This document shows, piece after piece, positions 1-64,000 of a stretch of DNA of 64,000 bases. The first letter of the stretch is position 1; every line of letters begins with the position of its first letter. Under the pieces are notes generated by a model. That model made no database searches. It was not told where the DNA came from and saw only the letters and a program-made list of their open reading frames with translations. Source of the DNA: Paucibacter sp. Y2R2-4. GTDB taxonomy: Bacteria > Pseudomonadota > Gammaproteobacteria > Burkholderiales > Burkholderiaceae_C. The stretch covers positions 186,001 to 250,000 of the forward strand of contig NZ_JAJIRO010000001.1 of the NCBI RefSeq assembly GCF_025717535.1. The letters run 5' to 3'. A program made the position numbers and the translations under genes.

Positions 1-1
1 G

Positions 2-3000
2 GTGGCACAGAGCATCGGGGCGGGCGGCGGCCTGGTCGGGGACCACTACTGGGCCACCGGCAGCGTCACCCACAAGCTGACCCCGGCCAACAGCACAGAC
101 GTATCCACCGGTGCGGCGGTCAGCGTGGATGCACGCAAAGGCTCGCAGGCCTGGAGCACCAGCGGCATGAACGCGCCCGCACTCGTGGCGCAAAGCATTG
201 GCGGTGGTGGCGGCTACTTTGCCCATACCAACCTGACCCAGGCCAGCCAGGTGGACCTGAGCTTCCAGCTCGGCGGCACCGGGGGCAGCAGTGACGGCGG
301 CACCGCCCAGGTAACCCTCGGCTCGCGAGCCATCAGCACCGGCGACGCAGGCAGCCTGGGTGTGCTGGCGCAAAGCGTGGCGGGCGGCGGCGGTGTGTTT
401 TCTTGGGTGGCGCCGACCGTGGCGGCGCCCGGCAGTGCGACCAGCACCAACGCCACCCTGAGCGGCCAACTGGGACAGACCGGCAGTGGCAGCCGCGCCT
501 TCGATGCCAGCGTCAGCGGCAGCCCCTCGATCAGCACCAGCGGCCTGCACTCGGCCGGGCTGGTGGTGCAAAGCGTCTCCAACGGCGGCGGCGTGGCCCT
601 GGCCGCAGGACGTGCGGGCCAGGTCTTCAACGGCACGATGAACCTGGGTTCGACCGCCAATGGCAAGAACGATTGGAAGTTCAGCGGGCCAGTGACGGTG
701 CAACTGGACGGTGGCAGCATCAGCACACGCGGCGACATGGCGCCGGCCTTGGTGGCCCAAACAGTCAGCGGTGGCGGCGGTTTGAGTCTGGCGCTGGTCA
801 GCCAAGCCAAGCTGGGCGGGCTGCCCGGCAGCCCCGCCTACCCGGGCGAGGATCAGCGATCCAAACCGGCCGTGCTCGTGAACAACCGCGCGGCCATCAG
901 CACCACAGGGGCCGGCTCCATTGGCATCGTCGCGCAGAGCGTGGGCAATGGTGGCGGCCTGGCCTATGCCAGCAACAGCGCCACAATCGGCGCGGGCGGC
1001 GGCGGCGGCCATGGCGGCAAGGTGGAGGTCAACAGCTATGCCCCCATCCGCACCTCGGGTGTGAACGCCTACGGCATCCTGGCCCAGAGCGTGGGCGGCG
1101 GGGGCGGCGCCGTGATTGGCGTGGGCAATGCCTTGACCGCGATCCACAACACGGGCCGTGGAGACGCCGGGGACGTGACCGTCAATGTCTATGCGGACAT
1201 CATCACCAGCGGAGATGGCGCTCATGGTGTGGTGGTGCAGTCGGTCGCCGGCGGCGGCGGCATCATCGCCAGCGGTACCCAGACCACCGCCTACAAAGGC
1301 GGTGACGGCAAGAGCGGCGTGGTGAAGGTCAACGTTGCGACGGGTGTGAACGTAACTCCATCGGGCCGCGGCACCCATGGCATCTGGGGCGCATCCTCGA
1401 CCGACCCCATCGTCGAGGTCGCTGAGGGCGCTCGCGTGGTGGGCGGCAGCGGCGGAGCCGCCATGTACTTCGAGGGGCCCATCAACGAACTGCACAACCG
1501 GGGGCATGTGGGCAGCGCCGACGGACACGCTGGTCGCGCACTGCAGACCAGCGGAGGCGACATCACCGTTCACAACTACGGGACCTTGCTCGGCGATCTG
1601 CACCTCACCGAGAGCGCGCGCAACGAGGTGCACAACCACAGCGGCGCCAGCATGCTGCACGGTGGCACCCTCAACCTCGGCGGCAGTGGCACGCTGCACA
1701 ACGAGGGCACGATCATGCACGGCGGCGAGACCGGTGCCGCCACCGTCATCAACGGTCATCTGATTCAAGGGGAGGGCGGCACGCTGGCGCTCCGCATGGA
1801 CCATGCCACCGGCGTGGCTGATCAGTTGCACGTCACGGGCAGCGCGACCCTCAAGGGCCGGTTGCAACCGGTGCTGCAGACCGCGCACCTGATCGCGCCG
1901 GGCACGCACTCGCTGGGCACGATCTTCACCGCGGGTGCTGGGCTGGACGCCAGCGGCTTGTCCGTGACCGACACGGCCATCCTGGACTTCCGCCTGCACC
2001 CCCAGGATGGCAAGCTGGGGTTCAGCGTGCATGCCGACTTCAGCCCCGAGGGCATGAACGAGGACGTGCAGCGTCTGGGCGACTTGCTGGGCACAGCCCA
2101 GTCGGAATCACGTGAGAACTACCGCGACCTGACCGCCCGGCTGGTGGCCCTCACCAGGCCTGAGGAGCTACACCAGGTGTACTGGGAGCTCAGCGGTGCC
2201 GGTGCCACCACGGTGGCGACGGTAGGCACCCGGCTGAGCACCCTTTTCGGACGGCTGTTGACGGACCGCGCAGGCACGATGTCCAACGTAGCATCTTCGG
2301 GACAGCCCGCCCACCATGCCTGGGTCCAGATCCTGGGCGAACGCCACAGCGCCACCTACGATGGAGCGGGGACATCGGATGTCGAAGCCCAGTTGGGCGG
2401 CCTGGCCTTCGGGCTTGAGACCTCACTCGACGCGGACACCTGGGTGGGCGCTGCCTTGTCAAGCAACCGCTCCAATCTAGAGATGTCCCACGGCTACAAG
2501 GCGTATGGGCCCGGCGTTCAATTGGGTGCCTACGCAGTGCGCCAAGCCGACAGCCGCTGGGGCCAGGTGTACCTAACGGGCTCGTTGACGCATTCACGCC
2601 AAACGCTGGATACCGAACGCCGCTTTGGACTGATGGGCTCCATCTACCGAGCCCAGATGCCGACCCAAGCCTGGGGCGCACGGGTCGAGACGGGCTTGCG
2701 CGTCAGCTCGCCAGGATGGCGCGTCGCACCCTTTGCCGCCCTGCAGTTGCAGCACTACACGATTCGGGCGCATGACGAGCAGGCTTCGGACCAAGCTCAC
2801 CTGGCACTCAGCTATCAGCGCAGCGCCTTCACCCAGCTGCGCAGCGAGCTGGGCGCGGCGGTGGAGGGCCGTGTCATGCTGGGATGGGGCGCCTCGGTCC
2901 AGCTGAGGGGACGTCTGGGCTGGGCCCACGAATCCTGGAGCGAGCACCGCATGTATGCATCCTTCAAGACCCTCAACGGTCGGCCCTTCAGCGTCACCGG

Positions 3001-3151
3001 CCTGATGCCCACACCCGATTTGGCCACCTTGTCCGGCCAGGCCGAACTGCGCCTGAGCCCATCACTGGCCGTGGAGATCAACCTGCAAGGAGAGTACGGC
3101 CAAGCCACCCGTACGCGGGCAGGCAGTGTCGCGCTGCGCTACAACTGGTAA
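2..3151 (+). CDS. Autotransporter (type Va) adhesin-like protein, 5' end outside window
   Basis: The reading frame is open from the window edge, so the true N-terminus and signal peptide are missing; 1049 residues are visible. Residues 1 to about 440 are a Gly/Ser-rich passenger in which a unit resembling ALVAQSIGGGGG recurs roughly every 50-80 residues, as expected for a beta-helix. A His/Asn-rich stretch follows (about 480-600), then a linker and, from about residue 760 to the end, an outer membrane beta-barrel of alternating hydrophobic strands that closes with VALRYNW, a C-terminal aromatic typical of barrels recognised by BAM. The family secretes its own passenger through the barrel to the cell surface. 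Adhesion is an inference from the repeats; nothing catalytic is visible in the passenger. Confidence 0.9.
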   Translation: MAQSIGAGGGLVGDHYWATGSVTHKLTPANSTDVSTGAAVSVDARKGSQAWSTSGMNAPALVAQSIGGGGGYFAHTNLTQASQVDLSFQLGGTGGSSDGGTAQVTLGSRAISTGDAGSLGVLAQSVAGGGGVFSWVAPTVAAPGSATSTNATLSGQLGQTGSGSRAFDASVSGSPSISTSGLHSAGLVVQSVSNGGGVALAAGRAGQVFNGTMNLGSTANGKNDWKFSGPVTVQLDGGSISTRGDMAPALVAQTVSGGGGLSLALVSQAKLGGLPGSPAYPGEDQRSKPAVLVNNRAAISTTGAGSIGIVAQSVGNGGGLAYASNSATIGAGGGGGHGGKVEVNSYAPIRTSGVNAYGILAQSVGGGGGAVIGVGNALTAIHNTGRGDAGDVTVNVYADIITSGDGAHGVVVQSVAGGGGIIASGTQTTAYKGGDGKSGVVKVNVATGVNVTPSGRGTHGIWGASSTDPIVEVAEGARVVGGSGGAAMYFEGPINELHNRGHVGSADGHAGRALQTSGGDITVHNYGTLLGDLHLTESARNEVHNHSGASMLHGGTLNLGGSGTLHNEGTIMHGGETGAATVINGHLIQGEGGTLALRMDHATGVADQLHVTGSATLKGRLQPVLQTAHLIAPGTHSLGTIFTAGAGLDASGLSVTDTAILDFRLHPQDGKLGFSVHADFSPEGMNEDVQRLGDLLGTAQSESRENYRDLTARLVALTRPEELHQVYWELSGAGATTVATVGTRLSTLFGRLLTDRAGTMSNVASSGQPAHHAWVQILGERHSATYDGAGTSDVEAQLGGLAFGLETSLDADTWVGAALSSNRSNLEMSHGYKAYGPGVQLGAYAVRQADSRWGQVYLTGSLTHSRQTLDTERRFGLMGSIYRAQMPTQAWGARVETGLRVSSPGWRVAPFAALQLQHYTIRAHDEQASDQAHLALSYQRSAFTQLRSELGAAVEGRVMLGWGASVQLRGRLGWAHESWSEHRMYASFKTLNGRPFSVTGLMPTPDLATLSGQAELRLSPSLAVEINLQGEYGQATRTRAGSVALRYNW

Positions 3152-3291
3152 GGAAAAGACCCTGCAGCAGGGGCTGGGCGGCCCGATTCGGGCAGACCGC
3201 GTCAAAGCGCGCCAACTCAGGCTTGGATATCGAGCAAGGCGCGCGATGCGTTCACTTGGGGCGGCAGCATACGGAGATTCGCCACAAAGGC

Positions 3292-3516
3292 TTAGGTCCC
3301 CTGCTTGTGCGCGGCCATGTCCTTGGGCGCGGCATTGCTGTTGGCAGCAAGCTGACGCAGCTGCGCCGTCAAGTCCCCGGTTTCAAGGGTCTGAGTTTCA
3401 ACCTGTGGGCGTCGGCAATCACCGGTCCCCTGACTAGCCGTGTTTTGAGCTGCAGCGCGCAGCTTCACCTGCACGGCACAGATGCTGGACAAGGCGGTGG
3501 ACAGGCTGATGCCCAT
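3292..3516 (-). CDS. Doubtful small hypothetical protein (74 aa)
   Basis: A 74-residue frame begins MGISLSTALSSICAVQV, a helix-like start with a polar, Gln/Ala-rich remainder. It lies in a stretch with no competing strong gene, which is the only reason it is listed. There is no clear Shine-Dalgarno sequence before the ATG, no recognised family, and it is antisense to the flanking genes. It could be a remnant. Confidence 0.25.
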   Translation of the reverse strand: MGISLSTALSSICAVQVKLRAAAQNTASQGTGDCRRPQVETQTLETGDLTAQLRQLAANSNAAPKDMAAHKQGT

Positions 3517-3539
3517 GGTCGGCCTAAGGCCTGCATCAA

Positions 3540-3695
3540 ATGACAGCTCTGGTCACCTTGCAGTCAGCCACCACCGTCATGGGCATGCTCAAAGCGGGCA
3601 TCGAGATTGCTGTCCCCTCAGTCAAGCAAGCAGCGGCTCCTGTCATTGGTTTCAGAGAGTTAGTCTTAGGATTCGGGCTACTCGGAGGTAATTGA
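3540..3695 (+). CDS. Doubtful small hypothetical protein (51 aa)
   Basis: The ATG at 3540 opens a 51-codon frame with two amphipathic or hydrophobic segments ending in GFGLLGGN. No ribosome binding site is obvious. Function and even expression are unknown; it may be non-coding. Confidence 0.2.
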   Translation: MTALVTLQSATTVMGMLKAGIEIAVPSVKQAAAPVIGFRELVLGFGLLGGN

Positions 3696-3931
3696 CTCTT
3701 GGCAGAGTTTGCAGCACGGATGTCGGGTCTCCAATGTGCCGCGGACATTCAGTTGGGGAGTTCATTCACTCCTCTGTCACCCTAATCCGAAAGGCCGATG
3801 CTTGACACTTCGAATAAGCGCGATCGGCACGATTGGAACCGGTCGCACGCCTTCATGACCGTCGCGCTATTCGGACGCAGGATGCACAATCCGCGCCAAA
3901 CCCATGCATTCAAACATTGCCATGCCGACCC

Positions 3932-5731
3932 ATGATTGACGAGACGCGCTTGCAGGCGTTGGTCCGAATGGACGTGGCGCAGCGACTGCGCAGCAATGAT
4001 CTGAGTCTGACCGTGGGCAATTTCGCATTAGCGCTGCTGGTTGCCGCCAGCCTGCACAAGGCAGCGCCGCCGGTTTGGGTGGCGAGTTGGCTGGGCCTGC
4101 AGTTCATCAACATGGCCTTTCACCTCTGGCTGGGCCTGCGCTGGTTGCGCAGTCATTTGACGATCAGCAATGCGCCGCTCTGGCTGCGCCGGGTGACACG
4201 CACCTCAGGGATCAACGGTTTGCTTTGGCTGCTGGCGGTACAGATCTTCTGGCCTGGCGGCAGCGACGCACAGCGCATGTTGCTCTTGGCTTGGATGATA
4301 GGCATCAGCTCCGCCGCACTGCATTCCCTGCATGCCTATTTGCCGGCCTATTTCGCCATGGTGGGGCCAGTCCTGCTGGGGCTCTTGCTGACCGTGCTGG
4401 TGCATGGCGCAATTGACTCTTGGGCCATCCTGGCCGTGCTGCTACTGGGGTCCACGCTCTACATTCACTTTGCTGTTTCCCTGCGGCGCCTGCTGTGGGA
4501 TTCGCTGCGCCAAACGCACCAGCTCGCCCAGCTGACCGAGAGCTTGCGGCTGGAGAAAGACCTGGCCGTCAAGCTGAGCCAGTCGCGCAGCCGCTTCCTG
4601 GCCGCCGCCAGCCATGATCTGCGCCAGCCCGTGCATGCGCTGTCGCTGTTTGTTGGCGCGCTCAAGCAAAACCCCAGCCCGGCGCAGTCCGCGCAAATAT
4701 TGCAGCATGTCAGCAGTGCCGTCGATGCCATGGGAGCGATGTTCAACGCCTTGTTGGACATCTCCAAGCTGGACGCCGAGCAGTTGCAACCACAGTGGCA
4801 GACGGTCGATCTGCGCGTGCTGATGAGCCGCATGGCGGCCGACCACAGCCTGCAAGCGCAGGCCAAGGGGCTGCGCTTTGTTTGCGATCTGCCACCCGCT
4901 GGAGGCTCACAGGCCGCGCTGACTGTGCACAGCGACCCGGCCTTGCTGGAGCGGGTGCTGCGCAACCTGCTCTCCAATGCGCTGCGCTACACCACCCAGG
5001 GTGGCGTGCTGCTCCGGGCTCGCCGGCGGCATGGCCGCATCGAGCTGCTGGTGGCCGACAGCGGGGTGGGCATTGCCCGGGCGCGCCGCGCCGAGGTGTT
5101 TGATGAGTTCGTGCAACTGCACGGCTCGGGCCAAGGCCTCGGCCTGGGTCTGGCAATTGTTCAGCGCCTGTCCGGCCTGCTGCGCCTAGGGCTTCGGCTG
5201 CGCTCACGGCCGGGCCGGGGCAGCGTCTTCACGCTCATGCTGGAGCCGCTTGACGAAGGGCCTACCGAAGCACCCAGCTCGGCCCTTCAAGCCCAGCTGC
5301 AGGGCGAGATGGTCATCGTGCTGGATGAAAGCGCCGAGATTCGGCTGGCCCTGACCACTCTGCTGTCGGCCTGGGGCTTAGGCGTCGTCAGCGCCGCCAG
5401 CGCGGCCGAGCTGATGCCTCAGTTGATGCGCGTTAGCACCGCGCCGCGCCTGCTGCTATGCGACTACCACTTAGCTGGCGGCGAATCTGGCAGCGGCGCA
5501 ATTGTGCGGCTGCGTGAACTGTTCAACAGCGACATCCCGGCCTTGCTGCTCAGCGGCGACACGGGCCCAGAACGCATCAAGGAAGCGCTGGACCAGGGCC
5601 TGACCTTGCTGCACAAGCCGCTCTCGCAAGCGCAATTGCGCGAGGCAGTCTGCGATGCCTTGCTGCCCAGCAAGGCGTCTGCGGCTTCAAGCATTGGCTT
5701 ACAGCTCGCTCAGCCCCTTCATCCTGGCTGA
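3932..5731 (+). CDS. Hybrid sensor histidine kinase/receiver, membrane-bound
   Basis: This is a 599-residue protein. The N-terminal ~190 residues form several hydrophobic membrane helices. A HisKA domain has the phosphorylated His at about 228 in AAASHDLRQP, followed by an HATPase_c domain with the N box (NLLSNALRYT), G1 (DSGVGIA) and G2 (GQGLGLGLAI). A C-terminal receiver carries its phospho-acceptor Asp at about 511 in LLCDYHL. The frame also opens at a TTG at 3833, but the ATG at 3932 (MIDETRLQAL) removes an unstructured Cys/Pro-rich leader and is preferred. It autophosphorylates and can relay phosphate to its own receiver. The convergent NarL-type regulator at 5771-6406 is the likely output partner. 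The signal sensed is unknown, as no periplasmic domain is evident. Confidence 0.9.
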   Translation: MIDETRLQALVRMDVAQRLRSNDLSLTVGNFALALLVAASLHKAAPPVWVASWLGLQFINMAFHLWLGLRWLRSHLTISNAPLWLRRVTRTSGINGLLWLLAVQIFWPGGSDAQRMLLLAWMIGISSAALHSLHAYLPAYFAMVGPVLLGLLLTVLVHGAIDSWAILAVLLLGSTLYIHFAVSLRRLLWDSLRQTHQLAQLTESLRLEKDLAVKLSQSRSRFLAAASHDLRQPVHALSLFVGALKQNPSPAQSAQILQHVSSAVDAMGAMFNALLDISKLDAEQLQPQWQTVDLRVLMSRMAADHSLQAQAKGLRFVCDLPPAGGSQAALTVHSDPALLERVLRNLLSNALRYTTQGGVLLRARRRHGRIELLVADSGVGIARARRAEVFDEFVQLHGSGQGLGLGLAIVQRLSGLLRLGLRLRSRPGRGSVFTLMLEPLDEGPTEAPSSALQAQLQGEMVIVLDESAEIRLALTTLLSAWGLGVVSAASAAELMPQLMRVSTAPRLLLCDYHLAGGESGSGAIVRLRELFNSDIPALLLSGDTGPERIKEALDQGLTLLHKPLSQAQLREAVCDALLPSKASAASSIGLQLAQPLHPG

Positions 5732-5760
5732 TCGTTTTTTGTGGGCTGGGATGGAGGGGG
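5714..5760. terminator. Possible bidirectional terminator between convergent genes
   Basis: The end of the kinase gene contains CCCCTTCATCC and a near-complementary GGATGGAGGGG follows about 24 bases later. The loop includes a run of six T at 5734-5739. The stem has one non-Watson-Crick position and the loop is long, so this is only a plausible structure between two genes that converge here. Confidence 0.3.
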
Positions 5761-5770
5761 ATGAAAACCT

Positions 5771-6406
5771 TCAATAGGACAGCGCCTGACTGACCATGCC
5801 GGCCGCCCGAGCGGCCTCAACGGCCTGCAGGCGGTGCACCACGCCCAGTGCTTTGAAGATGGCCGAGACATGACCCTTCACGGTCTTCTCCTCCATGCCC
5901 AAATCGCGCGCAATTTCTTTGTTGGATTTGCTATTGCACAGCTCTTGCAGCACTTCGCGCTGGCGCGGCGTCAGGCCACTCAAGTTCGGCTCGGCTGAGC
6001 CGGTCTCGGGTGCAATGGCCATCAAGGGTGGCACATAGATTTCGCCGCCGAGCACTAGCGTTAGCGCCGCCAGCAGCGTAGCCGGGCTGGCCGACTTGGG
6101 GCAATAGCCGCGTGCGCCGGCCTTGAGCACGCGGCGCACATCGGCAGGGTCTTCCGACGATGACAGCACCAAGCTGGGCAGCAGCGGATAGTGCCGCTTG
6201 AGCTGTTCCAGCAGCGCCATGCCGGCCATGCCGGCCATGCGCAGATCCAAAAGCACGGCGTCCACATCGGGATGCTGGGCCAAGCAGTCCATGGCGGCGA
6301 CACCGTCACTGGCTTCCAGGATCAGTTCGTGCGCCCCTAGGCTTTGCAGCGCGGCGACGACCCCGGCGCGCACAAGGGGATGGTCATCGACTAACAACAG
6401 TTTCAT
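5771..6406 (-). CDS. LuxR/NarL-family response regulator
   Basis: The product is 211 residues when started at the ATG at 6406 (MKLLLVDDHPLVRAG); an upstream in-frame start at 6469 would add a Pro-rich leader that does not match the family. The N-terminal receiver has the acidic pair DD at 7-8, the phospho-acceptor Asp54 in LLDLRMAG and a Lys in the CPKSASP motif. The C-terminal HTH (about 145-200) contains LTPRQREVLQ and NKEIARDLGM...KTVKGHVS. The family dimerises on phosphorylation and controls transcription. It converges with the hybrid kinase gene, its probable partner. The PEP-CTERM protein gene starts about 190 bp upstream on the other strand and is a plausible, untested target. Confidence 0.9.
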   Translation of the reverse strand: MKLLLVDDHPLVRAGVVAALQSLGAHELILEASDGVAAMDCLAQHPDVDAVLLDLRMAGMAGMALLEQLKRHYPLLPSLVLSSSEDPADVRRVLKAGARGYCPKSASPATLLAALTLVLGGEIYVPPLMAIAPETGSAEPNLSGLTPRQREVLQELCNSKSNKEIARDLGMEEKTVKGHVSAIFKALGVVHRLQAVEAARAAGMVSQALSY

Positions 6407-6593
6407 GCAGCGCACTCTAGCAGTCGGCGCAGGGGCTGGGTAGGTCCCGAGACCAAGTCTTGGGTCCAAGGTCCGATTGTGCGTGCAGTTGCGAGATTAG
6501 AAACTCGCGCTCGTTGAAACCGTGTGGGCTGCCCCGCCTTTTCAACACGGCGGCCGGGCCGCCCATCAAACCATTGCCACCCAGGGAATCAAC

Positions 6594-9500
6594 ATGAACA
6601 AGCCAGCATCGCCTCTTCGTCAGTCAGCTACGTCGCGGCAGCCCAGAGCCGCCCGCCGGCCGCGCCCATTGCCGCTGTGCTTGGCCATTGCCGCGCTTTG
6701 CAGCGCGGGCCTGGCCGCTGCGGCCGATCTGACCTGGAAGGGCGGCACGGTGTCCGGCGGGCTGTCGGGACGCATGAGCGTCGGCCAGAACTGGAACCAA
6801 AACACCCAGCCTGCCGCAGGGGACATTTTGCACTTCGGCAGCTCGGCCTTCACGACGGTCGTCCATGATCTGAGCTACCGCGTCTACAACCAAATTTCCT
6901 TCGAGACCGGTGCGAGTGCCTACACGCTGCAGGGTGTGGGCAACAACATCGGGCTCACCAACGGCATCGTCAACAAAAGCAGCAATGTGCAGGTCTTCGA
7001 TTGGGGCAGTACGGCGGGCTTCGTCATCAGCGCGAACCAGACCTGGGACGGTGGCACGGCCGGCATGAGCATCACCGGGGGCATGGACCAACAACATGAT
7101 CTGACCCTGAACAACAAAGTCGCCTACAAGCAACTCGCCGCCACCGCCATCGGCTACGCCGCCAATTCGACCGTCAGCTTGACGATCAATTCCGGCAGCA
7201 GCCACAGCACCGGAACCGAAGTCATTGTCGGCGGCGTTTCTCCGTCCAGCAGCGGCATCATCAATGTGCACGACAAGGACAGCAGCTTTATTGTTGGCAC
7301 CGACCTGAAGCTGGGCGACGTCGGCACCGGCACCTTGCTGATCGACACCGGCGCCAGCGCCTCCAGCAAGAACTTGTACATGGGCAAAAACGGCAGTGGC
7401 GCCCTGACGGTGGCCGGCGTTGGTTCGAGCTTCAGCACCGGCAGCACGATTTTGTACAACGGCTCCGCCAGCATCTCGGCCGGCGGAAAATTCACGGGCA
7501 GCGGAAATTTTGGTATCCGCGGCGCGAACTCGGACGCCAGTGTGACGGTGAAGGATGCGAATTCGCTTTTCAAAGTGGATCAAGGCCTCTATATCGGCAA
7601 CGTCGGCAACGGCCTGCTGCAAGTCAGCAATGGCGCCGGCGCCGATATTGGCAATGGCCTGTTTATCGGCGAAGCCGGCTCAGACGGCTTTGGCGTGCTC
7701 GAAGTAAACGGCCTTGGCTCCAGAGTGACGACCAACAGTGCCTACGCTAACGCGGGCCTCCTGAACATCTCCATGGGCGCCGTCTTTCAAGTCAAGAACC
7801 AGATGAGCATAGGCCAGCTCGGAGACGCCAGCTTTGTGGCTTCGGTAGGCGGGAGCGGGTCCACCTTGAGCGTTGCCCACCTGCTTGACGTGGGCTCCGC
7901 CGGCGCCGGCCGCTTGGATGTCTTGAGCGGCGGCCTGGTCGACGCCGGGCAGTTGGTGATCGGCAATCTGGGCACCGTCAATTTGCAGGGAGGCACGCTG
8001 AAGGTGGGCAGCTTGGGCTTGGGCGGAGCCCTGAACTGGGAGTCAGGTACGCTCAATTTCAGCGGCAATATCAAGTCCAGCGACATCGCCTTCTTGGGCG
8101 GCGCGCCACTGATCACGGCCGGCAAGACGCTCAAGGGCGACGGCGAAATCCGCGTCAGCCCCGGCTACAGCTTAGGGCTGAGCGGCGGCAATCTGCAGGC
8201 CCTGAGTTTTGTGATCGACGCGCAGGGCGCCGCCACCGTCAGCAGCTTCAGCAACTTGAGCGCAGCAAACATCAGCAACCAAGGCAGCCTGACCCTCGCC
8301 GGCGGCCGCATCGAAGGTGCGCTGCTCAATAACGCGGAGATGCTGGGCTCGGGCACGATCGCGGGGGCAGGCGGCTTTAGGAATAACGGATATTTCGAGC
8401 AGACCGGCTTCCTGGAACTCGCCAATAGCGGCTCGAATGAAAACATCGGCTCCTGGAGTATCCAAAAAGGCAAAACGCTGACCCTGCGCGACACGGCGCT
8501 GACCAACCGGGGCTCGATGAATTTTGACAGCGCCAAGATCGACGCGGCAGGTGCCAAGGGTGGCAGCTTCGTCAACGCGGCAGGCGGCACCGTCACCGGC
8601 AATGGTTTGTTCAGCGTGCCGTTTCAGAACGACGGGCGCTTGATCGTGCAGGGCGGCACTTTTGCGCTGACCTATGAGCTTAAAAATAGCGGCCAACTTC
8701 TGCTGAACTCGATTGACGCCAGCGTCACCGGCAGCACCGTCACCAACTCGGGCCGCATTGAGGGTCTGGGGCAGATCAGCAACAGCATCAACAATCTCGG
8801 CACCATCAATGCCAAGGGCGGCACGCTGACCTTGAGCAGCATGCTGAGCAATACCGGCAGCGGCATCGTCTCGGCCAGCCGCGATGCGACGATCTTTGCC
8901 GCCAAGGGCATGACGCCCAATGCCGGCAAGATCCAGCTCTCGGGTGGCACGCTGGACAACGGCGGCTTCGCGCTGACCAACGACCTGGGCGGCTCGATCA
9001 GCGGCTACGGCGATATCCGCAGCGGAATGCTGAGCAACAAGGGGCTGGTGCTGATGAGTGGCGGTGTATCGGCGGTGTACTCGGATGTGCAGGCGCTGGC
9101 GGCGAGCCAGATCATTCTCTCGGGCAATAGCAACACCACCTTCTACGGCAAGGTGGAAGTGAAAAAGGACGCCGAGTTGCGGGTCTCCGAAGGCTCGGTG
9201 GCCACCTTCGCAGCCGAGGTCAAACAGCGCGGTGGCGCCAACATCAACGGTGACGGCAAGATGTTCTACGAGGGCGGCTTGAGCGTGGGCAACTCGCCCG
9301 GCTATGGCTATATCCAGGGCCAGGTGACCTTCTCCGCCAGCAATTTCTACGAGGCCGAGATCGGCGGCATCCATGCCTGCACGGCGGAGCGTTGCGACGA
9401 AGGTTCGCCGCTGGTGGATAGCAGCTATGACAAATTGGTGGTGGGTGGCAAGTTCAAGCTCGGCGGCAAGTTGGTTCTGACGTCTTGGAACGGCTTTGAA

Positions 9501-9740
9501 GCGCAGGCCGGCCAGAGCTTTGATCTGCTGGACTGGGGATCGGTCAGCGGCAGCTTCAACACCATCGATGCGACCGGTTTCAAACTCGCCGCCGGCACGC
9601 AGCTGGACTACAGCCAGCTCTACACCACGGGCGAAGTTTGGGTGACCGCGGTGCCTGAACCACGGAGCTATGCGCTGATGTTGGCGGGTCTGAGCCTGTT
9701 GGCTTGGCGCAAGCGCTTTAGCGCGAGCGCGAGCGCCTGA
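6594..9740 (+). CDS. Large PEP-CTERM protein with T5SS/PEP-CTERM-type repeats
   Basis: This is a 1048-residue exported protein. The start at ATG 6594 (MNKPASPLRQ) follows an AGGGA-like ribosome site; the frame also opens upstream at 6522. A long n-region rich in Arg precedes a hydrophobic signal helix ending near ALCSAGLAAAA. The body is Gly/Ser/Asn-rich with many units of the type GTLLIDTGASA or GLLQVSNGAGADIGNG, the kind of repeat found in both autotransporter passengers and PEP-CTERM proteins. Towards the C-terminus are CTAERCDEG and a globular beta domain. The protein ends with VPEPRSYALMLAGLSLLAWRK: the PEP motif, a membrane helix and a basic tail. Such proteins are processed by an exosortase and displayed or secreted, usually with exopolysaccharide. 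No exosortase gene is in the window. Confidence 0.88.
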   Translation: MNKPASPLRQSATSRQPRAARRPRPLPLCLAIAALCSAGLAAAADLTWKGGTVSGGLSGRMSVGQNWNQNTQPAAGDILHFGSSAFTTVVHDLSYRVYNQISFETGASAYTLQGVGNNIGLTNGIVNKSSNVQVFDWGSTAGFVISANQTWDGGTAGMSITGGMDQQHDLTLNNKVAYKQLAATAIGYAANSTVSLTINSGSSHSTGTEVIVGGVSPSSSGIINVHDKDSSFIVGTDLKLGDVGTGTLLIDTGASASSKNLYMGKNGSGALTVAGVGSSFSTGSTILYNGSASISAGGKFTGSGNFGIRGANSDASVTVKDANSLFKVDQGLYIGNVGNGLLQVSNGAGADIGNGLFIGEAGSDGFGVLEVNGLGSRVTTNSAYANAGLLNISMGAVFQVKNQMSIGQLGDASFVASVGGSGSTLSVAHLLDVGSAGAGRLDVLSGGLVDAGQLVIGNLGTVNLQGGTLKVGSLGLGGALNWESGTLNFSGNIKSSDIAFLGGAPLITAGKTLKGDGEIRVSPGYSLGLSGGNLQALSFVIDAQGAATVSSFSNLSAANISNQGSLTLAGGRIEGALLNNAEMLGSGTIAGAGGFRNNGYFEQTGFLELANSGSNENIGSWSIQKGKTLTLRDTALTNRGSMNFDSAKIDAAGAKGGSFVNAAGGTVTGNGLFSVPFQNDGRLIVQGGTFALTYELKNSGQLLLNSIDASVTGSTVTNSGRIEGLGQISNSINNLGTINAKGGTLTLSSMLSNTGSGIVSASRDATIFAAKGMTPNAGKIQLSGGTLDNGGFALTNDLGGSISGYGDIRSGMLSNKGLVLMSGGVSAVYSDVQALAASQIILSGNSNTTFYGKVEVKKDAELRVSEGSVATFAAEVKQRGGANINGDGKMFYEGGLSVGNSPGYGYIQGQVTFSASNFYEAEIGGIHACTAERCDEGSPLVDSSYDKLVVGGKFKLGGKLVLTSWNGFEAQAGQSFDLLDWGSVSGSFNTIDATGFKLAAGTQLDYSQLYTTGEVWVTAVPEPRSYALMLAGLSLLAWRKRFSASASA

Positions 9741-9787
9741 GCATCTGTGCACAAAAGCCCGCCGCAGCATTCATCGGAGCTATCACC

Positions 9788-11659
9788 ATGAACTGGTTCT
9801 CTCGTCTCATCATCACGCTTGCAGCCCTAGGCGCCTTGGCCTCGGCTCGGGCTGCCGAAACGTCTTACAACATCGTCGGCAGCGTCGGCAGCGGTGCTGG
9901 CAAATGCCTGGACAGCAACGCCGTCCTCAGCCCCTGCGGTGGGGCCGAGCAGCGCTTCGTCTTCGGGGCCGACGGGACGGTCTACCTGGACTCCAGCGAA
10001 GGCAAGCGGTATTTGCAGGGCAATTTATTCGCCAGCCATTCGATTGGCTTCAGCAACACGCTAGCCACCGGCAATGCGAGCACCTACTGGAGCCGGCCCG
10101 GTGGTAACCGCCTGCAACTGAGCGAGTCGAGGGCCTTGACGACGATGTGTTTGTCGCGGCCCCTATCGGTGCCTGTATCGGGGACGCTGCGCGCCGAGCT
10201 TGCACAATGCTCGGCCAGCGCGGCCAATCAACAGTGGACGCTCGCCAATCCTTTGCCGGTCGGGCAGCCCGAGCCTGGCAAGACGCAAGTCAAGAGCAGC
10301 GCCAGGAACTGCCTGCAGCAAAGCGACTTCAGCGCCCCGCTGGCCGCCATCAAGTTGAGCGTTGCGGCCTGCACGCTGGGAGCAAAGACCGAGTACTTTC
10401 AGTTCACCAACCAAGGCGCCGTCGTTTTGAATGGTTATTGCCTGAGCACGACAGGCGGGCTGGGCTCGGCGGTTGGCTTAGGCGCTTGCGGCGACACCGG
10501 CGTGCCTCCCGGCGCCAATCAGTTGTGGAAGCGCGGTCCCAATGCCAGCATCGTGTCGAGCAGCACCGGCAGCATCGGCTTGTGTCTGGAGTTGGCCAAG
10601 AGCGGCACGGGCGTCGAACTGCAAAACTGCGAGGCCGGCAAGCTGTCGCAGTACTGGAGCACCAGCACCATCGTGGCCGGCAACTGGCCCGCCGGCGTGC
10701 CCAGAAAGCCCACCACCTATGTGCCCAAGCAGACTTTGAGTTCGGGCCAGGTCAACACCGTGGTCAACTGGATTCAGCGCGAAACCTCGATCAGCACCAC
10801 CCCGTTTTGCTACAAGACCAAGCCCTATGACCGTGGCGCCGGCATCTTGCCCGACTGCGCCGATGGCCAGTACAAGGACGGTGGGCTGTGCTACAGCAAT
10901 TGCCGCAGCGGCTATCACGGCGTTGGGCCGGTGTGCTGGAGCGATCAGTCGCTGTCCTACGGTGCCGGCCTCCTTCACTGTCGCGACGGCTATACCAATG
11001 TGGCCGGGGTTTGCTGGCTCAAGAAGGCCTCCTACGGCAATGGTGCGGGCAAAGCGGCCAATTCCTGCAAGTCCAATCGCGTCTTGCAAGCCGGCCTGTG
11101 CTACGAGAACCCGCGCTCGGGCTATCAGTGCAATGCCAGCAACTGCAATCAACGCTGCGCCGCCGGGATTGCCGACTGCGGCGTGGCCGCCTGCGCCAGC
11201 AATGCCAACCAATGCGCCAGCACCATCAGCAATATGGTGGTGAGCACGGCCATCATGTTCGCCAGCTTCGCCACGGCCGGCGCTGCGGGGGAGGTGAAGG
11301 TTGGGGTGATGACGGCCAAGGAGGCCGTAGAGGCGGCGAAGACGGCAGACGACTTGGCGGATGCCTTGCTCCTCCTGTCCGAGAACATCGAAAAATTTTT
11401 GCTGGCGGCTCAAAACGATCTGGCGGGCATTTCCAGCGTCGAGATTGAAGCTCAGATCGCCCGCAAATACGGTAAAGGCTCGCCCGACTACCAGCACATC
11501 GCCCGGGAATGGGCCGCACGGAATTTGCTCTACTACATCTCCGATCTGCTGCTGGACCTCAACACCCTCATCATCACGACGATAGACCCAACCGGCATCA
11601 CCGGCGTCATGGACGCCTTTGCCAAGCCGCCTTGCATGGATCACACCGCAATGCCCTGA
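9788..11659 (+). CDS. Secreted ricin-B-lectin-like, Cys-rich protein of unknown function
   Basis: A 623-residue protein with a signal peptide (MNWFSRLIITLAALGALASA, cleavage near ARA). Residues 25-300 look like beta-trefoil lectin repeats with QxW signatures QQW (148-150), QLW (245-247) and QYW (288-290), each near paired cysteines. Residues 341-476 are a Cys-rich EGF-like array with units such as CRSGYHGVGPVCW and CRDGYTNVAGVCW. The C-terminal ~145 residues are helical, with a hydrophobic stretch (VVSTAIMFASFATAG) followed by amphipathic helices and the ending DAFAKPPCMDH. Lectin plus disulfide-rich module plus hydrophobic helical domain would fit a secreted carbohydrate-binding effector or cytolysin, but that is inference. 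It lies 47 bp after the PEP-CTERM gene and may be co-transcribed. Confidence 0.75.
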   Translation: MNWFSRLIITLAALGALASARAAETSYNIVGSVGSGAGKCLDSNAVLSPCGGAEQRFVFGADGTVYLDSSEGKRYLQGNLFASHSIGFSNTLATGNASTYWSRPGGNRLQLSESRALTTMCLSRPLSVPVSGTLRAELAQCSASAANQQWTLANPLPVGQPEPGKTQVKSSARNCLQQSDFSAPLAAIKLSVAACTLGAKTEYFQFTNQGAVVLNGYCLSTTGGLGSAVGLGACGDTGVPPGANQLWKRGPNASIVSSSTGSIGLCLELAKSGTGVELQNCEAGKLSQYWSTSTIVAGNWPAGVPRKPTTYVPKQTLSSGQVNTVVNWIQRETSISTTPFCYKTKPYDRGAGILPDCADGQYKDGGLCYSNCRSGYHGVGPVCWSDQSLSYGAGLLHCRDGYTNVAGVCWLKKASYGNGAGKAANSCKSNRVLQAGLCYENPRSGYQCNASNCNQRCAAGIADCGVAACASNANQCASTISNMVVSTAIMFASFATAGAAGEVKVGVMTAKEAVEAAKTADDLADALLLLSENIEKFLLAAQNDLAGISSVEIEAQIARKYGKGSPDYQHIAREWAARNLLYYISDLLLDLNTLIITTIDPTGITGVMDAFAKPPCMDHTAMP

Positions 11660-11965
11660 TTGTGGGGTGAAACCGTCAATCGAGCCTTTGCCCAGCGCAT
11701 GTCCGGTGATGACCGAGCGGACGCTTAGGCATCCAGCCGGGAGTGACTCTGATCAGTCCTCTTACCTTGGGCGATAGCAAGGGGCGCCTTGCTGTCGCTC
11801 GTTCTGGACATCTGAGTGACCTGAGCTTGTTGGACTGGCAGATTGAGCTGAGTGGCAGCGCTTCAGAATCGCCATCTGAGCGCCATCTGACCCGCCAACT
11901 AAGCGCCCAAGTGCAAGGACGACTTAGGCGCTTAGGTAGGCCTTAGGCAGTAGCTCGATCGCGGC
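11660..11965. other. Intergenic region between convergent genes
   Basis: No believable gene is present. A 67-codon plus-strand frame at 11743-11946 has no ribosome site and runs through a hairpin. The stretch holds a short direct repeat (CCATCTGA twice near 11872-11890) and the inverted repeat listed separately. Confidence 0.4.
11899..11935. terminator. Strong hairpin between convergent genes
   Basis: CTAAGCGCC (11899-11907) and GGCGCTTAG (11927-11935) are perfect inverted repeats. Inside them AAGT and ACTT can extend the stem, leaving a loop of about nine bases. It lies between the lectin-like gene and the redoxin gene, which converge, so a bidirectional terminator is the simplest reading. 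There is no long T run on either side. Confidence 0.45.
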
Positions 11966-12649
11966 TCAAGCGTCGGCGTACTTGATCGAGCACCCGTAGG
12001 GCTTGGTCGTGGCTTGCGTGGGCTTCTTGCCAGCGGCCAGATCCTTCAGGGCCAAGCGCACATAGTTGTCGGCCTTGGCCACGTCTTCCACCTTGTTGGA
12101 GGCGATGCTGTCAATGCCGCCCTTGTAGACCAGCTGTCCGTCGGGATTGATGATGTAGAGATGCGGCGAGGTTTGGGCGCCGTAGAGCTTGCCCAGCTGG
12201 CCGGTCGGGTCCAGGAGTGTGGCGGTGGGCGCAGCACCACGCTCGGTGTTGACCTTGAGGGCCGTGGGGCCGTCCACAAAGCCTTGCTTGCCAGGCGCCG
12301 AGGAAATCACTTGCAACCAGACCACACCTTGGCCGGTGGCGTCTTTTTGCAGGGCTTGCAGATTGCCGCTGCCGTAGTGCTTCTTGACGTAGGGGCACTC
12401 ATGATTGGTCCATTCCAGCACCACGGTCTTGCCGCGCAGGCTGCTCAAGGAGAGGCTGCGGCCCTCGGCCGTGGTGGCGGTGAAGGCCGGGGCGGCTTGG
12501 TCCACCGTGGCCGCGTTGCTGCCGGACTGGGCCTGGCTGAGCAGCGGCGTGCCCAGCAGACCCAGGGCTAGGCCGAGGCCGCCGGCGGCGCGTGCAAACT
12601 GGCGGCGGCCTGCGGCCACTGTGAGTGGAGATGACTTGATTCGATTCAC
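11966..12649 (-). CDS. Tat-type exported thioredoxin-fold (redoxin) protein
   Basis: The 227-residue product has a twin-arginine-like leader (GRRQFARAAGGLGLALGLLG) with cleavage near SQA. The mature part is an AhpC/TSA-like thioredoxin fold: GKTVVLEWTNHECPYVKKHY holds the single N-terminal Cys, LLDPTGQLGKLYGAQTSPHLYIINPDGQLVYKGGID is the C-terminal half of the fold, and a second Cys sits in KPYGCSIKY near the end. These two Cys positions are characteristic of a widespread family annotated simply as thioredoxin family protein. It probably reduces a peroxide or disulfide in the periplasm. The gene follows the DsbD-like gene by about 70 bp with an AAGGAG ribosome site, and a DsbD homologue is a natural electron donor. 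Last gene of the minus-strand unit. Confidence 0.85.
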   Translation of the reverse strand: MNRIKSSPLTVAAGRRQFARAAGGLGLALGLLGTPLLSQAQSGSNAATVDQAAPAFTATTAEGRSLSLSSLRGKTVVLEWTNHECPYVKKHYGSGNLQALQKDATGQGVVWLQVISSAPGKQGFVDGPTALKVNTERGAAPTATLLDPTGQLGKLYGAQTSPHLYIINPDGQLVYKGGIDSIASNKVEDVAKADNYVRLALKDLAAGKKPTQATTKPYGCSIKYADA

Positions 12650-12717
12650 AACAACAGCTCCTTGATTGATGATGGCTAGGGATAGGGATAGAGAGCGGAA
12701 AAATCAAAGGCGTTCTT

Positions 12718-14934
12718 TCAAGCCTCGCCCGCGCTGGGCTTGGCTGGAGGCGCGCCTTTTTTTGCATCCTCCAGGGCTTGCAAGACCAAGCCTGGGGTCA
12801 GCAACTGCGGCAGAACCTGAGGTGATGAGCTCAGGCCTGCGGGATAGAACAGATACAAGGGCACGCCGCTGCGGCCATGCTCGGCCAGCAAGGCCGAGAT
12901 GCGCGGGTCTTTGCGGGTCCAATCGCCCTTCAGATAGACCACGCCTTCGCGAGCAAAGGCCTGATGCACGCTGGCCTGGCTGAGCGCCACTTTCTCGTTC
13001 ACCAGGCAACTGATGCACCAGGCGGCCGTCAGATTGACGAAGACCGGCTTGCCTTGGGCCCGCAGCTCACTCAGGCGCTCCGGCGTGTAGGGTTCGAAGG
13101 TCGCTTGTGGGGTCTGCGGTGTCTGCTGGGCGAGCGAGGACGGCGAGCCGCTGCCCTCAGGCAAGGCGCTCGACTGCAAAAAGGCCAGGCCCACCACGAC
13201 GCCCAGGCTCAACACCGTTGCGAGCTGCGTCAGGCGCCGGCCCTTTCCCGGGCGAATCTCCCGAGCGATGCGATGCAGCCAGGCCGCCAGGGCCAGCAAA
13301 GCCATACCGCTCAAACTCAGCAGCACGGCACTGGGGCCGCCTTGTTGGGCCAGCACCCAGACCAGCCAGATCGCCGCGCCATACATAGGGAAGGCAAAGC
13401 CCTGTTTGAGCCGCTCCATCCAAGCCCCGGGGCTCGGCAGGCGGGCTTGCAAAGCCGGCCAGTTGCTCAAGACCAGATAGGGCAGGGCCAGGCCCAAGCC
13501 CAGGCTCAGCAACACCGCCAAGAGCACCGGCGCCGACTGGCTCAGGGCGTAAGCCATGGCCGCACCCATAAAAGGTGCCGTGCAAGGCGTGGCCACCACG
13601 GCCGCCAGCACGCCGCTGAAGAAACTACCGGCATAGCCCTCCTTGGCTGCCAGCTCCTGGCCCAGTCCGGCAATGCCTCCGCCCAGTTCCAGCAAGCCCG
13701 AGAGACTCAAGCCCAGGCCGAACAAAAGCCAGGCCACGCCCAGCACAAACAAAGGTGACTGGAACTGAAAGCCCCAGCCGACCTCGGCGCCGGCGGCCCG
13801 CAAACCGATCAAGACCGCCGCCAGCAGCGCAAAGCTGAGTAGCACCCCCGCGCTATAGGCCATGCCATGACGCCGAGCCTGAGCGGGGTCGCCATGGGCC
13901 TGGCCCAAGAGCGACAAGGCCTTGATGGACAGCACCGGGAAGACGCAGGGCATCAGATTCAGGATCAAACCACCGGCTAGCGCCAGCAGCAAGGCCAAGG
14001 GCAGCCCCAAGTCCAGCGGTGCAGATGTCGCTGAGGCTCTTGAAGGCAGCGGCGCCGAAGCCAGTGGTACCTCGATCTGGTAGGCCTGACGTGCGCCGGC
14101 TTGGGTTAAGACCAGCACACCGCGCAGCGGCTGGGCCGCCTTCAGCGGGGCTTCACCTGGAGTGAGCTTGAGCTGCCATTGCTGGCTTTGACGACGCAGC
14201 TCTTGCGGCGCATTGTGTTGCAGCGGCCCCCATTGCTCAGCGAAGAACTCCGCCTGCGGTGCGTCTTTGCCGGAAGCCTCTTGCACCGGCCAGCGCAGCA
14301 GCAATTGAGAACCCTCAGAGTGCAGGCTCAGTGGCCAAGGGGCGGTCTTGGGCAAACGCGCCTGCGCCAGCGTCAAAGCGGCTTGGCCTTCGGCATCTGC
14401 TTGAGCCCGGGCTTGCACCGGCAGCGCGATGGACAATTCAGCCTCTTGCGGCAAGCAGATGTCTTTGCAGACCAGCCAAGACACCTGTGCTTGCAGCTGC
14501 AGGGCCCGGTTCTGGGGCCAGTTGGCAGGCAGGCGAATTTCGGTGATCAGGTCCACCTGATCGGCATAACCGTAATTGCTGACGGGCCCCAGGCTGAAGC
14601 GTTGCGGCGCGGGCCATTGCAGCTCAGAGGCTTGAACCCCCTCGGGCAGGCGCCACTCGATGCGCGTGGCTTGGCCCGAGTCGCCCGGGTTCAACCAATA
14701 AGTGTGCCAATGCGGCGCAATGGTCTGGCGCAGCAGCAGATGAACGGTTTGGCCCGGCTGCAGCACCCGGTGGCTGCTGAGCAGGCGAAGCTGGACCTCC
14801 TCGCTGCCTGCGGCAGGCGGCGGCGCGGCACTTACCGCCTGCAGACCGCTAGCGACGAGCAGAACGCCGATCATGGCGAGCAAGCGCCTAAAGCTGAAGC
14901 CGACGCCGACGCCGAGGCCGAAACCCATGCGCAT
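12718..14934 (-). CDS. DsbD/ScsB-like protein-disulfide reductase
   Basis: A 738-residue inner membrane protein. After a signal sequence comes a periplasmic N-terminal domain (about 40-290) of the DsbD-alpha/ScsB type with paired Cys in WLVCKDICLPQ. A transmembrane core follows, carrying the two redox Cys of the family in NLMPCVFPVLSIKAL and VATPCTAPFMGAAM. The C-terminal thioredoxin domain has the CXXC motif AWCISC. The family carries electrons from cytoplasmic thioredoxin to periplasmic thiol proteins. The stop of the upstream gene and this ATG overlap as TGATG, so translation is probably coupled; a GTG one codon earlier (14937) is an alternative. Likely clients are the adjacent redoxin, the cytochrome c maturation route or other cluster proteins. 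Confidence 0.9.
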   Translation of the reverse strand: MRMGFGLGVGVGFSFRRLLAMIGVLLVASGLQAVSAAPPPAAGSEEVQLRLLSSHRVLQPGQTVHLLLRQTIAPHWHTYWLNPGDSGQATRIEWRLPEGVQASELQWPAPQRFSLGPVSNYGYADQVDLITEIRLPANWPQNRALQLQAQVSWLVCKDICLPQEAELSIALPVQARAQADAEGQAALTLAQARLPKTAPWPLSLHSEGSQLLLRWPVQEASGKDAPQAEFFAEQWGPLQHNAPQELRRQSQQWQLKLTPGEAPLKAAQPLRGVLVLTQAGARQAYQIEVPLASAPLPSRASATSAPLDLGLPLALLLALAGGLILNLMPCVFPVLSIKALSLLGQAHGDPAQARRHGMAYSAGVLLSFALLAAVLIGLRAAGAEVGWGFQFQSPLFVLGVAWLLFGLGLSLSGLLELGGGIAGLGQELAAKEGYAGSFFSGVLAAVVATPCTAPFMGAAMAYALSQSAPVLLAVLLSLGLGLALPYLVLSNWPALQARLPSPGAWMERLKQGFAFPMYGAAIWLVWVLAQQGGPSAVLLSLSGMALLALAAWLHRIAREIRPGKGRRLTQLATVLSLGVVVGLAFLQSSALPEGSGSPSSLAQQTPQTPQATFEPYTPERLSELRAQGKPVFVNLTAAWCISCLVNEKVALSQASVHQAFAREGVVYLKGDWTRKDPRISALLAEHGRSGVPLYLFYPAGLSSSPQVLPQLLTPGLVLQALEDAKKGAPPAKPSAGEA

Positions 14935-15509
14935 CACTTCAAACGGGATTGAACCGCGGCGAGGCCGGCCAAAGCGCAGGCCTCGTCGTTCTCAGAACCC
15001 CGTGCGCCGCCGACGCCCACGGCGCCGATGATTTGCTCGCCCACGCGCAAGACGATGCCGCCGGCGCGAGCGTTCAGAGCCGGGTTGGCGGCCAGCTGAT
15101 CGCCCAGGGCCTTGTCAGACTTGGCTTGCTCGCCCAAGGCGCTGGTGGCGGCTTTGAATTGCAAAGCCGTCAAGGCTTTGTTGGTGCTGGACTGAACACC
15201 GCGCGCCGAAGCGCCGTCCGCCGCGAGCAGCACTTTGTGAACCCCTGCGGAGTCGAGCACGCTCACCGCAATGCGCTGCTGGCGATCGCTGCAACTCTGC
15301 AAGGCCACGCGAGCCAGCTCCAAAGCCTCGGCGAAGGCGGGGCCTCGTGCCGGCGGCACCGGTGGGGGCGCGGAGGCTGCTGCAACAGGAGCAGCAGGCG
15401 TTCCTGCAGCAGTAGCGGCGGCAGGCGTCTGGGCACCAGCAGGACTCGCGACAAAACAGACTGCGCCAAGGCTCAGCAGGGCAGGGGCGAACAGGTTCTT
15501 GGAAGCCAT
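14934..15509 (-). CDS. Exported GlcG/HbpS-like (DUF336) protein
   Basis: The ATG at 15509 (MASKNLFAPALL) gives 191 residues with a signal peptide cleaved near AGA, an Ala/Pro-rich linker and then a DUF336 domain. The domain shows LELARVALQSC, the central GASARGVQSSTNKALTA and the C-terminal GGIVLRVGEQIIGAVGVGG, the conserved glycine-rich core. Members bind haem or small molecules (HbpS, GlcG-like); none has a firmly known reaction in this setting. The frame is open upstream to 15728, but that extension overlaps the cytochrome gene and has no signal peptide. It overlaps the DsbD-like gene by TGATG. Confidence 0.82.
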   Translation of the reverse strand: MASKNLFAPALLSLGAVCFVASPAGAQTPAAATAAGTPAAPVAAASAPPPVPPARGPAFAEALELARVALQSCSDRQQRIAVSVLDSAGVHKVLLAADGASARGVQSSTNKALTALQFKAATSALGEQAKSDKALGDQLAANPALNARAGGIVLRVGEQIIGAVGVGGARGSENDEACALAGLAAVQSRLK

Positions 15510-15576
15510 AAGAATCTCAAAGAAATAGTGGGGAAAAGGACGGAAGAAGCTTTCAGGGTGCGACCAGGCCAGGCGA

Positions 15577-16209
15577 TCAACGCGATACGCTGGCCGCAGG
15601 CGTTTGAATGGGGGCCGGCCATTGCGGCGTCTTCGCGCCGGGGTACCAGTAGCGGCTGTGGCATTGCTCACAGGCTTGGTCGATGCGCTCACCAATGGCG
15701 AACAGTCGCTGAGCATCGCGCGCATCAATCGCCGCTAAAGCTTGCAAGCCGGTGTGCTGCAGCTTGGCGGCGGCAGCGGCGAAGGCCGCCGGGTCTTTGG
15801 CAATGGCCGCCTCGATCTGCTCGGGCGAGGAAATGCCAGGCACCTCGTGGTCTTCCAAGCGCACACCGGCTTGTGCCACCGCGCGCCCCGGCATAGCCAG
15901 CAGATTCGCTGATTCGATCAGGCGCAGCGCGTGCTGGCGCAAGGCCAGCCACTCGGCGTCATCGGCCGGAGCATGTTGCACCTCGCCCTTGGCGCTGACC
16001 TCGGTGGCCACGGCTTCCCACAAGGCATCGGCCGAGGGGTCGACCAGGCTCTGCATCAGCTCTTGAATGCTGGCTTTGACCTGAGGACCTGGCGAGCCTT
16101 GAACGGTTGGGCTGGCCTTGGGCTCCGGGTGGCAGGCCACCAGACTCAAGCTCATGCAAAGAAGCAACGGCAGGGCGGCGGATCGCAACTTCAACGCAGG
16201 CACTTGCAT
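15577..16209 (-). CDS. Cytochrome c lipoprotein, c'-like
   Basis: This 210-residue product starts at ATG 16209, which overlaps the stop of the upstream membrane protein gene as TGATG. The leader ends with a lipobox (SLSLVAC), so the mature protein is probably anchored by lipid at the periplasmic face. The remainder is helical, and a single haem-binding motif CEQCH lies close to the C-terminus, followed by SRYWYPGAK. This arrangement resembles class II (c') cytochromes, which are four-helix bundles with CXXCH near the end. It is a plausible electron carrier for the envelope redox cluster. Partner and potential are unknown. Confidence 0.8.
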   Translation of the reverse strand: MQVPALKLRSAALPLLLCMSLSLVACHPEPKASPTVQGSPGPQVKASIQELMQSLVDPSADALWEAVATEVSAKGEVQHAPADDAEWLALRQHALRLIESANLLAMPGRAVAQAGVRLEDHEVPGISSPEQIEAAIAKDPAAFAAAAAKLQHTGLQALAAIDARDAQRLFAIGERIDQACEQCHSRYWYPGAKTPQWPAPIQTPAASVSR

Positions 16210-16736
16210 CAGATGAACCCAATCGCGCGCCCGGCCAGACCGGTGCCGGTCCACAGCAGCAAAGAAGCCAGGGCGCCAACACGGGCCAGCGCGGGCAAGC
16301 TTTGCAGGTCATGGGCAGGCTGCTCCGACTCTGCAGTAGCCGGCTTCTCTGCACCCACGGGGCCCTTCAGCAACAGATGCGTCAAGCTCGCTTGCAAGCC
16401 CACGGCCAGCAGTAGCAAAAGCAGCTTCAATTGCAGGGCAGGGTTGGCCGCATAGACCACGGCGTTGGACACAAACATCGCGGCGCCACTGATCACCACG
16501 GTGAGCAAGCCATGGCGCTGCAAAGGTCGAGCCAACTGGGCCACCTCTTGCGGGCTTTGCTGGCGCAGGCCCAGATTGAACAAGCGCAAGGTCAGCAAGA
16601 GCACGGCGGTCAGCAAGACCAACAGGCCAATGATGTGCAGCAATTGAAAAGCGATCACCACCAAGGGGTCGGAGCCGCGCAGCAACTGGCCCACCGGGCT
16701 GTCTTGTACGGCTTGCAATACGGAATTCAGACTCAT
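16209..16736 (-). CDS. DUF6644-like inner membrane protein (second copy)
   Basis: A 175-residue protein with about four hydrophobic helices, including VVIAFQLLHIIGLLVLLTAV, QLKLLLLLLAVGL and the terminal LLWTGTGLAGRAIGFI. Its layout (Gln/His at the first helix, Phe/Leu-rich loop, small C-terminal helix) parallels the neighbouring 163-residue protein, and the two read as diverged paralogues. It may be a quinone- or haem-linked membrane partner for the cytochrome, as His residues sit in the first and third helices, but that is inference. Start at ATG 16738-proximal 16736 follows the upstream gene by 18 bp. Confidence 0.7.
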   Translation of the reverse strand: MSLNSVLQAVQDSPVGQLLRGSDPLVVIAFQLLHIIGLLVLLTAVLLLTLRLFNLGLRQQSPQEVAQLARPLQRHGLLTVVISGAAMFVSNAVVYAANPALQLKLLLLLLAVGLQASLTHLLLKGPVGAEKPATAESEQPAHDLQSLPALARVGALASLLLWTGTGLAGRAIGFI

Positions 16737-16754
16737 GAATCGGACTCCAGGACG

Positions 16755-17246
16755 TCAGAGATAGGGGATCAAGCGGCCGGTGATCAGCACACCGCTCCAC
16801 AGCGTCAGCGAGGCCAGGCCCGCCAGGCGCACCGGCGTGGGCAGACGCAAGGCCTGACCCCATTCGATGGCGCGCGGTGCCAGTCGGGTCTCAAACACCA
16901 GGGCATTGGCCAAGGCCAGCACCGTCAGCACCAGCTTGGCCACAAAGGCGGGGTTGAACAAAATCTTGGCAGCCTCTGACCAGAACAAGAGTCCGCCGGT
17001 GATGAAGGTCAGGGCGAAGCCGCCGAAGATCCAGGGTCGCAACTGCCGCAGCACTTGATGCGCCGGCACTTGGCGCAGCAGCAGGCCGAGCAAACGGAGG
17101 TCGGCAATGGCCAAGAGGCCAAAGGACAGGGCCAAGCCGAGCAGGTGGGCGCCCTCAATCAACGGAAAGGCGAGCGCTGATTCGGCCAGGGCCAAGCCAA
17201 CGCGACTTTGTTCAATGGCCTCGGCCCATGCAAGCAGTTGCGACAT
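16755..17246 (-). CDS. DUF6644-family inner membrane protein
   Basis: The 163-residue product begins MSQLLAWAEAIEQSR and has four predicted membrane helices: FPLIEGAHLLGLALSFGLLA, IFGGFALTFITGGLLFW, KLVLTVLALANALVF and the C-terminal LTLWSGVLITGRLIPYL. The His in the first helix (EGAHLLG) and the family pattern suggest DUF6644, a family without known function that is typically found next to DUF6152-type proteins, as here. It lies 8 bp after the rhodanese gene and 18 bp before its paralogue, so it is within one operon. Confidence 0.78.
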   Translation of the reverse strand: MSQLLAWAEAIEQSRVGLALAESALAFPLIEGAHLLGLALSFGLLAIADLRLLGLLLRQVPAHQVLRQLRPWIFGGFALTFITGGLLFWSEAAKILFNPAFVAKLVLTVLALANALVFETRLAPRAIEWGQALRLPTPVRLAGLASLTLWSGVLITGRLIPYL

Positions 17247-17254
17247 GCTGGACC

Positions 17255-17782
17255 TCAGAGTGAAGCGTTGGTGGCCGCGGCGGCAGGAGCGGTCGCGGTG
17301 CGCGGTGGCGGCGGGCTCACCTTGACCAAGCTGCCGCCTTCGGCCTCATAGTCTTGTGCGCCCACGGCACCGGCCACTTTGAAGCCCTTGCTGGCCAAGA
17401 GATCTGCGGCGGCACCGGCGCGACCGGCGTGGTTGGAGACGGTCACGATGGCGCGGTCACGCGGCACAAAACCTAGGTTCTTCTCCAGCTCCTTGCTCTG
17501 GATGCTCAGATAAGCAGGAAAGCCGCCAATGCTGCTGAGTTCGTCGGGTCGACGCACGTCAATGATCACCACCTGGTCTGGCTTGGCCAGCAAGGCATCC
17601 AGTTCAGCGCGGCTGAGCTTGGGCGACTTAGCTTTGTAGACGGGCGCTGCTGGCGCGGCGCCTGGCTGAGTCGCCTGGGCTGACACGGTGCTGCTGCTCA
17701 AGCTCAGGCTCAAAGCGCTCAGGCTGATCAAAAGGGTACTGAGGAATGTGGTGCTGGCAAGAGGAGCGGTTCGGCGGTTCAT
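17255..17782 (-). CDS. Exported rhodanese-like protein lacking the catalytic Cys
   Basis: This is a 175-residue protein with a signal peptide (hydrophobic stretch rich in Leu/Ser, cleavage near VSA) and a single rhodanese fold: LSRAELDALLAKPDQVVIIDVRRPDEL is the conserved N-terminal half and AIVTVSNHAGRAGAAADLL replaces the usual loop. The active-site Cys position is Ser in VSNHAGRAG, so sulfur transfer through a persulfide is unlikely. Inactive rhodanese folds often act as binding or regulatory modules. It is the first gene of a seven-gene minus-strand unit and is preceded by the sigma-54-type site at 17915-17931. A ribosome site (AAGGAACC) lies before the ATG. Confidence 0.83.
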   Translation of the reverse strand: MNRRTAPLASTTFLSTLLISLSALSLSLSSSTVSAQATQPGAAPAAPVYKAKSPKLSRAELDALLAKPDQVVIIDVRRPDELSSIGGFPAYLSIQSKELEKNLGFVPRDRAIVTVSNHAGRAGAAADLLASKGFKVAGAVGAQDYEAEGGSLVKVSPPPPRTATAPAAAATNASL

Positions 17783-17806
17783 GGGAGGTTCCTTTTCTTG
17801 TGAAGC

Positions 17807-17902
17807 TCAGGCACTCAAGGCCTTCAGCTCGGTGGGTGGAGCAAACAGCTTGGGCATCGCTTTGACCTCGCCTGGAGTCAGGCGCTTGCAAAGCCAACAC
17901 AC
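17807..17902 (-). CDS. Possible leader peptide or small protein gene
   Basis: Just downstream of the sigma-54-type promoter a short frame ends at TGA 17807-17809. Read from GTG 17902 it encodes 31 residues beginning with CWLC. Read from ATG 17857 it encodes the 16-mer MPKLFAPPTELKALSA and has a GAGGT ribosome-like site upstream. It ends 25 bp before the rhodanese ATG. It could be a small secreted or modified peptide, an upstream leader, or the tail of a decayed gene. No family is recognised. Confidence 0.3.
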   Translation of the reverse strand: MCWLCKRLTPGEVKAMPKLFAPPTELKALSA

Positions 17903-17914
17903 GCTTGATCTGTT

Positions 17915-17931
17915 TGCAGCTTCTGTGCCAG
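17915..17931 (-). promoter_or_regulatory. Sigma-54-type promoter of the rhodanese-DsbD unit
   Basis: On the minus strand the sequence reads CTGGCACAGAAGCTGCA. GG and GC are separated by exactly ten bases, with the near-consensus -24 element CTGGCAC and a -12 element CTGC. Transcription would begin near 17904, about 120 bases before the rhodanese ATG. Two further sites of this form lie at 21805-21821 and 22211-22226. Confidence 0.6.
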
Positions 17932-18078
17932 CTTTTTCGAGTCGCCTTGTTCTTCAGTCGTCCCCGCTGCTCAAGGGGCTCCCAAGCCCTAAGCGCTTGA
18001 TTTCAGGCCTGTTTTTTGGGGGTGGGCTTGCGCTCGCCATGGCCCGGTCTTTTGGCAAAGGCCGCAAAGCCGCTTCTG

Positions 18079-18098
18079 GCTGTTGAATTGGCAACAGC
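18079..18098. promoter_or_regulatory. Inverted repeat, candidate activator (UAS) site
   Basis: GCTGTTG (18079-18085) and CAACAGC (18092-18098) are perfect inverted repeats with a 6-bp spacer, giving the form TGT-N10-ACA. It lies about 150-165 bp upstream of the -24 element at 17931, a normal distance for a sigma-54 activator. The 10-mer TTGGCAACAG within it recurs inverted at 22006-22015 between the other two sigma-54-type promoters. Confidence 0.45.
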
Positions 18099-18226
18099 GC
18101 AGCAACAAGGCACTGGCGGCTCCGGTACAGCGGTGTAGCCAACTCTCATCGAGCCGCCAGTCCTCCAGCGATTGGGCAAAAAAATAGGCCGACCCCAAGA
18201 CGGGATCGACCTGCAAAGGCACAAGA

Positions 18227-18280
18227 CCAGATGCGGCGGCATGCATTAAAAGCCGCCGCAAACACAGCCACCGCATCTGG
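18227..18280 (-). promoter_or_regulatory. Long hairpin with alternative pairings
   Basis: CCAGATGCGG (18227-18236) and CCGCATCTGG (18271-18280) are perfect inverted repeats. Within them GCGGCGGC (18233-18240) and GCCGCCGC (18252-18259) form a second perfect stem. The two pairings share four bases, so an RNA could form an outer stem plus bulged inner stem or switch between them. It lies 75 bp after the stop of the preceding gene and may be its terminator. Confidence 0.45.
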
Positions 18281-18354
18281 CTTGTACTCGGTCACGCACA
18301 CAGGGCACGTGGATTGTTTAGAAGACCTGCTGGACCCGATTGATGGGCCCTGAC

Positions 18355-19359
18355 TCAGCGACGCGCCGTAGCCACCCCGCCAAAACCTCCGTTGTTCTCA
18401 TGGCAGATACGCTCTTCACGTTCGATGATGCGTTCGCTGCCGGCATGATTGGCCAGCGTGGTCTGAAAATGCCAGCCGTCGGGCGCATCGGCCTCGGTGT
18501 AGCGCCGCACCGGGATGGTGGCCGTCCAGGGGCGGCTGTAGATGCTGGGGTCGGTGAAGGTGGCGATGTAGTTGAAGCGCTGACCATTCGGAGCAAAAAC
18601 ATAACGTTCAGCCACCTGGGTGTTCTCGCCGCTGAATTCGCCGGTGCGGCCGAACAAGGCTTTACCATTGCTATTGCGCACATCGACCACCAAGGTGTTG
18701 CCTTCCCAATGTCCCCGTGAACCCGCGTTCCAGAGCTTGATGTTGTCCGGCAGATGCGGCTTGTCATCCAAATGCACGATGCGCGAGCCCGAGTCGAACA
18801 AGAACAAGACATAGCCCGGGTACTGGCGGATCTCGAAACCATGCCACATGAAGCTCTTGGGCACGCCGCCCGGGGCACAACGCGCCAAGGGCTCGATGTA
18901 CTGAGGCTGCTTGGGGTTGGCGAAGTTGGCGGCAAAGTCTTGCTGCGCCTCGCGAGCCCAGGGCAGGAAGGGCACCTGGCCATCGGCCGGATCGCTGACT
19001 CGACTGGGCGCGCGCTCGCTGCGCGGCCGCTCAGCAGCGCGCTCCGGCCTGGCCCGCTCGGCCGCGCCAGGCTGGCGCCCTTGCGGGTCGGTGAAGTTGC
19101 TGTGGTTGCCAATCGTGTTGGACCAATGGCCTTGCACATCGGGTTGCCCATCGGCCAAGCGCGCGCCGGTCCAGGCTTGCTCGGCAATTGCCGGGAAGCT
19201 GCTTTCGCGACGCAGTCCGCCGTTGCCCGGCGCGTTTTGCGCCAGGCTCAGACTGCTGCTCAAGCTACCTAGGCTGCCCAAGGCCAGGCAGATCATCAAC
19301 AGGCGCGGACCCAAGGGCCGTGCAGCCCCAAACGGTCTATTTGCGCTGCGTTGCGACAT
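18355..19359 (-). CDS. Secreted protein of unknown function, paralogue A
   Basis: The 334-residue product starts at ATG 19359 (MSQRSANRPFG), inside the end of the upstream paralogue gene (23-bp overlap). The frame is open much further upstream (to 19710), but that part is antisense-like shadow coding. A signal peptide ends near LSLAQ. Conserved stretches include PDVQGHWSNT, RVSDPADGQVPFLPWA, ARCAPGGVPKSF, EIRQYPGYVLFLFD, GHWEGNTLVVDVRN, and near the end ERICHENNGGFG. About 60 percent of residues match the neighbouring paralogue by eye. The family is common in proteobacteria and Acidobacteria but has no known function. A periplasmic beta-rich sensor, binding protein or enzyme are all possible. 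Confidence 0.85.
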   Translation of the reverse strand: MSQRSANRPFGAARPLGPRLLMICLALGSLGSLSSSLSLAQNAPGNGGLRRESSFPAIAEQAWTGARLADGQPDVQGHWSNTIGNHSNFTDPQGRQPGAAERARPERAAERPRSERAPSRVSDPADGQVPFLPWAREAQQDFAANFANPKQPQYIEPLARCAPGGVPKSFMWHGFEIRQYPGYVLFLFDSGSRIVHLDDKPHLPDNIKLWNAGSRGHWEGNTLVVDVRNSNGKALFGRTGEFSGENTQVAERYVFAPNGQRFNYIATFTDPSIYSRPWTATIPVRRYTEADAPDGWHFQTTLANHAGSERIIEREERICHENNGGFGGVATARR

Positions 19360-20320
19360 TGCCGAAGCCTCCGTTGTTCTCATGGCAGATGCGTTCCTCG
19401 CGTTCCAAGATCGGCTCCTTGCCGGCATGGGTGGCCAAGGAGGCCTCGAAATGCCAGCCGTTCGGTGCGTCGTCCACGGTGTAGCGACGCGCCGGGATGG
19501 TGGCCGTCCAGGGGCGGGTGTAGACGCTCGGGTCGGTGAAGGTGGCCACATAGTTGTAGCGTTTGCCATCCGGCGCAAAGACGAAGCGCTCGGTGATCTG
19601 CACGTTCTCGCTGGCGAACTCGCCAGTGCGGCCGAACAGCGCTTTGCTATTGTTGTTGCGCACATCCACCACCAAGGTATTGCCTTCCCAGTGGCCGCGC
19701 GAATCGGCATTCCAGAGCTTGACGCTGTCGGGCAGATGCGGCTTGCCGTCCAGATGGATGATGCGGGTGCCCGAGTTGAACAAGATCAGCACATAACCTG
19801 GGTATTGGCGAATCTCGTAGCCATGCCAGATGAAGCTCTTGGGCACACCGCCCGGCGCGCAACGAGCCAGCGGCTCGATGTACTGAGGCTGCGTCGGGTT
19901 ATGAAAGTTCTTCAAGAACTCTTGCTGCGCGGCACGTGCCCAGGGTTGGAAGGGCACCTCACCATCAGCCGGGTCGCTGACCCGGCTGGGCGCGCGCTGC
20001 TCACGCGGTGGCAGCGGCCGAATATTCGGGTTGTTGCGCACCGGCGCGCCGGGCACGCCGCCTTGCGGGTCGGTCCAGTTGTTGTGGTTGGCCACCGTGT
20101 TGGACCAATGACCTTGCACATCAGGCTGGCCATCGGGCAAGCGCGGGCCTTTCCATGGGCCGGACGCAATCACCGCGATGCGTGTCTCCCACTGACCACC
20201 GGCCGGTGCGGGTTGGGCCTGGCTGCTCGCCGGGGCCAGCGAAGCGGCCAAAGTCGCCAATGCCGCCACAGCAAGGGCCGAGGCGCGCCAGACGGGCGCG
20301 GAGTTCAGGGCTTGCGACAT
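19337..20320 (-). CDS. Secreted protein of unknown function, paralogue B
   Basis: The product is 327 residues from ATG 20320 (MSQALNSAPVWRAS), with a strong AAGGGGG ribosome site 8-13 bases upstream. A signal peptide ends near SSQAQ. The mature sequence parallels paralogue A throughout (PDVQGHWSNTVANHNNW, ARCAPGGVPKSFIWHGYE, GHWEGNTLVVDVRN, ERICHENNGGFG), so the two arose by tandem duplication. It begins 14 bp after the third related gene. Conserved His, Glu and Cys in the C-terminal ERICHEN motif and Trp/Glu in GHWEGNT would be the residues to test for ligand or metal binding. Function unknown. Confidence 0.85.
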   Translation of the reverse strand: MSQALNSAPVWRASALAVAALATLAASLAPASSQAQPAPAGGQWETRIAVIASGPWKGPRLPDGQPDVQGHWSNTVANHNNWTDPQGGVPGAPVRNNPNIRPLPPREQRAPSRVSDPADGEVPFQPWARAAQQEFLKNFHNPTQPQYIEPLARCAPGGVPKSFIWHGYEIRQYPGYVLILFNSGTRIIHLDGKPHLPDSVKLWNADSRGHWEGNTLVVDVRNNNSKALFGRTGEFASENVQITERFVFAPDGKRYNYVATFTDPSVYTRPWTATIPARRYTVDDAPNGWHFEASLATHAGKEPILEREERICHENNGGFGNVATQRK

Positions 20321-20334
20321 GCTCGTCACCCCCT

Positions 20335-21243
20335 TCACTGTGCGGCAGCGCTGGCGGCGGCCGGCGGCTTGGGTGGGTAGTAGGCGTCGTATGCGTGGGT
20401 GAAGCAGTAGTTCTCGATCAACTGAAAGTTCTTCTCCCGATGACGGTGCAGCAGCACGCTCAGCTCCCAAGGCCGGCTGAAGACTTTTTCATCCGCCACA
20501 CGGGCCTTGTATTCCAGCGTGTTGGCATCCAAAAAGGTCCAGCGCTCCACCACATGCAGGGCGTCGCTGTGGAAGTTACCGGCGCGGTCCAGCCAGGTGC
20601 CGTCGTTGAAATGTTTCACATCCACTACCAGGGTGTCGCCTTCCCAACGAGCGCGCGAGTCGCCCAGCCACCAGTCATTCGGCTCCTTGGGGTGATCGGT
20701 GTTGTTGGTGTGGATGGTGCGCACCGTGTGACCGAATTGATGAACCAGGGTCAGGTCACGATCACGCTGAAAAATCTGGAAAGGCTCGGGCGTGTAGACA
20801 CTGCGCGGCACACCTGGGGTGTAGCACTTCAAGCGCGGATCTTCACTCAGTCGATTCTCGAAGTTCTGTTTGCGCTGCGCCAAGGCCGAGGGCAGATAGG
20901 GCAGGTAATGGCCCTCCACCACGCCGGGGCCGGGTGGGGCGTCTGGCCGACCGGCATGCGGCTCGAGGTCGAATTCGGCGGCGCTGGTGGTCTGCCAGAT
21001 ACCTGAGAAGTCCGGCCGGCCATTGGCCGCGCGTGGAATCTTGTTGAGGTCTTGCTTCTTGCTCGCGGCCTTGGAGGCAGGCTTGGCCGTCGCTTTAGGT
21101 GGAGTGGCACTTGCCTCTGCCGCCATGGACGAGCTCACGCCCGCCAAGAAGAAGGCTCCGAGCAGCGCCAAGCTCAGGGCGTGGATACGAGTCTGGGTGA
21201 GCGGGGCAAGTCGGACGAGAGGATTCAGAACATTGGGTTTCAA
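20335..21243 (-). CDS. Secreted protein of unknown function, distant paralogue C
   Basis: This 302-residue protein appears to start at a TTG (21243), because GGAG lies nine bases upstream and no ATG precedes the signal peptide in frame. The signal peptide ends near SSSMAA, followed by an Ala/Lys-rich linker. The mature domain begins RPDFSGIWQTTS and shares the fold pattern of paralogues A and B: YTPGVPRSVYTPEPFQIFQR, RWEGDTLVVDVKHFND, and NYCFTHAYDAYY at the C-terminus. It is clearly related but much diverged. It lies 65 bp after the DUF6152 gene and 14 bp before paralogue B, within one unit. Confidence 0.82.
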   Translation of the reverse strand: MKPNVLNPLVRLAPLTQTRIHALSLALLGAFFLAGVSSSMAAEASATPPKATAKPASKAASKKQDLNKIPRAANGRPDFSGIWQTTSAAEFDLEPHAGRPDAPPGPGVVEGHYLPYLPSALAQRKQNFENRLSEDPRLKCYTPGVPRSVYTPEPFQIFQRDRDLTLVHQFGHTVRTIHTNNTDHPKEPNDWWLGDSRARWEGDTLVVDVKHFNDGTWLDRAGNFHSDALHVVERWTFLDANTLEYKARVADEKVFSRPWELSVLLHRHREKNFQLIENYCFTHAYDAYYPPKPPAAASAAAQ

Positions 21244-21307
21244 GAATGAGGTCTCCGCAAAAATGAGGGCAGGCGCAGGGCTGAATGAGGCCTAACTCAG
21301 GCCGAAT

Positions 21308-21739
21308 TCAGGGCACGGCCGGCACATCGGGCGCGCCGCCGGTTTGGAAAGTGCGGCCATCACCCAGGGTCACCACACTGGCGTAGGCAAAAGGTTTGCC
21401 GTTCTTGGAGCGAAAACCTTTGATCGCCACCTCGGTGCCAGGAGGCAGAGAAGATTTGCTCAAACCCTTTTGCTGCAGGCTGAAAGGCGCACCGAACTCG
21501 AAACCCCAATTGGTGACCTGGCCCTTGGCGTCTTTCACGTCCACGTACAGCCAGCTGTGGGGATTGACCCAGGTGATCTTGGTGACCTGGCCCTTGAGTT
21601 CGACCGGTTGGTCGCCATCAAACTCCGCGGCAAACGCATGGTGGGCGTTCACCGGTGTATTGCACAAGAGCGCAAGGCCGGCCAAGGCCAAGCCGGCACC
21701 GATACGGCGGTTCAGCAATTGAGGGCGGAACAAGTTCAT
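21308..21739 (-). CDS. DUF6152-family periplasmic protein
   Basis: The 143-residue product starts at ATG 21739 (MNLFRPQLLNRR). A signal peptide ends NTPVNA, which would leave a mature protein beginning HHAFAAEFDGDQPVELKG. The remainder is a small beta barrel with KITWVNPHSWLYVDVKD and GTEVAIKGFRSKNGKPFAYAS, the DUF6152 signature. A mature N-terminal His pair is typical of copper-binding secreted proteins, so metal binding is a fair hypothesis, but this family has no established function. It is the first gene of the four-gene minus-strand unit and lies 55 bases below the predicted start of the sigma-54-type promoter at 21805-21821. Confidence 0.85.
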   Translation of the reverse strand: MNLFRPQLLNRRIGAGLALAGLALLCNTPVNAHHAFAAEFDGDQPVELKGQVTKITWVNPHSWLYVDVKDAKGQVTNWGFEFGAPFSLQQKGLSKSSLPPGTEVAIKGFRSKNGKPFAYASVVTLGDGRTFQTGGAPDVPAVP

Positions 21740-21804
21740 GAAAACGTCTCCAGTGGCAGTGAGGGGTGCGGCGGCGCGAGTCCGGTCGCGGATGTCCTTC
21801 CTTA

Positions 21805-21821
21805 CGCAAACGCTGTGCCAA
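21805..21821 (-). promoter_or_regulatory. Sigma-54-type promoter of the DUF6152 unit
   Basis: On the minus strand the site reads TTGGCACAGCGTTTGCG: GG and GC are ten bases apart, the -24 element TTGGCAC matches consensus and the -12 element TTGC is perfect. Transcription would start near 21794, giving a leader of about 55 bases before the DUF6152 ATG at 21739. This is the best of the three matches in the cluster. Confidence 0.68.
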
Positions 21822-22004
21822 CTCTGCAGCGGTGCGAAGGCTGGGCTGAAGCTCAGCGCCTGGCTTTCACGCCACAACCCCGAAACACCGATGCCTTCGG
21901 ACTTCTGAGCTGCCTTTCATCTGTGCACGCCCTCGTTTGAGGCGCCTTTGAGGCGGTCGACTGGATGACTAAGCGCAGCGAGCGCAGGACCTGTTTGGCG
22001 CTGG

Positions 22005-22057
22005 ACTGTTGCCAAAACAGAGGCGTGCTGCTGATGGACTGCTGCCTTCGCAACAGT
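22005..22057. promoter_or_regulatory. Paired inverted motifs, candidate shared activator site
   Basis: ACTGTTGCCAAAACAG (22005-22020) and, inverted, CTGCCTTCGCAACAGT (22042-22057) match at 13 of 16 positions. A further partial copy, CTGTTTGGC, is at 21991-21999. The block lies almost midway between the two divergent sigma-54-type promoters, about 155-235 bp from each -24 element, where an enhancer-binding activator would sit. No such activator gene is in the window. Confidence 0.42.
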
Positions 22058-22210
22058 TGGCGGCAAGGGCGATCGCGCGATAGGGCTTAACAAAGCCAAT
22101 GACTATCCGGGCTGAAGTCGTTTCACCAGGCCCGTAAGAGCCCGCCCAGCCGCTGTGGAGCCCTGCACAGCCACATGCTGCTCACTCTGAAGCGAAGGCT
22201 TCGAGCCGAC

Positions 22211-22226
22211 TTGGCACGAATGCTGC
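22211..22226 (+). promoter_or_regulatory. Sigma-54-type promoter of the TonB receptor gene
   Basis: TTGGCACGAATGCTGC has GG and GC ten bases apart, a perfect -24 element (TTGGCACG) and a -12 element CTGC one base off consensus. Transcription would start near 22238, about 67 bases before the receptor ATG. A 12-bp palindrome, GCAAAGCTTTGC (22237-22248), lies right at the predicted start. Confidence 0.62.
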
Positions 22227-22304
22227 GAAAGACGTCGCAAAGCTTTGCATTTTCTCTATTCGTCTTTTCTCTTCTCTTCAACTTAGCTGCGACTCAACTT
22301 CGAT

Positions 22305-24971
22305 ATGTCCCATCCGTCTTTCGACTCCGTGCTGTTAACGCGTTTGATCCCCGCCCAACTCCTGAGCCTCAATTCAAGCTCAGCGCCAGGCCTCGGAGGC
22401 TGGCGCCATACGGCGCTGGCTGCAGCCTGCCTGCTCAGCATCGCATCGCATGGTGTCTTGGCCAATGAAGTGGCCGCGAGCACCAAAGCCACGCCGGAAT
22501 CAGCTCTTCGCGGCGAGCCGGGCGAAGCCGGCATCAATGTGCTGGACAGCGTGGTTGTGCTGGGTTCAGTGCGCGGCGATGCCACCGTGCTGACCAGTTC
22601 GGCGCCAGTCGATGTGTTCAGCTCACAGCAAATTGCTGAGACCGGCGCGGTCAGCATCAACCAGGCACTGGCCAAGCTGCACCCGTCTTTTAACTTTCCG
22701 CAAGGGCAAAACGCAGTCAAAGGGCAGGGCGTGCGTAGCGCCTCGCTGCGCGGCGTCAGCCCCGCCTACACCCTGGTCTTGGTGAACGGCAAGCGGCGTA
22801 ATGCCTCAGCGCAACTGACCGGCACCGACCCCTGGCCGGCCGCCACCGTGGTGGACTTGAATGTCATCCCCGTCAGCGCGGTGCAGCGCATTGAGGTGCT
22901 GCGCGATGGCGCGGCGGCCCAATATGGATCGGACGCGATTGCCGGGGTGGTGAATATCGTGCTGCGCGACAGCGATACCGGCGGCAAGCTCAGCCTGCAT
23001 GGCGGCGGCTACAGCGACGGCGGTGGCCGCACCGTGACGGCCACGGCATGGAAAGGTCTGCCCTTGGGCAGCGATGGATTCCTGAATTTCAGCCTGGACC
23101 GCCTGCAAAACAATCAGGTGGACCGCAGCGAAGCCGACTGGCGGCAACTCTTTCCCAATGGCGATCCGCGCAACAGCAGCTTCGACAAGAAGTACGGCAT
23201 TTGGGGCCAGTCCTCACGTGACCAGTGGAGCGGACTGATCAACGCCGAGCTGGCGCTTGCACCGCACTGGGCGGCTTATGGCTGGGTGAACTACGCCAGC
23301 AAGACGGCCGGCAACTACGTCAACCCCGAGCGGGTGGTGAAGGCCAGCACCACCAGCGTGACGGCGACCGCCGGCGACAAGATCAGCGAGAACGCGGTGC
23401 TCTCGGTGTACCCGAATGGCTACCAGCCCAAGATCGACTACACCGCCAAGGATTTGGCGGCGGTCATCGGCGTGCGTCTGGAGGAGGGCGCTTTTGGCAA
23501 ATTGGACCTGGGCCTGAGCCATGGCAGCAATGAGACCTCACGCCGCAGCAGCAACACCATCAACCCCAGCTACGGCGCCAACAGCCCGACCTCGTTCTAT
23601 CTCGGCTCCTGGAAGAGCGATACCCAAAGCCTGACCGCCGACTATCAGCGTGAGATCAAGCTGGAAAGCCTGGACAAGCCACTCGGCCTGCAAGCCGGCC
23701 TGCTGGCGCGCAAGGAAACCTGGCGCACCGGCGATCTGGGCGACGCCATCGGCTATACAGCTGGGCCACTGGCCGGCAAGACCGTGGGCTCGCTCTACCC
23801 GGGCACGGCTTTCGCCAGCGACAGCTCCCGCATTCCGGTCAGCGGCGCCTCGACCTCAGGCATACGCCCAGAGGACGCCAACTCCATCACCCGCCAGGTG
23901 CGCGGCGGCTACGCCAGCGTCGATGCCAACTTGACAGCGAATTGGCAGTTGGGCCTGGCCGGACGCTTTGAGCACTACTCCGACTTTGGCAACACCAACA
24001 CCTTCAAGCTCGACAGCCGCTATGACTTCGGCGAGACGATTGCGCTGCGCGGCACAGTCAGCTCAGGCTTTCATGCGCCCAGCCTCGCGGCCTTGGGCAC
24101 GCAGACTACCGGGGTAACGGGCTCCTTCAGCAATAACGGCATTGGCATTCTGGCGCCGGGCGGCACCCGCTTGTTCCGCCCCAACGATCCAGCGGCTGCA
24201 GCCTTTGGCGCGCTACCTTTGGAGCCCGAAAGATCGCGCACCTATTCGGTGGGCACGGTGCTGCGCCCGGCCAAGAACAGTTCGCTCACACTGGACTTCT
24301 ATCGCCTGGAGGTCAAAGACGTCATCATCACCACGGACACCATCCAAGGGCCAGCCGCTGTCGCCGCCTTCAATGCCGCCGGTCTTCCGGGTTATGTCTC
24401 AGCATCGTATTACTACAACGGCTGGACTTCACGCACCTATGGTTTGGATCTGGTCGGACGCAGCCGCATCGATGTGGCGGGCGGCAGCTTGGATCTGAGC
24501 GCAGCGCTGAGCCTGCTTGACACCAAGATCAGCGATGTGAAAAGCAGCGTGAACGTGCGCGGCACGGCCGCAACTGTCGTCGGCCCCTCGCGTATTCGCG
24601 ACGCCGAGACCGGCGTACCGAAAAACAAACTGGTACTGGGCGCTCGCTATGCCCTGGGCGACTGGACCACCGACGCCACGCTGACTCGTTTTGGCAAGTA
24701 CCGCTACAACGCCGGCAATGTGCCTGGGGCGGCCGCCGTGAACGGCAATATCGACCAGGACTTTAAGGCCGAGACCTATCTGGATCTGGCGGCCTTCTAT
24801 GCCGTCAACAAGCAACTCAAGCTCGACATCGGCGTGCAAAACGTCTTCAACAGCTACCCCGAGAAGTACGTGAACGGCAACCGCGCCAGCGGCGTCAATC
24901 CGTACTCCTTCATCGCGCCGAATGGCGCTTCGGGCCGCTTTGTATCGGTGGGCCTGAGCTATAGCTTGTAA
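22305..24971 (+). CDS. TonB-dependent outer membrane receptor
   Basis: An 888-residue receptor. After an unusually long N-terminal leader of about 30 residues comes a signal helix (HTALAAACLLSIASHGVLA). The plug domain (about 80-220) shows INVLDSVVVLGS as a TonB-box-like region, then VSINQALAKLHPSFNF, GVRSASLRGVSPAYTLVLVN and the conserved VLRDGAAAQYGSDAIAGVVN. The barrel fills the remainder and ends with an aromatic-poor GRFVSVGLSYSL. The nearest by style are vitamin/siderophore-like or carbohydrate-like TonB receptors with the GRFEHYSDFGNT motif, but the ligand cannot be told. It diverges from the DUF6152 unit across a 565-bp control region with paired sigma-54-type promoters and probably imports that system's substrate. 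Confidence 0.92.
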   Translation: MSHPSFDSVLLTRLIPAQLLSLNSSSAPGLGGWRHTALAAACLLSIASHGVLANEVAASTKATPESALRGEPGEAGINVLDSVVVLGSVRGDATVLTSSAPVDVFSSQQIAETGAVSINQALAKLHPSFNFPQGQNAVKGQGVRSASLRGVSPAYTLVLVNGKRRNASAQLTGTDPWPAATVVDLNVIPVSAVQRIEVLRDGAAAQYGSDAIAGVVNIVLRDSDTGGKLSLHGGGYSDGGGRTVTATAWKGLPLGSDGFLNFSLDRLQNNQVDRSEADWRQLFPNGDPRNSSFDKKYGIWGQSSRDQWSGLINAELALAPHWAAYGWVNYASKTAGNYVNPERVVKASTTSVTATAGDKISENAVLSVYPNGYQPKIDYTAKDLAAVIGVRLEEGAFGKLDLGLSHGSNETSRRSSNTINPSYGANSPTSFYLGSWKSDTQSLTADYQREIKLESLDKPLGLQAGLLARKETWRTGDLGDAIGYTAGPLAGKTVGSLYPGTAFASDSSRIPVSGASTSGIRPEDANSITRQVRGGYASVDANLTANWQLGLAGRFEHYSDFGNTNTFKLDSRYDFGETIALRGTVSSGFHAPSLAALGTQTTGVTGSFSNNGIGILAPGGTRLFRPNDPAAAAFGALPLEPERSRTYSVGTVLRPAKNSSLTLDFYRLEVKDVIITTDTIQGPAAVAAFNAAGLPGYVSASYYYNGWTSRTYGLDLVGRSRIDVAGGSLDLSAALSLLDTKISDVKSSVNVRGTAATVVGPSRIRDAETGVPKNKLVLGARYALGDWTTDATLTRFGKYRYNAGNVPGAAAVNGNIDQDFKAETYLDLAAFYAVNKQLKLDIGVQNVFNSYPEKYVNGNRASGVNPYSFIAPNGASGRFVSVGLSYSL

Positions 24972-25126
24972 GTCGGCAAAGAGCAGGGAGAGGGCGCCAG
25001 GACGGGTGGGCTGAGGGAGGTACTCAAAGAGGAAGTGCTCTAAGAGGAGGGCGCCACACGATCGACTAAGCTGCAGCCTCCCTCCGTTTCGAAAACAGTC
25101 GCCGTCTGTGTGAAAAGGCCCCTACC

Positions 25127-26317
25127 TTGAATGAATCAATCCGCGTCCCAGAAGTGGCATCGCAGCCTCTGCCCTATACCTTGCGCCAGTTGCTGGTCTA
25201 TATGCTGGGCTTGGGCACCTGGGGATTTGGCGGGCCGGTGGCGCTCGTCGGCATGATGTACCGCGACCTGGTGGAGCGCCGCGGGTGGATCAGTGACGAG
25301 GACTACAAAGAAGGCCTGGCTTTGGCGCAGTTGATGCCAGGCCCACTGGCCGCCCAGTTGGCAATTTATCTGGGCTATGTTCACTACCGCATACTCGGCG
25401 CGACCTTGGTCGGTTTGGCCTTTGTGCTGCCTTCGTTTTGCATGGTGATTGCGCTGGGAGCGGTCTACCTTGCCTATGGCGGCATCGGCTGGATGCAAGC
25501 CGTTTTTTATGGGGTCGGCGCCGCGGTCATGGGCATCATCGCCATGAGCGCCTACAAGCTGAGCAGCAAGAACCTTGGCAAGGACAAGTTGCTCTGGGCC
25601 ATTTTCTTGCTGAGTGCGGCGTTCACCGTGGCAACGGAGTCGGAACTGGTGTCGGTGTTCTTGGGTTCTGGGCTGCTGGTCTGGTTGGTGCGTACGCGGC
25701 CAAAGTTCAAGGGCAAGCTCAACAGCATGGCCTTGGCCGGGCCGGTTTTGGCTGTTTCGATGTTTGGTTTGGTGGAATGGCCCAAGCTGCTGGAGCTGGG
25801 AGCATTTTTCGCTTATGCCGGCAGCTTTGTCTTCGGCAGCGGACTGGCCATCGTGCCCTTTCTCTACAGCGGGGTTGTGCAAGAACACCACTGGTTGAAT
25901 GACCGCCAGTTCTTGGATGCTGTGGCGGTGGCCATGATCACACCAGGCCCGGTGGTCATCACCACAGCCTTCATCGGCTTCTTGGTCGCCGGATTCTGGG
26001 GCGCCGTCGTCGCCGGCGTCGCGACCTTTGTTCCTTGCTATTTGTTCACCATCCTGCCTGCACCGTATTTCAAGAAGTACGGCAAGCGCCCGGGCATCGT
26101 GGCCTTTGTTGACGGCGTAACCGCCGCGGCGATTGGCGCGATTGCAGGCGCGGTACTTGTGATCGGGCAACGCTCCATCAGCGATTGGCTCACTGCCGCG
26201 ATGGCCTTGGGCACCGTGGCCATCTTGTGGCGCTTCAAAAAAGCCCCCGAGCCCTTGATCGTGCTTCTCGCTGCGCTGATCGGCTGGGCTCTATACCCAG
26301 GCTTGCGCGTGGGATGA
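25127..26317 (+). CDS. chrA: Chromate transporter, long-chain ChrA-like
   Basis: The 396-residue protein has ten or more hydrophobic helices arranged as two homologous halves, the long-chain CHR architecture. The first half shows GFGGPVALVGMMYRDLVERR and LMPGPLAAQLAIYLGY; the second shows GSGLAIVPFLYSGVV and ITPGPVVITTAFIGF. These paired GFGGP and PGP motifs mark the family, which exports chromate by anion exchange. The start is a TTG at 25127 with a weak ribosome site; the next in-frame Met falls inside the first helix. It lies 155 bp after the TonB receptor and no ChrB-type regulator is nearby. Some CHR members may carry other oxyanions. Confidence 0.85.
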   Translation: MNESIRVPEVASQPLPYTLRQLLVYMLGLGTWGFGGPVALVGMMYRDLVERRGWISDEDYKEGLALAQLMPGPLAAQLAIYLGYVHYRILGATLVGLAFVLPSFCMVIALGAVYLAYGGIGWMQAVFYGVGAAVMGIIAMSAYKLSSKNLGKDKLLWAIFLLSAAFTVATESELVSVFLGSGLLVWLVRTRPKFKGKLNSMALAGPVLAVSMFGLVEWPKLLELGAFFAYAGSFVFGSGLAIVPFLYSGVVQEHHWLNDRQFLDAVAVAMITPGPVVITTAFIGFLVAGFWGAVVAGVATFVPCYLFTILPAPYFKKYGKRPGIVAFVDGVTAAAIGAIAGAVLVIGQRSISDWLTAAMALGTVAILWRFKKAPEPLIVLLAALIGWALYPGLRVG

Positions 26318-26589
26318 GTGGCTGGTCGTTCGATCAAGATTTGTATGAGAACCGGTAGTTGGGATTAGCTCTTGCGTCTTAGAGCCCTTTGTTCCTGAGC
26401 GCTTCGGCTAGTCCCGGAACGAAACTCACCAAGTCCTCAAGCCGAGGATGTTTGTATTTGCGTTCTTCCGAAGAGTAGCCATCAGTCCCCTTTTGGACGG
26501 TTACCTTTCCTTTGAGGCAGATCTCTTCCAGTAACACTTACTCCACCATCTGATTGTGAAACCAGCCTTCACGGGTTTGATCTGAGAAG

Positions 26590-27153
26590 TTGACGACCGC
26601 CACCGCAGCGGTTTCGGCCAGTTGCGCTCGGGTTGTGAAGTGGGGTGTCAGGGGCGTACGCGCCACTAGGTCACCGGTGTGGTGTCGAACGACATGGCGG
26701 CTTGTGGGCATCGCTGACACCCCAGCTGCGCTATCACGGTCGCCCTGGCAGATCGACCTGCCTGATCGACCTGCCAGATCGACTGCAGCCCCGGTTCGCG
26801 AACTGGAGCTGCCGAATACGCTGCAGGCATCCCTTAAGTTTTCCGGTCAGGTAGAAGGTGGACTCCTGGAGTCTGCGGTTGTGTCCTACTTGGGCACGAT
26901 CTGCTTGAGAAGCAAGCTGGCGCACTTCACTCCGAGCGCGAACAGGCGGGCTGCAGAGCGTGGTGTGGTGGGCCAGCACCAGAGCAAGCTCGAGGCAACC
27001 ACGTTCAAAGAGTTCTTCTCGACCAAGTAGCTGATACCCATTTCTGCGGAGCTACTGGACCTGTCGGGCGACGGCGACCGCGTCGTCGGGCGCGAACTGC
27101 CGTCCTACTGGAACTGCAAGAACATTGACGACTTCTGGATGCAGCAGGACGGC
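26590..27153 (+). pseudogene. Possible broken gene with in-frame TAG
   Basis: A frame runs from 26590 to a TAG at 27028-27030 and continues in the same frame to a TGA at 27151-27153. The second part reads LIPISAELLDLSGDGDRVVG, then ELPSYWNCKNIDDFWMQQDG, which looks like genuine protein. The first part contains a 13-bp tandem repeat and basic, low-complexity sequence, so the 5' portion may be scrambled. No family is recognised. Confidence 0.3.
26750..26787 (+). repeat. Short tandem repeat, about 13-bp unit
   Basis: GATCGACCTGCC occurs at 26751-26762, again one base later at 26764-26775, and a third, shortened copy (GATCGACTGC) follows. The near-perfect 13-bp period lies inside the decayed region and probably arose by slippage. 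Confidence 0.6.
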
Positions 27154-27166
27154 TGATGACGCCCGG

Positions 27167-27892
27167 TCAGCGCAGCACGCTGCGGTAGAAAAGCTCCATG
27201 CGCTGGGCCAAGGCAGCGGCACGGTGTTCAGGCGTGCCGTCGTCCGGATTCAGCAGCACGCGTGACATCTGATCGCCTAGGATGCAGTTGATCAGGTAGA
27301 CGGGCAGTTGCTCGAACGGCAGATCGTCGCGCAGTTGGGCTCGCACATCGGGCCGGTGCAGGAAGCGAGCGATGGCGTCGCGGGAGACGTTCGGCCCCTC
27401 GGCAAAAAAGGTCTCGACCAGCTCCGGATTGCTGTTGGCCTCGGCGGCCAGCATCCGCTGCATGCTGGTGGCCGCAGGCGTGGTGAGCATGGTGTAAAAG
27501 CGGGCAGCGAAGTCGTTTAGCACTTCCTTGAGGGGCCGTGGATCCTTCTCCATGTCCATGTCTGCGAAGAAGCGCTGGCGCTTGTCTTTCAGCACGGCGG
27601 CCAGCAGGCCGCTCTTGCCGCCGAACTTCACATAGATCGTGCGCACGGCCACGCGGGCCTCGCGCGCAATCATCTCTAGGCTGACATTGCCGTAGCCCTT
27701 GTGGAGGAAGAGCTGACCAGCGATGTGCTTGAGCTCGTCCAGCCGGGCTTCAACCTCGGCGGCGCGCGGCCGGCCGGCGCTCTTGGAGACGGCTGCATGC
27801 TTGACGACAGCTGAACGGGCCGCCCGTTTGCTTGCTGGTGCGACGGCTGAGGGCAGAACGGCTGGCAAGGACTGGGCAGGCTTGGTCGGCAT
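27167..27892 (-). CDS. TetR-family repressor of the adjacent efflux operon
   Basis: The 241-residue protein has a basic, Ala-rich N-terminal extension of about 45 residues and then the TetR DNA-binding domain: LKHIAGQLFLHKGYGNVSLEMIAREARVAVRTIYVKFGGK, with the recognition helix in VAVRTIYVKF. The C-terminal ligand domain (about 115-241) includes RMLAAEANSNPELVETFFAEG, found in regulators of this type next to EmrAB pumps. The gene diverges from the HlyD/EmrA gene. The perfect inverted repeat at 27921-27941 overlaps the promoter between them and is the likely operator, so the protein probably represses both itself and the pump. Confidence 0.88.
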   Translation of the reverse strand: MPTKPAQSLPAVLPSAVAPASKRAARSAVVKHAAVSKSAGRPRAAEVEARLDELKHIAGQLFLHKGYGNVSLEMIAREARVAVRTIYVKFGGKSGLLAAVLKDKRQRFFADMDMEKDPRPLKEVLNDFAARFYTMLTTPAATSMQRMLAAEANSNPELVETFFAEGPNVSRDAIARFLHRPDVRAQLRDDLPFEQLPVYLINCILGDQMSRVLLNPDDGTPEHRAAALAQRMELFYRSVLR

Positions 27893-27920
27893 GGGTCGTA
27901 ATCTTAATCCAGAGCCAAAT

Positions 27921-27941
27921 GAAATGAAACAATTTCATTTC
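27921..27941. promoter_or_regulatory. Operator-like palindrome for the TetR regulator
   Basis: GAAATGAAA (27921-27929) and TTTCATTTC (27933-27941) are perfect 9-bp inverted repeats around CAA. The palindrome abuts the -35 element of the efflux promoter. Further half-sites (ATGAAATGAAA overlap upstream, CATTTCATT at 27981-27989 downstream) flank the promoter, so cooperative binding on both sides is possible. Confidence 0.7.
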
Positions 27942-27970
27942 TTGACAACTACAAAGTCGCCGCAAATAAT
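27942..27970 (+). promoter_or_regulatory. Sigma-70 promoter of the EmrAB-type operon
   Basis: A consensus -35 box TTGACA (27942-27947) is followed, after exactly 17 bp, by AATAAT (27965-27970). It lies 36 bp before the ATG of the membrane fusion protein and directly next to the palindromic operator, a classical repressible layout. Confidence 0.68.
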
Positions 27971-28005
27971 GCGCAGGCTCCATTTCATTACACCGAGTCC
28001 GCGCC

Positions 28006-29127
28006 ATGCAAAGCACCCCGCCCAAGACCGAGCCGGTCGCCCTTGACGCCGTTCCCCCCGCCGCAGCAACGCCGGCGCCCAAGGCGCCTGGCAAGACCCG
28101 CGCCTTTGTCGTGCTGGGGATGATGGCCCTCGCTGGCCTGAGCTTTGGCGGCCGCATGTACTGGCGCAGCCAGAATTTCGTCGAGACCGAAAACGCCTAT
28201 CTGGCTGGCCATGTGCATCCGATCTCGGCGCGCATCGCCGGCGTGGTGAGCCAGGTGCTGGTGGAAGACAACCAGACCGTCCAGCAAGGCCAACTCATCG
28301 CCGAGCTTGACCCGGCCGACCAGCGCGTGAAGCTCGAGCAGATCCAGGCGCAGATTGCCTCGGTCGAGCAGCAGGTGCTGCAGGCCGATGCCCAGACCGC
28401 GCAGGTGCGTGCTTCGGCCAGCGCAGCGCTGGCCCAGGTGGCCCAGGCCGAAGCGCAGGCGCAGCGCGCCCGTCAGGACGCCGAACGTTACGGCCAGCTC
28501 TACAACTCGCAGATGAAGGCCGTGGCCAAGTCCGAGCTCGATGCCGCCGTGGCAGCCCGCGCCAGCACGCTGGCTGATGTGGCCGCCCGCAAGGACGCAG
28601 CCGTTGCAGCGCAGGCCCAGATCGGCGCCGCCCAGTCGGCCCGCGAAGTGCTCAAGGCCCAGATCAAGGTGCTGCAGACCCAGGCCAAGGACGCCCAGCA
28701 GCAGCTGGCCTACAACCGCATCGTCGCCCCGGTGGCGGGCCGCCTGGGCAAGCGCAATGTCGAGGTCGGTGCGCGCGTGCAGCCGGGCCAGCAACTGGCG
28801 GCCCTGGTCGAAGACCAGGTCTGGGTCACGGCCAACTTCAAGGAAACCCAGCTGGCCGGCCTGAAGCCGGGCCAGGAAGTGGACGTGACCATCGACGCGC
28901 TGCCCGGCGAGAAGCTCAAGGCCCGCCTGGACAGCTTCTCTCCCGCCTCTGGCAATCAGTTCGCCCTGCTGCCGGCCGACAACGCGACCGGCAACTTCAC
29001 CAAGATCGTGCAGCGCGTGCCGGTCAAGCTCACGTTCGCAGAGGCCGACCTGAAGCGCCTGGCCGGCCGCCTGGTGCCGGGCATGTCGGCCGTGGTCGAG
29101 GTGGACCTGCGCCAGTCCAAGCACTGA
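28006..29127 (+). CDS. HlyD/EmrA-type membrane fusion protein
   Basis: The 373-residue protein is anchored by one N-terminal membrane helix (TRAFVVLGMMALAGLSFGG). The periplasmic part begins ENAYLAGHVHPISARIAGVV with the first half of a lipoyl domain, passes through a long Ala/Gln-rich coiled-coil hairpin (about 110-240), and returns through APVAGRLGKRNVEVGARVQPG to a beta-barrel domain (DVTIDALPGEKLKARLDSF). This is the EmrA layout. It links the DHA2 pump encoded 31 bp downstream to the outer membrane factor encoded after that. There is no strong ribosome site before the ATG at 28006. Confidence 0.9.
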   Translation: MQSTPPKTEPVALDAVPPAAATPAPKAPGKTRAFVVLGMMALAGLSFGGRMYWRSQNFVETENAYLAGHVHPISARIAGVVSQVLVEDNQTVQQGQLIAELDPADQRVKLEQIQAQIASVEQQVLQADAQTAQVRASASAALAQVAQAEAQAQRARQDAERYGQLYNSQMKAVAKSELDAAVAARASTLADVAARKDAAVAAQAQIGAAQSAREVLKAQIKVLQTQAKDAQQQLAYNRIVAPVAGRLGKRNVEVGARVQPGQQLAALVEDQVWVTANFKETQLAGLKPGQEVDVTIDALPGEKLKARLDSFSPASGNQFALLPADNATGNFTKIVQRVPVKLTFAEADLKRLAGRLVPGMSAVVEVDLRQSKH

Positions 29128-29158
29128 CAAGCCACCCGTCACACGAGACAAGACGGCC

Positions 29159-30766
29159 ATGGCCAACTCCTCTTCCTCTTCGTCAGCCGCCCTGGCGCCG
29201 ATGCTCGCCGCGCATGATGCGCGTGTCGACCTGCGCACCTGGTTCGCCGTGGCCGCCGGCCTGCTCGGTGCCTTCATGGCGGTGCTGGACATCCAGATCA
29301 CCAACTCATCGCTGAAGGACATCCTCGGCACGCTGTCGGCCACGCAGGAGGAGGGCTCCTGGATCTCCACCGCCTACCTGTGCGCCGAGATCGTCGTCAT
29401 CCCGCTGACCGGCCTCCTGGCCCGAGTGTTCGGCCTGCGCGCCTACATGGTCGCGACCACAGCCCTGTTCCTGATCTTCTCCACGCTTTGCGGCGCGGCC
29501 TGGAACCTGCCCAGCATGATTGTGTTCCGCATGCTGCAGGGCTTCACCGGTGGCGCGCTGATTCCGATGGCGATGACGCTGGTGATGGCCAAGCTGCCAC
29601 CCTCCAAGCGCGCCATCGGCATGGCCATGTTCGGCCTCACCGCCACGCTGGCGCCGACCATGGGACCGACGCTGGGCGGCTACCTATCGCAAATCTACGG
29701 CTGGCCTTCGATCTTCTACATCAACTGGATTCCCGGCGTGCTCCTGATCGCCGGCATCCTTTACGGCCTGGACAAGGACCAGAAGAACTGGTCGCTGCTG
29801 GCCAATGCCGACTGGGTGGGCATCGCCTTCATGGCGCTGGGCCTGGGCAGCCTCACGATCTTCCTGGAAGAGGGCAATGCCAAGGACTGGTTCGACTCCG
29901 GCTTCATCCGCGGCTTTGCCACGCTGGCGGCCGTGGGCCTGGTGGGCTGGGTGGCCACCAGCATGCTCAGGCGCGACCCGTTTGTGGACTTGCGCCTGTA
30001 CCTGCGCCGCAACTTCTTCGTGGCTGCCGTGCTGGCTGCCGTCACCGGCATGGCGCTGTACGGCTCGTCGTTCCTACTGCCGCTGTACCTGGGCCAGATC
30101 GCCAACTACACGCCGATGCAGATCGGCGAGGTGATCATGTGGGCCGGCCTCCCGCAGCTCTTCATCATGCCGTTTGCGGCGGCGCTGTCGTCCAAGGTGG
30201 ACAACCGCATCATGTGCACCATCGGCCTCGGCCTGTTCGGTGTTTCCTGCCTGATGAACGGCTACATGGATGCCACGGTGGGCTACGACCAACTACTCGC
30301 TTCGCAGGTGGTGCGCGCCCTGGGCCAGCCCTTCATCATGCTGACGCTCTCCAACTTCGCGATGGCCGGCATCGCGCCCAAGGACACGCCGTCGGCCTCC
30401 AGCCTGTTCAACATGACACGCAACCTGGGCGGCTCGATCGGTATTGCCATGCTGGCATCGATGCTGACCAACCGCCAGCACTTCCATTCGGCACGCATTG
30501 GCGAGTCGGTGACGGCGCTGTCCGATGCCACGCAGGCGCGGCTCGATCAGCTCACGCAAGGTTTCATCGCCGCCGGCATCGACCCGGCGCAAGCCGCCAA
30601 CCAGGCGCTCGCGGTGATCGACCGCATCGTGCGCCGCGAGTCCTACGTGATGGCCTACAACGACGGCTTCATGATCATGGCCGCCGTGCTGTTTGCCTGC
30701 ATTGCAGTGCTGTGGTTTGCCGACAAGACCAAGTCTCCTTCGGGAGGCGGTGCCGGTGCGCACTGA
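29159..30766 (+). CDS. EmrB-type DHA2 multidrug efflux transporter
   Basis: A 535-residue inner membrane protein with about 14 hydrophobic helices. The family signature AVLDIQITNSSLKDILG lies in helix 1, followed by EEGSWISTAYLCAEIVVIPL and GLLARVFGLR. The antiporter motif region MGPTLGGYLSQIYGWPSIF lies near residue 165. The N- and C-terminal halves are separated by a loop near LDKDQKNWSLL. Members pump hydrophobic drugs or organic acids using the proton gradient, in complex with an EmrA partner and outer membrane factor. It is expressed with both from the TetR-controlled promoter. The substrate cannot be inferred. Confidence 0.9.
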   Translation: MANSSSSSSAALAPMLAAHDARVDLRTWFAVAAGLLGAFMAVLDIQITNSSLKDILGTLSATQEEGSWISTAYLCAEIVVIPLTGLLARVFGLRAYMVATTALFLIFSTLCGAAWNLPSMIVFRMLQGFTGGALIPMAMTLVMAKLPPSKRAIGMAMFGLTATLAPTMGPTLGGYLSQIYGWPSIFYINWIPGVLLIAGILYGLDKDQKNWSLLANADWVGIAFMALGLGSLTIFLEEGNAKDWFDSGFIRGFATLAAVGLVGWVATSMLRRDPFVDLRLYLRRNFFVAAVLAAVTGMALYGSSFLLPLYLGQIANYTPMQIGEVIMWAGLPQLFIMPFAAALSSKVDNRIMCTIGLGLFGVSCLMNGYMDATVGYDQLLASQVVRALGQPFIMLTLSNFAMAGIAPKDTPSASSLFNMTRNLGGSIGIAMLASMLTNRQHFHSARIGESVTALSDATQARLDQLTQGFIAAGIDPAQAANQALAVIDRIVRRESYVMAYNDGFMIMAAVLFACIAVLWFADKTKSPSGGGAGAH

Positions 30767-30797
30767 CCGACGAGCGATGAATATCGAGGTAGAGAAA

Positions 30798-32255
30798 ATG
30801 AACAAGCCTTTGATTCGCAGCGCCATCGCTGCAGCGGCGCTGGCTGCAGTTGCTGTACTTAGTGGCTGTGCCAGTGTCGGCCCCAACTTCGCTGAACCCA
30901 GGTTCGAGCCAGCTGCCGCCAGCTACCGCCATGCATCGTCGACTGCTGAGCAGGCCAGCATGCCTGCCAGGTGGTGGACCCTCTTCAACGAACCAGCGCT
31001 CGACGCGCTCGAGGAGCGTGCGCTGCGCGACAACCCCAGCATTGAAACCAGCTTTCAACGCCTCGTCGAAGCGCGCACCCAGCTGGGCCTGGCGCGCTCG
31101 GATGAAGGGCTGAAGCTCGGAGTGGGCACCTCGGCGGCCTACTCACACAGCTCCGAGAACACCTCGCAGGCCATCATGCTGGGGAGGCGCACGGTGGAAG
31201 GGACCAACTTTACGGCTGGCGCGTCGCTGTCCTACGAGCTGGATGTGTGGGGTCGGGTGCGCCGCGCCATCGAGTCGGCTGACGCGCAGGCGCTGGTCGC
31301 CCAGGACGATCGCGACAGCGTGCTCTTGATGCTCTCCAGCCAGGTCGTCGGCAGCTACTTCCAGCTGCGTGGCCTGGACACCGACATCGCCATCCTCGAG
31401 CGCGCGCTCGAGACCCGACGCGAGACCGAACAGCTGGTCACAGCGCGCTTTGACAGTGGCCTCTCCAACGAGCTGGATCTATCGAGGGCCCGCTTGGAAC
31501 GCGCCAATGCCGAGGCAGATCTGCACGACGCGCGGCGCCAGCGCCTGACTCTAGAGCATGGCCTGGCCGTGCTCGTGGGGGCTTCGCCGAGCGAGCCGGT
31601 TCTGGCTGCGGCCTCGGCAGCGCTACCCCTGCCGCCTGCCATTCCCACCGGCCTGCCAGCCACGCTTTTGTCGCAGCGGCCCGACCTGGCTGCGAGTGTT
31701 GCCACGCTGCGTGCCCTCAATGCGCAGGTCGGCGTGGCGCAGAGCGCCTTCTATCCCTCGCTGAGCCTGACCGGCAACTACGGCGTCGCGTCCGAGAAGC
31801 TGCGCGAACTGGGGCAGGGCGGCTCGCAGCAATTCAGCTTTGGCCCGCTGGCGCTGAACCTGCCGCTGTTCGACGGCGGCCGCAACAAGGCCAACCTGGC
31901 CGCCGCACAGGCGCGCTATGACCAGGCGCTGGCCAACCACCAGAGCAAGCTCTTGACCGCGCTGCGCGAGGTCGAGGATGCGCTGTCCGATATCCAGCAG
32001 CGTCAGTTGCAGGCCGACGCGCAGGCCCAGGCCCAAGCGGCTGCCGCACGAGCCTACGAAGTGGCACGTGCGCGCTATGAACGCGGCGTATCAAGCTATC
32101 TAGACGTGACCGATGCCCAGCGCAGCAACCTAGCGGCCGACCGTGCCGCCGCTCAGATCCGCACGCAGCGTTTGCTCGCGGCAGTGAACTTGGCCCGTTC
32201 GCTGGGCGGTGGCTGGCCTGGCGAGTCGAAGTTGGCGCAAGCCGCGCCGCGCTGA
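30798..32255 (+). CDS. NodT/OprM-family outer membrane factor lipoprotein
   Basis: The ATG at 30798 (MNKPLIRSAIAAAA), behind GAGGTAGAGA, gives 485 residues; two earlier in-frame starts (30693, 30777) lie inside or right after the pump gene and are less likely. The signal ends in a lipobox (AVLSGC), so the protein is lipidated. It contains two outer membrane efflux repeats: the first includes PARWWTLFNEPALDALEERAL, the second starts RPDLAASVATLRALNAQVG. RLDVTDAQR-like YLDVTDAQRSNLAADR near the C-terminus is typical of NodT proteins. It forms the outer membrane channel for the upstream EmrAB-type pump. Confidence 0.9.
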   Translation: MNKPLIRSAIAAAALAAVAVLSGCASVGPNFAEPRFEPAAASYRHASSTAEQASMPARWWTLFNEPALDALEERALRDNPSIETSFQRLVEARTQLGLARSDEGLKLGVGTSAAYSHSSENTSQAIMLGRRTVEGTNFTAGASLSYELDVWGRVRRAIESADAQALVAQDDRDSVLLMLSSQVVGSYFQLRGLDTDIAILERALETRRETEQLVTARFDSGLSNELDLSRARLERANAEADLHDARRQRLTLEHGLAVLVGASPSEPVLAAASAALPLPPAIPTGLPATLLSQRPDLAASVATLRALNAQVGVAQSAFYPSLSLTGNYGVASEKLRELGQGGSQQFSFGPLALNLPLFDGGRNKANLAAAQARYDQALANHQSKLLTALREVEDALSDIQQRQLQADAQAQAQAAAARAYEVARARYERGVSSYLDVTDAQRSNLAADRAAAQIRTQRLLAAVNLARSLGGGWPGESKLAQAAPR

Positions 32256-32673
32256 GCGCGAGCCCTCAGATGCTGCCCGCCATCACGATGGGCCCGGTCG
32301 GCTGACTCGGCGGTCAACCGCCGCGGGGTTCCATGCTGACCGCGAAGGCACAGGTATCGAGCAGCAGATTGGCCCGGAGCACGGTAGTCGCCAGACCTCT
32401 GGCCACCATCCCTAGTGAGCGCGGTGCGGCGATAGCCGGCACAGTTAAGCGCTTTAGTGCATGGCTAAGCGCTGAAGCTAACCGGCCCGCGATGGCAAGT
32501 GGCCGCAAGGCCAGAATGAAATGAGGCCTGCGGGCGGCAGGACGTTACGGGTCCGGTTGAGCCGTCGGTTATTCGCCTTAGCTAAATGTATCTACGCAGC
32601 CGGCCTAATGTGACCAATTTCCTAAGTCCAACTCGAGGAATGCTCGGCAACTTTTGCGTTGCCGATGGACCAT
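32256..32673. other. Intergenic region after the efflux operon
   Basis: No gene is supported here. A hairpin of AGCGCTTTAG (32448-32457) with CTAAGCGCT (32465-32473), one base bulged, is the only clear structure and could terminate transcription. The short frames present lack ribosome sites. Confidence 0.4.
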
Positions 32674-33369
32674 TTACTGCATATCGAGCATGCGGGCGAA
32701 CGCCACTTGACCCTTTGGCGTGATGCTCACCGTGCGCGAACGCGGCGTACGCAACACCCAACCCTCGCGCAGATACAAGGCCAACAAGCCAGCGCCCAGT
32801 GCGCCAGCCAGATGCGGGCGGCGCTGGGTCAAGTCCACGCAACCGCGCGCAAACGCGCGCCGGCCAGAGCAGTCTTGGCACAGGTCGACGCCCAGCGCCG
32901 TTAGACGCTCCATGCCCAACGGCGTGGGCTCGAACTCGGTACCGACCGGAATCAACCAGCGCGCCGTCAGCATGGCTTGCAGCACTTGCACTGCGGTCTC
33001 TCCGGCAAGGTGGTCATAACAGGTTCGTGCATGCAGGAACTGGCTAGACATGGAGCGCACCAGCGCAGGCGGGCGAGGTGGGCGCGGGCGATTGGCTGCA
33101 GCGAACGAGGCCAGGCTCTCGACGAGATGTGCTGCCTCGGCACTGGCGATGCGGAAGTAGCGGTGGCGACCCAATGCCTCGGCCACCAAGAGCCCACCCT
33201 CCACCAGCTTGGCCAGATGGGCACTCGCCGACTGCGCCGACACATTGGCCGCGAACGCCAGTTCGCCAGCCGGGCGTGTGGTGCCATCGATCAAGATCCA
33301 CAGCATCGCCGCACGGGCGGGATCGGCCAGCAGCATAGCCACGCGGGGAATTTGCGGCGCGACATCCAT
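32674..33369 (-). CDS. ArsR-type winged-helix regulator
   Basis: This 231-residue protein has an N-terminal ArsR winged helix: RVAMLLADPARAAMLWILID, then TRPAGELAFAANVSAQSASAHLAKLVEGGLLV, with the recognition helix in SAQSASAHLAKL and the wing in ALGRHRYFRI. The C-terminal half (about 110-231) is an extra domain with DLCQDCSGRRAFARGCVDLTQRRPHLAGALGAGLL, carrying a Cys pair and a third Cys plus His, a pattern found in a subset of ArsR-like regulators of small detoxification or metabolic genes. It may sense a thiol-reactive compound or a metal. It diverges from a RidA-family gene, its likely target, across 70 bp. Confidence 0.87.
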   Translation of the reverse strand: MDVAPQIPRVAMLLADPARAAMLWILIDGTTRPAGELAFAANVSAQSASAHLAKLVEGGLLVAEALGRHRYFRIASAEAAHLVESLASFAAANRPRPPRPPALVRSMSSQFLHARTCYDHLAGETAVQVLQAMLTARWLIPVGTEFEPTPLGMERLTALGVDLCQDCSGRRAFARGCVDLTQRRPHLAGALGAGLLALYLREGWVLRTPRSRTVSITPKGQVAFARMLDMQ

Positions 33370-33375
33370 ATTTCA

Positions 33376-33436
33376 TCCTGAGGTGAAGCGTCAAGTGTAG
33401 GGGCCTCCAACAATTAAGACCTCACATCAGGAGGTC
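33376..33436. promoter_or_regulatory. Candidate operator between ArsR-type regulator and RidA genes
   Basis: TCCTGAGGTGAA (near 33377-33388) recurs in inverted, imperfect form as CTCACATCAGGA (near 33422-33432). In addition GACCTC (33418-33423) and GAGGTC (33431-33436) form a 6-bp inverted repeat around the ribosome site. The spacing within the 70-bp divergent gap suits a regulator dimer that blocks both genes. Confidence 0.4.
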
Positions 33437-33439
33437 ATC

Positions 33440-33829
33440 ATGAATTCGAAACTCAACATTGGAGTGGCCAGCCAGATTGGCCACTACAGCGACGCGGTGG
33501 CAATCCCCGCCAAAGCCCGGTGGTTTATGAGCTCCGGCACACCCGGCTTGGGCCGGGATGGCCACGTGCCCGAAGGCGTTGCCGCCCAGGCCGAACTCGC
33601 CTGGCAGCACATCGTCTCGATGCTGGAAGCTGCGGGCATGACGCTCGATGATCTGGTAAAGACCACGCACTATCTGACACGTGAATCCGACATCGCGGAA
33701 TACGCGAAAGTGCGCAAGCGCATCATGGGCGCAGCACGCCCAGCTTCGATGCTGGCGGTGATTCCGGCTCTGGTACGTCCGGGGTTTCTGGTGGAAATCG
33801 AGGTAATTGCAGCGAAGGCCGACACCTGA
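33440..33829 (+). CDS. RidA (YjgF/YER057c) family protein
   Basis: A 129-residue protein that starts at ATG 33440 behind a perfect AGGAGG. Family features include WFMSSGTPGLGRDGHVPEG, the helix EGVAAQAELAWQHIVSMLEAAGMTLDD, DLVKTTHYLT and the C-terminal ARPASMLAVIPALVRPGFLVEIEVIA. The Arg and Glu of the RidA active site (RPxxxx...E) are at least partly retained, with ARPASM and VEIEVIA. Canonical RidA hydrolyses reactive enamines formed by PLP enzymes; family branches differ. The adjacent ArsR-type regulator suggests induction by a specific metabolite. Confidence 0.88.
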   Translation: MNSKLNIGVASQIGHYSDAVAIPAKARWFMSSGTPGLGRDGHVPEGVAAQAELAWQHIVSMLEAAGMTLDDLVKTTHYLTRESDIAEYAKVRKRIMGAARPASMLAVIPALVRPGFLVEIEVIAAKADT

Positions 33830-33862
33830 AAACGCGAGGTGGCCTAGCAGGAGCAACTCGCC

Positions 33863-33890
33863 ACTCAGGCCGAAGAACAATGGCCTGAGT
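33863..33890. terminator. Hairpin after the RidA gene
   Basis: ACTCAGGCC (33863-33871) and GGCCTGAGT (33882-33890) are perfect 9-bp inverted repeats with a 10-base loop, 34 bp after the RidA stop. No T run follows, but position and strength suggest transcript termination or stability. Confidence 0.45.
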
Positions 33891-34101
33891 TACACCAACT
33901 GAACTCGTCAAACCCGGGGCGATTCAGTATTGAAGAGCTCTCAAATGCGGGCCTCGGGCAAACCTGGATTCAAAAAACAGGCGGGCAAACAGCGCGATCT
34001 CACTTCACTGATGAACCAAAATCCAACATCGCAAACACTCACCCACACGGATTGGGTATCAACTCAGTGATCTCAGAATGTTAAGTCCTCCGGACGGTCC
34101 G

Positions 34102-34122
34102 CGCCTATCTGGAAGATAGGCG
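34102..34122. repeat. Compact perfect hairpin
   Basis: CGCCTATCT (34102-34110) and AGATAGGCG (34114-34122) pair perfectly around a GGA loop. No gene borders it directly; it lies 38 bp from the attC-like site. Its role is unknown. Confidence 0.5.
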
Positions 34123-34159
34123 ATGGAATGTATCCGGGGAGTCAAGGGGGCAATCTAAA

Positions 34160-34231
34160 GTCTAACGTTCGAGCTCAGTCAACAACGATGGGCGCAGCAT
34201 ACAAGTGGTCAGTTCGAGCTAATTGTTAGAG
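34160..34231 (-). mobile_element. Integron attC-like recombination site
   Basis: A 72-bp imperfect palindrome begins GTCTAAC (34160-34166) and ends GTTAGAG (34225-34231), matching the inverted R boxes (RYYYAAC/GTTRRRY) of attC sites with one deviation. Inside these, AGCTC and GAGCT pair after 4-5-base spacers, as L boxes do, and the central part is unpaired. On the minus strand the small gene at 34226-34453 ends with its TAA inside the box (CTCTAAC), as in gene cassettes. No integrase gene is in the window, so this may be an isolated cassette. Confidence 0.4.
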
Positions 34232-34453
34232 CTCACAGTCACCTCCAGCTTCAGCGCGACGCCGAAGAACAACTCCGATCAGAATCATCACCACGCTTGA
34301 CACAGTCAAGAGAGGTTGAACCATCCGCTTCGTTTGAGGTGCAAGCGTCGCAAACCAATCCAAAAGCGATGTAAACGCGAATGACGCAAGGACCAACGTG
34401 GCCAGGCCCATTCCTATTGCTAACGCAACTACAGAGAGAGTTCTAAAGTTCAT
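34226..34453 (-). CDS. Small two-helix membrane protein, possible cassette gene
   Basis: The 75-residue product MNFRTLSVVALAIGMGLATL and onward has one long hydrophobic helix (about 7-30), a polar loop with a Lys/Arg pair, a second helix (QPLLTVSSVVMILIGVVL) and a basic tail. It is probably an inner membrane protein of unknown function. Its TAA lies inside the attC-like site. Codon use is less GC-biased than neighbouring genes, in keeping with foreign origin. Confidence 0.55.
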   Translation of the reverse strand: MNFRTLSVVALAIGMGLATLVLASFAFTSLLDWFATLAPQTKRMVQPLLTVSSVVMILIGVVLRRRAEAGGDCEL

Positions 34454-34654
34454 TTAGTTGATGGGGCAAGGATCATGCAAGGAAGGGGACTTGGTGAGCT
34501 CTAACGTCGAAGTTGTGCCGCGAGCAACGCCTGGGCGCGGATGGTCCACAATGAAATTGTGAGCTGTAGCCAACATCCGTTGAGATGTCTGCTCAAATAA
34601 CCTGTTACGCATCAAAATATTTACCCGCACTGCGGTGCTGCCCATAGCCAACAA
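34454..34654 (-). CDS. Doubtful 66-aa ORF upstream of the small membrane gene
   Basis: The frame ends with TAA directly against the ATG of the following gene. It has no hydrophobic segment, no known family and no clear ribosome site. It may be non-coding cassette leader. A CACAAT/ATTGTG inverted repeat lies inside it near 34547-34561. Confidence 0.2.
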   Translation of the reverse strand: MLAMGSTAVRVNILMRNRLFEQTSQRMLATAHNFIVDHPRPGVARGTTSTLELTKSPSLHDPCPIN

Positions 34655-34710
34655 GTGCTATCCAGACGAAGTAGATTCCAAAGCTAATTCATTGACCTAA
34701 GCCCGGACAG

Positions 34711-35220
34711 TCAGTTGACCGGATTGGCGTGCTCAATACCAAGCCCCAAGCCCCAAGCCATAGTCAGCAAAGGTGCTGATGGCCATTGCCAATTACTGGA
34801 TTTTCTGAAATGACATGGCAGCCAGATTACCGCAATTATGAACGCGACACCGGACCCAAATGAGCCTACGGAGTGAACAACAGTTGTTGTGGAGGGTTTG
34901 TTGTTCATGTCGGCTGGAAAGACTCCGGCCAGCGCGAGGAACAGCCCAGAAAGCGTGTGCGCGACGAATGGAAAAGAGGCTCGCCCGGATACGTTTCGCT
35001 CGGCCTTCAAACTAGCAACTAGGAATGCAATAACTAGCCCTGGCAAGATGTAGCCAAGGATATTCCAGGACAAAAGATGAGGCGCACCCCATGAACCAAG
35101 CTCACTTATCGACATGTTCATGTGCCAAAAATCTGGTCGAAGGCTAGCCATCCCGACGTACACGCAGACAACCCAAACAGGGACGGCCATTGCACAGAGC
35201 CCGACTAGTCTTCGTATCAT
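34711..35220 (-). CDS. DUF998-like membrane protein, probably C-terminally shortened
   Basis: Read from ATG 35220 (MIRRLVGLCAMAVPVW) the protein is 169 residues; an in-frame start at 35334 or 35262 would add a basic leader not seen in the family. It has about five membrane helices, the first with PVWVVCVYVGMASLRPDFWHMNMSISELG-type DUF998 features (SISELGSWGAPHLLSWN), a conserved GVFPADMNNKPST and HSVGSFGSG. The last helix of a usual DUF998 protein appears missing, since the product stops shortly after GLGLGIEHANPVN. Function of the family is unknown. It lies in the same AT-richer patch as the attC-like site. Confidence 0.6.
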   Translation of the reverse strand: MIRRLVGLCAMAVPVWVVCVYVGMASLRPDFWHMNMSISELGSWGAPHLLSWNILGYILPGLVIAFLVASLKAERNVSGRASFPFVAHTLSGLFLALAGVFPADMNNKPSTTTVVHSVGSFGSGVAFIIAVIWLPCHFRKSSNWQWPSAPLLTMAWGLGLGIEHANPVN

Positions 35221-35392
35221 CTGGATCCCTGCCGATCCACGGCGCGCCTTCGACCCAAACATCGTCCGTCGACCGGTCCACTTTGGAAGCAGCCTTCCAC
35301 GGCATCCACCTCGACCTTGCCAGCGGCTTTCCATATGAGCGGTAGGATCAGCGATTCGCGAACAGTCGCTGCCGATCCGTCGCGGTCACGGG

Positions 35393-36310
35393 CTACGTGC
35401 TGGAAAACTCATCTAGGACGTCGCAGCTCCCTTTGGCCTGCGTCCTCAGCCAAGCCATGACAGCGTGCGCGCCGGGTGACAGCGCACGTTCACTGCTGAC
35501 GGCCAAGTGGTATGCGTGGCCGGCGATGCTGGGCCCGAATGGCTGATGAAGTCGACCTGCCGCCAGTTCCTCTGCGACCAAGGCCTGGCTGACCAGGGCG
35601 ACTCCCTCTCCAGCGACCGCTGCCTGGATGGCGTGGCCTTCGTCCGAAAACCGCAGTTCGCCAGCTGGAGATCCTTCCGTCAGTTGCGCTTCAGCGAACC
35701 AGCGTTTCCAGGTGGGATTTTGCGGGTGGGACCGCCGCCAGGCGAAGTAGATCAACGGCCACCGAGCCAGGTCCTCGACCGTGCGAACGCCCAGGCGCGG
35801 GTTTGCCACGGGTGCGAACCGGTCATTGAAGAGCGGCTCGACGGTGAGGTCTGGATAGGGGCCGCGGCCGTAGCGGATGCCGATGTCGACCGCAGTAGAG
35901 CGCAAGTCGACCGTCTCGTCCGATGCCAGTAGCTGCAGGTCGATTCCCCCCAACTCGCTGCGGAAGGAGCCCATCCTGGGCAAGAGCCATTTCGCGGTGA
36001 AGGCGTTGGTCGCCGAGATGACCACCTGCGGCCTCTGGCGAGCCTTCGTAAGCCGTTCCAATGCCGCCTGGAAGGCATCGAAACCATCTCTCAGCACCGG
36101 ATACAGATGTGCGCCCGCCTCGGTCAGCGCGACGCGTCGAACCTGCCGGTTGAAGAGCGCCTCCCCAAGCTGCTGCTCAAGCGCACGTATCTGGTGACTG
36201 ACAGCCGTAGGCGTAACCGCGAGTTCCTCAGCTGCGGCTTTGAAGCTGCCTAGGCGGGCTGCTGCCTCGAACGCACGAAGTGCTGAAAGTTGTAAGGCTC
36301 GTCGATGCAT
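35393..36310 (-). CDS. LysR-family regulator, GcvA-like
   Basis: A 305-residue regulator when started at ATG 36310 (MHRRALQLSALRAFEAA); the frame also opens at 36343. The N-terminal HTH shows LSALRAFEAAARLGSFKAAAEELAVTPTAVSHQIRALE, typical of the GcvA/AmpR branch. The substrate-binding domain begins near RPQVVISATNAFTAKWLLPR and contains DIGIRYGRGPYPDL and DEGHAIQAAVAGEGVALVSQ, also GcvA-like. It diverges from the RidA/old yellow enzyme pair across 152 bp and is their probable activator. An ATTGAA/TTCAAT inverted pair (36376-36381, 36399-36404) in this gap may be its site. Confidence 0.9.
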   Translation of the reverse strand: MHRRALQLSALRAFEAAARLGSFKAAAEELAVTPTAVSHQIRALEQQLGEALFNRQVRRVALTEAGAHLYPVLRDGFDAFQAALERLTKARQRPQVVISATNAFTAKWLLPRMGSFRSELGGIDLQLLASDETVDLRSTAVDIGIRYGRGPYPDLTVEPLFNDRFAPVANPRLGVRTVEDLARWPLIYFAWRRSHPQNPTWKRWFAEAQLTEGSPAGELRFSDEGHAIQAAVAGEGVALVSQALVAEELAAGRLHQPFGPSIAGHAYHLAVSSERALSPGAHAVMAWLRTQAKGSCDVLDEFSST

Positions 36311-36462
36311 GGATACACACAGGCCGATGAATCGGCACATCATATGAATGAGTTTAAGTCATCTGACAACTGACAATTGAACCTTTGTCGCCTGAAGTTT
36401 CAATGAGTATCTTCTCTTCCAACCGCTGCCTAGGGCGGGTCAACAAATGAAAGGTACTCATC

Positions 36463-36858
36463 ATGATCGAGCGTGTCATTACCCATCCGGACCCCTATGA
36501 GCCATTCCTGCTGTCGCAGGGCATCAAGGCCAATAGTTGGTTGTTCATCTCGGGTCAAGCCGGCGCCGGCGAGAACGGCCAGATCGTCCCGGGCGGCTTC
36601 CTAGCCCAGGGACGCCAGGCGTTCGCGAACCTGCATCGAGCCCTTGCGGCAGGTGGCGCCAGTCTGAAGGATGTTGTCAAGGTCACCATCTTCGTGACCG
36701 ATATGGGCCACTTCGACGATGTCGTGACGCTGCGGCGCGAGTTCTTCGTTGCTCCATACCCCGCCGACACCATCGCCGAGATCAGTGCCCTCTACACACC
36801 AGAGGCGATGATCGAAATCGAGGCGATTGCCCTTGTTCCGAATCCCGCGGGCCGCTGA
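36463..36858 (+). CDS. RidA family protein (second copy)
   Basis: The 131-residue product starts at ATG 36463. Family features are LFISGQAGAGENGQIVPGGF, the helix FLAQGRQAFANLHRALAAGG, LKDVVKVTIFVTDM and YPADTIAEISALYTPEAMIEIEAIA. In the canonical active site an Arg precedes the Pro of the PxxTxxxV motif; here the position reads PYPADTIAEI with no Arg, so deaminase activity is doubtful and this is more likely an atypical branch. The stop is one base from the start of the flavin oxidoreductase gene, so the two are co-translated and may act on one pathway. It differs clearly from the other RidA copy at 33440. Confidence 0.88.
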   Translation: MIERVITHPDPYEPFLLSQGIKANSWLFISGQAGAGENGQIVPGGFLAQGRQAFANLHRALAAGGASLKDVVKVTIFVTDMGHFDDVVTLRREFFVAPYPADTIAEISALYTPEAMIEIEAIALVPNPAGR

Positions 36859-36859
36859 C

Positions 36860-37972
36860 ATGAGCGTGTCGACTCTTCTCGACCCGGCCGCGCTTGGTCA
36901 GCTGCGACTGACGAACCGTCTGGCCGTCGCGCCCATGACGCGGGTCAGCGCCACGGCCGACGGACTGGCCACAACCCGGATGGCGGACTACTACGGCGAC
37001 TTCGCCGCCGGTGGATTCGGCTTGGTCATCACCGAGGGCGTCTACACCGACAGGGCGTATGCACAGGGCTACCTTTTCCAGCCTGGGCTTGCCGACGACA
37101 TCCAGGGCGAGGCATGGCGGCCGGTCGTGGAGCGCGTACATGCGAGCGGCGGGCGTATCGTCGCCCAGCTTATGCACGCTGGCGCCATCTCGCAGGGCAA
37201 CCGCCATAGGCCAATCTCCAAGGGTCCTTCGGCGGTACAGCCGCGAGGCGTGCAGATGAGCATCTACCGCGGGGAAGGCCTCTACCGGCTGCCTGCCGAG
37301 TTGTCGCTCGCCGAGCTGGACGAGGTGGTTGGCGGATTCGCGAGCTCGGCGGTCCGTGCGAAGGAGGCAGGTTTCGATGGCGTGGAAATCCATGGCGCAA
37401 ACGGCTACCTGCTCGATCAGTTCCTGACCGACTACACCAACCAACGCACCGACGGCTACGGCGGTTCGCTGGAGCGTCGTTTGCGTATTTGCGTGGAGAC
37501 GATCCTGGCTGTGCGTCAAGCAGTTGGGTCCGACTTCACGATCGGCTACCGGGTGTCGCTGGGCAAGGTCAACGACTTCACGCACAAGTGGGGTGGAGGT
37601 GAAGTTGAGGCGGCAGCGATTTTCCAGACTTTGTCGGCAGCGCCACTCGACTACCTGCACACGACCGAGTTCGAGGCATGGCAGTCGGCATTCGGAGAAG
37701 GCCCCAGTCTTGCGGCGCTCGCGCGGCATCACGGGACCGTGCCAGTGATAGCGAACGGCTCCTTGCATTCACCCGTCCAGGCCGTGGGGATGATCGCGCG
37801 TGGCGAAGCGGACCTGGTTTCGCTAGGGCGAGGGGCGCTCACCCATGCCAACTGGCCACATCGCCTTCGCGACGGTCAAGTCCTAGAGGCCTTTGATCGA
37901 GCGTTGCTCTCGCCCGTCGCCGACCTGGCGAACGCAGACCGCCTGCGAGGCGTACCGCACGGAGTGGCGTGA
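36860..37972 (+). CDS. Old yellow enzyme family NADH:flavin oxidoreductase
   Basis: The 370-residue protein starts at ATG 36860, one base after the RidA stop. It is a TIM-barrel FMN enzyme: LTNRLAVAPMTRVSATADGLAT at the N-terminus, GGRIVAQLMHAGAIS with the conserved His, KEAGFDGVEIHGANGYLLDQ with the HGANGYL substrate motif, and LTDYTNQRTDGYGGSLERR. Near the C-terminus VIANGSLHSP and LVSLGRGALTHANWP bind the FMN phosphate. Members reduce alpha,beta-unsaturated carbonyls or related substrates. Together with the adjacent RidA and LysR genes it suggests a small inducible catabolic or detoxification unit. Confidence 0.9.
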   Translation: MSVSTLLDPAALGQLRLTNRLAVAPMTRVSATADGLATTRMADYYGDFAAGGFGLVITEGVYTDRAYAQGYLFQPGLADDIQGEAWRPVVERVHASGGRIVAQLMHAGAISQGNRHRPISKGPSAVQPRGVQMSIYRGEGLYRLPAELSLAELDEVVGGFASSAVRAKEAGFDGVEIHGANGYLLDQFLTDYTNQRTDGYGGSLERRLRICVETILAVRQAVGSDFTIGYRVSLGKVNDFTHKWGGGEVEAAAIFQTLSAAPLDYLHTTEFEAWQSAFGEGPSLAALARHHGTVPVIANGSLHSPVQAVGMIARGEADLVSLGRGALTHANWPHRLRDGQVLEAFDRALLSPVADLANADRLRGVPHGVA

Positions 37973-38598
37973 CACCGCTGGTATTCCACGAGAAGTCGGG
38001 GCCAGCGCTTGTCGGTCCAAGGGGTTGGCAGGCATGTTGCTGCGCGGTCTGCAAGCCGCCACGCTCCAATGCTGCGGACTTTAGCAATCCAATGCCGTCG
38101 GTCTCTGGCCTCACCACTTTTAGGCCAGACTGGGGTGAAGCTTGGCCTTGTGACTGCGGCGCGGACTGGAGCAGCCGTGCTTTTGTCGGCACAGGCTGCG
38201 CGCAATGAATGGGAAGGTGCCCGAATGCTGGCCAGCGAGGGCGGCAGGGCGGATGCCGGGGGGCGGCCAGCATGAATCGCGCAAGAAATCCGTCGATGCT
38301 GCGCGTGCAGCTCAGCCACTGACCTCATGCCGGCGTGTAGACGGGCTGGGGCGCGATGTCTATGACATGCTGCAGCAAAAAAACTCGCATGCACGCCGGT
38401 GACGCCCTTGTTGCACGCGAGATGACCGTCGGCTCTTGGGCGGCCAATTCACCAGCCCGGAAGTCGGCAGTGGGTCGATTCCGCGAGTTCGGCGGATCGA
38501 GCACCAGCCATTCAACACGCTTTGATTGGTCGATCTGTTGCCAGCAAGGCTTTATGACCGTAATGACTTCGATATCGCACATTGAATCCGCCGAGGTG
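37973..38598. other. Intergenic region without a confident gene
   Basis: About 625 bp between the oxidoreductase stop and the PEP-CTERM stop on the opposite strand. A minus-strand frame at 38325-38582 (85 codons, starting MCDIEVITVIKPCWQQ) reads like a remnant of a real protein, but it has no ribosome site and no recognisable family. Other overlapping frames are low-complexity shadows. Confidence 0.4.
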
Positions 38599-39537
38599 CT
38601 AGGTTATGCGTCGGCGATAAAAGGCAAGAAGACCAAAGCCAATGCCGAAAAGCAAATAGCTCTGTGGCTCAGGGACGGCAACGACGGCATGCGAAAACAA
38701 AGACTCAGCAGTCGTATCAAAGGAATAGCCACTGGGCACGTAGACCTTGGCTGAAGCGGTGTTGAGGGCATCGATAGTGCCGCCAGATTGACTGGACGCA
38801 ATAGCAGCAGACAACAGGCCGTTTTGGAGAATGATCCATTGGCCAGGCTTGACGAGGGTAGTCAGGCTGACGGTGCCAAGGATGTTGTCCGGCGAATTGC
38901 TGAGAGGGTTCACATGAGCCCCGGCAAAACTGTGATTTACCGGGCCGTTGTTGAGTTCTTGGTCTGTGGTTTGGAGGACCTGGACTTGACCTGAGGTCTG
39001 CAGAAAGGAAAGCACGACGGTATCGCGTTCCAGAGAGTCGCCATCGAACGAATTTCTGATGTCAAGAGAAACACCCCCGGCTAGATTGAGGCTAGCGTTG
39101 CCGGGGAGAAAACTGGAGAACTTGCCATGAAAGTTCAGTTCGAAAGTGATGGGCACAGCCTCGGTGGATGAGGCAGACGGGCCATGAAACACCGAATAGG
39201 CGCCTAAAGAACCAAAGGCCTGGAGGTAGGGGGTGCCTGGCAAGGATGTCGGAAGGCTGTAGTCGAGGTAGGTACGCAACTGGGCGTTCGGTTCATCCAC
39301 ACTGACGCTGGATGTGAGTGAAATTCCGTTGGACAACTGGATGGGGGCGAGATTTAGGTTAGAGGCCTTGGACCCTGCAAAGCGCAAGAGCTCAGTGCTG
39401 CCATCCGCGAAGCCCGGTGATCGAAGGATCTGGTTGACGCTGCCACTTTCTGGCACTGCCGCACTGGCACTGATGTGGGCCAGGAGTAGCAACGGGGCTA
39501 GCAACCGGGGGGCCGAGTGGGGGCAAAGTTTGCGCAT
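38599..39537 (-). CDS. Small PEP-CTERM protein
   Basis: The 312-residue protein starts at ATG 39537 (MRKLCPHSAPRLLAP) with a signal peptide ending near SASA. The mature part is Ser/Asn-rich, beta-like and without cysteine. It ends VVAVPEPQSYLLFGIGFGLLAFYRRR: PEP box, membrane helix and basic tail, the exosortase sorting signal. Start at 39591 is possible but places a polar leader before the signal. No enzyme motif is visible. The product is probably released or retained at the cell surface. It appears monocistronic, converging with the oxidoreductase gene. Confidence 0.85.
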   Translation of the reverse strand: MRKLCPHSAPRLLAPLLLLAHISASAAVPESGSVNQILRSPGFADGSTELLRFAGSKASNLNLAPIQLSNGISLTSSVSVDEPNAQLRTYLDYSLPTSLPGTPYLQAFGSLGAYSVFHGPSASSTEAVPITFELNFHGKFSSFLPGNASLNLAGGVSLDIRNSFDGDSLERDTVVLSFLQTSGQVQVLQTTDQELNNGPVNHSFAGAHVNPLSNSPDNILGTVSLTTLVKPGQWIILQNGLLSAAIASSQSGGTIDALNTASAKVYVPSGYSFDTTAESLFSHAVVAVPEPQSYLLFGIGFGLLAFYRRRIT

Positions 39538-40290
39538 AGTGGCCTCGATGTCGAAAAGATCGGATGGAGTCAAAAAGTTCAGATCGCGCACAACGCGAGC
39601 AAAAGTGCGGGGGCACGTCTTGGGTGGACGCTCACTGGGCCAAGTCGCAGAGGCATGTCAATCCAAAGCCGGGCGGCGTGAAGTTGCGCGGAGTCTAGAA
39701 GTGAGCTTGCCGAGCTGAATCATCAATATTGATGGAGTTCAAGACGCGAGGGGCGTCAAAGCATGTGTCACACAATGGCGGACTAGGTTATTTCCCGTCA
39801 CAGGCTGAAGAACGTCATCAGGAACGAGCCTCGTTCGACGATCCGATAGAGGACTGTCGCCGACGACCGCTTATGACCGGAAGTCTGAATTCGACGTTAC
39901 GCCTGGAAGCAGCCCTTGGCCGGCCACTTTGCACGAACCGAATTGCACCTTTCCGGTGAGCCTACGAGCTGGCCGAGAAGATCAAGCGGAGCAAATCCGC
40001 GGCAAGTAGCCGTTAGGCAGCTCCATGCCCCGAGCCGAAATTCGATGCCGAAGGTGGGGGTCAGTAGCGCAGCGGTTGCAGTCATTCGGCGCCGGTTGCC
40101 GCCTTGCTTGCGGCAAGCATGAGGTTTTATTCTTCGGGCAGTTCAATTTGGTCAAACTCTTCCGCCAGGCTGCGGTGGCCGTATTCCTAAAGTGCATGGT
40201 TCTAAATCAAACGCAACAAAGCCAAAAGCGTCAATTTAGTCGACAATGTGTATTATGTAAAATCACATATCGATGGCTGGCCCGCGGATT
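39538..40290. other. Intergenic region without a confident gene
   Basis: Roughly 750 bp upstream of the PEP-CTERM gene and downstream of the ParA gene. Short frames on both strands lack ribosome sites and family features. An AT-rich section (about 40200-40275) holds an ATGTG/CACAT inverted repeat around TATTATG, and may include a promoter or terminator. The first part probably contains the PEP-CTERM gene promoter. Confidence 0.4.
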
Positions 40291-41073
40291 TCATGTCAGA
40301 CCGCCGCGCATTGATAAGAAAGTCTCCTGGTCTCTATCGTTGCGGCCAGCACTTGATAGTCGGCGGCCGCCCGGCTTTTCGGTGAGTACTCTCGCACAGG
40401 CTGCTTCAGCAACCCGGATGTCGTTGCGGATGCCAGGCAAGAGTCGCGCGGCTCCAAACTGTTGAGCCAAGCTGGTGTTGACCCAGCGGTGTTGCCCGAT
40501 TCGGGCATCCATCATCACCGGCACATAGCCCAGCATGCGCAGGCGCTCATTGAGGCCACGGCTGGCGACTCGAAGGATCACACGGGCGAGCTGTTTAACG
40601 CCGTCGGCCGACAAAAAATGAGGCACAAAAGGCACCAAAACCTGGTCCGCCGCGCACAGCGCATTCAGCAGCAGTCCGTCCAGTGACGGCGGGCTGTCCA
40701 GCAATATCTCGTCGTAGTCATCAAGCAGTCCCTCCGCCTCGAGTGCATGCCTGAGATGCCGCTCATCGCCCCAGGCCGCACCATGGTCGGCCAAAGGGTC
40801 AGCCGGTAGCAGGTCCAGACCTGCCCAGCGCGACGCCACAATCCCTTCCCGCAAGCCGTTACTCCCCGCCAGGAAACCGTGAACCGTGGCCGCTTTGCGA
40901 GGCAGCTGAATACCGAGGCCGATGGCGCAATGGCCTTGCGTGTCGAGGTCGATGAGCAGCACTCTCTTCCCCGCGGCCGCCATCTCGGCGGCCAAGTTCA
41001 CGGCCGTTGAGCTCTTGCCCGAGCCCCCTTTTCGGTTGCAGATGGAGATGCAATGGGCGCGTGGAAAGCTCAT
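40291..41073 (-). CDS. ParA-family ATPase of a chemosensory operon
   Basis: A 260-residue protein from ATG 41073 (MSFPRAHCISICNRKGG). The deviant Walker A motif KGGSGKSST is near residue 15, followed by VLLIDLDTQGHCAIGL (Walker A') and the Walker B region YDEILLDSPPSLDGLL. VPHFLSADGVKQLARV and the C-terminal DARIGQHRWVNTSL match ParA ATPases. It lies 14 bp after a chemoreceptor gene as the last gene of the chemosensory operon, not next to a ParB gene. In Rhodobacter sphaeroides a ParA homologue (PpfA) in a che operon distributes a cytoplasmic chemoreceptor cluster at division. The same role is proposed here by analogy. Confidence 0.85.
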   Translation of the reverse strand: MSFPRAHCISICNRKGGSGKSSTAVNLAAEMAAAGKRVLLIDLDTQGHCAIGLGIQLPRKAATVHGFLAGSNGLREGIVASRWAGLDLLPADPLADHGAAWGDERHLRHALEAEGLLDDYDEILLDSPPSLDGLLLNALCAADQVLVPFVPHFLSADGVKQLARVILRVASRGLNERLRMLGYVPVMMDARIGQHRWVNTSLAQQFGAARLLPGIRNDIRVAEAACARVLTEKPGGRRLSSAGRNDRDQETFLSMRGGLT

Positions 41074-41087
41074 GCAAGACGGCTCAT

Positions 41088-42335
41088 TCAAAACAGCTCG
41101 ATCTTGGGCCGCTCTTGGCTCGTCTCGACACTTGCCTGCCCCGTCACCGCCCTGTGCGTCTCGACCTGGCTCTGCATCACATAACGCTCTACCTGTTCGT
41201 CTAGGCGTTGTTGCATGGTGGCATTCTTGGCCTGATCCCAAGGCCCGGCGAGCAATTGATCGGCCAATAGTTGCAGATGGCCATTGAGTTCAAGCAGCCC
41301 GGATTGCACGGGCTCTACGCGTTGGCGCATGACGTCGTGAAACTGAATCGCCCCGAGCGCCTCGGAGAGTTTGGACACGATGTCCACATGGCCCAGCTTC
41401 ACGTCATCGATGATTATTCGCAGCCTTAAGGTCGCGGATGCAAAACGCTCTTGCATCTCATGGATCTCCGCCAGAACGGTTCGAATGGTCTCTATCGAAG
41501 ATCCGCCTTTGGCTCCTTGCGAAGCGTTCGCCAATTCGGCGTCGATCCCTTCGGTCGCGGCATTGATGCGCTCGCCGATCTCAACGGCCACCTCGGCGGT
41601 TCGCCTGGACAGCGCGCGAACTTCGGCTGCAACCACGGCAAAGCCTCGCCCGGACTCGCCCGCGCGCGCGGCCTCGATGGCTGCGTTGATGCTGAGCAGA
41701 TTGGTCTGCCGGGCAACCACCGCGATCACATCCACCAAGGGGGCGAGTGCCTTGACCTCATGCAGGCGCTTGATGCGGCTCATATTTGCCAACACCTCTT
41801 GTTCTTGCCGGTTAGAGAAAAGATCCAAGATGGCGCCGAGTTGCTGATCGATCAAGGCTTTTTCGGCCATCACGCGACTGAGTTCCTCGCCGTTGTCGCG
41901 AGACGCTTCGATGCGATCGACCTGCGCTTCTGATACCTGGTGCACCGAGTTGATGAGCGTGATCAATGCAATAACGCCCTGCTCTACATCGGTCAGCGCA
42001 CCGGAGAGTTGTTCCACCATCACCTTCAGGTAGGGCTCGACATGACGAACTTCTTCCACCGCAGCGGCACGCGGCATGGGGCCCTCGGTTTGCTCCGGAG
42101 GGGCCCAGCGCGTCCCCATTTTCTTGAAAACCATGCCGGCCGTGAGCCAGAGCAACAGGCTCGCCAGGCTCACCGCGGCCGACAGTGCGGCGGCACCCAT
42201 GCCGGACAAGGGCTTTGATTGCAGCCCATAGGACACGCCAGCCATCGCGCCAGCGATGAGCAAGGCAGCGATCACAGAAAGAAGTCGGCGGTCTGCCTTC
42301 AAAGGCGGACTTCCCGGCCCTTCGGACTTGTTCAT
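41088..42335 (-). CDS. Membrane-anchored methyl-accepting chemotaxis-like protein
   Basis: The 415-residue protein has two close N-terminal membrane helices ([21 protein letters not shown] and [19 protein letters not shown]) with almost no periplasmic part, then a cytoplasmic helical region. The signalling tip reads [21 protein letters not shown] followed by [19 protein letters not shown]. After it, [16 protein letters not shown] is a motif typical of small receptors in such operons. No HAMP domain is obvious. The C-terminus ends KIELF, which could act as a tether for CheR. It would sense internal signals rather than external ligands. It sits between a CheY gene and the ParA gene. Confidence 0.85.
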
Positions 42336-42371
42336 GTCGGGCTCCAGCGTGCGTCAGTCAGCATCATCTCT

Positions 42372-42746
42372 TCAAGCGCCAGGCAGAACCTGCTTCACGA
42401 TCTTGACCAGATCGGCGCTGGAGACGGGCTTGACCAACCATCCGGTGGCGCCCAGGCGCTTGCCTTCGTCGCGCTTGCTGGAATCGCTCTCGGTGGTCAA
42501 GGTCAAGATCGGCGTGAAGCGCATGCCGGGCAAAGCCTTGATGTGTTTGATCAGCTCCAGGCCGCCCATATTGGGCATATTGATGTCGGTGATGACCAGG
42601 TCGGGTTTGAAACCGCCTTTGATCTTCTCCAATGCTTGGACACCGTCAGATGCGGCCTGAACCGAGAACCCATTCATCTCCAGGCTTGATTTCAAGCTCA
42701 TCGTCATGGTGGAGGAGTCATCCACGATCAGGATCGTCTTGGCCAT
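42372..42746 (-). CDS. CheY-like single-domain response regulator
   Basis: The 124-residue product starts at ATG 42746 (MAKTILIVDDSSTMT), seven bases after GGAG; an ATG two codons earlier is too close to that ribosome site. All receiver residues are present: DD at 9-10, phospho-acceptor Asp in LVITDINMPNMGG, Thr in ILTLTTES and Lys in GWLVKPVSS. No output domain is attached. It would be phosphorylated by the CheA encoded upstream and act on a motor, pilus or other partner. Its end lies 37 bp before the chemoreceptor gene. Confidence 0.9.
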   Translation of the reverse strand: MAKTILIVDDSSTMTMSLKSSLEMNGFSVQAASDGVQALEKIKGGFKPDLVITDINMPNMGGLELIKHIKALPGMRFTPILTLTTESDSSKRDEGKRLGATGWLVKPVSSADLVKIVKQVLPGA

Positions 42747-42748
42747 TT

Positions 42749-43000
42749 TCATTCTCCGTGTGAGTGGAACTCAAAAGCGCTGCGAAGCCAAGCCGTGAGG
42801 CCGGCGTCTCTTGGCCATGCTTGAACCGAGATATTTGCGGCCAGCAGCACTTGCAAATTGGCGGGATGCAGGTGTTCGCATTCGGACAAATCAGCGATCG
42901 CCGTGGGACGTTGTTGCAAGCACTCCAACAAGGTCTCGGCGTCTTCAACACCCACTTGACCGCGAAAGACCGGGCCGGCCTCTTGGTAGTCGATCGGCAT
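42749..43000 (-). CDS. Small STAS-domain-like protein
   Basis: The 83-residue protein MPIDYQEAGPVFRGQVGVED contains the short STAS pattern: EDAETLLECLQQRPTAIADLSECEHLHPANLQVLLAA, in which the Asp-Leu-Ser segment corresponds to the conserved loop of anti-anti-sigma factors. It overlaps the end of the CheA gene (TGATG) and ends 2 bp before the CheY start, so it is firmly part of the operon. STAS proteins in chemosensory operons are seen in several bacteria, and their role is not settled. Confidence 0.72.
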   Translation of the reverse strand: MPIDYQEAGPVFRGQVGVEDAETLLECLQQRPTAIADLSECEHLHPANLQVLLAANISVQAWPRDAGLTAWLRSAFEFHSHGE

Positions 43001-45648
43001 CAGAACAACTCCTTCACGTTCAAGACCATCAGGACCGCGCCATCACCCATCAAGGCCGAGCCGCTGTAGGCGCGCAGATGGCTCAAGACTCCGGTCAAGG
43101 GTTTGAGAATGATGTCGCTGGTGCCGCAGAACTCGTCCACCAAGAGGCCCACCACCGAATCGCCATGCCGCACCACCAGCACCGCCAACTCGTCGTCGGC
43201 GTTCGCCAGCGGCGGCGCGGCCAAGCCCAGCAACTTGTTCAGCGACAGCAAGGGCACAATGCGACCCCGCAGCACCGTGGTCAAACTCTGTTTGATGGCG
43301 TGCACCGCCGTACGCGGCACCCTCACCGTTTCCAACACGGCTTCCAAGGGCGCGGCAAACATTTGCCCATCGGAGCGCACCGTCATCACATTGCTCACGG
43401 CCATGGACAGGGGCAAGGAGATCGTGATGGTGGTTCCCTGCCCTTTGACGCTGCTCAAATCGATGCTGCCGTTGACCCTTTGCACCGCGCTGCGCACCAC
43501 GTCCATGCCGACGCCGCGCCCGGAAAGGTCGGATACGACTTCGGCGGTCGAGAAGCCAGGAGCGAAGACCAAGTTGATGGCCTCTTGCTCACTCAGCCGC
43601 TCCATCTGCGCCTCTTCGATCAGGCCACGCTCCAAGGCCTTGCGCTTGATGCGCTCGGGGTCGATGCCTTGGCCGTCGTCCACGATCTCGATCAAGACTC
43701 GGTCGGACTCTTGACGGGCGGTGATTCGCAAGGTGCCAATGGCGGGCTTGCCCGAGGCCAAGCGTTGCGCCGTGGTTTCCAAGCCGTGGTCCAGGCTGTT
43801 GCGCACGATGTGCACCAGGGGGTCGCCCAAGGCCTCGATGATGTTTTTGTCGGCGGCGGTGTCTTGCCCCTCCAGCACCAAATTCACTTCCTTGCCCAAA
43901 CGCCGGGAGATGTCGCGCACCAAGCGGGGAAAGCGCTGCATGACGAAGGAGACCGGCATCATGCGAATCTGCATGATGGCGTCTTGCATCTCCTCGGAGA
44001 TGCGATTCACGACCGCGTACTGCGCCTTGATCTCGCGCGACAGCTCGCGCACCTGGTAAACCGTTTCCGCGCGATTGGCCAGGTAGGGCATGGCATTTTT
44101 TGCCACCACCATCTCGCCGATCAGGTTCATCAAGCGCTCGATCTTGACTTGATCGACCTTCAAGCTCTTGGCGTTCGGCGAGTCATCGGCACGGCGATTC
44201 ATGCGCAGGTCGAGCTCTGCCGTCTCGCCATCGGGCGCAGCCAAGGGCCTTGCGTCGGTGCTGTCGGTGGCAGCGGGACGGGTGTCGGAGGCACTCGAGT
44301 TCAAGGCATCCATCCAGCTCAATAGGGGCAGGCTCGAATGCGCCTGCAGGGCTTGACTCAAAGCCTGATCGAGCGCCTCAGACTCCACCGCGCGGCCGCT
44401 GGCTTGCATACAGTTCAAGAGCGCCGCAGCAACTGCGCGCAGCCGACCGGGCTCGAAAGCCAGTCCTTCGGCGGCCAGGCTTTCGCGTTGAAAGGCCAGT
44501 ACATCGCGCAAGGCCATCTCGCGCAGCGTCGGCAGCGCTTCGCTTGCCTTGGGCACAGGGTGCACTGAGGGCACTGGAGCCCCAGTCGGTAAGGTGGCCC
44601 TGGAAGCTTCCGGCCATTGCGGGGTTGACAAGGTCTGCAGCGAAAGTAGCAAAGCGCGAACCTCGCCAGATTGGGCCGGCAGGGTTTCGAGCAAGACCAG
44701 CAGCCATCTCAGTGCGGACGAGAGCCACAGGCCCTCATTGGAAAGCTCCAACATGGCCCGGACAGTGCGCAGCAAACCCGCCCCGTCATCGGCCGCAATC
44801 AAGGCCAAGGCTTCTTCAACAAAGTCCTCGTAGACCGGGCCGCCGTTCGGATCGCCGCTGGGCTGCACCAAGCTGAGCGCCGGAACCTGCTGAATTTGCA
44901 CCTGATCGATGACGTAGCGGTAATGCTCCTCCAGTTCCGCCTGGCTAGCGCTGCTCAAGAGCTCAAAGCCAAGTACGCAGTGATAGGCATCCAGCGCGGC
45001 CAGGCTGGGCCAAGTGGCTGGCGGGCAAATGCCGCCCCAGAGCAAGCCGGGCGTCAGACGCGTTTGGTGCAGCGGATCAGCGCCTTGGAAAAAGCACTCC
45101 GCATCCGGCTGGTAGTGCAGCCACAGCAAGTGCTTGCCTTGCTGTGCTTCACGCCAGGCTTGCTGGCGCTGCAACTCCGGGACGCGCAAGAGTTGCGCAG
45201 GATCGACACAATCTACCGCGGCTTCAGTCAAGGGCAAGGCTTCGCCAGCCGCAAGGTTCGAAGTGCCCGGGATCAAGGCGCGCAGTCCACGCGCCAGCTC
45301 GCTCGCTTCGGCCGCAGCACTCGGATCGGTGGGGCGCTCAGCCTCCAAGTCGCTGCAGATCAAGCCGACAAAGTCCATGGCCTCCAGCAGACGATCAGCC
45401 AAGACTTGCGAGTAGCTGACGCGGCCGTTGCGCACGGCATCCATCAAGTCTTCACCGGCATGCAGGACGCGGGTCATTTCGGGCAACTCGAAGAGGCCGC
45501 TATTGCCCTTCAAGGTGTGGACCAAGCGGAACAGTTGCACCATCAGCGATTCATCACTGGGCGCGGATTCGAGCTGCATCAACAGATCGGCAATCCCTTC
45601 CAAAGCCTCTTTGGCTTCGGCAAGAAACTGTTCCAGCAATTCGTTCAT
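43000..45648 (-). CDS. cheA: CheA chemotaxis histidine kinase
   Basis: The 882-residue kinase has an N-terminal Hpt domain with phosphorylated His44 in RLVHTLKGNSGLFEL. A long region of about 350 residues (roughly 120-480) follows that matches no standard P2 domain and contains Trp/His-rich and Ala/Leu-rich helices. The dimerisation helices begin near VKIERLMNLIGEMVVAKNAM. The ATPase core has HIVRNSLDHGLE, VDDGQGID and GRGVGMDVVRSAV. The C-terminal CheW-like P5 domain includes GQMFAAPLEAVLETV. It phosphorylates the two CheY-like proteins and CheB of this operon. The gene overlaps cheY upstream by 4 bp and the STAS gene downstream. Confidence 0.93.
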   Translation of the reverse strand: MNELLEQFLAEAKEALEGIADLLMQLESAPSDESLMVQLFRLVHTLKGNSGLFELPEMTRVLHAGEDLMDAVRNGRVSYSQVLADRLLEAMDFVGLICSDLEAERPTDPSAAAEASELARGLRALIPGTSNLAAGEALPLTEAAVDCVDPAQLLRVPELQRQQAWREAQQGKHLLWLHYQPDAECFFQGADPLHQTRLTPGLLWGGICPPATWPSLAALDAYHCVLGFELLSSASQAELEEHYRYVIDQVQIQQVPALSLVQPSGDPNGGPVYEDFVEEALALIAADDGAGLLRTVRAMLELSNEGLWLSSALRWLLVLLETLPAQSGEVRALLLSLQTLSTPQWPEASRATLPTGAPVPSVHPVPKASEALPTLREMALRDVLAFQRESLAAEGLAFEPGRLRAVAAALLNCMQASGRAVESEALDQALSQALQAHSSLPLLSWMDALNSSASDTRPAATDSTDARPLAAPDGETAELDLRMNRRADDSPNAKSLKVDQVKIERLMNLIGEMVVAKNAMPYLANRAETVYQVRELSREIKAQYAVVNRISEEMQDAIMQIRMMPVSFVMQRFPRLVRDISRRLGKEVNLVLEGQDTAADKNIIEALGDPLVHIVRNSLDHGLETTAQRLASGKPAIGTLRITARQESDRVLIEIVDDGQGIDPERIKRKALERGLIEEAQMERLSEQEAINLVFAPGFSTAEVVSDLSGRGVGMDVVRSAVQRVNGSIDLSSVKGQGTTITISLPLSMAVSNVMTVRSDGQMFAAPLEAVLETVRVPRTAVHAIKQSLTTVLRGRIVPLLSLNKLLGLAAPPLANADDELAVLVVRHGDSVVGLLVDEFCGTSDIILKPLTGVLSHLRAYSGSALMGDGAVLMVLNVKELF

Positions 45649-46013
45649 TCGGCCTCCCCTAAGAGGATGGCCGCGGAGGCCAACAACTGATCCGGTTTGA
45701 GTGGCTTGACGAGATAGAGATTGGCGCCGGACTCGAGCGCCAAGCGCCGGTCGTCTTCCGAGGCTTCGGTCGAGATCATGATGGCCGGCATCTGCGGCAC
45801 ATCAAGACGACGCAGCTGGCGCAGAAACCCGTGCCCATCCAGCTTGGCCATGTTCACATCAACCAGCAAGAGGTCGAAGCTGGACTGCAAGACCTTCTCC
45901 AAGGCTTCGATGCCGTTGATGGCCTCATCGGTCTGATAGCCCGCGCCCTCAAGAATGAGGCGGTGGTAGAGCCGCACTGTGGCGGCATCATCAATGATCA
46001 GCACTCGTTTCAT
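45645..46013 (-). CDS. CheY-like response regulator
   Basis: A 122-residue receiver, MKRVLIIDDAATVRLY, with the acidic pair, the phospho-acceptor Asp in LLLVDVNMAKLDG, the Thr/Ser position in IMISTEAS and Lys in YLVKPLKP. The overlaps of 4 bp with both cheR and cheA (ATGA type) show tight coupling. It is one of two intact CheY-like proteins in the operon, and one may serve as a phosphate sink. Confidence 0.9.
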   Translation of the reverse strand: MKRVLIIDDAATVRLYHRLILEGAGYQTDEAINGIEALEKVLQSSFDLLLVDVNMAKLDGHGFLRQLRRLDVPQMPAIMISTEASEDDRRLALESGANLYLVKPLKPDQLLASAAILLGEAE

Positions 46014-46855
46014 GGTCTGACTCCCAAAGGCTTTTGGTAGACGATGGCTTCGGGAAACTTGCGCACGTTATAGAGCGAAGAGATTCGACTCATCGACTCT
46101 GAGTGCCCCAGACACAGAAAGCCTCCGGGTCTGAGTGCGTCGTAGAAAGTCTCAGCGGCCGACTTGCGCGATAGATCGTCGAAATAGATCAGCAAATTGC
46201 GGCAAAAGATCAGGTCGAAGTTTCTGTAGGGCCGGGTGTCGGCCGGTTCAGAGAGATTGACCCGCGTGAATTGCACCGCCTCACGCAAGTCATCACTGAT
46301 CTGGAAGCTGTCGCTCTCCCGGCAAAAGTACTTGTGCAAATAGTTCTTCGGCAATTGCGCCACCGAACGCGCCGAATACAAGCCCTGCTGCGCTTGGCTC
46401 AGAATGCGCGTGTCAATGTCTGAGGCAATGATCTCGACGTCGTAATTCTTGATGCCGGGCCAGCGCTCCAAGAGATAGATCGCGATCGAATAAGGCTCTT
46501 CCCCCGAGGAGGACGGGATCACCCAAATCCGCAAAGGGTCACCATCCGTCTTGCGCGTGACCAGCTCAGGCAAGAGCGAATTCACCATGCAATCGAACTG
46601 GTAGGACTCGCGGAAGAAATAGGTTTCATTGACCGTCATCACATTGGTCAAGGCCTGCAACTCTTCACCCGACGCCTGAAAGCGCAGCATGATGAAGTAG
46701 CTGCGAAAGGTCTCATGCCCAGTGAGTTCCATGCGCTCCAGCAATCGCTTGTCCACAAAGTAGCGTTTCGAGGCGTCGAACTGAATGCCGGTTTTACGAT
46801 AGAAGAACTCGCGAAACTTCATGAAGTCTTCTTCGCTGATGTGCGGCTCGGCCAT
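46010..46855 (-). CDS. cheR: CheR chemoreceptor methyltransferase
   Basis: The 281-residue protein has the N-terminal CheR helical domain (EDFMKFREFFYRKTGIQF, DKRLLERM) with the MTVNETYFFRE motif. The SAM-binding domain follows: RIWVIPSSSGEEPYSIAI replaces the usual SAGCSTGEEPYS, so the glycine loop is changed but GEEPYS is intact; then VEIIASDIDTRIL and FDLIFCRNLLIYFDD. It adds methyl groups to glutamates of chemoreceptors, here presumably the two-tip receptor in the same operon. The gene is followed by cheY with a 4-bp overlap. Confidence 0.92.
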   Translation of the reverse strand: MAEPHISEEDFMKFREFFYRKTGIQFDASKRYFVDKRLLERMELTGHETFRSYFIMLRFQASGEELQALTNVMTVNETYFFRESYQFDCMVNSLLPELVTRKTDGDPLRIWVIPSSSGEEPYSIAIYLLERWPGIKNYDVEIIASDIDTRILSQAQQGLYSARSVAQLPKNYLHKYFCRESDSFQISDDLREAVQFTRVNLSEPADTRPYRNFDLIFCRNLLIYFDDLSRKSAAETFYDALRPGGFLCLGHSESMSRISSLYNVRKFPEAIVYQKPLGVRP

Positions 46856-46862
46856 CTTGGTC

Positions 46863-47486
46863 TCAGTCTTCGTTCAGACGGGTGATGGCCAGATCGGCGG
46901 CAAACTGGATGTAAGGGTCATCCGGGAAACGTTCTTTAAGCTGCAACAAGGGCTGCAAGGCGGCCGGCGAGCCCAGCTCCGACAGCAGGTCCACCGCGGC
47001 GCCGCAGACATTGACATGCGCGTCATGCGCGATCACTTCGCACAACCAAGCCTCCACCTGCGGGTGGCGCAAGGACTCCAAGATATTCACCGCAAAGATG
47101 CGCATATCACTGCTCTCGTCATGCAGCAGGTCTTGCATGATGGGCGCCACCTCATCGGGCAATTGCTTCATGGCCTCAATGGCTTCATTGCGCAGCGCCA
47201 CGTCCTCACTGCGCAGGCAAGTGACGAGCCCCGCCACCGCGAGGGCGTCGCCGACGCGGGTCAAGGTGGTCAAGATGACTTCGCGAACCGAGCCATCTGA
47301 CTCCTCATTCAGTCGAAGCAAGAGGTCAGTGCTGCAGTTCGGGCAGTTCAGCAAGTCGCGAGCGGCCCAACGCCGCGCTTCGGCGTTCTCATCGGCCAAT
47401 TGTCGCGACAAGCTCGTGCAATCCCGCGCATCGCGGCGCTCGCAACTACCGTCGCGTTCATCGGGGGATCGTTTGACAAGGCCCAT
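46863..47486 (-). CDS. HEAT-repeat protein of the chemosensory operon
   Basis: A 207-residue all-helical protein built of HEAT-like repeats about 31 residues long, for example NAEARRWAARDLLNC, DGSVREVILTTLTRVGD, DVALRNEAIEAMKQLPDE, SSDMRIFAVNILESLR and HVNVCGAAVDLLSELG. A CPNC motif lies near residue 50. Such repeats bind partner proteins. Lying between cheB and cheR with gaps of 12 and 7 bp, it is likely a scaffold or adaptor of the array or of the methylation enzymes. No enzymatic motif is visible. Confidence 0.8.
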   Translation of the reverse strand: MGLVKRSPDERDGSCERRDARDCTSLSRQLADENAEARRWAARDLLNCPNCSTDLLLRLNEESDGSVREVILTTLTRVGDALAVAGLVTCLRSEDVALRNEAIEAMKQLPDEVAPIMQDLLHDESSDMRIFAVNILESLRHPQVEAWLCEVIAHDAHVNVCGAAVDLLSELGSPAALQPLLQLKERFPDDPYIQFAADLAITRLNED

Positions 47487-47498
47487 GTCTGCTCCTGT

Positions 47499-48629
47499 TC
47501 AGCGCGCAATCCAGGCGCGCAACTGGCTGCCCACACGGCCCAGCGGCAGCACCAGGCTGGCGCCACCCCGTTCAATCAATTCCGCCGGCATGCCAAACAC
47601 CACCGCCGTGTCCTCGGACTCGGCAATGGTTCGCCCGCCGCCCTGCTTGATGGCGGTGAAGCCATCGGCACCGTCATAGCCCATGCCGGTGAGCATCACG
47701 CCGACGATGTGGCGAGCCGGCACGCACTCCAAGGCACTGCGCGCCAACAACTCGACCGAAGGGTGCCAAAGATGCTCGCGCGACTCCGGTTTGGGCAGCG
47801 CCGTGAGTTGGCCGTCGCGACGGGTCACCACCATATCGGCGCCGCCCTTGCCCACATAGATGGTGCCGGCCTGCAAGCTCATCGGACGATTCACCTCGAC
47901 CACCGCAAGCGGGCAAACGCCGTCCAGCCGGGCTGCAAAGGGCGCAGTGAAGCTGGCCGGCATGTGCTGCGCCACCAAGACCGGCCAAGGGAAGTTGGCC
48001 GGCAGACTCGGCAGCACTTCCTCAAGAGCGCGGGGCCCACCTGTGGAAACGCCGATCAAGAGCAAACCTTGAACATCCGCCTTGCCGCGGCCCGCCTCAG
48101 CCGCTTCGGCAGCCGCGGCTTCACTGGCGGCCAATCGCTCCTCGCGCAGGCGCTGAGCCAAGCCCACGGCAGTGCCCCCGCTGCTGGTGCGAGCTGCGCT
48201 AGGGCGCATGGGCTGCGCGGCTCGCGAGCGCCCCACCTTGGCCTTGGCCGCTGCACGAACCTTGGCCAACAAGTCCACCCGCACCTGATCCAGCGTCAGC
48301 GAGATGGTGCCACCGGGCTTGGCCACATAGTCCACCGCGCCTAGATTGAGCGCCTCAAAGGTGGCGAGCGCGCCCTTCTCCGTCAATGAAGAGACCATCA
48401 CCACCGGCACCGGCCGCTCCGCCATGATCAGTGAGAGCGCGGTGATGCCGTCCATCTCGGGCATATTGATATCCAGCGTCACCACATCGGGCTCGAAGCG
48501 GCGGCACTCATCGACCGCCTCGGCGCCGTTGCGGGCCTGGCGGATCAGATAGTCACCCTCCGCTTCGAACAGTTGGGTCAGCTGCCGGCGCATCAAGGCC
48601 GAATCGTCGACGATGAGCAGCTTGATCAT
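47499..48629 (-). CDS. cheB: CheB protein-glutamate methylesterase
   Basis: The 376-residue protein begins with a receiver (MIKLLIVDDSALMRRQL) with phospho-acceptor Asp53 in VTLDINMPEMDG and the linked AVDYVAKPGG. After a linker of about 75 basic, Ala-rich residues comes the esterase domain: LIGVSTGGPRALEEVLP with the catalytic Ser, VLVAQHMPASFTAPFA with the His, and GVMLTGMGYDGADG with the Asp. It removes methyl groups from chemoreceptors when phosphorylated by CheA. It is 18 bp downstream of the triple CheW gene. Confidence 0.93.
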   Translation of the reverse strand: MIKLLIVDDSALMRRQLTQLFEAEGDYLIRQARNGAEAVDECRRFEPDVVTLDINMPEMDGITALSLIMAERPVPVVMVSSLTEKGALATFEALNLGAVDYVAKPGGTISLTLDQVRVDLLAKVRAAAKAKVGRSRAAQPMRPSAARTSSGGTAVGLAQRLREERLAASEAAAAEAAEAGRGKADVQGLLLIGVSTGGPRALEEVLPSLPANFPWPVLVAQHMPASFTAPFAARLDGVCPLAVVEVNRPMSLQAGTIYVGKGGADMVVTRRDGQLTALPKPESREHLWHPSVELLARSALECVPARHIVGVMLTGMGYDGADGFTAIKQGGGRTIAESEDTAVVFGMPAELIERGGASLVLPLGRVGSQLRAWIAR

Positions 48630-48647
48630 GGTTCAGCGCTCTTCTTG

Positions 48648-50231
48648 CTAAGCCGCCAACTCAGCGACATGCTGCAGATCGCCCGCAGCCAGCAGATAGG
48701 CCGGGTCGATCAGTTGCAACATGCGCTTTTGCTTCTCAAGATTGGCCATGCGCGCCAGCAAGGTGGACTGCTCATCCGAGAGCTGCGGCGCGGCCTCGAT
48801 GGCCCGGCGCGGCACCTTCAATACCTCGGCCACCGCGTCGACAATGAAGCCGGTGCGCACGCCGCGGATCAAAAAAACCACGATGCGCTGCCCGTCATTG
48901 CGCGCAATCGCCGCCAAGCCCAAGCGACGCCGCAGGTCCAAGACCGGCAGCACCGTGCCGCGCAGATTGATCACGCCCTCCACCGAGGCCGGTGCCTTGG
49001 GCACATGGGTCAGCAAATCGGGCACGCGAACAATCTCTTGGACGCTGTCAATCGGCACGCCGAACTCCTCGGAGCCGAGGCGAAACACCACCACCTGCTC
49101 GTCATCATCGGTGCGCCGACCGCCCTCGCCAGCCTGCTCCTGGGCGTGGTCTTCGTCAGCCAAATGCGATTCGTCGTTCACGGCGTTCAATGCCTCCTTG
49201 ATGACGGAATGACGGAAGAGCTTGGTGGTGCAAATGATGGAGACCAAGCGCTTGCCGCCCTCAAGGCGACAGATCTCGCTGACATCACTCATCGATTCAT
49301 CTTGGGCCAGCAAAGAAGGCATGGCCTGCACGTCGCGGCGCGCCACACGCAAGACCTCGTTGACCTTGTCCACCACCACCCCGACCGAGGCACCACCGAT
49401 GCCCACCACCACAATACGGCTTTGCTCGTTCGCGTCTTGCTCCGCCAGCACAAACATGCGGCGCAAGGCCACCAAGGGCAGCAGGCGATTGCGCAAGGTC
49501 ATCACGCCCAGCACATGCGCTTGTGCATGCGGCACTTGGATGATTTGCTCGGGGACTTGCACGATCTCCTGCACGTCCTCGATGGTGATGGCGTACTCCT
49601 GCCCGGCCACATCAAAGCTCACCAATTGCAGCTCATCGTCGCCTTGCGCAGTGTCTGCGGCCTGCACCGTGCTCGCCGTGCCTTGACTGATGGCGTCCGA
49701 TGAGCGCTGCCCGATCGCGGCGATCTGGGCAAACTCCTGAGCAATCAGCTTCTCGAAGTTCAAGATCATGACCATGGCGTGGCCGCCGATGTCTTTGATC
49801 AGGCCTGAGAGCAAATCGGCATTCACCGTACCGCTGATGCTGCCCACGTCCTCGATCTTGCTGGCATCGACGCCGACCACGCTGGCCACGCGGTCGACCA
49901 CAAAGCCAATGGGCTGGCCCAGATCGATCACCACCGCACGGGAGGCGTCGTCGGCGGCTCGGTCTTCAAAGCCGAGCGCGCGACGCAAGGACACAATCGG
50001 CAGCACCTTGCCGCGCAAATTGGCCAGGCCGTCGAGTGTGGGCGGCGAGAGCGGCACGCGCACCACATCGGGCACGCGAATGATCTCTTGCACCGGCGCC
50101 ATGGCCACGGCAAAGACCTCATCGCCGGCTTCAAAGGTCACATATTGGCTGGCACTGCTGACCTGGCCACCGGCACTGGCGGTGCCGGCTTCTGAGGCGG
50201 CCAGGCCTGATTCGGCATTGGGGCTGTTCAT
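48648..50231 (-). CDS. Triple CheW-domain scaffold protein
   Basis: A 527-residue protein from ATG 50231 (MNSPNAESG); a TTG six codons earlier is also possible. Three complete CheW domains lie in tandem at about 28-168, 200-345 and 378-515. Each has the entry strand (QYVTFEAGDEVFAV, QLVSFDVAGQEYAI, QVVVFRLGSEEFGV), the VQEIIRVPD-type core and the LRGKVLPIVSLRR-type motif (LRNRLLPLVALRR in domain 2, where Gly is replaced by Asn). Acidic linkers join them. CheW couples receptors to CheA. A three-headed version could cross-link several receptor or kinase units and stabilise a cytoplasmic array. No separate single CheW gene is in the operon. Confidence 0.9.
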   Translation of the reverse strand: MNSPNAESGLAASEAGTASAGGQVSSASQYVTFEAGDEVFAVAMAPVQEIIRVPDVVRVPLSPPTLDGLANLRGKVLPIVSLRRALGFEDRAADDASRAVVIDLGQPIGFVVDRVASVVGVDASKIEDVGSISGTVNADLLSGLIKDIGGHAMVMILNFEKLIAQEFAQIAAIGQRSSDAISQGTASTVQAADTAQGDDELQLVSFDVAGQEYAITIEDVQEIVQVPEQIIQVPHAQAHVLGVMTLRNRLLPLVALRRMFVLAEQDANEQSRIVVVGIGGASVGVVVDKVNEVLRVARRDVQAMPSLLAQDESMSDVSEICRLEGGKRLVSIICTTKLFRHSVIKEALNAVNDESHLADEDHAQEQAGEGGRRTDDDEQVVVFRLGSEEFGVPIDSVQEIVRVPDLLTHVPKAPASVEGVINLRGTVLPVLDLRRRLGLAAIARNDGQRIVVFLIRGVRTGFIVDAVAEVLKVPRRAIEAAPQLSDEQSTLLARMANLEKQKRMLQLIDPAYLLAAGDLQHVAELAA

Positions 50232-50245
50232 GGCGAGGCCCCGGG

Positions 50246-52171
50246 TCAAGCGCTTTGCAGCTCATCGGCCAGGGAGGAAATTTCCTCGATGGCGCTGGCC
50301 AACTCCTCGGAGCCCTGGGCCTGCTGTTTGGCAGCAGCCGCCGCTTCCTCGGAGGCTTTGAGCGCCTCTTGGGCCGCCGCAGAAATTTGCTCGACGCCGC
50401 GTTTGACCTGTGCCACCGCGGCGCCAATCTCTTCGGCGGCCGCGAGGATTTCATTGGCGCCCTTTTCAACTTCCAAGACATTGCTTTCGATCGCAATGAG
50501 GTTTTGCGTCGTGGCGCGAGCCTTCTCGACCTCGGCCAGCGCAGTGGCCACAATCTCCGCAAGATCACGCGCCACGATGACCACCTGGTCTTGCACCGCC
50601 TTCACCAGATCTTTGATGCGATCGGCGTTCTCGGCCGAGTCTTGTGCCAGGTTGCGAATGTCGGTAGCCACCACGACGAAGCCCTTGCCGTACTCCCCGG
50701 CGCGGGCCGCCTCGATGGAGCCGTTGACGGCCAACATATTGGTTTGAATCGAGACGGTGGTGATGGCATCGACGATCTTGTCGATGCGCCGTGACACCAA
50801 CTCCAGCTCCTTCACCTGCCGGATGCTGACCTTGCTCGCTTCGGCCGAAGCCCCCACATTGCGAATCAAGGCGTCCACCGACTCCTTATTGGTCGCCAGC
50901 AGTGCTCGCACGTTCGCCAACTTTTCTTGGCTGTTTTGGCCGCGTTGTTGCGCAATCTGTGCGCCACGCTCAATCTGGCTGATGGCGGCTGCCGCTTCTT
51001 CGGTGCCGGCCGATTGCACATCGGCACCGCGGCGAATCTGTTCAATCGCCGTCATGATTTGAGTGCCGGAGCGGCTGATTTCCTGCACGGCCGAAGACAA
51101 CTCTTCCGCGGCCGAGGCCACCTCTTCCGCACTCTTGGCCACATCGGTCGAGTTCTTCAAGTCCTCAGACATCTCCGACAAATGCTGCGCCGTTTGCTCA
51201 CTGGCGGCCAGGGCCTGCGCTTGCTCGTCCACAGTCTTGGCGGCTTCCTCCGCAGCGGCCGACTGTTCGGCGGCGGCTGCAGCGATGTCCTCAGAACCCT
51301 TCAGCGCCTGCTTGGCCGCAGTGGAAGACTGTTGGGCGCCGACGGCAATTTCGCTCACGCCCTTGACGATATCGATCACATCAACACGCACTTGTTCCAG
51401 CTGCTGCGTGATGACTTTGCCGTTCTCCACATCAGCAGCCACCGCCTTGGACGACTCACTGATGCCATCGGCAATGACCTTGACCTCCTGCTGGATCTGG
51501 CCCACCAGTTCCTGAATCTGCTTGGCGCTTTTCTCGCTGGTCTCAGCCAAGGTGCGCACTTCGTCGGCAACCACCGCAAAGCCCTTGCCATGCTGGCCTG
51601 CGCGCGCCGCCTCGATGGCGGCGTTCAGGGCCAGCAGATTGGTCTGATCAGCGATGCGGGCCACAGCCTTGACGATGTCGCCAATATTGGCCGCCTGCAT
51701 TTCCAACTCGGCCACCATCTTGACCGAGTCGGCCTGGCGTTCAGCGGCGATGCCCACATTGGTGATCAGCTGGGTGACCTCTTCACTGGTCTTGGCGACC
51801 AAGACTTGAGATTCATCGGCGCGTTTGCTGCTGGTATCCGCATTCATCAACTGTCGTCCGATGGAGATTTCCACCTGTTTGAATGCGGCCAGAGATTCTT
51901 GTGCCGCCCCCGATGCCTCTTCTGCACCGGTGGCAATCTGATCGGCGGCGCGCTTGAGTTCTTCCGCCGCGGAAGCGGCTTGCGCGATCCCCGAGGACAT
52001 CTGTCCGGTCGCTGCGGCAATGCGCTCGGCCGCCTGCTGCTGCTTGGCCAGCGTTCGCGCACGCTTGCGCAGCTGTTCCGCCTCACGGGCTGCGCTCGAC
52101 GAGTTGCGCGATGCCTGTGTGCTGAGCGAGGCTGCGACAGCGCTTGGAGCGACTTTCTTGATCAGTGCCAT
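50246..52171 (-). CDS. Soluble chemoreceptor with two tandem signalling tips
   Basis: The 641-residue protein starts at ATG 52171 (MALIKKVAPSAVAASL) eight bases after AAAGGA. No membrane segment or sensor domain is visible. The N-terminal ~50 residues are basic and Ser/Ala-rich, and the remainder is heptad-type coiled coil. Two receptor tips are present: [20 protein letters not shown] at 173-192, with GKGFAVVADEVR, and VSIQTNMLAVNGSIEAARAG at 473-492, with GKGFVVVATDIR. They are exactly 300 residues apart, which points to internal duplication. Two-tip receptors such as DosM of Vibrio cholerae form stacked membrane-free arrays, and the same architecture is inferred here. Confidence 0.9.
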   Translation of the reverse strand: MALIKKVAPSAVAASLSTQASRNSSSAAREAEQLRKRARTLAKQQQAAERIAAATGQMSSGIAQAASAAEELKRAADQIATGAEEASGAAQESLAAFKQVEISIGRQLMNADTSSKRADESQVLVAKTSEEVTQLITNVGIAAERQADSVKMVAELEMQAANIGDIVKAVARIADQTNLLALNAAIEAARAGQHGKGFAVVADEVRTLAETSEKSAKQIQELVGQIQQEVKVIADGISESSKAVAADVENGKVITQQLEQVRVDVIDIVKGVSEIAVGAQQSSTAAKQALKGSEDIAAAAAEQSAAAEEAAKTVDEQAQALAASEQTAQHLSEMSEDLKNSTDVAKSAEEVASAAEELSSAVQEISRSGTQIMTAIEQIRRGADVQSAGTEEAAAAISQIERGAQIAQQRGQNSQEKLANVRALLATNKESVDALIRNVGASAEASKVSIRQVKELELVSRRIDKIVDAITTVSIQTNMLAVNGSIEAARAGEYGKGFVVVATDIRNLAQDSAENADRIKDLVKAVQDQVVIVARDLAEIVATALAEVEKARATTQNLIAIESNVLEVEKGANEILAAAEEIGAAVAQVKRGVEQISAAAQEALKASEEAAAAAKQQAQGSEELASAIEEISSLADELQSA

Positions 52172-52288
52172 GGTGGGAATCCTTTCGTGCGGCTGCTCAG
52201 CGTTTGTGAAGCAGCGGTTTTGAATTCGATCTGAAGGGAACAAGAGAACCGAGATGACAGCGAAGCATGGAATCAGCGGTGACAGGCC

Positions 52289-52690
52289 TCAAGGCGAGTG
52301 ACCGAGCGGGTCAATCGAAGCGCCAGGGCCAAGCAAGCGCTGGAACAAGGCCAGCAATTCTTTGACGTGAACAGGTTTGACCAAATAGGCCCGGGCGCCC
52401 GCCTTCAGGCCCGAGTCCTGCTGCGCTTCGTCCGCGGAGTTCGCCAGCATCACGACCGGAATCTGCTTTAACTTTGGGTTAGCAGCCATCAACTGACACA
52501 GCGCATGGCTGGCTTCGGGTGCGGGCTTGACTTCCAGCAAGAGCAGGTCCGGCGCGCAAGACAAGGCCAAGCTGAGACATTGCGCCTCATCCGCAGCACT
52601 GAACAGCACATAACCCGCATCCTCCAGCGATGCCAGAAGCAGTCGCCAAAAGCTGGTGGTATCGCCCAAGACCAAAATCTTCGTGCGCAT
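52289..52690 (-). CDS. Receiver-like protein with degenerate phosphorylation site
   Basis: A 133-residue protein with the receiver fold (MRTKILVLGDTTSFWRLLLA at the start, ARAYLVKPVHVKELL near the end). The phospho-acceptor Asp is Glu in LLLLEVKPAP, only one of the two N-terminal acidic residues remains, and the Thr/Ser switch position is Ala in VVMLANSAD. It probably cannot be phosphorylated in the usual way, and the Glu may mimic a permanently active state. As the first gene of the chemosensory operon it could be a constitutive adaptor for the downstream proteins. Confidence 0.82.
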   Translation of the reverse strand: MRTKILVLGDTTSFWRLLLASLEDAGYVLFSAADEAQCLSLALSCAPDLLLLEVKPAPEASHALCQLMAANPKLKQIPVVMLANSADEAQQDSGLKAGARAYLVKPVHVKELLALFQRLLGPGASIDPLGHSP

Positions 52691-52975
52691 GAAAGGCCCA
52701 TCGATTCAGGTTGACGCAAACTCAAGAAGGAAACGGTTCCGAACGATTTCTCCAATCAGCCGCAGCAGACTGCAGGTGAAATCGATCACTTCGAGGTCCA
52801 TCCTAGGGACCAAGGCCCAAGCTGTCAGTCGGCCAAATCCGAGAAACGAGGATCAAATATCTGAGGCTCTCTAGGATTAATCCGATCTTTTGACCTGAAT
52901 CAAGACCCACTGAATTGGAAGTTTGAGCCGGGCGGCCTGTGTTAGCGTGAACCTACGGCCCCGAGGAATCACGCC
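52691..52975. promoter_or_regulatory. Divergent promoter region between the chemosensory operon and the PAS kinase
   Basis: This 285-bp gap separates the first gene of the minus-strand che operon from the plus-strand kinase gene and must hold both promoters. No consensus boxes could be fixed with confidence. A less GC-rich section runs from about 52850 to 52910. Confidence 0.35.
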
Positions 52976-54721
52976 ATGCCTCAGACTTACCAGTCGTTTG
53001 AAGTCGAGCACCATCTGATCGTCACCGACGAATTGGGCCGCACTCGCTTTGTCAATGGCGCATTCACCGCTCATACCGGCTACAGCATCGAAGACATGTG
53101 CGGCCGGTCTCCGGGCCAACTCTTGCAGGGCAAGGACGCCGACCCCAAGGCCGTTGAAGCCATGGCCGCGGCGGTCCGCGAAGGCAAGCCTTGTCATGGG
53201 CTGGAGCTGATCAATCACCGCAAGGACGGCACGCCCTACAAAGTGATGATGGACATCGAGCCCATGTTTGAGGCAGAAACTCTGCGTGGCTTTATCTCGA
53301 TGCAAACCCCGATAACTGCGAGCATGACGGGCCAGCTTCATGCCTCAGGGCGGACCGGCATCTGGTGGCATTCGCGCAGTGGTCGAAAACGCCATTGGTC
53401 TGCTGATATGTACCCAATCTACCGTCGAGATCCGGCTTTAGGCCCTCTATCTCAAAATGAGTGGATGAGCACATTTGGAGCCAAAGGTTGTGCGCGATTG
53501 GCCGAAATGCGGGTGCAAGCGGCAAGCCTGCGCCGCCCCTACTCCATAGAACTTGAGGTCCAACGCGGTGACGGCAGCCCCGGCTGGGTGCTGATTCGAG
53601 GCGAAGCAGAGTTTGACTCCGAAGAGCCTCACCGCATCATCGGCCACCACGGCAGCACCGAAGACATTACCGAATTGGTGGCCATACGTCAGCAGGCGCA
53701 GGCGGCCAATGGGCGCTTGCAGGCTTTGTTTGACGGCGCTTTAAATGCCATCTTGCTGGCCGATGACGAGGGCCATTGCATTGATGCCAACGAAGCGGCC
53801 TGCCATATGTTGGGCTACACCAAGACGGAACTGCTGCGGATGTCACCGCAAGAATTGATGATTCAGGGGCACAGCCAAGACCCGCACATGAACTTGTGGC
53901 GCCGCCTCTTTGCCAGCGCCCGCCAGAGCGGTCGCACCCAGATGTGGCGCAAGGATGGCCAAGCGTTGATCGTTGAATACTCGGCCGTCGCGCATATCCA
54001 GCCCGGCGTGCATTTGAGCGTGCTGTCTGATGTGACGACACAGGTTCGCAATGAACTGGCCCTGCATGCCGCGCAACAGCAATTGCGAGACTTTTCCCTT
54101 CGTCAGCAAGAAGAGTTCGACGAGTTTCGCGCCGAGTTGGCGCGCGATGTCCACGATCAACTCGGGCAGATGTTGGGCGCCCTCAAGCTGGAGGTGGACT
54201 TGCTGATGAAGACCGATGGGCCTGCCGATTTGCAACATATGCGAACCATGATCCAGGAATGCGTCAATTCCGTGCGCGATGTCAGCCGAGCCTTGCGCCC
54301 TGAAGCCTTGGAATTGGGGCTCTTGCCCGCATTGCGCAGCATGGCCAAGGAGATGTCCATGGGCACCGACGTTGACATCCAGACGCATCTGCCCGAGCAG
54401 CTACCTGCCTTGCCCATGCAAACCGCCCGAACGCTTTATCGCATCGTGCAAGAGGCGCTGACCAATGCTTCTATTCATGCGGACGCCCATGCCATTTGCG
54501 TGCGCCTTGACTGCCATGATGATGTGCTGGATCTCGAAGTGCGCGACGACGGCTGTGGCTTCTCACTGGATCGACGCGGTGGCAACCGCGGCCTGGGCAT
54601 GTTGGGCATGCAAGAACGTGCCAAACAACTGGGAGCGGAACTCGCCGTGCAGAGCACCCTGGGTGAAGGCACCAGCGTGCGCGGACGCTTTCATCTGAAC
54701 ACTGTTGGGGGAAGTGCATGA
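52976..54721 (+). CDS. Cytoplasmic PAS sensor histidine kinase (NarX/UhpB type)
   Basis: The 581-residue kinase has no membrane segment. The first PAS domain (about 5-110) resembles a LOV domain (FVNGAFTAHTGYSIEDMCGR, then SPGQLLQGKDAD) but lacks the photoactive Cys, having GRSPGQLLQG instead of the NCRFLQG-type motif. A second PAS with PAC (about 115-235) and a third (about 240-360, LADDEGHCIDANEAACHMLG) follow. The HisKA_3 domain holds His393 in ARDVHDQLGQMLGALK, and the ATPase ends with EVRDDGCGFSL and GLGMLGMQERAKQLG. It likely senses a redox or small-molecule signal. It overlaps the NarL-type gene by 4 bp, its response regulator. Confidence 0.9.
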   Translation: MPQTYQSFEVEHHLIVTDELGRTRFVNGAFTAHTGYSIEDMCGRSPGQLLQGKDADPKAVEAMAAAVREGKPCHGLELINHRKDGTPYKVMMDIEPMFEAETLRGFISMQTPITASMTGQLHASGRTGIWWHSRSGRKRHWSADMYPIYRRDPALGPLSQNEWMSTFGAKGCARLAEMRVQAASLRRPYSIELEVQRGDGSPGWVLIRGEAEFDSEEPHRIIGHHGSTEDITELVAIRQQAQAANGRLQALFDGALNAILLADDEGHCIDANEAACHMLGYTKTELLRMSPQELMIQGHSQDPHMNLWRRLFASARQSGRTQMWRKDGQALIVEYSAVAHIQPGVHLSVLSDVTTQVRNELALHAAQQQLRDFSLRQQEEFDEFRAELARDVHDQLGQMLGALKLEVDLLMKTDGPADLQHMRTMIQECVNSVRDVSRALRPEALELGLLPALRSMAKEMSMGTDVDIQTHLPEQLPALPMQTARTLYRIVQEALTNASIHADAHAICVRLDCHDDVLDLEVRDDGCGFSLDRRGGNRGLGMLGMQERAKQLGAELAVQSTLGEGTSVRGRFHLNTVGGSA

Positions 54722-55410
54722 TCCGCCTTGTCGTTTGCGATGACCATGACATGGTCCGAACCGGCCTGGTCCGGGCCTTGCAGCACGATGGCTTGCATGA
54801 GGTGGTCGCCGATGTGTCGAGCGGCAGCCAGTTATTGGGCCTGCTGCACCGAGGCTTGGCTTTTGATGTGTTGCTGCTGGACTTGAATCTGGGCGCCGCC
54901 GGTTTGAAGGCCGGCATTGAATTGATCTCCAGCCTGAAGACCGTCCATGGCCTTGCGAACATTCTGGTGGTGTCCATGCACGACAACCCCGCCATTGTTC
55001 AAAGTGCACTCGAGGCCGGAGCCCTGGGCTATGTGACCAAGGACAGCTCGATTGAGTTGCTGCAGGAGGCCGTTAGCCATGTCCGCCATGGGCGGCGCTT
55101 TCTCGACCCCAATCTGGTCGAGCGCATGATGGTGCATCGCAAGACAGAGATCGGCCCGGCCTGGGATGCCGACTTGACCCATCGGGAACGCGAGGTGATG
55201 AGATTGCTGTGTGATGGGCAACGCGTCAGCGAAGTGGCTTTGAATCTCGGGCTGAGCATCAAAACCGTCAGCACCCACAAAGTTCGCCTGATGGAAAAGC
55301 TCAATGTCAGCAACAACGCTGCGCTGTTCAAGCTCGGCCAAGAAAAGGCAGCGCTGCACTCGGGGCCGGAGCCTGCGAACCCACAGCGCAATTTGCCTCT
55401 GGGCCACTGA
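54718..55410 (+). CDS. NarL/FixJ-family response regulator
   Basis: The 230-residue protein is MIRLVVCDDHDMVRTGLVRA with DD at 8-9, phospho-acceptor Asp55 in VLLLDLNLGAAG and a Lys in GYVTKDSSIE. The LuxR-type HTH (about 155-210) has LTHREREVMRLLCDGQRV and LSIKTVSTHKVRLMEKLNV. It overlaps the PAS kinase gene (ATGA) and is its cognate regulator. The nearby che operon is a plausible target, but no site has been located. Confidence 0.9.
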   Translation: MIRLVVCDDHDMVRTGLVRALQHDGLHEVVADVSSGSQLLGLLHRGLAFDVLLLDLNLGAAGLKAGIELISSLKTVHGLANILVVSMHDNPAIVQSALEAGALGYVTKDSSIELLQEAVSHVRHGRRFLDPNLVERMMVHRKTEIGPAWDADLTHREREVMRLLCDGQRVSEVALNLGLSIKTVSTHKVRLMEKLNVSNNAALFKLGQEKAALHSGPEPANPQRNLPLGH

Positions 55411-55454
55411 AGCGGCATTGAGCGCTTGAGCAGGCGTGAGCAGGCCTGAGAAAC

Positions 55455-55472
55455 GCGCCATGCGCATGGCGC
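55455..55472. repeat. Perfect 18-bp palindrome
   Basis: GCGCCATGC|GCATGGCGC is a perfect palindrome with no loop, located 45 bp after the NarL-type stop and 100 bp before the amidohydrolase start. It may be an operator site or a terminator element. Upstream, TGAGCAGGC is repeated twice within 20 bp. Confidence 0.5.
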
Positions 55473-55572
55473 ACAGTTGGGGAATTGACGGAGCTTGCGC
55501 TCAGCCCATCTGGAATATGCTGCGCCACCGCAGACCTGCGACAGCATTTCGCCAGACAGCCGCCACAAGCCC

Positions 55573-58500
55573 ATGAAGAACACCCAAGCTTCCCCTGCAC
55601 GCGCCCTGCAACTCAGCACCCTGGCGCTCTCCCTTTTCTGCGCCAAACTCTGTGCGCAAACGCTGCCGGCTGCGCCGGTGCCGGCCAATGCTGCGGCGCC
55701 AGCAAGTGCCAGCAAATGGAACGTCAACCAAGCGCCCGGTCAAGCACGCCAAGTTTCGATCGACACCCACAGCGGCACCTGGATGTCACTGGACGTGAGC
55801 CCAGATGGCCAAAGCATCGTCTTCGATTTGCTGGGTGATCTGTATTTGCTGCCCATCGCTGGCGGCGAGGCGCGGGCCTTGACGCATTCCGTGGCCTGGG
55901 AGCAGCAGCCACGCTTCTCACCCGACGGCAAGCTGATCGCCTTTCAAAGCGACGCCGGCGGCGGCGACAACATCTGGGTGATGAATGCCGATGGCTCCAA
56001 CCCACGTGCCATCAGCAACGAGGACTTCCGTCTGCTGAACAACCCGGTTTGGCACCCGAATGGCAAATACATCGCAGCGCGCAAGCATTACACCGGCACG
56101 CGGTCTGCTGGCTCCGGTGAGATTTGGCTTTATCACTTGGATGGCGGCGCCAACAACAAGGGCGTGCAGCTGAACGAAAAACCCAACTGGCAGAAAGACC
56201 TGGGCGAGCCCGCGCTCTCGCCGGACGGCAACTACCTTTACTACTCACGCGACACCACCGCCGGGCGTGAGTTTGAGTACAACAAAGACGCCAATGGCGA
56301 GATCTTCAAGATTTTCCGCCAGGACTTGCGCGATGGCACGGTGGAAGCCTTTGTGCGGGGCGCCGGGGGCGCCATCCGCCCCACCCCATCGCCCGATGGC
56401 AAATACCTGGCCTTTGTGCGCCGCATCCGCAACCAAAGCACGCTGTTTCTGAAGGACTTGAAGAGCGGCCAAGAGAAGCCGGTCTGGGCCCAGATGGAGC
56501 GTGACCTGCAAGAAGCTTGGTCGGTGAACGGCGTCTACCCCGCCTTCGCCTGGACGCCGGATGCCAAGCATGTGGTGACCTGGGCCCAAGGCCGCATCTG
56601 GAAGGTCGACCCGTTTGCAGGCACGGCCGCCGAGATCCCATTTCATGTGAAGGACCAGCGCGAGGTGCGCGAGGCCTTGCGCCAGACGCAAGAAGTGGCT
56701 CCGGATCAATTTGCCGTCAAGCAATTGCGCTGGGCCACGGTGGCGCCGGACGGCAGCGCAGTGGTCTATTCCGCGCTCGGCCAACTCTACATCAAGGACC
56801 TGCGCGCGGAGAAAGAGGCGCAGGCACCGCGCCGACTCACGCAACGCAGCGACGCCTTCGAGTTCTTTCCAAGCTTTTCACGGGATGGCAAGTCCTTGGT
56901 CTTTGTGACCTGGAACGACGAGCAACTCGGCGCGGTGCGCAAGCTGGACCTGGCCAGCGGCCGCGAGACCCAGATCACCAAGGCGCCCGGCAAATACCTG
57001 GCGCCCAAGCTCTCGCCCGATGGCAAGTCGGTGGTCTATAGCAAACAGCCTGGCGGCTACCTAACCTCGCCCTGGCACGGCCTGGACAAAGGCATCTACA
57101 TCGCCGCTGCCGATGGCAGCGGCGCGCCCCAGCGCATTGCCAAGGACGGCGATTCCCCGCAGTTCGGCGCACGCAGCGATGCCATCTTCCTGACCCGCTC
57201 GTCGCTGAGCAATGAGGTGGATTTCGCCCGCAAGCTGGTGCGCATTGACCTGGCAGACCGGCAAGAAACCGAGATCGCCAAGTCCGAATTTGCCACCGAG
57301 TTCAGCCTCTCGCCGGACGGCCAGTGGCTGGGCTTTGTGGAGCGCTTCCATGCCTATGTGACGCCGCTGCCGCAGGCCGGCAAGTCGATCAGCGTGGGGC
57401 CCAAAATGGAAGCCTTGCCGGTGCGTCAGCTGGACGTGATCAGCGGCGAGGCCATGCAGTGGAGCGGCGACAGCCGCAGCGTGCACTTCACCGCGGCCGA
57501 TCAGCTGTTCACCACCGCCCTAGCCGATGCCTACAAGCCCGGCGCTGCGGCGTCCGAAGGCAAGGCCAGCGAATTCAAGCCGTCCGCCCAAGGCCGCCCT
57601 ATCGGCTTTGTGCAAAAGGCCGACAAGCCCGGTGGCGCCATTGCCATCAGCGGCGCGCGCATCGTGACGATGAAGGGCGACGAGGTCATCCCAGACGGCG
57701 TGATCGTGGTCGAGGGCAATCGCATCGCAGCCATCGGCGCCAAGGGTCTGGTGCAGGTGCCTGCCGGCGCTCGGATGCTGGACGCCAGCGGCAAGACCAT
57801 CATCCCCGGCCTGATCGATGCCCATTGGCACGGTGGCATGGGCGAGACTGAAATCATTCCGCAGCAAAGCTGGGTCAATTACGCATCGCTGGCCTTCGGG
57901 GTGACCACCTTGCATGACCCCTCCAACCGCAATGGCGACATCTTCACCCAGGCCGAAATGCAGCGCGCCGGCACCGTGCTGGCGCCGCGCATCTATTCGA
58001 GCGGCACGATTCTGTATGGCGCCAAAACGCCCTTCACCGCCGTCATCAACAAGCTGGACGATGCACTGGTGCACCTGAAGCGCCAACAAGCCGCCGGGGC
58101 CATCAGCGTGAAGAGCTATCAGCAGCCGCGCCGCGAGCAACGCCAGCAAATCATCGAGGCCGCGCGCCAGTCCGGCATGATGGTGGTGCCCGAGGGCGCC
58201 TCGCTGTTCCAGCTGAATATGAACATGATTGTGGACGGCCACAGCACCATCGAGCATTCGCTGCCGGTGGCCCAGGTCTATGACGATGTGAAGCAGCTCT
58301 GGTCGCAAACCCAGGTGGCTTACACGCCCACCTTGAACGTGGGCTTTGGCGGCTTGGACGGTGAGCATTACTGGTACGCCCGCACCGAGGTCTGGAAGCA
58401 CCCACTGCTGACCCGCTATGTGCCCCGCGCCCTGCTGCAAGCGCGCAGCGTGCGCCGCCTGACCGCCCCGGACGAAGACTTCAACATCCTGCGCATCGCC

Positions 58501-58932
58501 AAGACCGCCACCGAGCTGCAGCGCGCCGGCGTGCGCACCAATATCGGCGCCCATGGCCAGCGCGAAGGCCTGGGCGCGCATTGGGAAATGTGGATGTATG
58601 GCCTGGGCGGCATGAGCTCGCTGGAAGCCATCCGCAGCGCCACCTTGAACCCGGCCCAGACCCTGGGCCTGGACAAAGACCTGGGCTCGCTGGAGGTGGG
58701 CAAGCTGGCCGATTTGGTGATCATCAGCGGCGATGTGCTCGGCAATATTCGCAACAGCGACCAGATCAGCCAGGTGATGCAAAACGGCCGTTTGTTCGAG
58801 GCCAAGACCATGAACGAGGTCTTGCCGCGCAGCAAGACCCGCCGACCCTTCTTCTTTGAGGGTGTGAACGGCGAAGCGGCGCCCATCAACGAAGAACTGG
58901 CGGGCCAAGCGCATGCCCATGGCCATGATTGA
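55573..58932 (+). CDS. Exported beta-propeller/amidohydrolase fusion protein
   Basis: The 1119-residue protein starts at ATG 55573 (MKNTQASPARALQLS); the frame opens earlier at 55495 but without a signal peptide there. A signal peptide ends near CAQT. Residues about 60-650 carry TolB/PD40-type propeller blades with repeated RFSPDGKLIAF-like motifs, for example PHWSPDG-type LSPDGNYLYYSRD. From about 680 to the end is an amidohydrolase (imidazolonepropionase-like): GARIVTMKGDEVIPDGVIVV, the metal-binding HWH in LIDAHWHGGMG (about 751-753), EHSLPVA, NIGAHGQ and the closing GSLEVGKLADLVIISGD. It probably hydrolyses a peptide-like or cyclic amide in the periplasm. The substrate is unknown. Confidence 0.88.
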   Translation: MKNTQASPARALQLSTLALSLFCAKLCAQTLPAAPVPANAAAPASASKWNVNQAPGQARQVSIDTHSGTWMSLDVSPDGQSIVFDLLGDLYLLPIAGGEARALTHSVAWEQQPRFSPDGKLIAFQSDAGGGDNIWVMNADGSNPRAISNEDFRLLNNPVWHPNGKYIAARKHYTGTRSAGSGEIWLYHLDGGANNKGVQLNEKPNWQKDLGEPALSPDGNYLYYSRDTTAGREFEYNKDANGEIFKIFRQDLRDGTVEAFVRGAGGAIRPTPSPDGKYLAFVRRIRNQSTLFLKDLKSGQEKPVWAQMERDLQEAWSVNGVYPAFAWTPDAKHVVTWAQGRIWKVDPFAGTAAEIPFHVKDQREVREALRQTQEVAPDQFAVKQLRWATVAPDGSAVVYSALGQLYIKDLRAEKEAQAPRRLTQRSDAFEFFPSFSRDGKSLVFVTWNDEQLGAVRKLDLASGRETQITKAPGKYLAPKLSPDGKSVVYSKQPGGYLTSPWHGLDKGIYIAAADGSGAPQRIAKDGDSPQFGARSDAIFLTRSSLSNEVDFARKLVRIDLADRQETEIAKSEFATEFSLSPDGQWLGFVERFHAYVTPLPQAGKSISVGPKMEALPVRQLDVISGEAMQWSGDSRSVHFTAADQLFTTALADAYKPGAAASEGKASEFKPSAQGRPIGFVQKADKPGGAIAISGARIVTMKGDEVIPDGVIVVEGNRIAAIGAKGLVQVPAGARMLDASGKTIIPGLIDAHWHGGMGETEIIPQQSWVNYASLAFGVTTLHDPSNRNGDIFTQAEMQRAGTVLAPRIYSSGTILYGAKTPFTAVINKLDDALVHLKRQQAAGAISVKSYQQPRREQRQQIIEAARQSGMMVVPEGASLFQLNMNMIVDGHSTIEHSLPVAQVYDDVKQLWSQTQVAYTPTLNVGFGGLDGEHYWYARTEVWKHPLLTRYVPRALLQARSVRRLTAPDEDFNILRIAKTATELQRAGVRTNIGAHGQREGLGAHWEMWMYGLGGMSSLEAIRSATLNPAQTLGLDKDLGSLEVGKLADLVIISGDVLGNIRNSDQISQVMQNGRLFEAKTMNEVLPRSKTRRPFFFEGVNGEAAPINEELAGQAHAHGHD

Positions 58933-58994
58933 TCTGTGCGGGGGCTGAAAAAGTCTCGTTCGAGTGGGGGCAAAGCATGGCTACAATGCCCCCC
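58933..58994 (+). promoter_or_regulatory. Probable gcv promoter
   Basis: A TACAAT -10 box lies at 58982-58987, immediately upstream of the riboswitch. The -35 region at the proper distance (about 58959-58964, TTCGAG) is weak. Transcription would start near 58993, the expected 5' end of the aptamer. Confidence 0.45.
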
Positions 58995-59215
58995 GTCAGG
59001 AGAGAGTTCCCTCGCGGGAACCGCCGAAGGCGCAGTGGCACTGGTGATCCCACGCTGCGAACGCTCAGGCAAAAGGACTGACAAAACGTCCGTTCACAAA
59101 ACGTCGGGCGTTCCTCACTGGAGAGAGACGAGCCTTTGAGCCCGTCCACCGAAGGGGCAAGCTGCGGGCAATACGCCGGCGGCCAATCTCTCAGGTAAAG
59201 CGGACAGCGAGGGCA
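58994..59215 (+). ncRNA. Tandem glycine riboswitch
   Basis: Two similar aptamers follow each other. The first (about 58994-59085) begins GTCAGGAGAGAG and includes CCGCCGAAGG and AACGCTCAGGCAAAAGGAC. The second (about 59114-59213) begins CACTGGAGAGAG and contains CCACCGAAGGGGCAA and CAATCTCTCAGGTAAAGCGGACAG. GGAGAGA, CCGAAGG and CTCAGG...GGAC are the conserved glycine riboswitch elements. The RNA binds glycine cooperatively and in this position turns on the glycine cleavage genes when glycine is plentiful. Confidence 0.93.
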
Positions 59216-59220
59216 TTCCC

Positions 59221-59242
59221 CCTACTCCCTGGTTGGAGTAGG
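59221..59242 (+). promoter_or_regulatory. Hairpin in the riboswitch expression platform
   Basis: CCTACTCC (59221-59228) and GGAGTAGG (59235-59242) form a perfect 8-bp stem with a 6-base loop directly after the second aptamer and 29 bases before the gcvT ATG. No T run follows, so it is unlikely to be an intrinsic terminator. It may act in translational control or as a Rho-related or stability element. Confidence 0.5.
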
Positions 59243-59271
59243 CCAGATGACTGCCCTCGACTTAGTCCGCC

Positions 59272-60393
59272 ATGTCCGCTGATCAAACCCTCCTCAAGAC
59301 TCCCCTGCACGCGCTGCACATTGAACTCGGCGCCAAGATGGTGCCCTTTGGCGGCTACGACATGCCGGTGCAGTACCCGAGCGGCGTGATGGCCGAACAC
59401 AAGCACACCCGCGCTGCCGCTGGCTTGTTCGACGTCTCCCACATGGGCCAGGTCCGCTTGATCGGCGAAGGCGCCGCCGCCGCGCTGGAAACCATCGTGC
59501 CGGTGGACGTGATCGACCTGGGCTTGTTCAAGCAGCGCTACGCCCTGTTCACCAACGAGGCCGGCGGCATCTTGGACGATTTGATGATCGCCCGCCGCCC
59601 GGACGACCTCTTTGTGGTGGTCAATGCCGGTTGCAAGGTGCAAGACATCGCCCATATGCAAGCCAAGATTGGTGACAAGTGCCAGGTCTTGCCTTTGCCC
59701 GAGCAGGCCCTGCTGGCCTTGCAAGGCCCACAAGCCGTGACCGCCTTGTCGCGCCTGAATCCTGAAGTCGCCAAGCTGACCTTCATGACCGGCGGCTTCT
59801 TCAATCTGGACGGCATAGCCACCTTCCTGACCCGCTCGGGCTATACCGGCGAAGACGGTTTCGAAATCTCGGTGCACCAAGACCAAGCGGTCGACTTGGC
59901 CCGCAAGCTGCTGGCTCAGCCGGAAGTCAAGCCCATCGGTCTGGGCGCGCGTGACTCGCTGCGCTTGGAAGCCGGCCTGTGCCTCTACGGCCATGACATC
60001 AACACCGAAACCACCCCCGTCGAAGCCTCGCTGACCTGGGCCATCCAAAAGGTACGCCGCGCCGGTGGCGCCCGTGCCGGTGGCTACCCCGGCGCTGCCG
60101 TGGTGGACGAACAATTGGCCAACGGCGCCGCCCGCAAGCGCGTCGGCTTGGTCAGCAGCGAACGCATGCCGGTGCGCGAAGGCGCCAAGCTGGTCAATGC
60201 CGATGGCGCCGAGATCGGCGTCGTCACCAGCGGCACCCTCGGCCCCACGGTGGGCAAGCCAGTTGCGCTGGCCTATCTGAGCAAGGATTACTCAGCCCTA
60301 GGCACCGAGGTGTTCGCCATCGTGCGTGACAAGCGCACGCCGATGACGGTCTCCAGCACGCCTTTCACACCTAACGGCTACTACCGTGGTTGA
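59272..60393 (+). CDS. gcvT: Aminomethyltransferase, glycine cleavage system T protein
   Basis: The 373-residue protein starts at ATG 59272. The N-terminal LGAKMVPFGGYDMPVQYPSG and the RAAAGLFDVSHMGQVRLIGE region are signatures of GcvT, as are GYTGEDGFEISVH and LGARDSLRLEAGLCLYGHD, where the catalytic Asp and folate-binding Arg lie. It releases ammonia and transfers the methylene group from lipoyl-GcvH to tetrahydrofolate. It is the first gene after the glycine riboswitch. GcvH and GcvP follow at 138 and 158 bp spacing. Confidence 0.96.
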   Translation: MSADQTLLKTPLHALHIELGAKMVPFGGYDMPVQYPSGVMAEHKHTRAAAGLFDVSHMGQVRLIGEGAAAALETIVPVDVIDLGLFKQRYALFTNEAGGILDDLMIARRPDDLFVVVNAGCKVQDIAHMQAKIGDKCQVLPLPEQALLALQGPQAVTALSRLNPEVAKLTFMTGGFFNLDGIATFLTRSGYTGEDGFEISVHQDQAVDLARKLLAQPEVKPIGLGARDSLRLEAGLCLYGHDINTETTPVEASLTWAIQKVRRAGGARAGGYPGAAVVDEQLANGAARKRVGLVSSERMPVREGAKLVNADGAEIGVVTSGTLGPTVGKPVALAYLSKDYSALGTEVFAIVRDKRTPMTVSSTPFTPNGYYRG

Positions 60394-60435
60394 TTCGCGG
60401 TTGATTTGCGGCTAAGTTCGCGCCCAAGTTCGCGG

Positions 60436-60466
60436 CTGATCCCTGGCCCTGCTGGGGTCAGATTTT
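60436..60466 (+). terminator. Terminator-like hairpin between gcvT and gcvH
   Basis: CTGATCCC (60436-60443) pairs with GGGGTCAG (60454-60461), with one G-U, and is followed by ATTTT (60462-60466). Placed inside the operon, it could cause partial termination after gcvT and so set its level relative to gcvH and gcvP. Confidence 0.4.
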
Positions 60467-60530
60467 GCTGAACTTTCTTGGTTGATTCGATTTTTCTCCC
60501 TCCTGCACTCATTTATTCACGGAGCAACAC

Positions 60531-60905
60531 ATGAGCATCAAGTACACGCACGACCACGAGTGGGTCCAGATCGAAGCTGACGGCATCGTCACCGTGGGCA
60601 TCACCGTGCATGCGCAAGACGCGCTGGGCGATGTGGTGTTCGTTGACCTGCCCAGCATTGGCGCCTCTTTTGCCGCCAAGGAAGTGGCCGGCGTGGTCGA
60701 GTCCGTCAAGGCCGCAGCCGACGTCTACATGCCCGTCAGCGGCGAAATCACCGAAGTCAACGAAGCCCTGCGCGACGACCCTTCGCTGGCCAACTCCGAC
60801 CCGCTGAAGGCCGGCTGGTTCTTCAAGGTCAAGCTCAGCAACGCCGCAGAACTCGATGGCCTGATGGACAGCACCGCCTACGACGAGCTGGTCAAGAACA
60901 GCTGA
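60531..60905 (+). CDS. gcvH: Glycine cleavage system H protein
   Basis: The 124-residue lipoyl carrier starts at ATG 60531 behind GGAG. HDHEWVQIEADGIVTVGIT is the conserved N-terminus and VVESVKAAADVYMPVSGEI contains the lipoylated Lys (in ESVKAAADVY). Near the C-terminus GWFFKVKLSNAAELDGLMD is typical. It shuttles the aminomethyl group between GcvP and GcvT. The length and sequence are standard for the family. Confidence 0.96.
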   Translation: MSIKYTHDHEWVQIEADGIVTVGITVHAQDALGDVVFVDLPSIGASFAAKEVAGVVESVKAAADVYMPVSGEITEVNEALRDDPSLANSDPLKAGWFFKVKLSNAAELDGLMDSTAYDELVKNS

Positions 60906-60978
60906 TTGACAGGGCTGCTGCCGGCTCGGCCCCGTGCGGGCAAAGCTCGGCAGAAGCCTGGATAGCTTAGAAGTCCCA

Positions 60979-61000
60979 GGGGTGCTTTCAAGAGCGCCCC
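60979..61000 (+). terminator. GC-rich hairpin between gcvH and gcvP
   Basis: GGGGTGCT (60979-60986) and AGCGCCCC (60993-61000) pair with one G-U around a 6-base loop. No T run follows. It may be an RNA-stability or processing site within the operon. Confidence 0.35.
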
Positions 61001-61063
61001 GCCCTTCCCCGAATGATCGGAGTCTGCCCGCCACGAGCCGGCGCACTCCAGCAAGGAATTGCC

Positions 61064-63961
<2,898 letters not shown>

Positions 63962-64000
63962 TCCTCACTCTGAACAGCAAAACCGACCGCGCGCAGAAAC

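Follow-up and report, generated by a model that had tools for sequence, protein, structure and literature searches.

The window analysed here is a stretch of 64,000 nucleotides from the genome of Paucibacter sp. Y2R2-4, which contains a cluster of three transcription units (Table 1). A Pfam search bore out the gene names of the rhodanese-to-redoxin unit, of DUF6152 and of the TonB receptor, and the division into three units, proposed in a first-pass annotation of this DNA, fits the short or overlapping intergenic distances within each unit. P1, P2 and P3 are the genes downstream of DUF6152. The structure of P2 was predicted (AlphaFold2, 16 sequences) with a mean pLDDT of 45.5, a quality inadequate for fold comparison, and comparison of its sequence with the PDB gave one match (E=0.43), which was disregarded. 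No flavin monooxygenase was found in the cluster by Pfam, so that its genes do not include the target expected for sulfur release from sulfones or sulfonates. A full-text literature search retrieved no paper on DUF6152, and no description of the cluster as such was found among titles and the first lines of abstracts.

Table 1. Genes, sigma-54-type sites and inverted repeats of the cluster, in window coordinates
Feature	Position	Strand	Remarks
AhpC/TSA-type redoxin	11966..12649	-	PF00578
DsbD-like thiol:disulfide interchange protein	12718..14937	-	PF11412, PF02683, PF13899
HbpS-like protein	14934..15509	-	PF03928
Possible cytochrome c'-like protein	15577..16254	-	PF01322, weak, below its cut-off
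DUF6644 membrane protein b	16209..16736	-	PF20349
DUF6644 membrane protein a	16755..17246	-	PF20349
Rhodanese-like protein, 175 aa	17255..17782	-	PF00581
Sigma-54 site 1	17915..17931	-	CTGGCAC-AGAAG-CTGCA, exact match; 5' of rhodanese-to-redoxin unit
Inverted repeat CTGTTG-N6-CAACAG	18080..18097		Candidate UAS of site 1, 149 nt upstream
P3	18358..19359	-	P2 paralogue, 70% identical; no Pfam family matched
P2	19337..20320	-	Family without Pfam or NCBIfam match
P1	20335..21243	-	Family without Pfam or NCBIfam match
DUF6152 protein	21308..21739	-	PF19649
Sigma-54 site 2	21805..21821	-	TTGGCAC-AGCGT-TTGCG; 5' of DUF6152-P1-P2-P3 unit
CTGTT-N5-AACAG	22006..22020		Possible second dyad with other spacing, divergent gap; exact match
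Inverted repeat CTGCTG-N6-CAACAG	22039..22056		Candidate UAS common to site 2 (218 nt) and site 3 (155 nt)
Sigma-54 site 3	22211..22227	+	TTGGCAC-GAATG-CTGCG; 5' of TonB receptor
TonB-dependent receptor, 888 aa	22305..24971	+	PF00593, PF07715

Exact pattern matching placed the three sigma-54-type (-24/-12) sites at the coordinates and on the strands given in the first-pass annotation, and all three have the GG-N10-GC core within YTGGCAC-N5-YTGC. When both strands of the window were scanned with TGGCAC-N5-YTGC, only these three matches were obtained, all of them inside the two gaps that precede the three first genes and, as had been claimed, correctly oriented; with TGGCAC-N5-TTGC, site 2 was the sole match. 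The -12 element lies 134 nt (rhodanese), 67 nt (DUF6152) and 79 nt (TonB receptor) upstream of the start codon. In the whole genome (5.13 Mb, nine contigs) the pattern TGGCAC-N5-YTGC had 65 matches, versus 39 for a reversed-pattern control, so that a lone match is weak evidence. We inspected the surroundings of 30 of the 65 matches: seven were outside credible predicted genes, and three of these seven were sites 1-3. (L014 and L015 were counted as intergenic because they were covered only by an antisense open reading frame and an over-extended start.) At the genome-wide rate, 0.014 match would be expected in the two promoter gaps (575 + 565 nt), and the probability of finding at least three is about 5e-7, orientation not yet counted, in agreement with the earlier contention that such a coincidence is improbable. 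The excess of the 65 matches over the control is small enough for many lone matches to be due to chance. As an explanation of all three sites, chance matches in GC-rich intergenic DNA are nonetheless extremely improbable in view of this figure, of the dyads paired with the sites and of the conservation of the same promoters across genera.

Every sigma-54 site is paired with a CTGYTG-N6-CARCAG dyad situated 149-218 nt upstream, the divergent pair using one copy. The dyad of site 1 can be extended to GCTGTTG-N6-CAACAGC (18079-18098). With up to two mismatches, CTGTTG-N6-CAACAG had 3 matches in the window versus 3.2 expected, which is overall at chance level; the two best matches (0 and 1 mismatch) are those of the two promoter gaps, at 18080 and 22039. 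The dyad at 18080 is the only exact copy in the 5.13-Mb genome, and with up to one mismatch the repeat was found at 16 places including this one, compared with 6 for the control. For the differently spaced CTGTT-N5-AACAG, 1.1 matches with at most one mismatch are expected across the whole window. Pairs were then defined by a site score of at least 8 and a dyad 60-230 nt upstream. The window holds three strict pairs, while 20 shuffles of it gave none, and a mean of 0.05 when one mismatch was allowed; because we settled on scoring weights and dyad alphabet after inspecting the window and the first relatives, the shuffles test the pattern and not its choice. Sites 1-3 each have a dyad at activator distance, known by its sequence, and we consider the CTGYTG-N6-CARCAG dyads candidate enhancer (UAS) elements.

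Relatives of DUF6152 at least 61% identical to it were present in 3 other genomes among 399 of the order, and P2 was not found in any of 17 further genomes searched within the genus. A scan of genome contigs yielded 18 cluster loci, for instance in Duganella, Pseudoduganella, Derxia, Zoogloea, Aquabacterium and Steroidobacteraceae. Together with the G025 and G072 loci these made 20 other clusters for comparison (L077 comes from the same genome as L093). Site-dyad pairs were found in 5 of the 20 under the strict rule and in 7 with one mismatch; the other 13 had none. The clusters with pairs are four of the Duganella clade, G025, G072, which belongs to a different family and has a G+C content of about 50%, and L095, where the pair is located away from the DUF6152 promoter. 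Matching pairs occur in the DUF6152-side promoters of L085, L088, L090 and L092, and L075/L076 also contain them. The rhodanese promoters of L088, L090 and L092 bear a site and dyads as well, but there GGGCAC or GGGCAT replaces TGGCAC. Absence of the sites from orthologous clusters, which would speak against a joint regulon, was thus observed in 13 clusters, and retention of the pairs in 7.

One of the clusters (L085) contains, directly adjoining DUF6644a, a gene for a 366-residue protein with a sigma-54 activator domain (PF00158) and no receiver domain. We provisionally class this protein as SfnR type from its gene context and from the general features of SfnR. No activator model reached its cut-off among the 25 NCBIfam matches listed for it. 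Homologues (51-81% identity, at least 350 bits) were found in 9 of 11 and 7 of 10 cluster genomes, i.e. in 16 of 21. In three Duganella-clade genomes (G434, G435 and G436) some 5 kb separate the activator gene from the rhodanese promoter, and the intervening operon encodes a serine-acetyltransferase-like protein, a small HTH protein, an SrpI encapsulin and a cysteine-desulfurase-like protein of the aminotransferase-V type. In G025 and G072 the activator gene has as neighbours an alkanesulfonate monooxygenase (TIGR03565, 621 bits versus a cut-off of 518), an FMN reductase, ABC-type binding proteins and DszC/SfnB-like flavoproteins, the latter with scores below their cut-offs; several of these genes sit behind site-dyad pairs. 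In two congeners (G401 and G403) the activator gene is accompanied by a sulfatase, and a pair-bearing promoter precedes genes for a binding protein, for ExbB and two ExbD, for a rhodanese that shares 57-58% identity with that of the window, and for cytochrome b561. Both congeners thus combine an SfnR-type gene, a sigma-54 site, the dyad and a rhodanese of the window's family.

To compare densities, we counted 11 pairs in 288 kb (16 SfnR-type neighbourhoods, some of them already inspected before the pairs were counted) versus 1 in 325 kb (88 control loci), a twelvefold difference. Promoters beside SfnR-type genes had the dyad paired with a site in 7 of the 16 neighbourhoods, and 9 were without pairs. 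The plasmid SfnR-type loci L259 and L260, fetched last, had no annotation and no site-dyad pair. At L257/L258 a dyad lies within a longer hairpin just 3' of the activator gene, where it might serve as a terminator. Among the 20 other cluster genomes, the SfnR-type gene was present in 7 of 7 with pairs and in 9 of 13 without, a trend of co-occurrence that is too weak to rely on, given also the exception of the window's own genome. We found no published SfnR binding site with which the dyad could be compared.

SfnR, SfnR1 and SfnR2 of Pseudomonas are sigma-54 activators that serve the use of dimethyl sulfone and sulfonates (sfnFG, sfnAB, msuEDC). SfnR1 and MsuCDE increase in sulfur-starved P. 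aeruginosa, as stated in an excerpt of PMC12581299. The loci described here resemble these regulons by the receiver-less activator of the relatives, by the -24/-12 promoters with an upstream dyad, and by the sulfonate monooxygenase, flavin reductase and SfnB/DszC-like genes that adjoin the activator in relatives. They differ from them by their targets, which are here a TonB receptor, DUF6152, P1-P3, DUF6644, rhodanese, DsbD and redoxin, and by the fact that the cluster is without a monooxygenase and its own genome without an intact activator. The Family 2A (SrpI) encapsulin, which with its cysteine desulfurase is presented in an excerpt of PMC8049743 as a sulfur-starvation nanocompartment, lies between the SfnR-type gene and the cluster rhodanese in the three Duganella-clade genomes; it is a neighbour of the cluster and not a member, and a search of the window's own genome for SrpI was negative.

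The amino acid composition of the proteins also bears on the sulfur supply, as a sulfur-sparing composition is an established property of starvation proteins. When the initial residue is not counted, 887 residues of the TonB receptor include 1 Cys and no Met, the rhodanese and DUF6644a have neither Cys nor internal Met, DUF6152 has one Cys, and P1 and P2 have two Cys and no Met in the tabulated count, for a window background of 3.1% Cys+Met (the tabulated percentage for P1 includes one residue more, as an internal Met follows its TTG start). Among the 49 predicted window proteins of at least 120 residues, seven of the eight poorest in Cys and Met belong to this cluster; two of its members are not depleted, DsbD with 2.2% and the cytochrome-like protein with 5.2%. 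Sixteen homologues of the TonB receptor, including that of the window, have 0-0.35% Cys+Met, versus 0.73-2.34% in five other TonB-like receptors, only some of which were covered by the Pfam check. Taken alone, the window's receptor differs from a 1% baseline for outer-membrane receptors with a P of only 0.0013. All orthologues of P1, P2 and DUF6152 are poor in Met, and in distant homologues of DUF6152 and DUF6644 that come from other contexts Cys+Met is mostly 1-6%. The depletion is not uniform, as DUF6644a has 1.95-1.97% in the clusters of Duganella type and as much as 3.7% in Steroidobacteraceae. The TonB receptors and P1/P2 are just as Met-poor in clusters without sigma-54 sites, and the depletion is therefore a sign of sulfur stress rather than of sigma-54.

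The window's own genome encodes 8 strong sigma-54 activators and 3 weak ones (PF00158), and 5 of the 8 retain the GA[FY]TGA loop that contacts sigma-54. An SfnR-type query retrieved the same 8 proteins with generic scores (best 237 bits) and no intact SfnR-type gene, and none of the 8 has an SfnR-type C-terminus or recognition helix. Among 18 genomes from the genus, 2 have a true SfnR-type homologue, and this genome is not one of them. These 8 proteins nevertheless offer another reading, in which the promoters would be driven by one of the strain's own activators (NtrC, PilR-like, PrsR or the L002/L005 proteins) in response to a nitrogen, surface or exopolysaccharide signal rather than to sulfur. 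PrsR, the PEP-CTERM regulator, is indeed present above its curated cut-off, and its promoters, as described in excerpts of PMC1569441 and PMC9850573, likewise consist of a sigma-54 site with an upstream activator motif. It was rejected because it exceeds the cut-off in only 1 of the 7 dyad genomes tested, namely this one, the six others using the dyad without it; moreover, the targets here are not PEP-CTERM genes. NtrC and PilR-like proteins are common to the genomes compared, but their predicted C-terminal helices differed from those of the SfnR type in a comparison from which a motif filter left out 15 of 48 loci. Furthermore, when the listed coordinates are set side by side, no dyad lies within activator range of the other sigma-54 sites in this genome. 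Control by one of these proteins is therefore unlikely.

Because no intact SfnR-type gene was found, a working regulon is at most possible in this strain, and the sites may be orphaned. The cluster and its promoters could have been acquired horizontally and be silent now, the SfnR-type activator having decayed or never been gained. The absence of P2 from the 17 other searched members of the genus agrees with this, as does a 62-residue stretch with one internal TGA (contig 1:173082-173267, 31 kb from site 1), which was picked up with a profile built on SfnR-type C-termini (E=1.2e-7) and was the best match for 9 of 11 SfnR-type queries. Pairwise, however, this stretch gave weak matches (26-36% identity in most, best E 0.001), so that judged from its sequence it may be a decayed activator or a chance match. 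Sites, dyads and reading frames are also intact, which would not be expected after prolonged silence, and the gaps of a nine-contig assembly could conceal an activator gene. We regard such a silent relic as conceivable but rather doubtful.

The sites, the dyads, their conservation, the context of the activator and the composition of the proteins agree in favour of a sigma-54 regulon of the SfnR type responding to sulfur starvation, and the three sites are probably its promoters, serving TonB-dependent scavenging of organosulfur compounds. The joint RpoN regulon put forward in the first-pass annotation is thus well supported by the same dyad at all three sites and by the recurrence of site and dyad at orthologous promoters in other genera; in this strain it may or may not be functional. 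The enhancer-binding activator, previously left unnamed, can be narrowed to a receiver-less SfnR-type protein, for which no intact gene was found in this genome.

In the scheme that we infer for the sulfur signal, binding, activation, RpoN dependence, import and substrate, sulfur shortage would lead to production of an SfnR-type AAA+ activator without receiver domain, which would bind the CTGYTG-N6-CARCAG dyads and loop to the RpoN-polymerase at the -24/-12 sites. The TonB receptor would then import an organic sulfur source, which DUF6152 and P1-P2-P3, as secreted proteins, would bind or process, while the rhodanese, DUF6644, HbpS-like, DsbD and redoxin proteins would handle the freed sulfur and thiol redox. 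In this genome the activator would be missing or decayed, and the sites may be orphaned or driven by another sigma-54 activator. We tentatively propose that DUF6152, P1/P2/P3, DUF6644 and the nearly Met-free TonB receptor might form a new outer-membrane system for organosulfur scavenging under SfnR-type sigma-54 control, and that the regulon may here have outlived or outgrown its activator, its intact promoters and enhancers being now silent or rewired to another sigma-54 activator. This would give DUF6152, DUF6644 and P1/P2, which have no known function, a testable physiological role in sulfur scavenging, and would provide a candidate for the DNA code that SfnR-type activators read in Burkholderiales. 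The locus would also be a natural example of a sigma-54 regulon with a seemingly missing activator.

The genes that we call P2 and P3, downstream of the DUF6152 gene in the cluster, are paralogues in tandem with 70% identity. A diverged second gene set (27-40% identity) was found in three Duganella-clade genomes (loci L223, L224, and L225), where a TonB receptor, a DUF6644 gene, and two P1-like genes adjoin a gene for an SfnR-type activator, i.e., a receiver-less sigma-54 activator. The second set likewise comprises a DUF6152 gene, and its TonB receptors contain no Cys and no Met within the aligned part.

A stretch with an internal stop, 12.7 kb to the left of the window, may be the decayed remnant of the C-terminus of an SfnR-type activator. 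It is adjoined by a dienelactone-hydrolase gene, and a similar gene is present within the related cluster L076.

Two other predicted proteins of the window stand out. One, the product of a 330-residue ORF outside the cluster, also has a very low Cys/Met content (0.61%). The other, large, secreted, and repetitive, has a C-terminus that by eye looks like a PEP-CTERM signal; the same genome also encodes a PrsR regulator.

In Derxia gummosa, the cluster's TonB receptor gene is preceded by one for an arylsulfotransferase, which is another link to sulfur.

Coordinates of the features described
Feature	Location	Strand
P2 and P3	window 18358-20320	-
330-residue ORF	window 38599-39591	-
PEP-CTERM-like protein	window 6522-9740	
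Possible SfnR-type remnant	Paucibacter sp. Y2R2-4 (G000) contig 1:173082-173267 (= L235:3083-3268)	
Arylsulfotransferase gene, Derxia gummosa	L093:3749-5176
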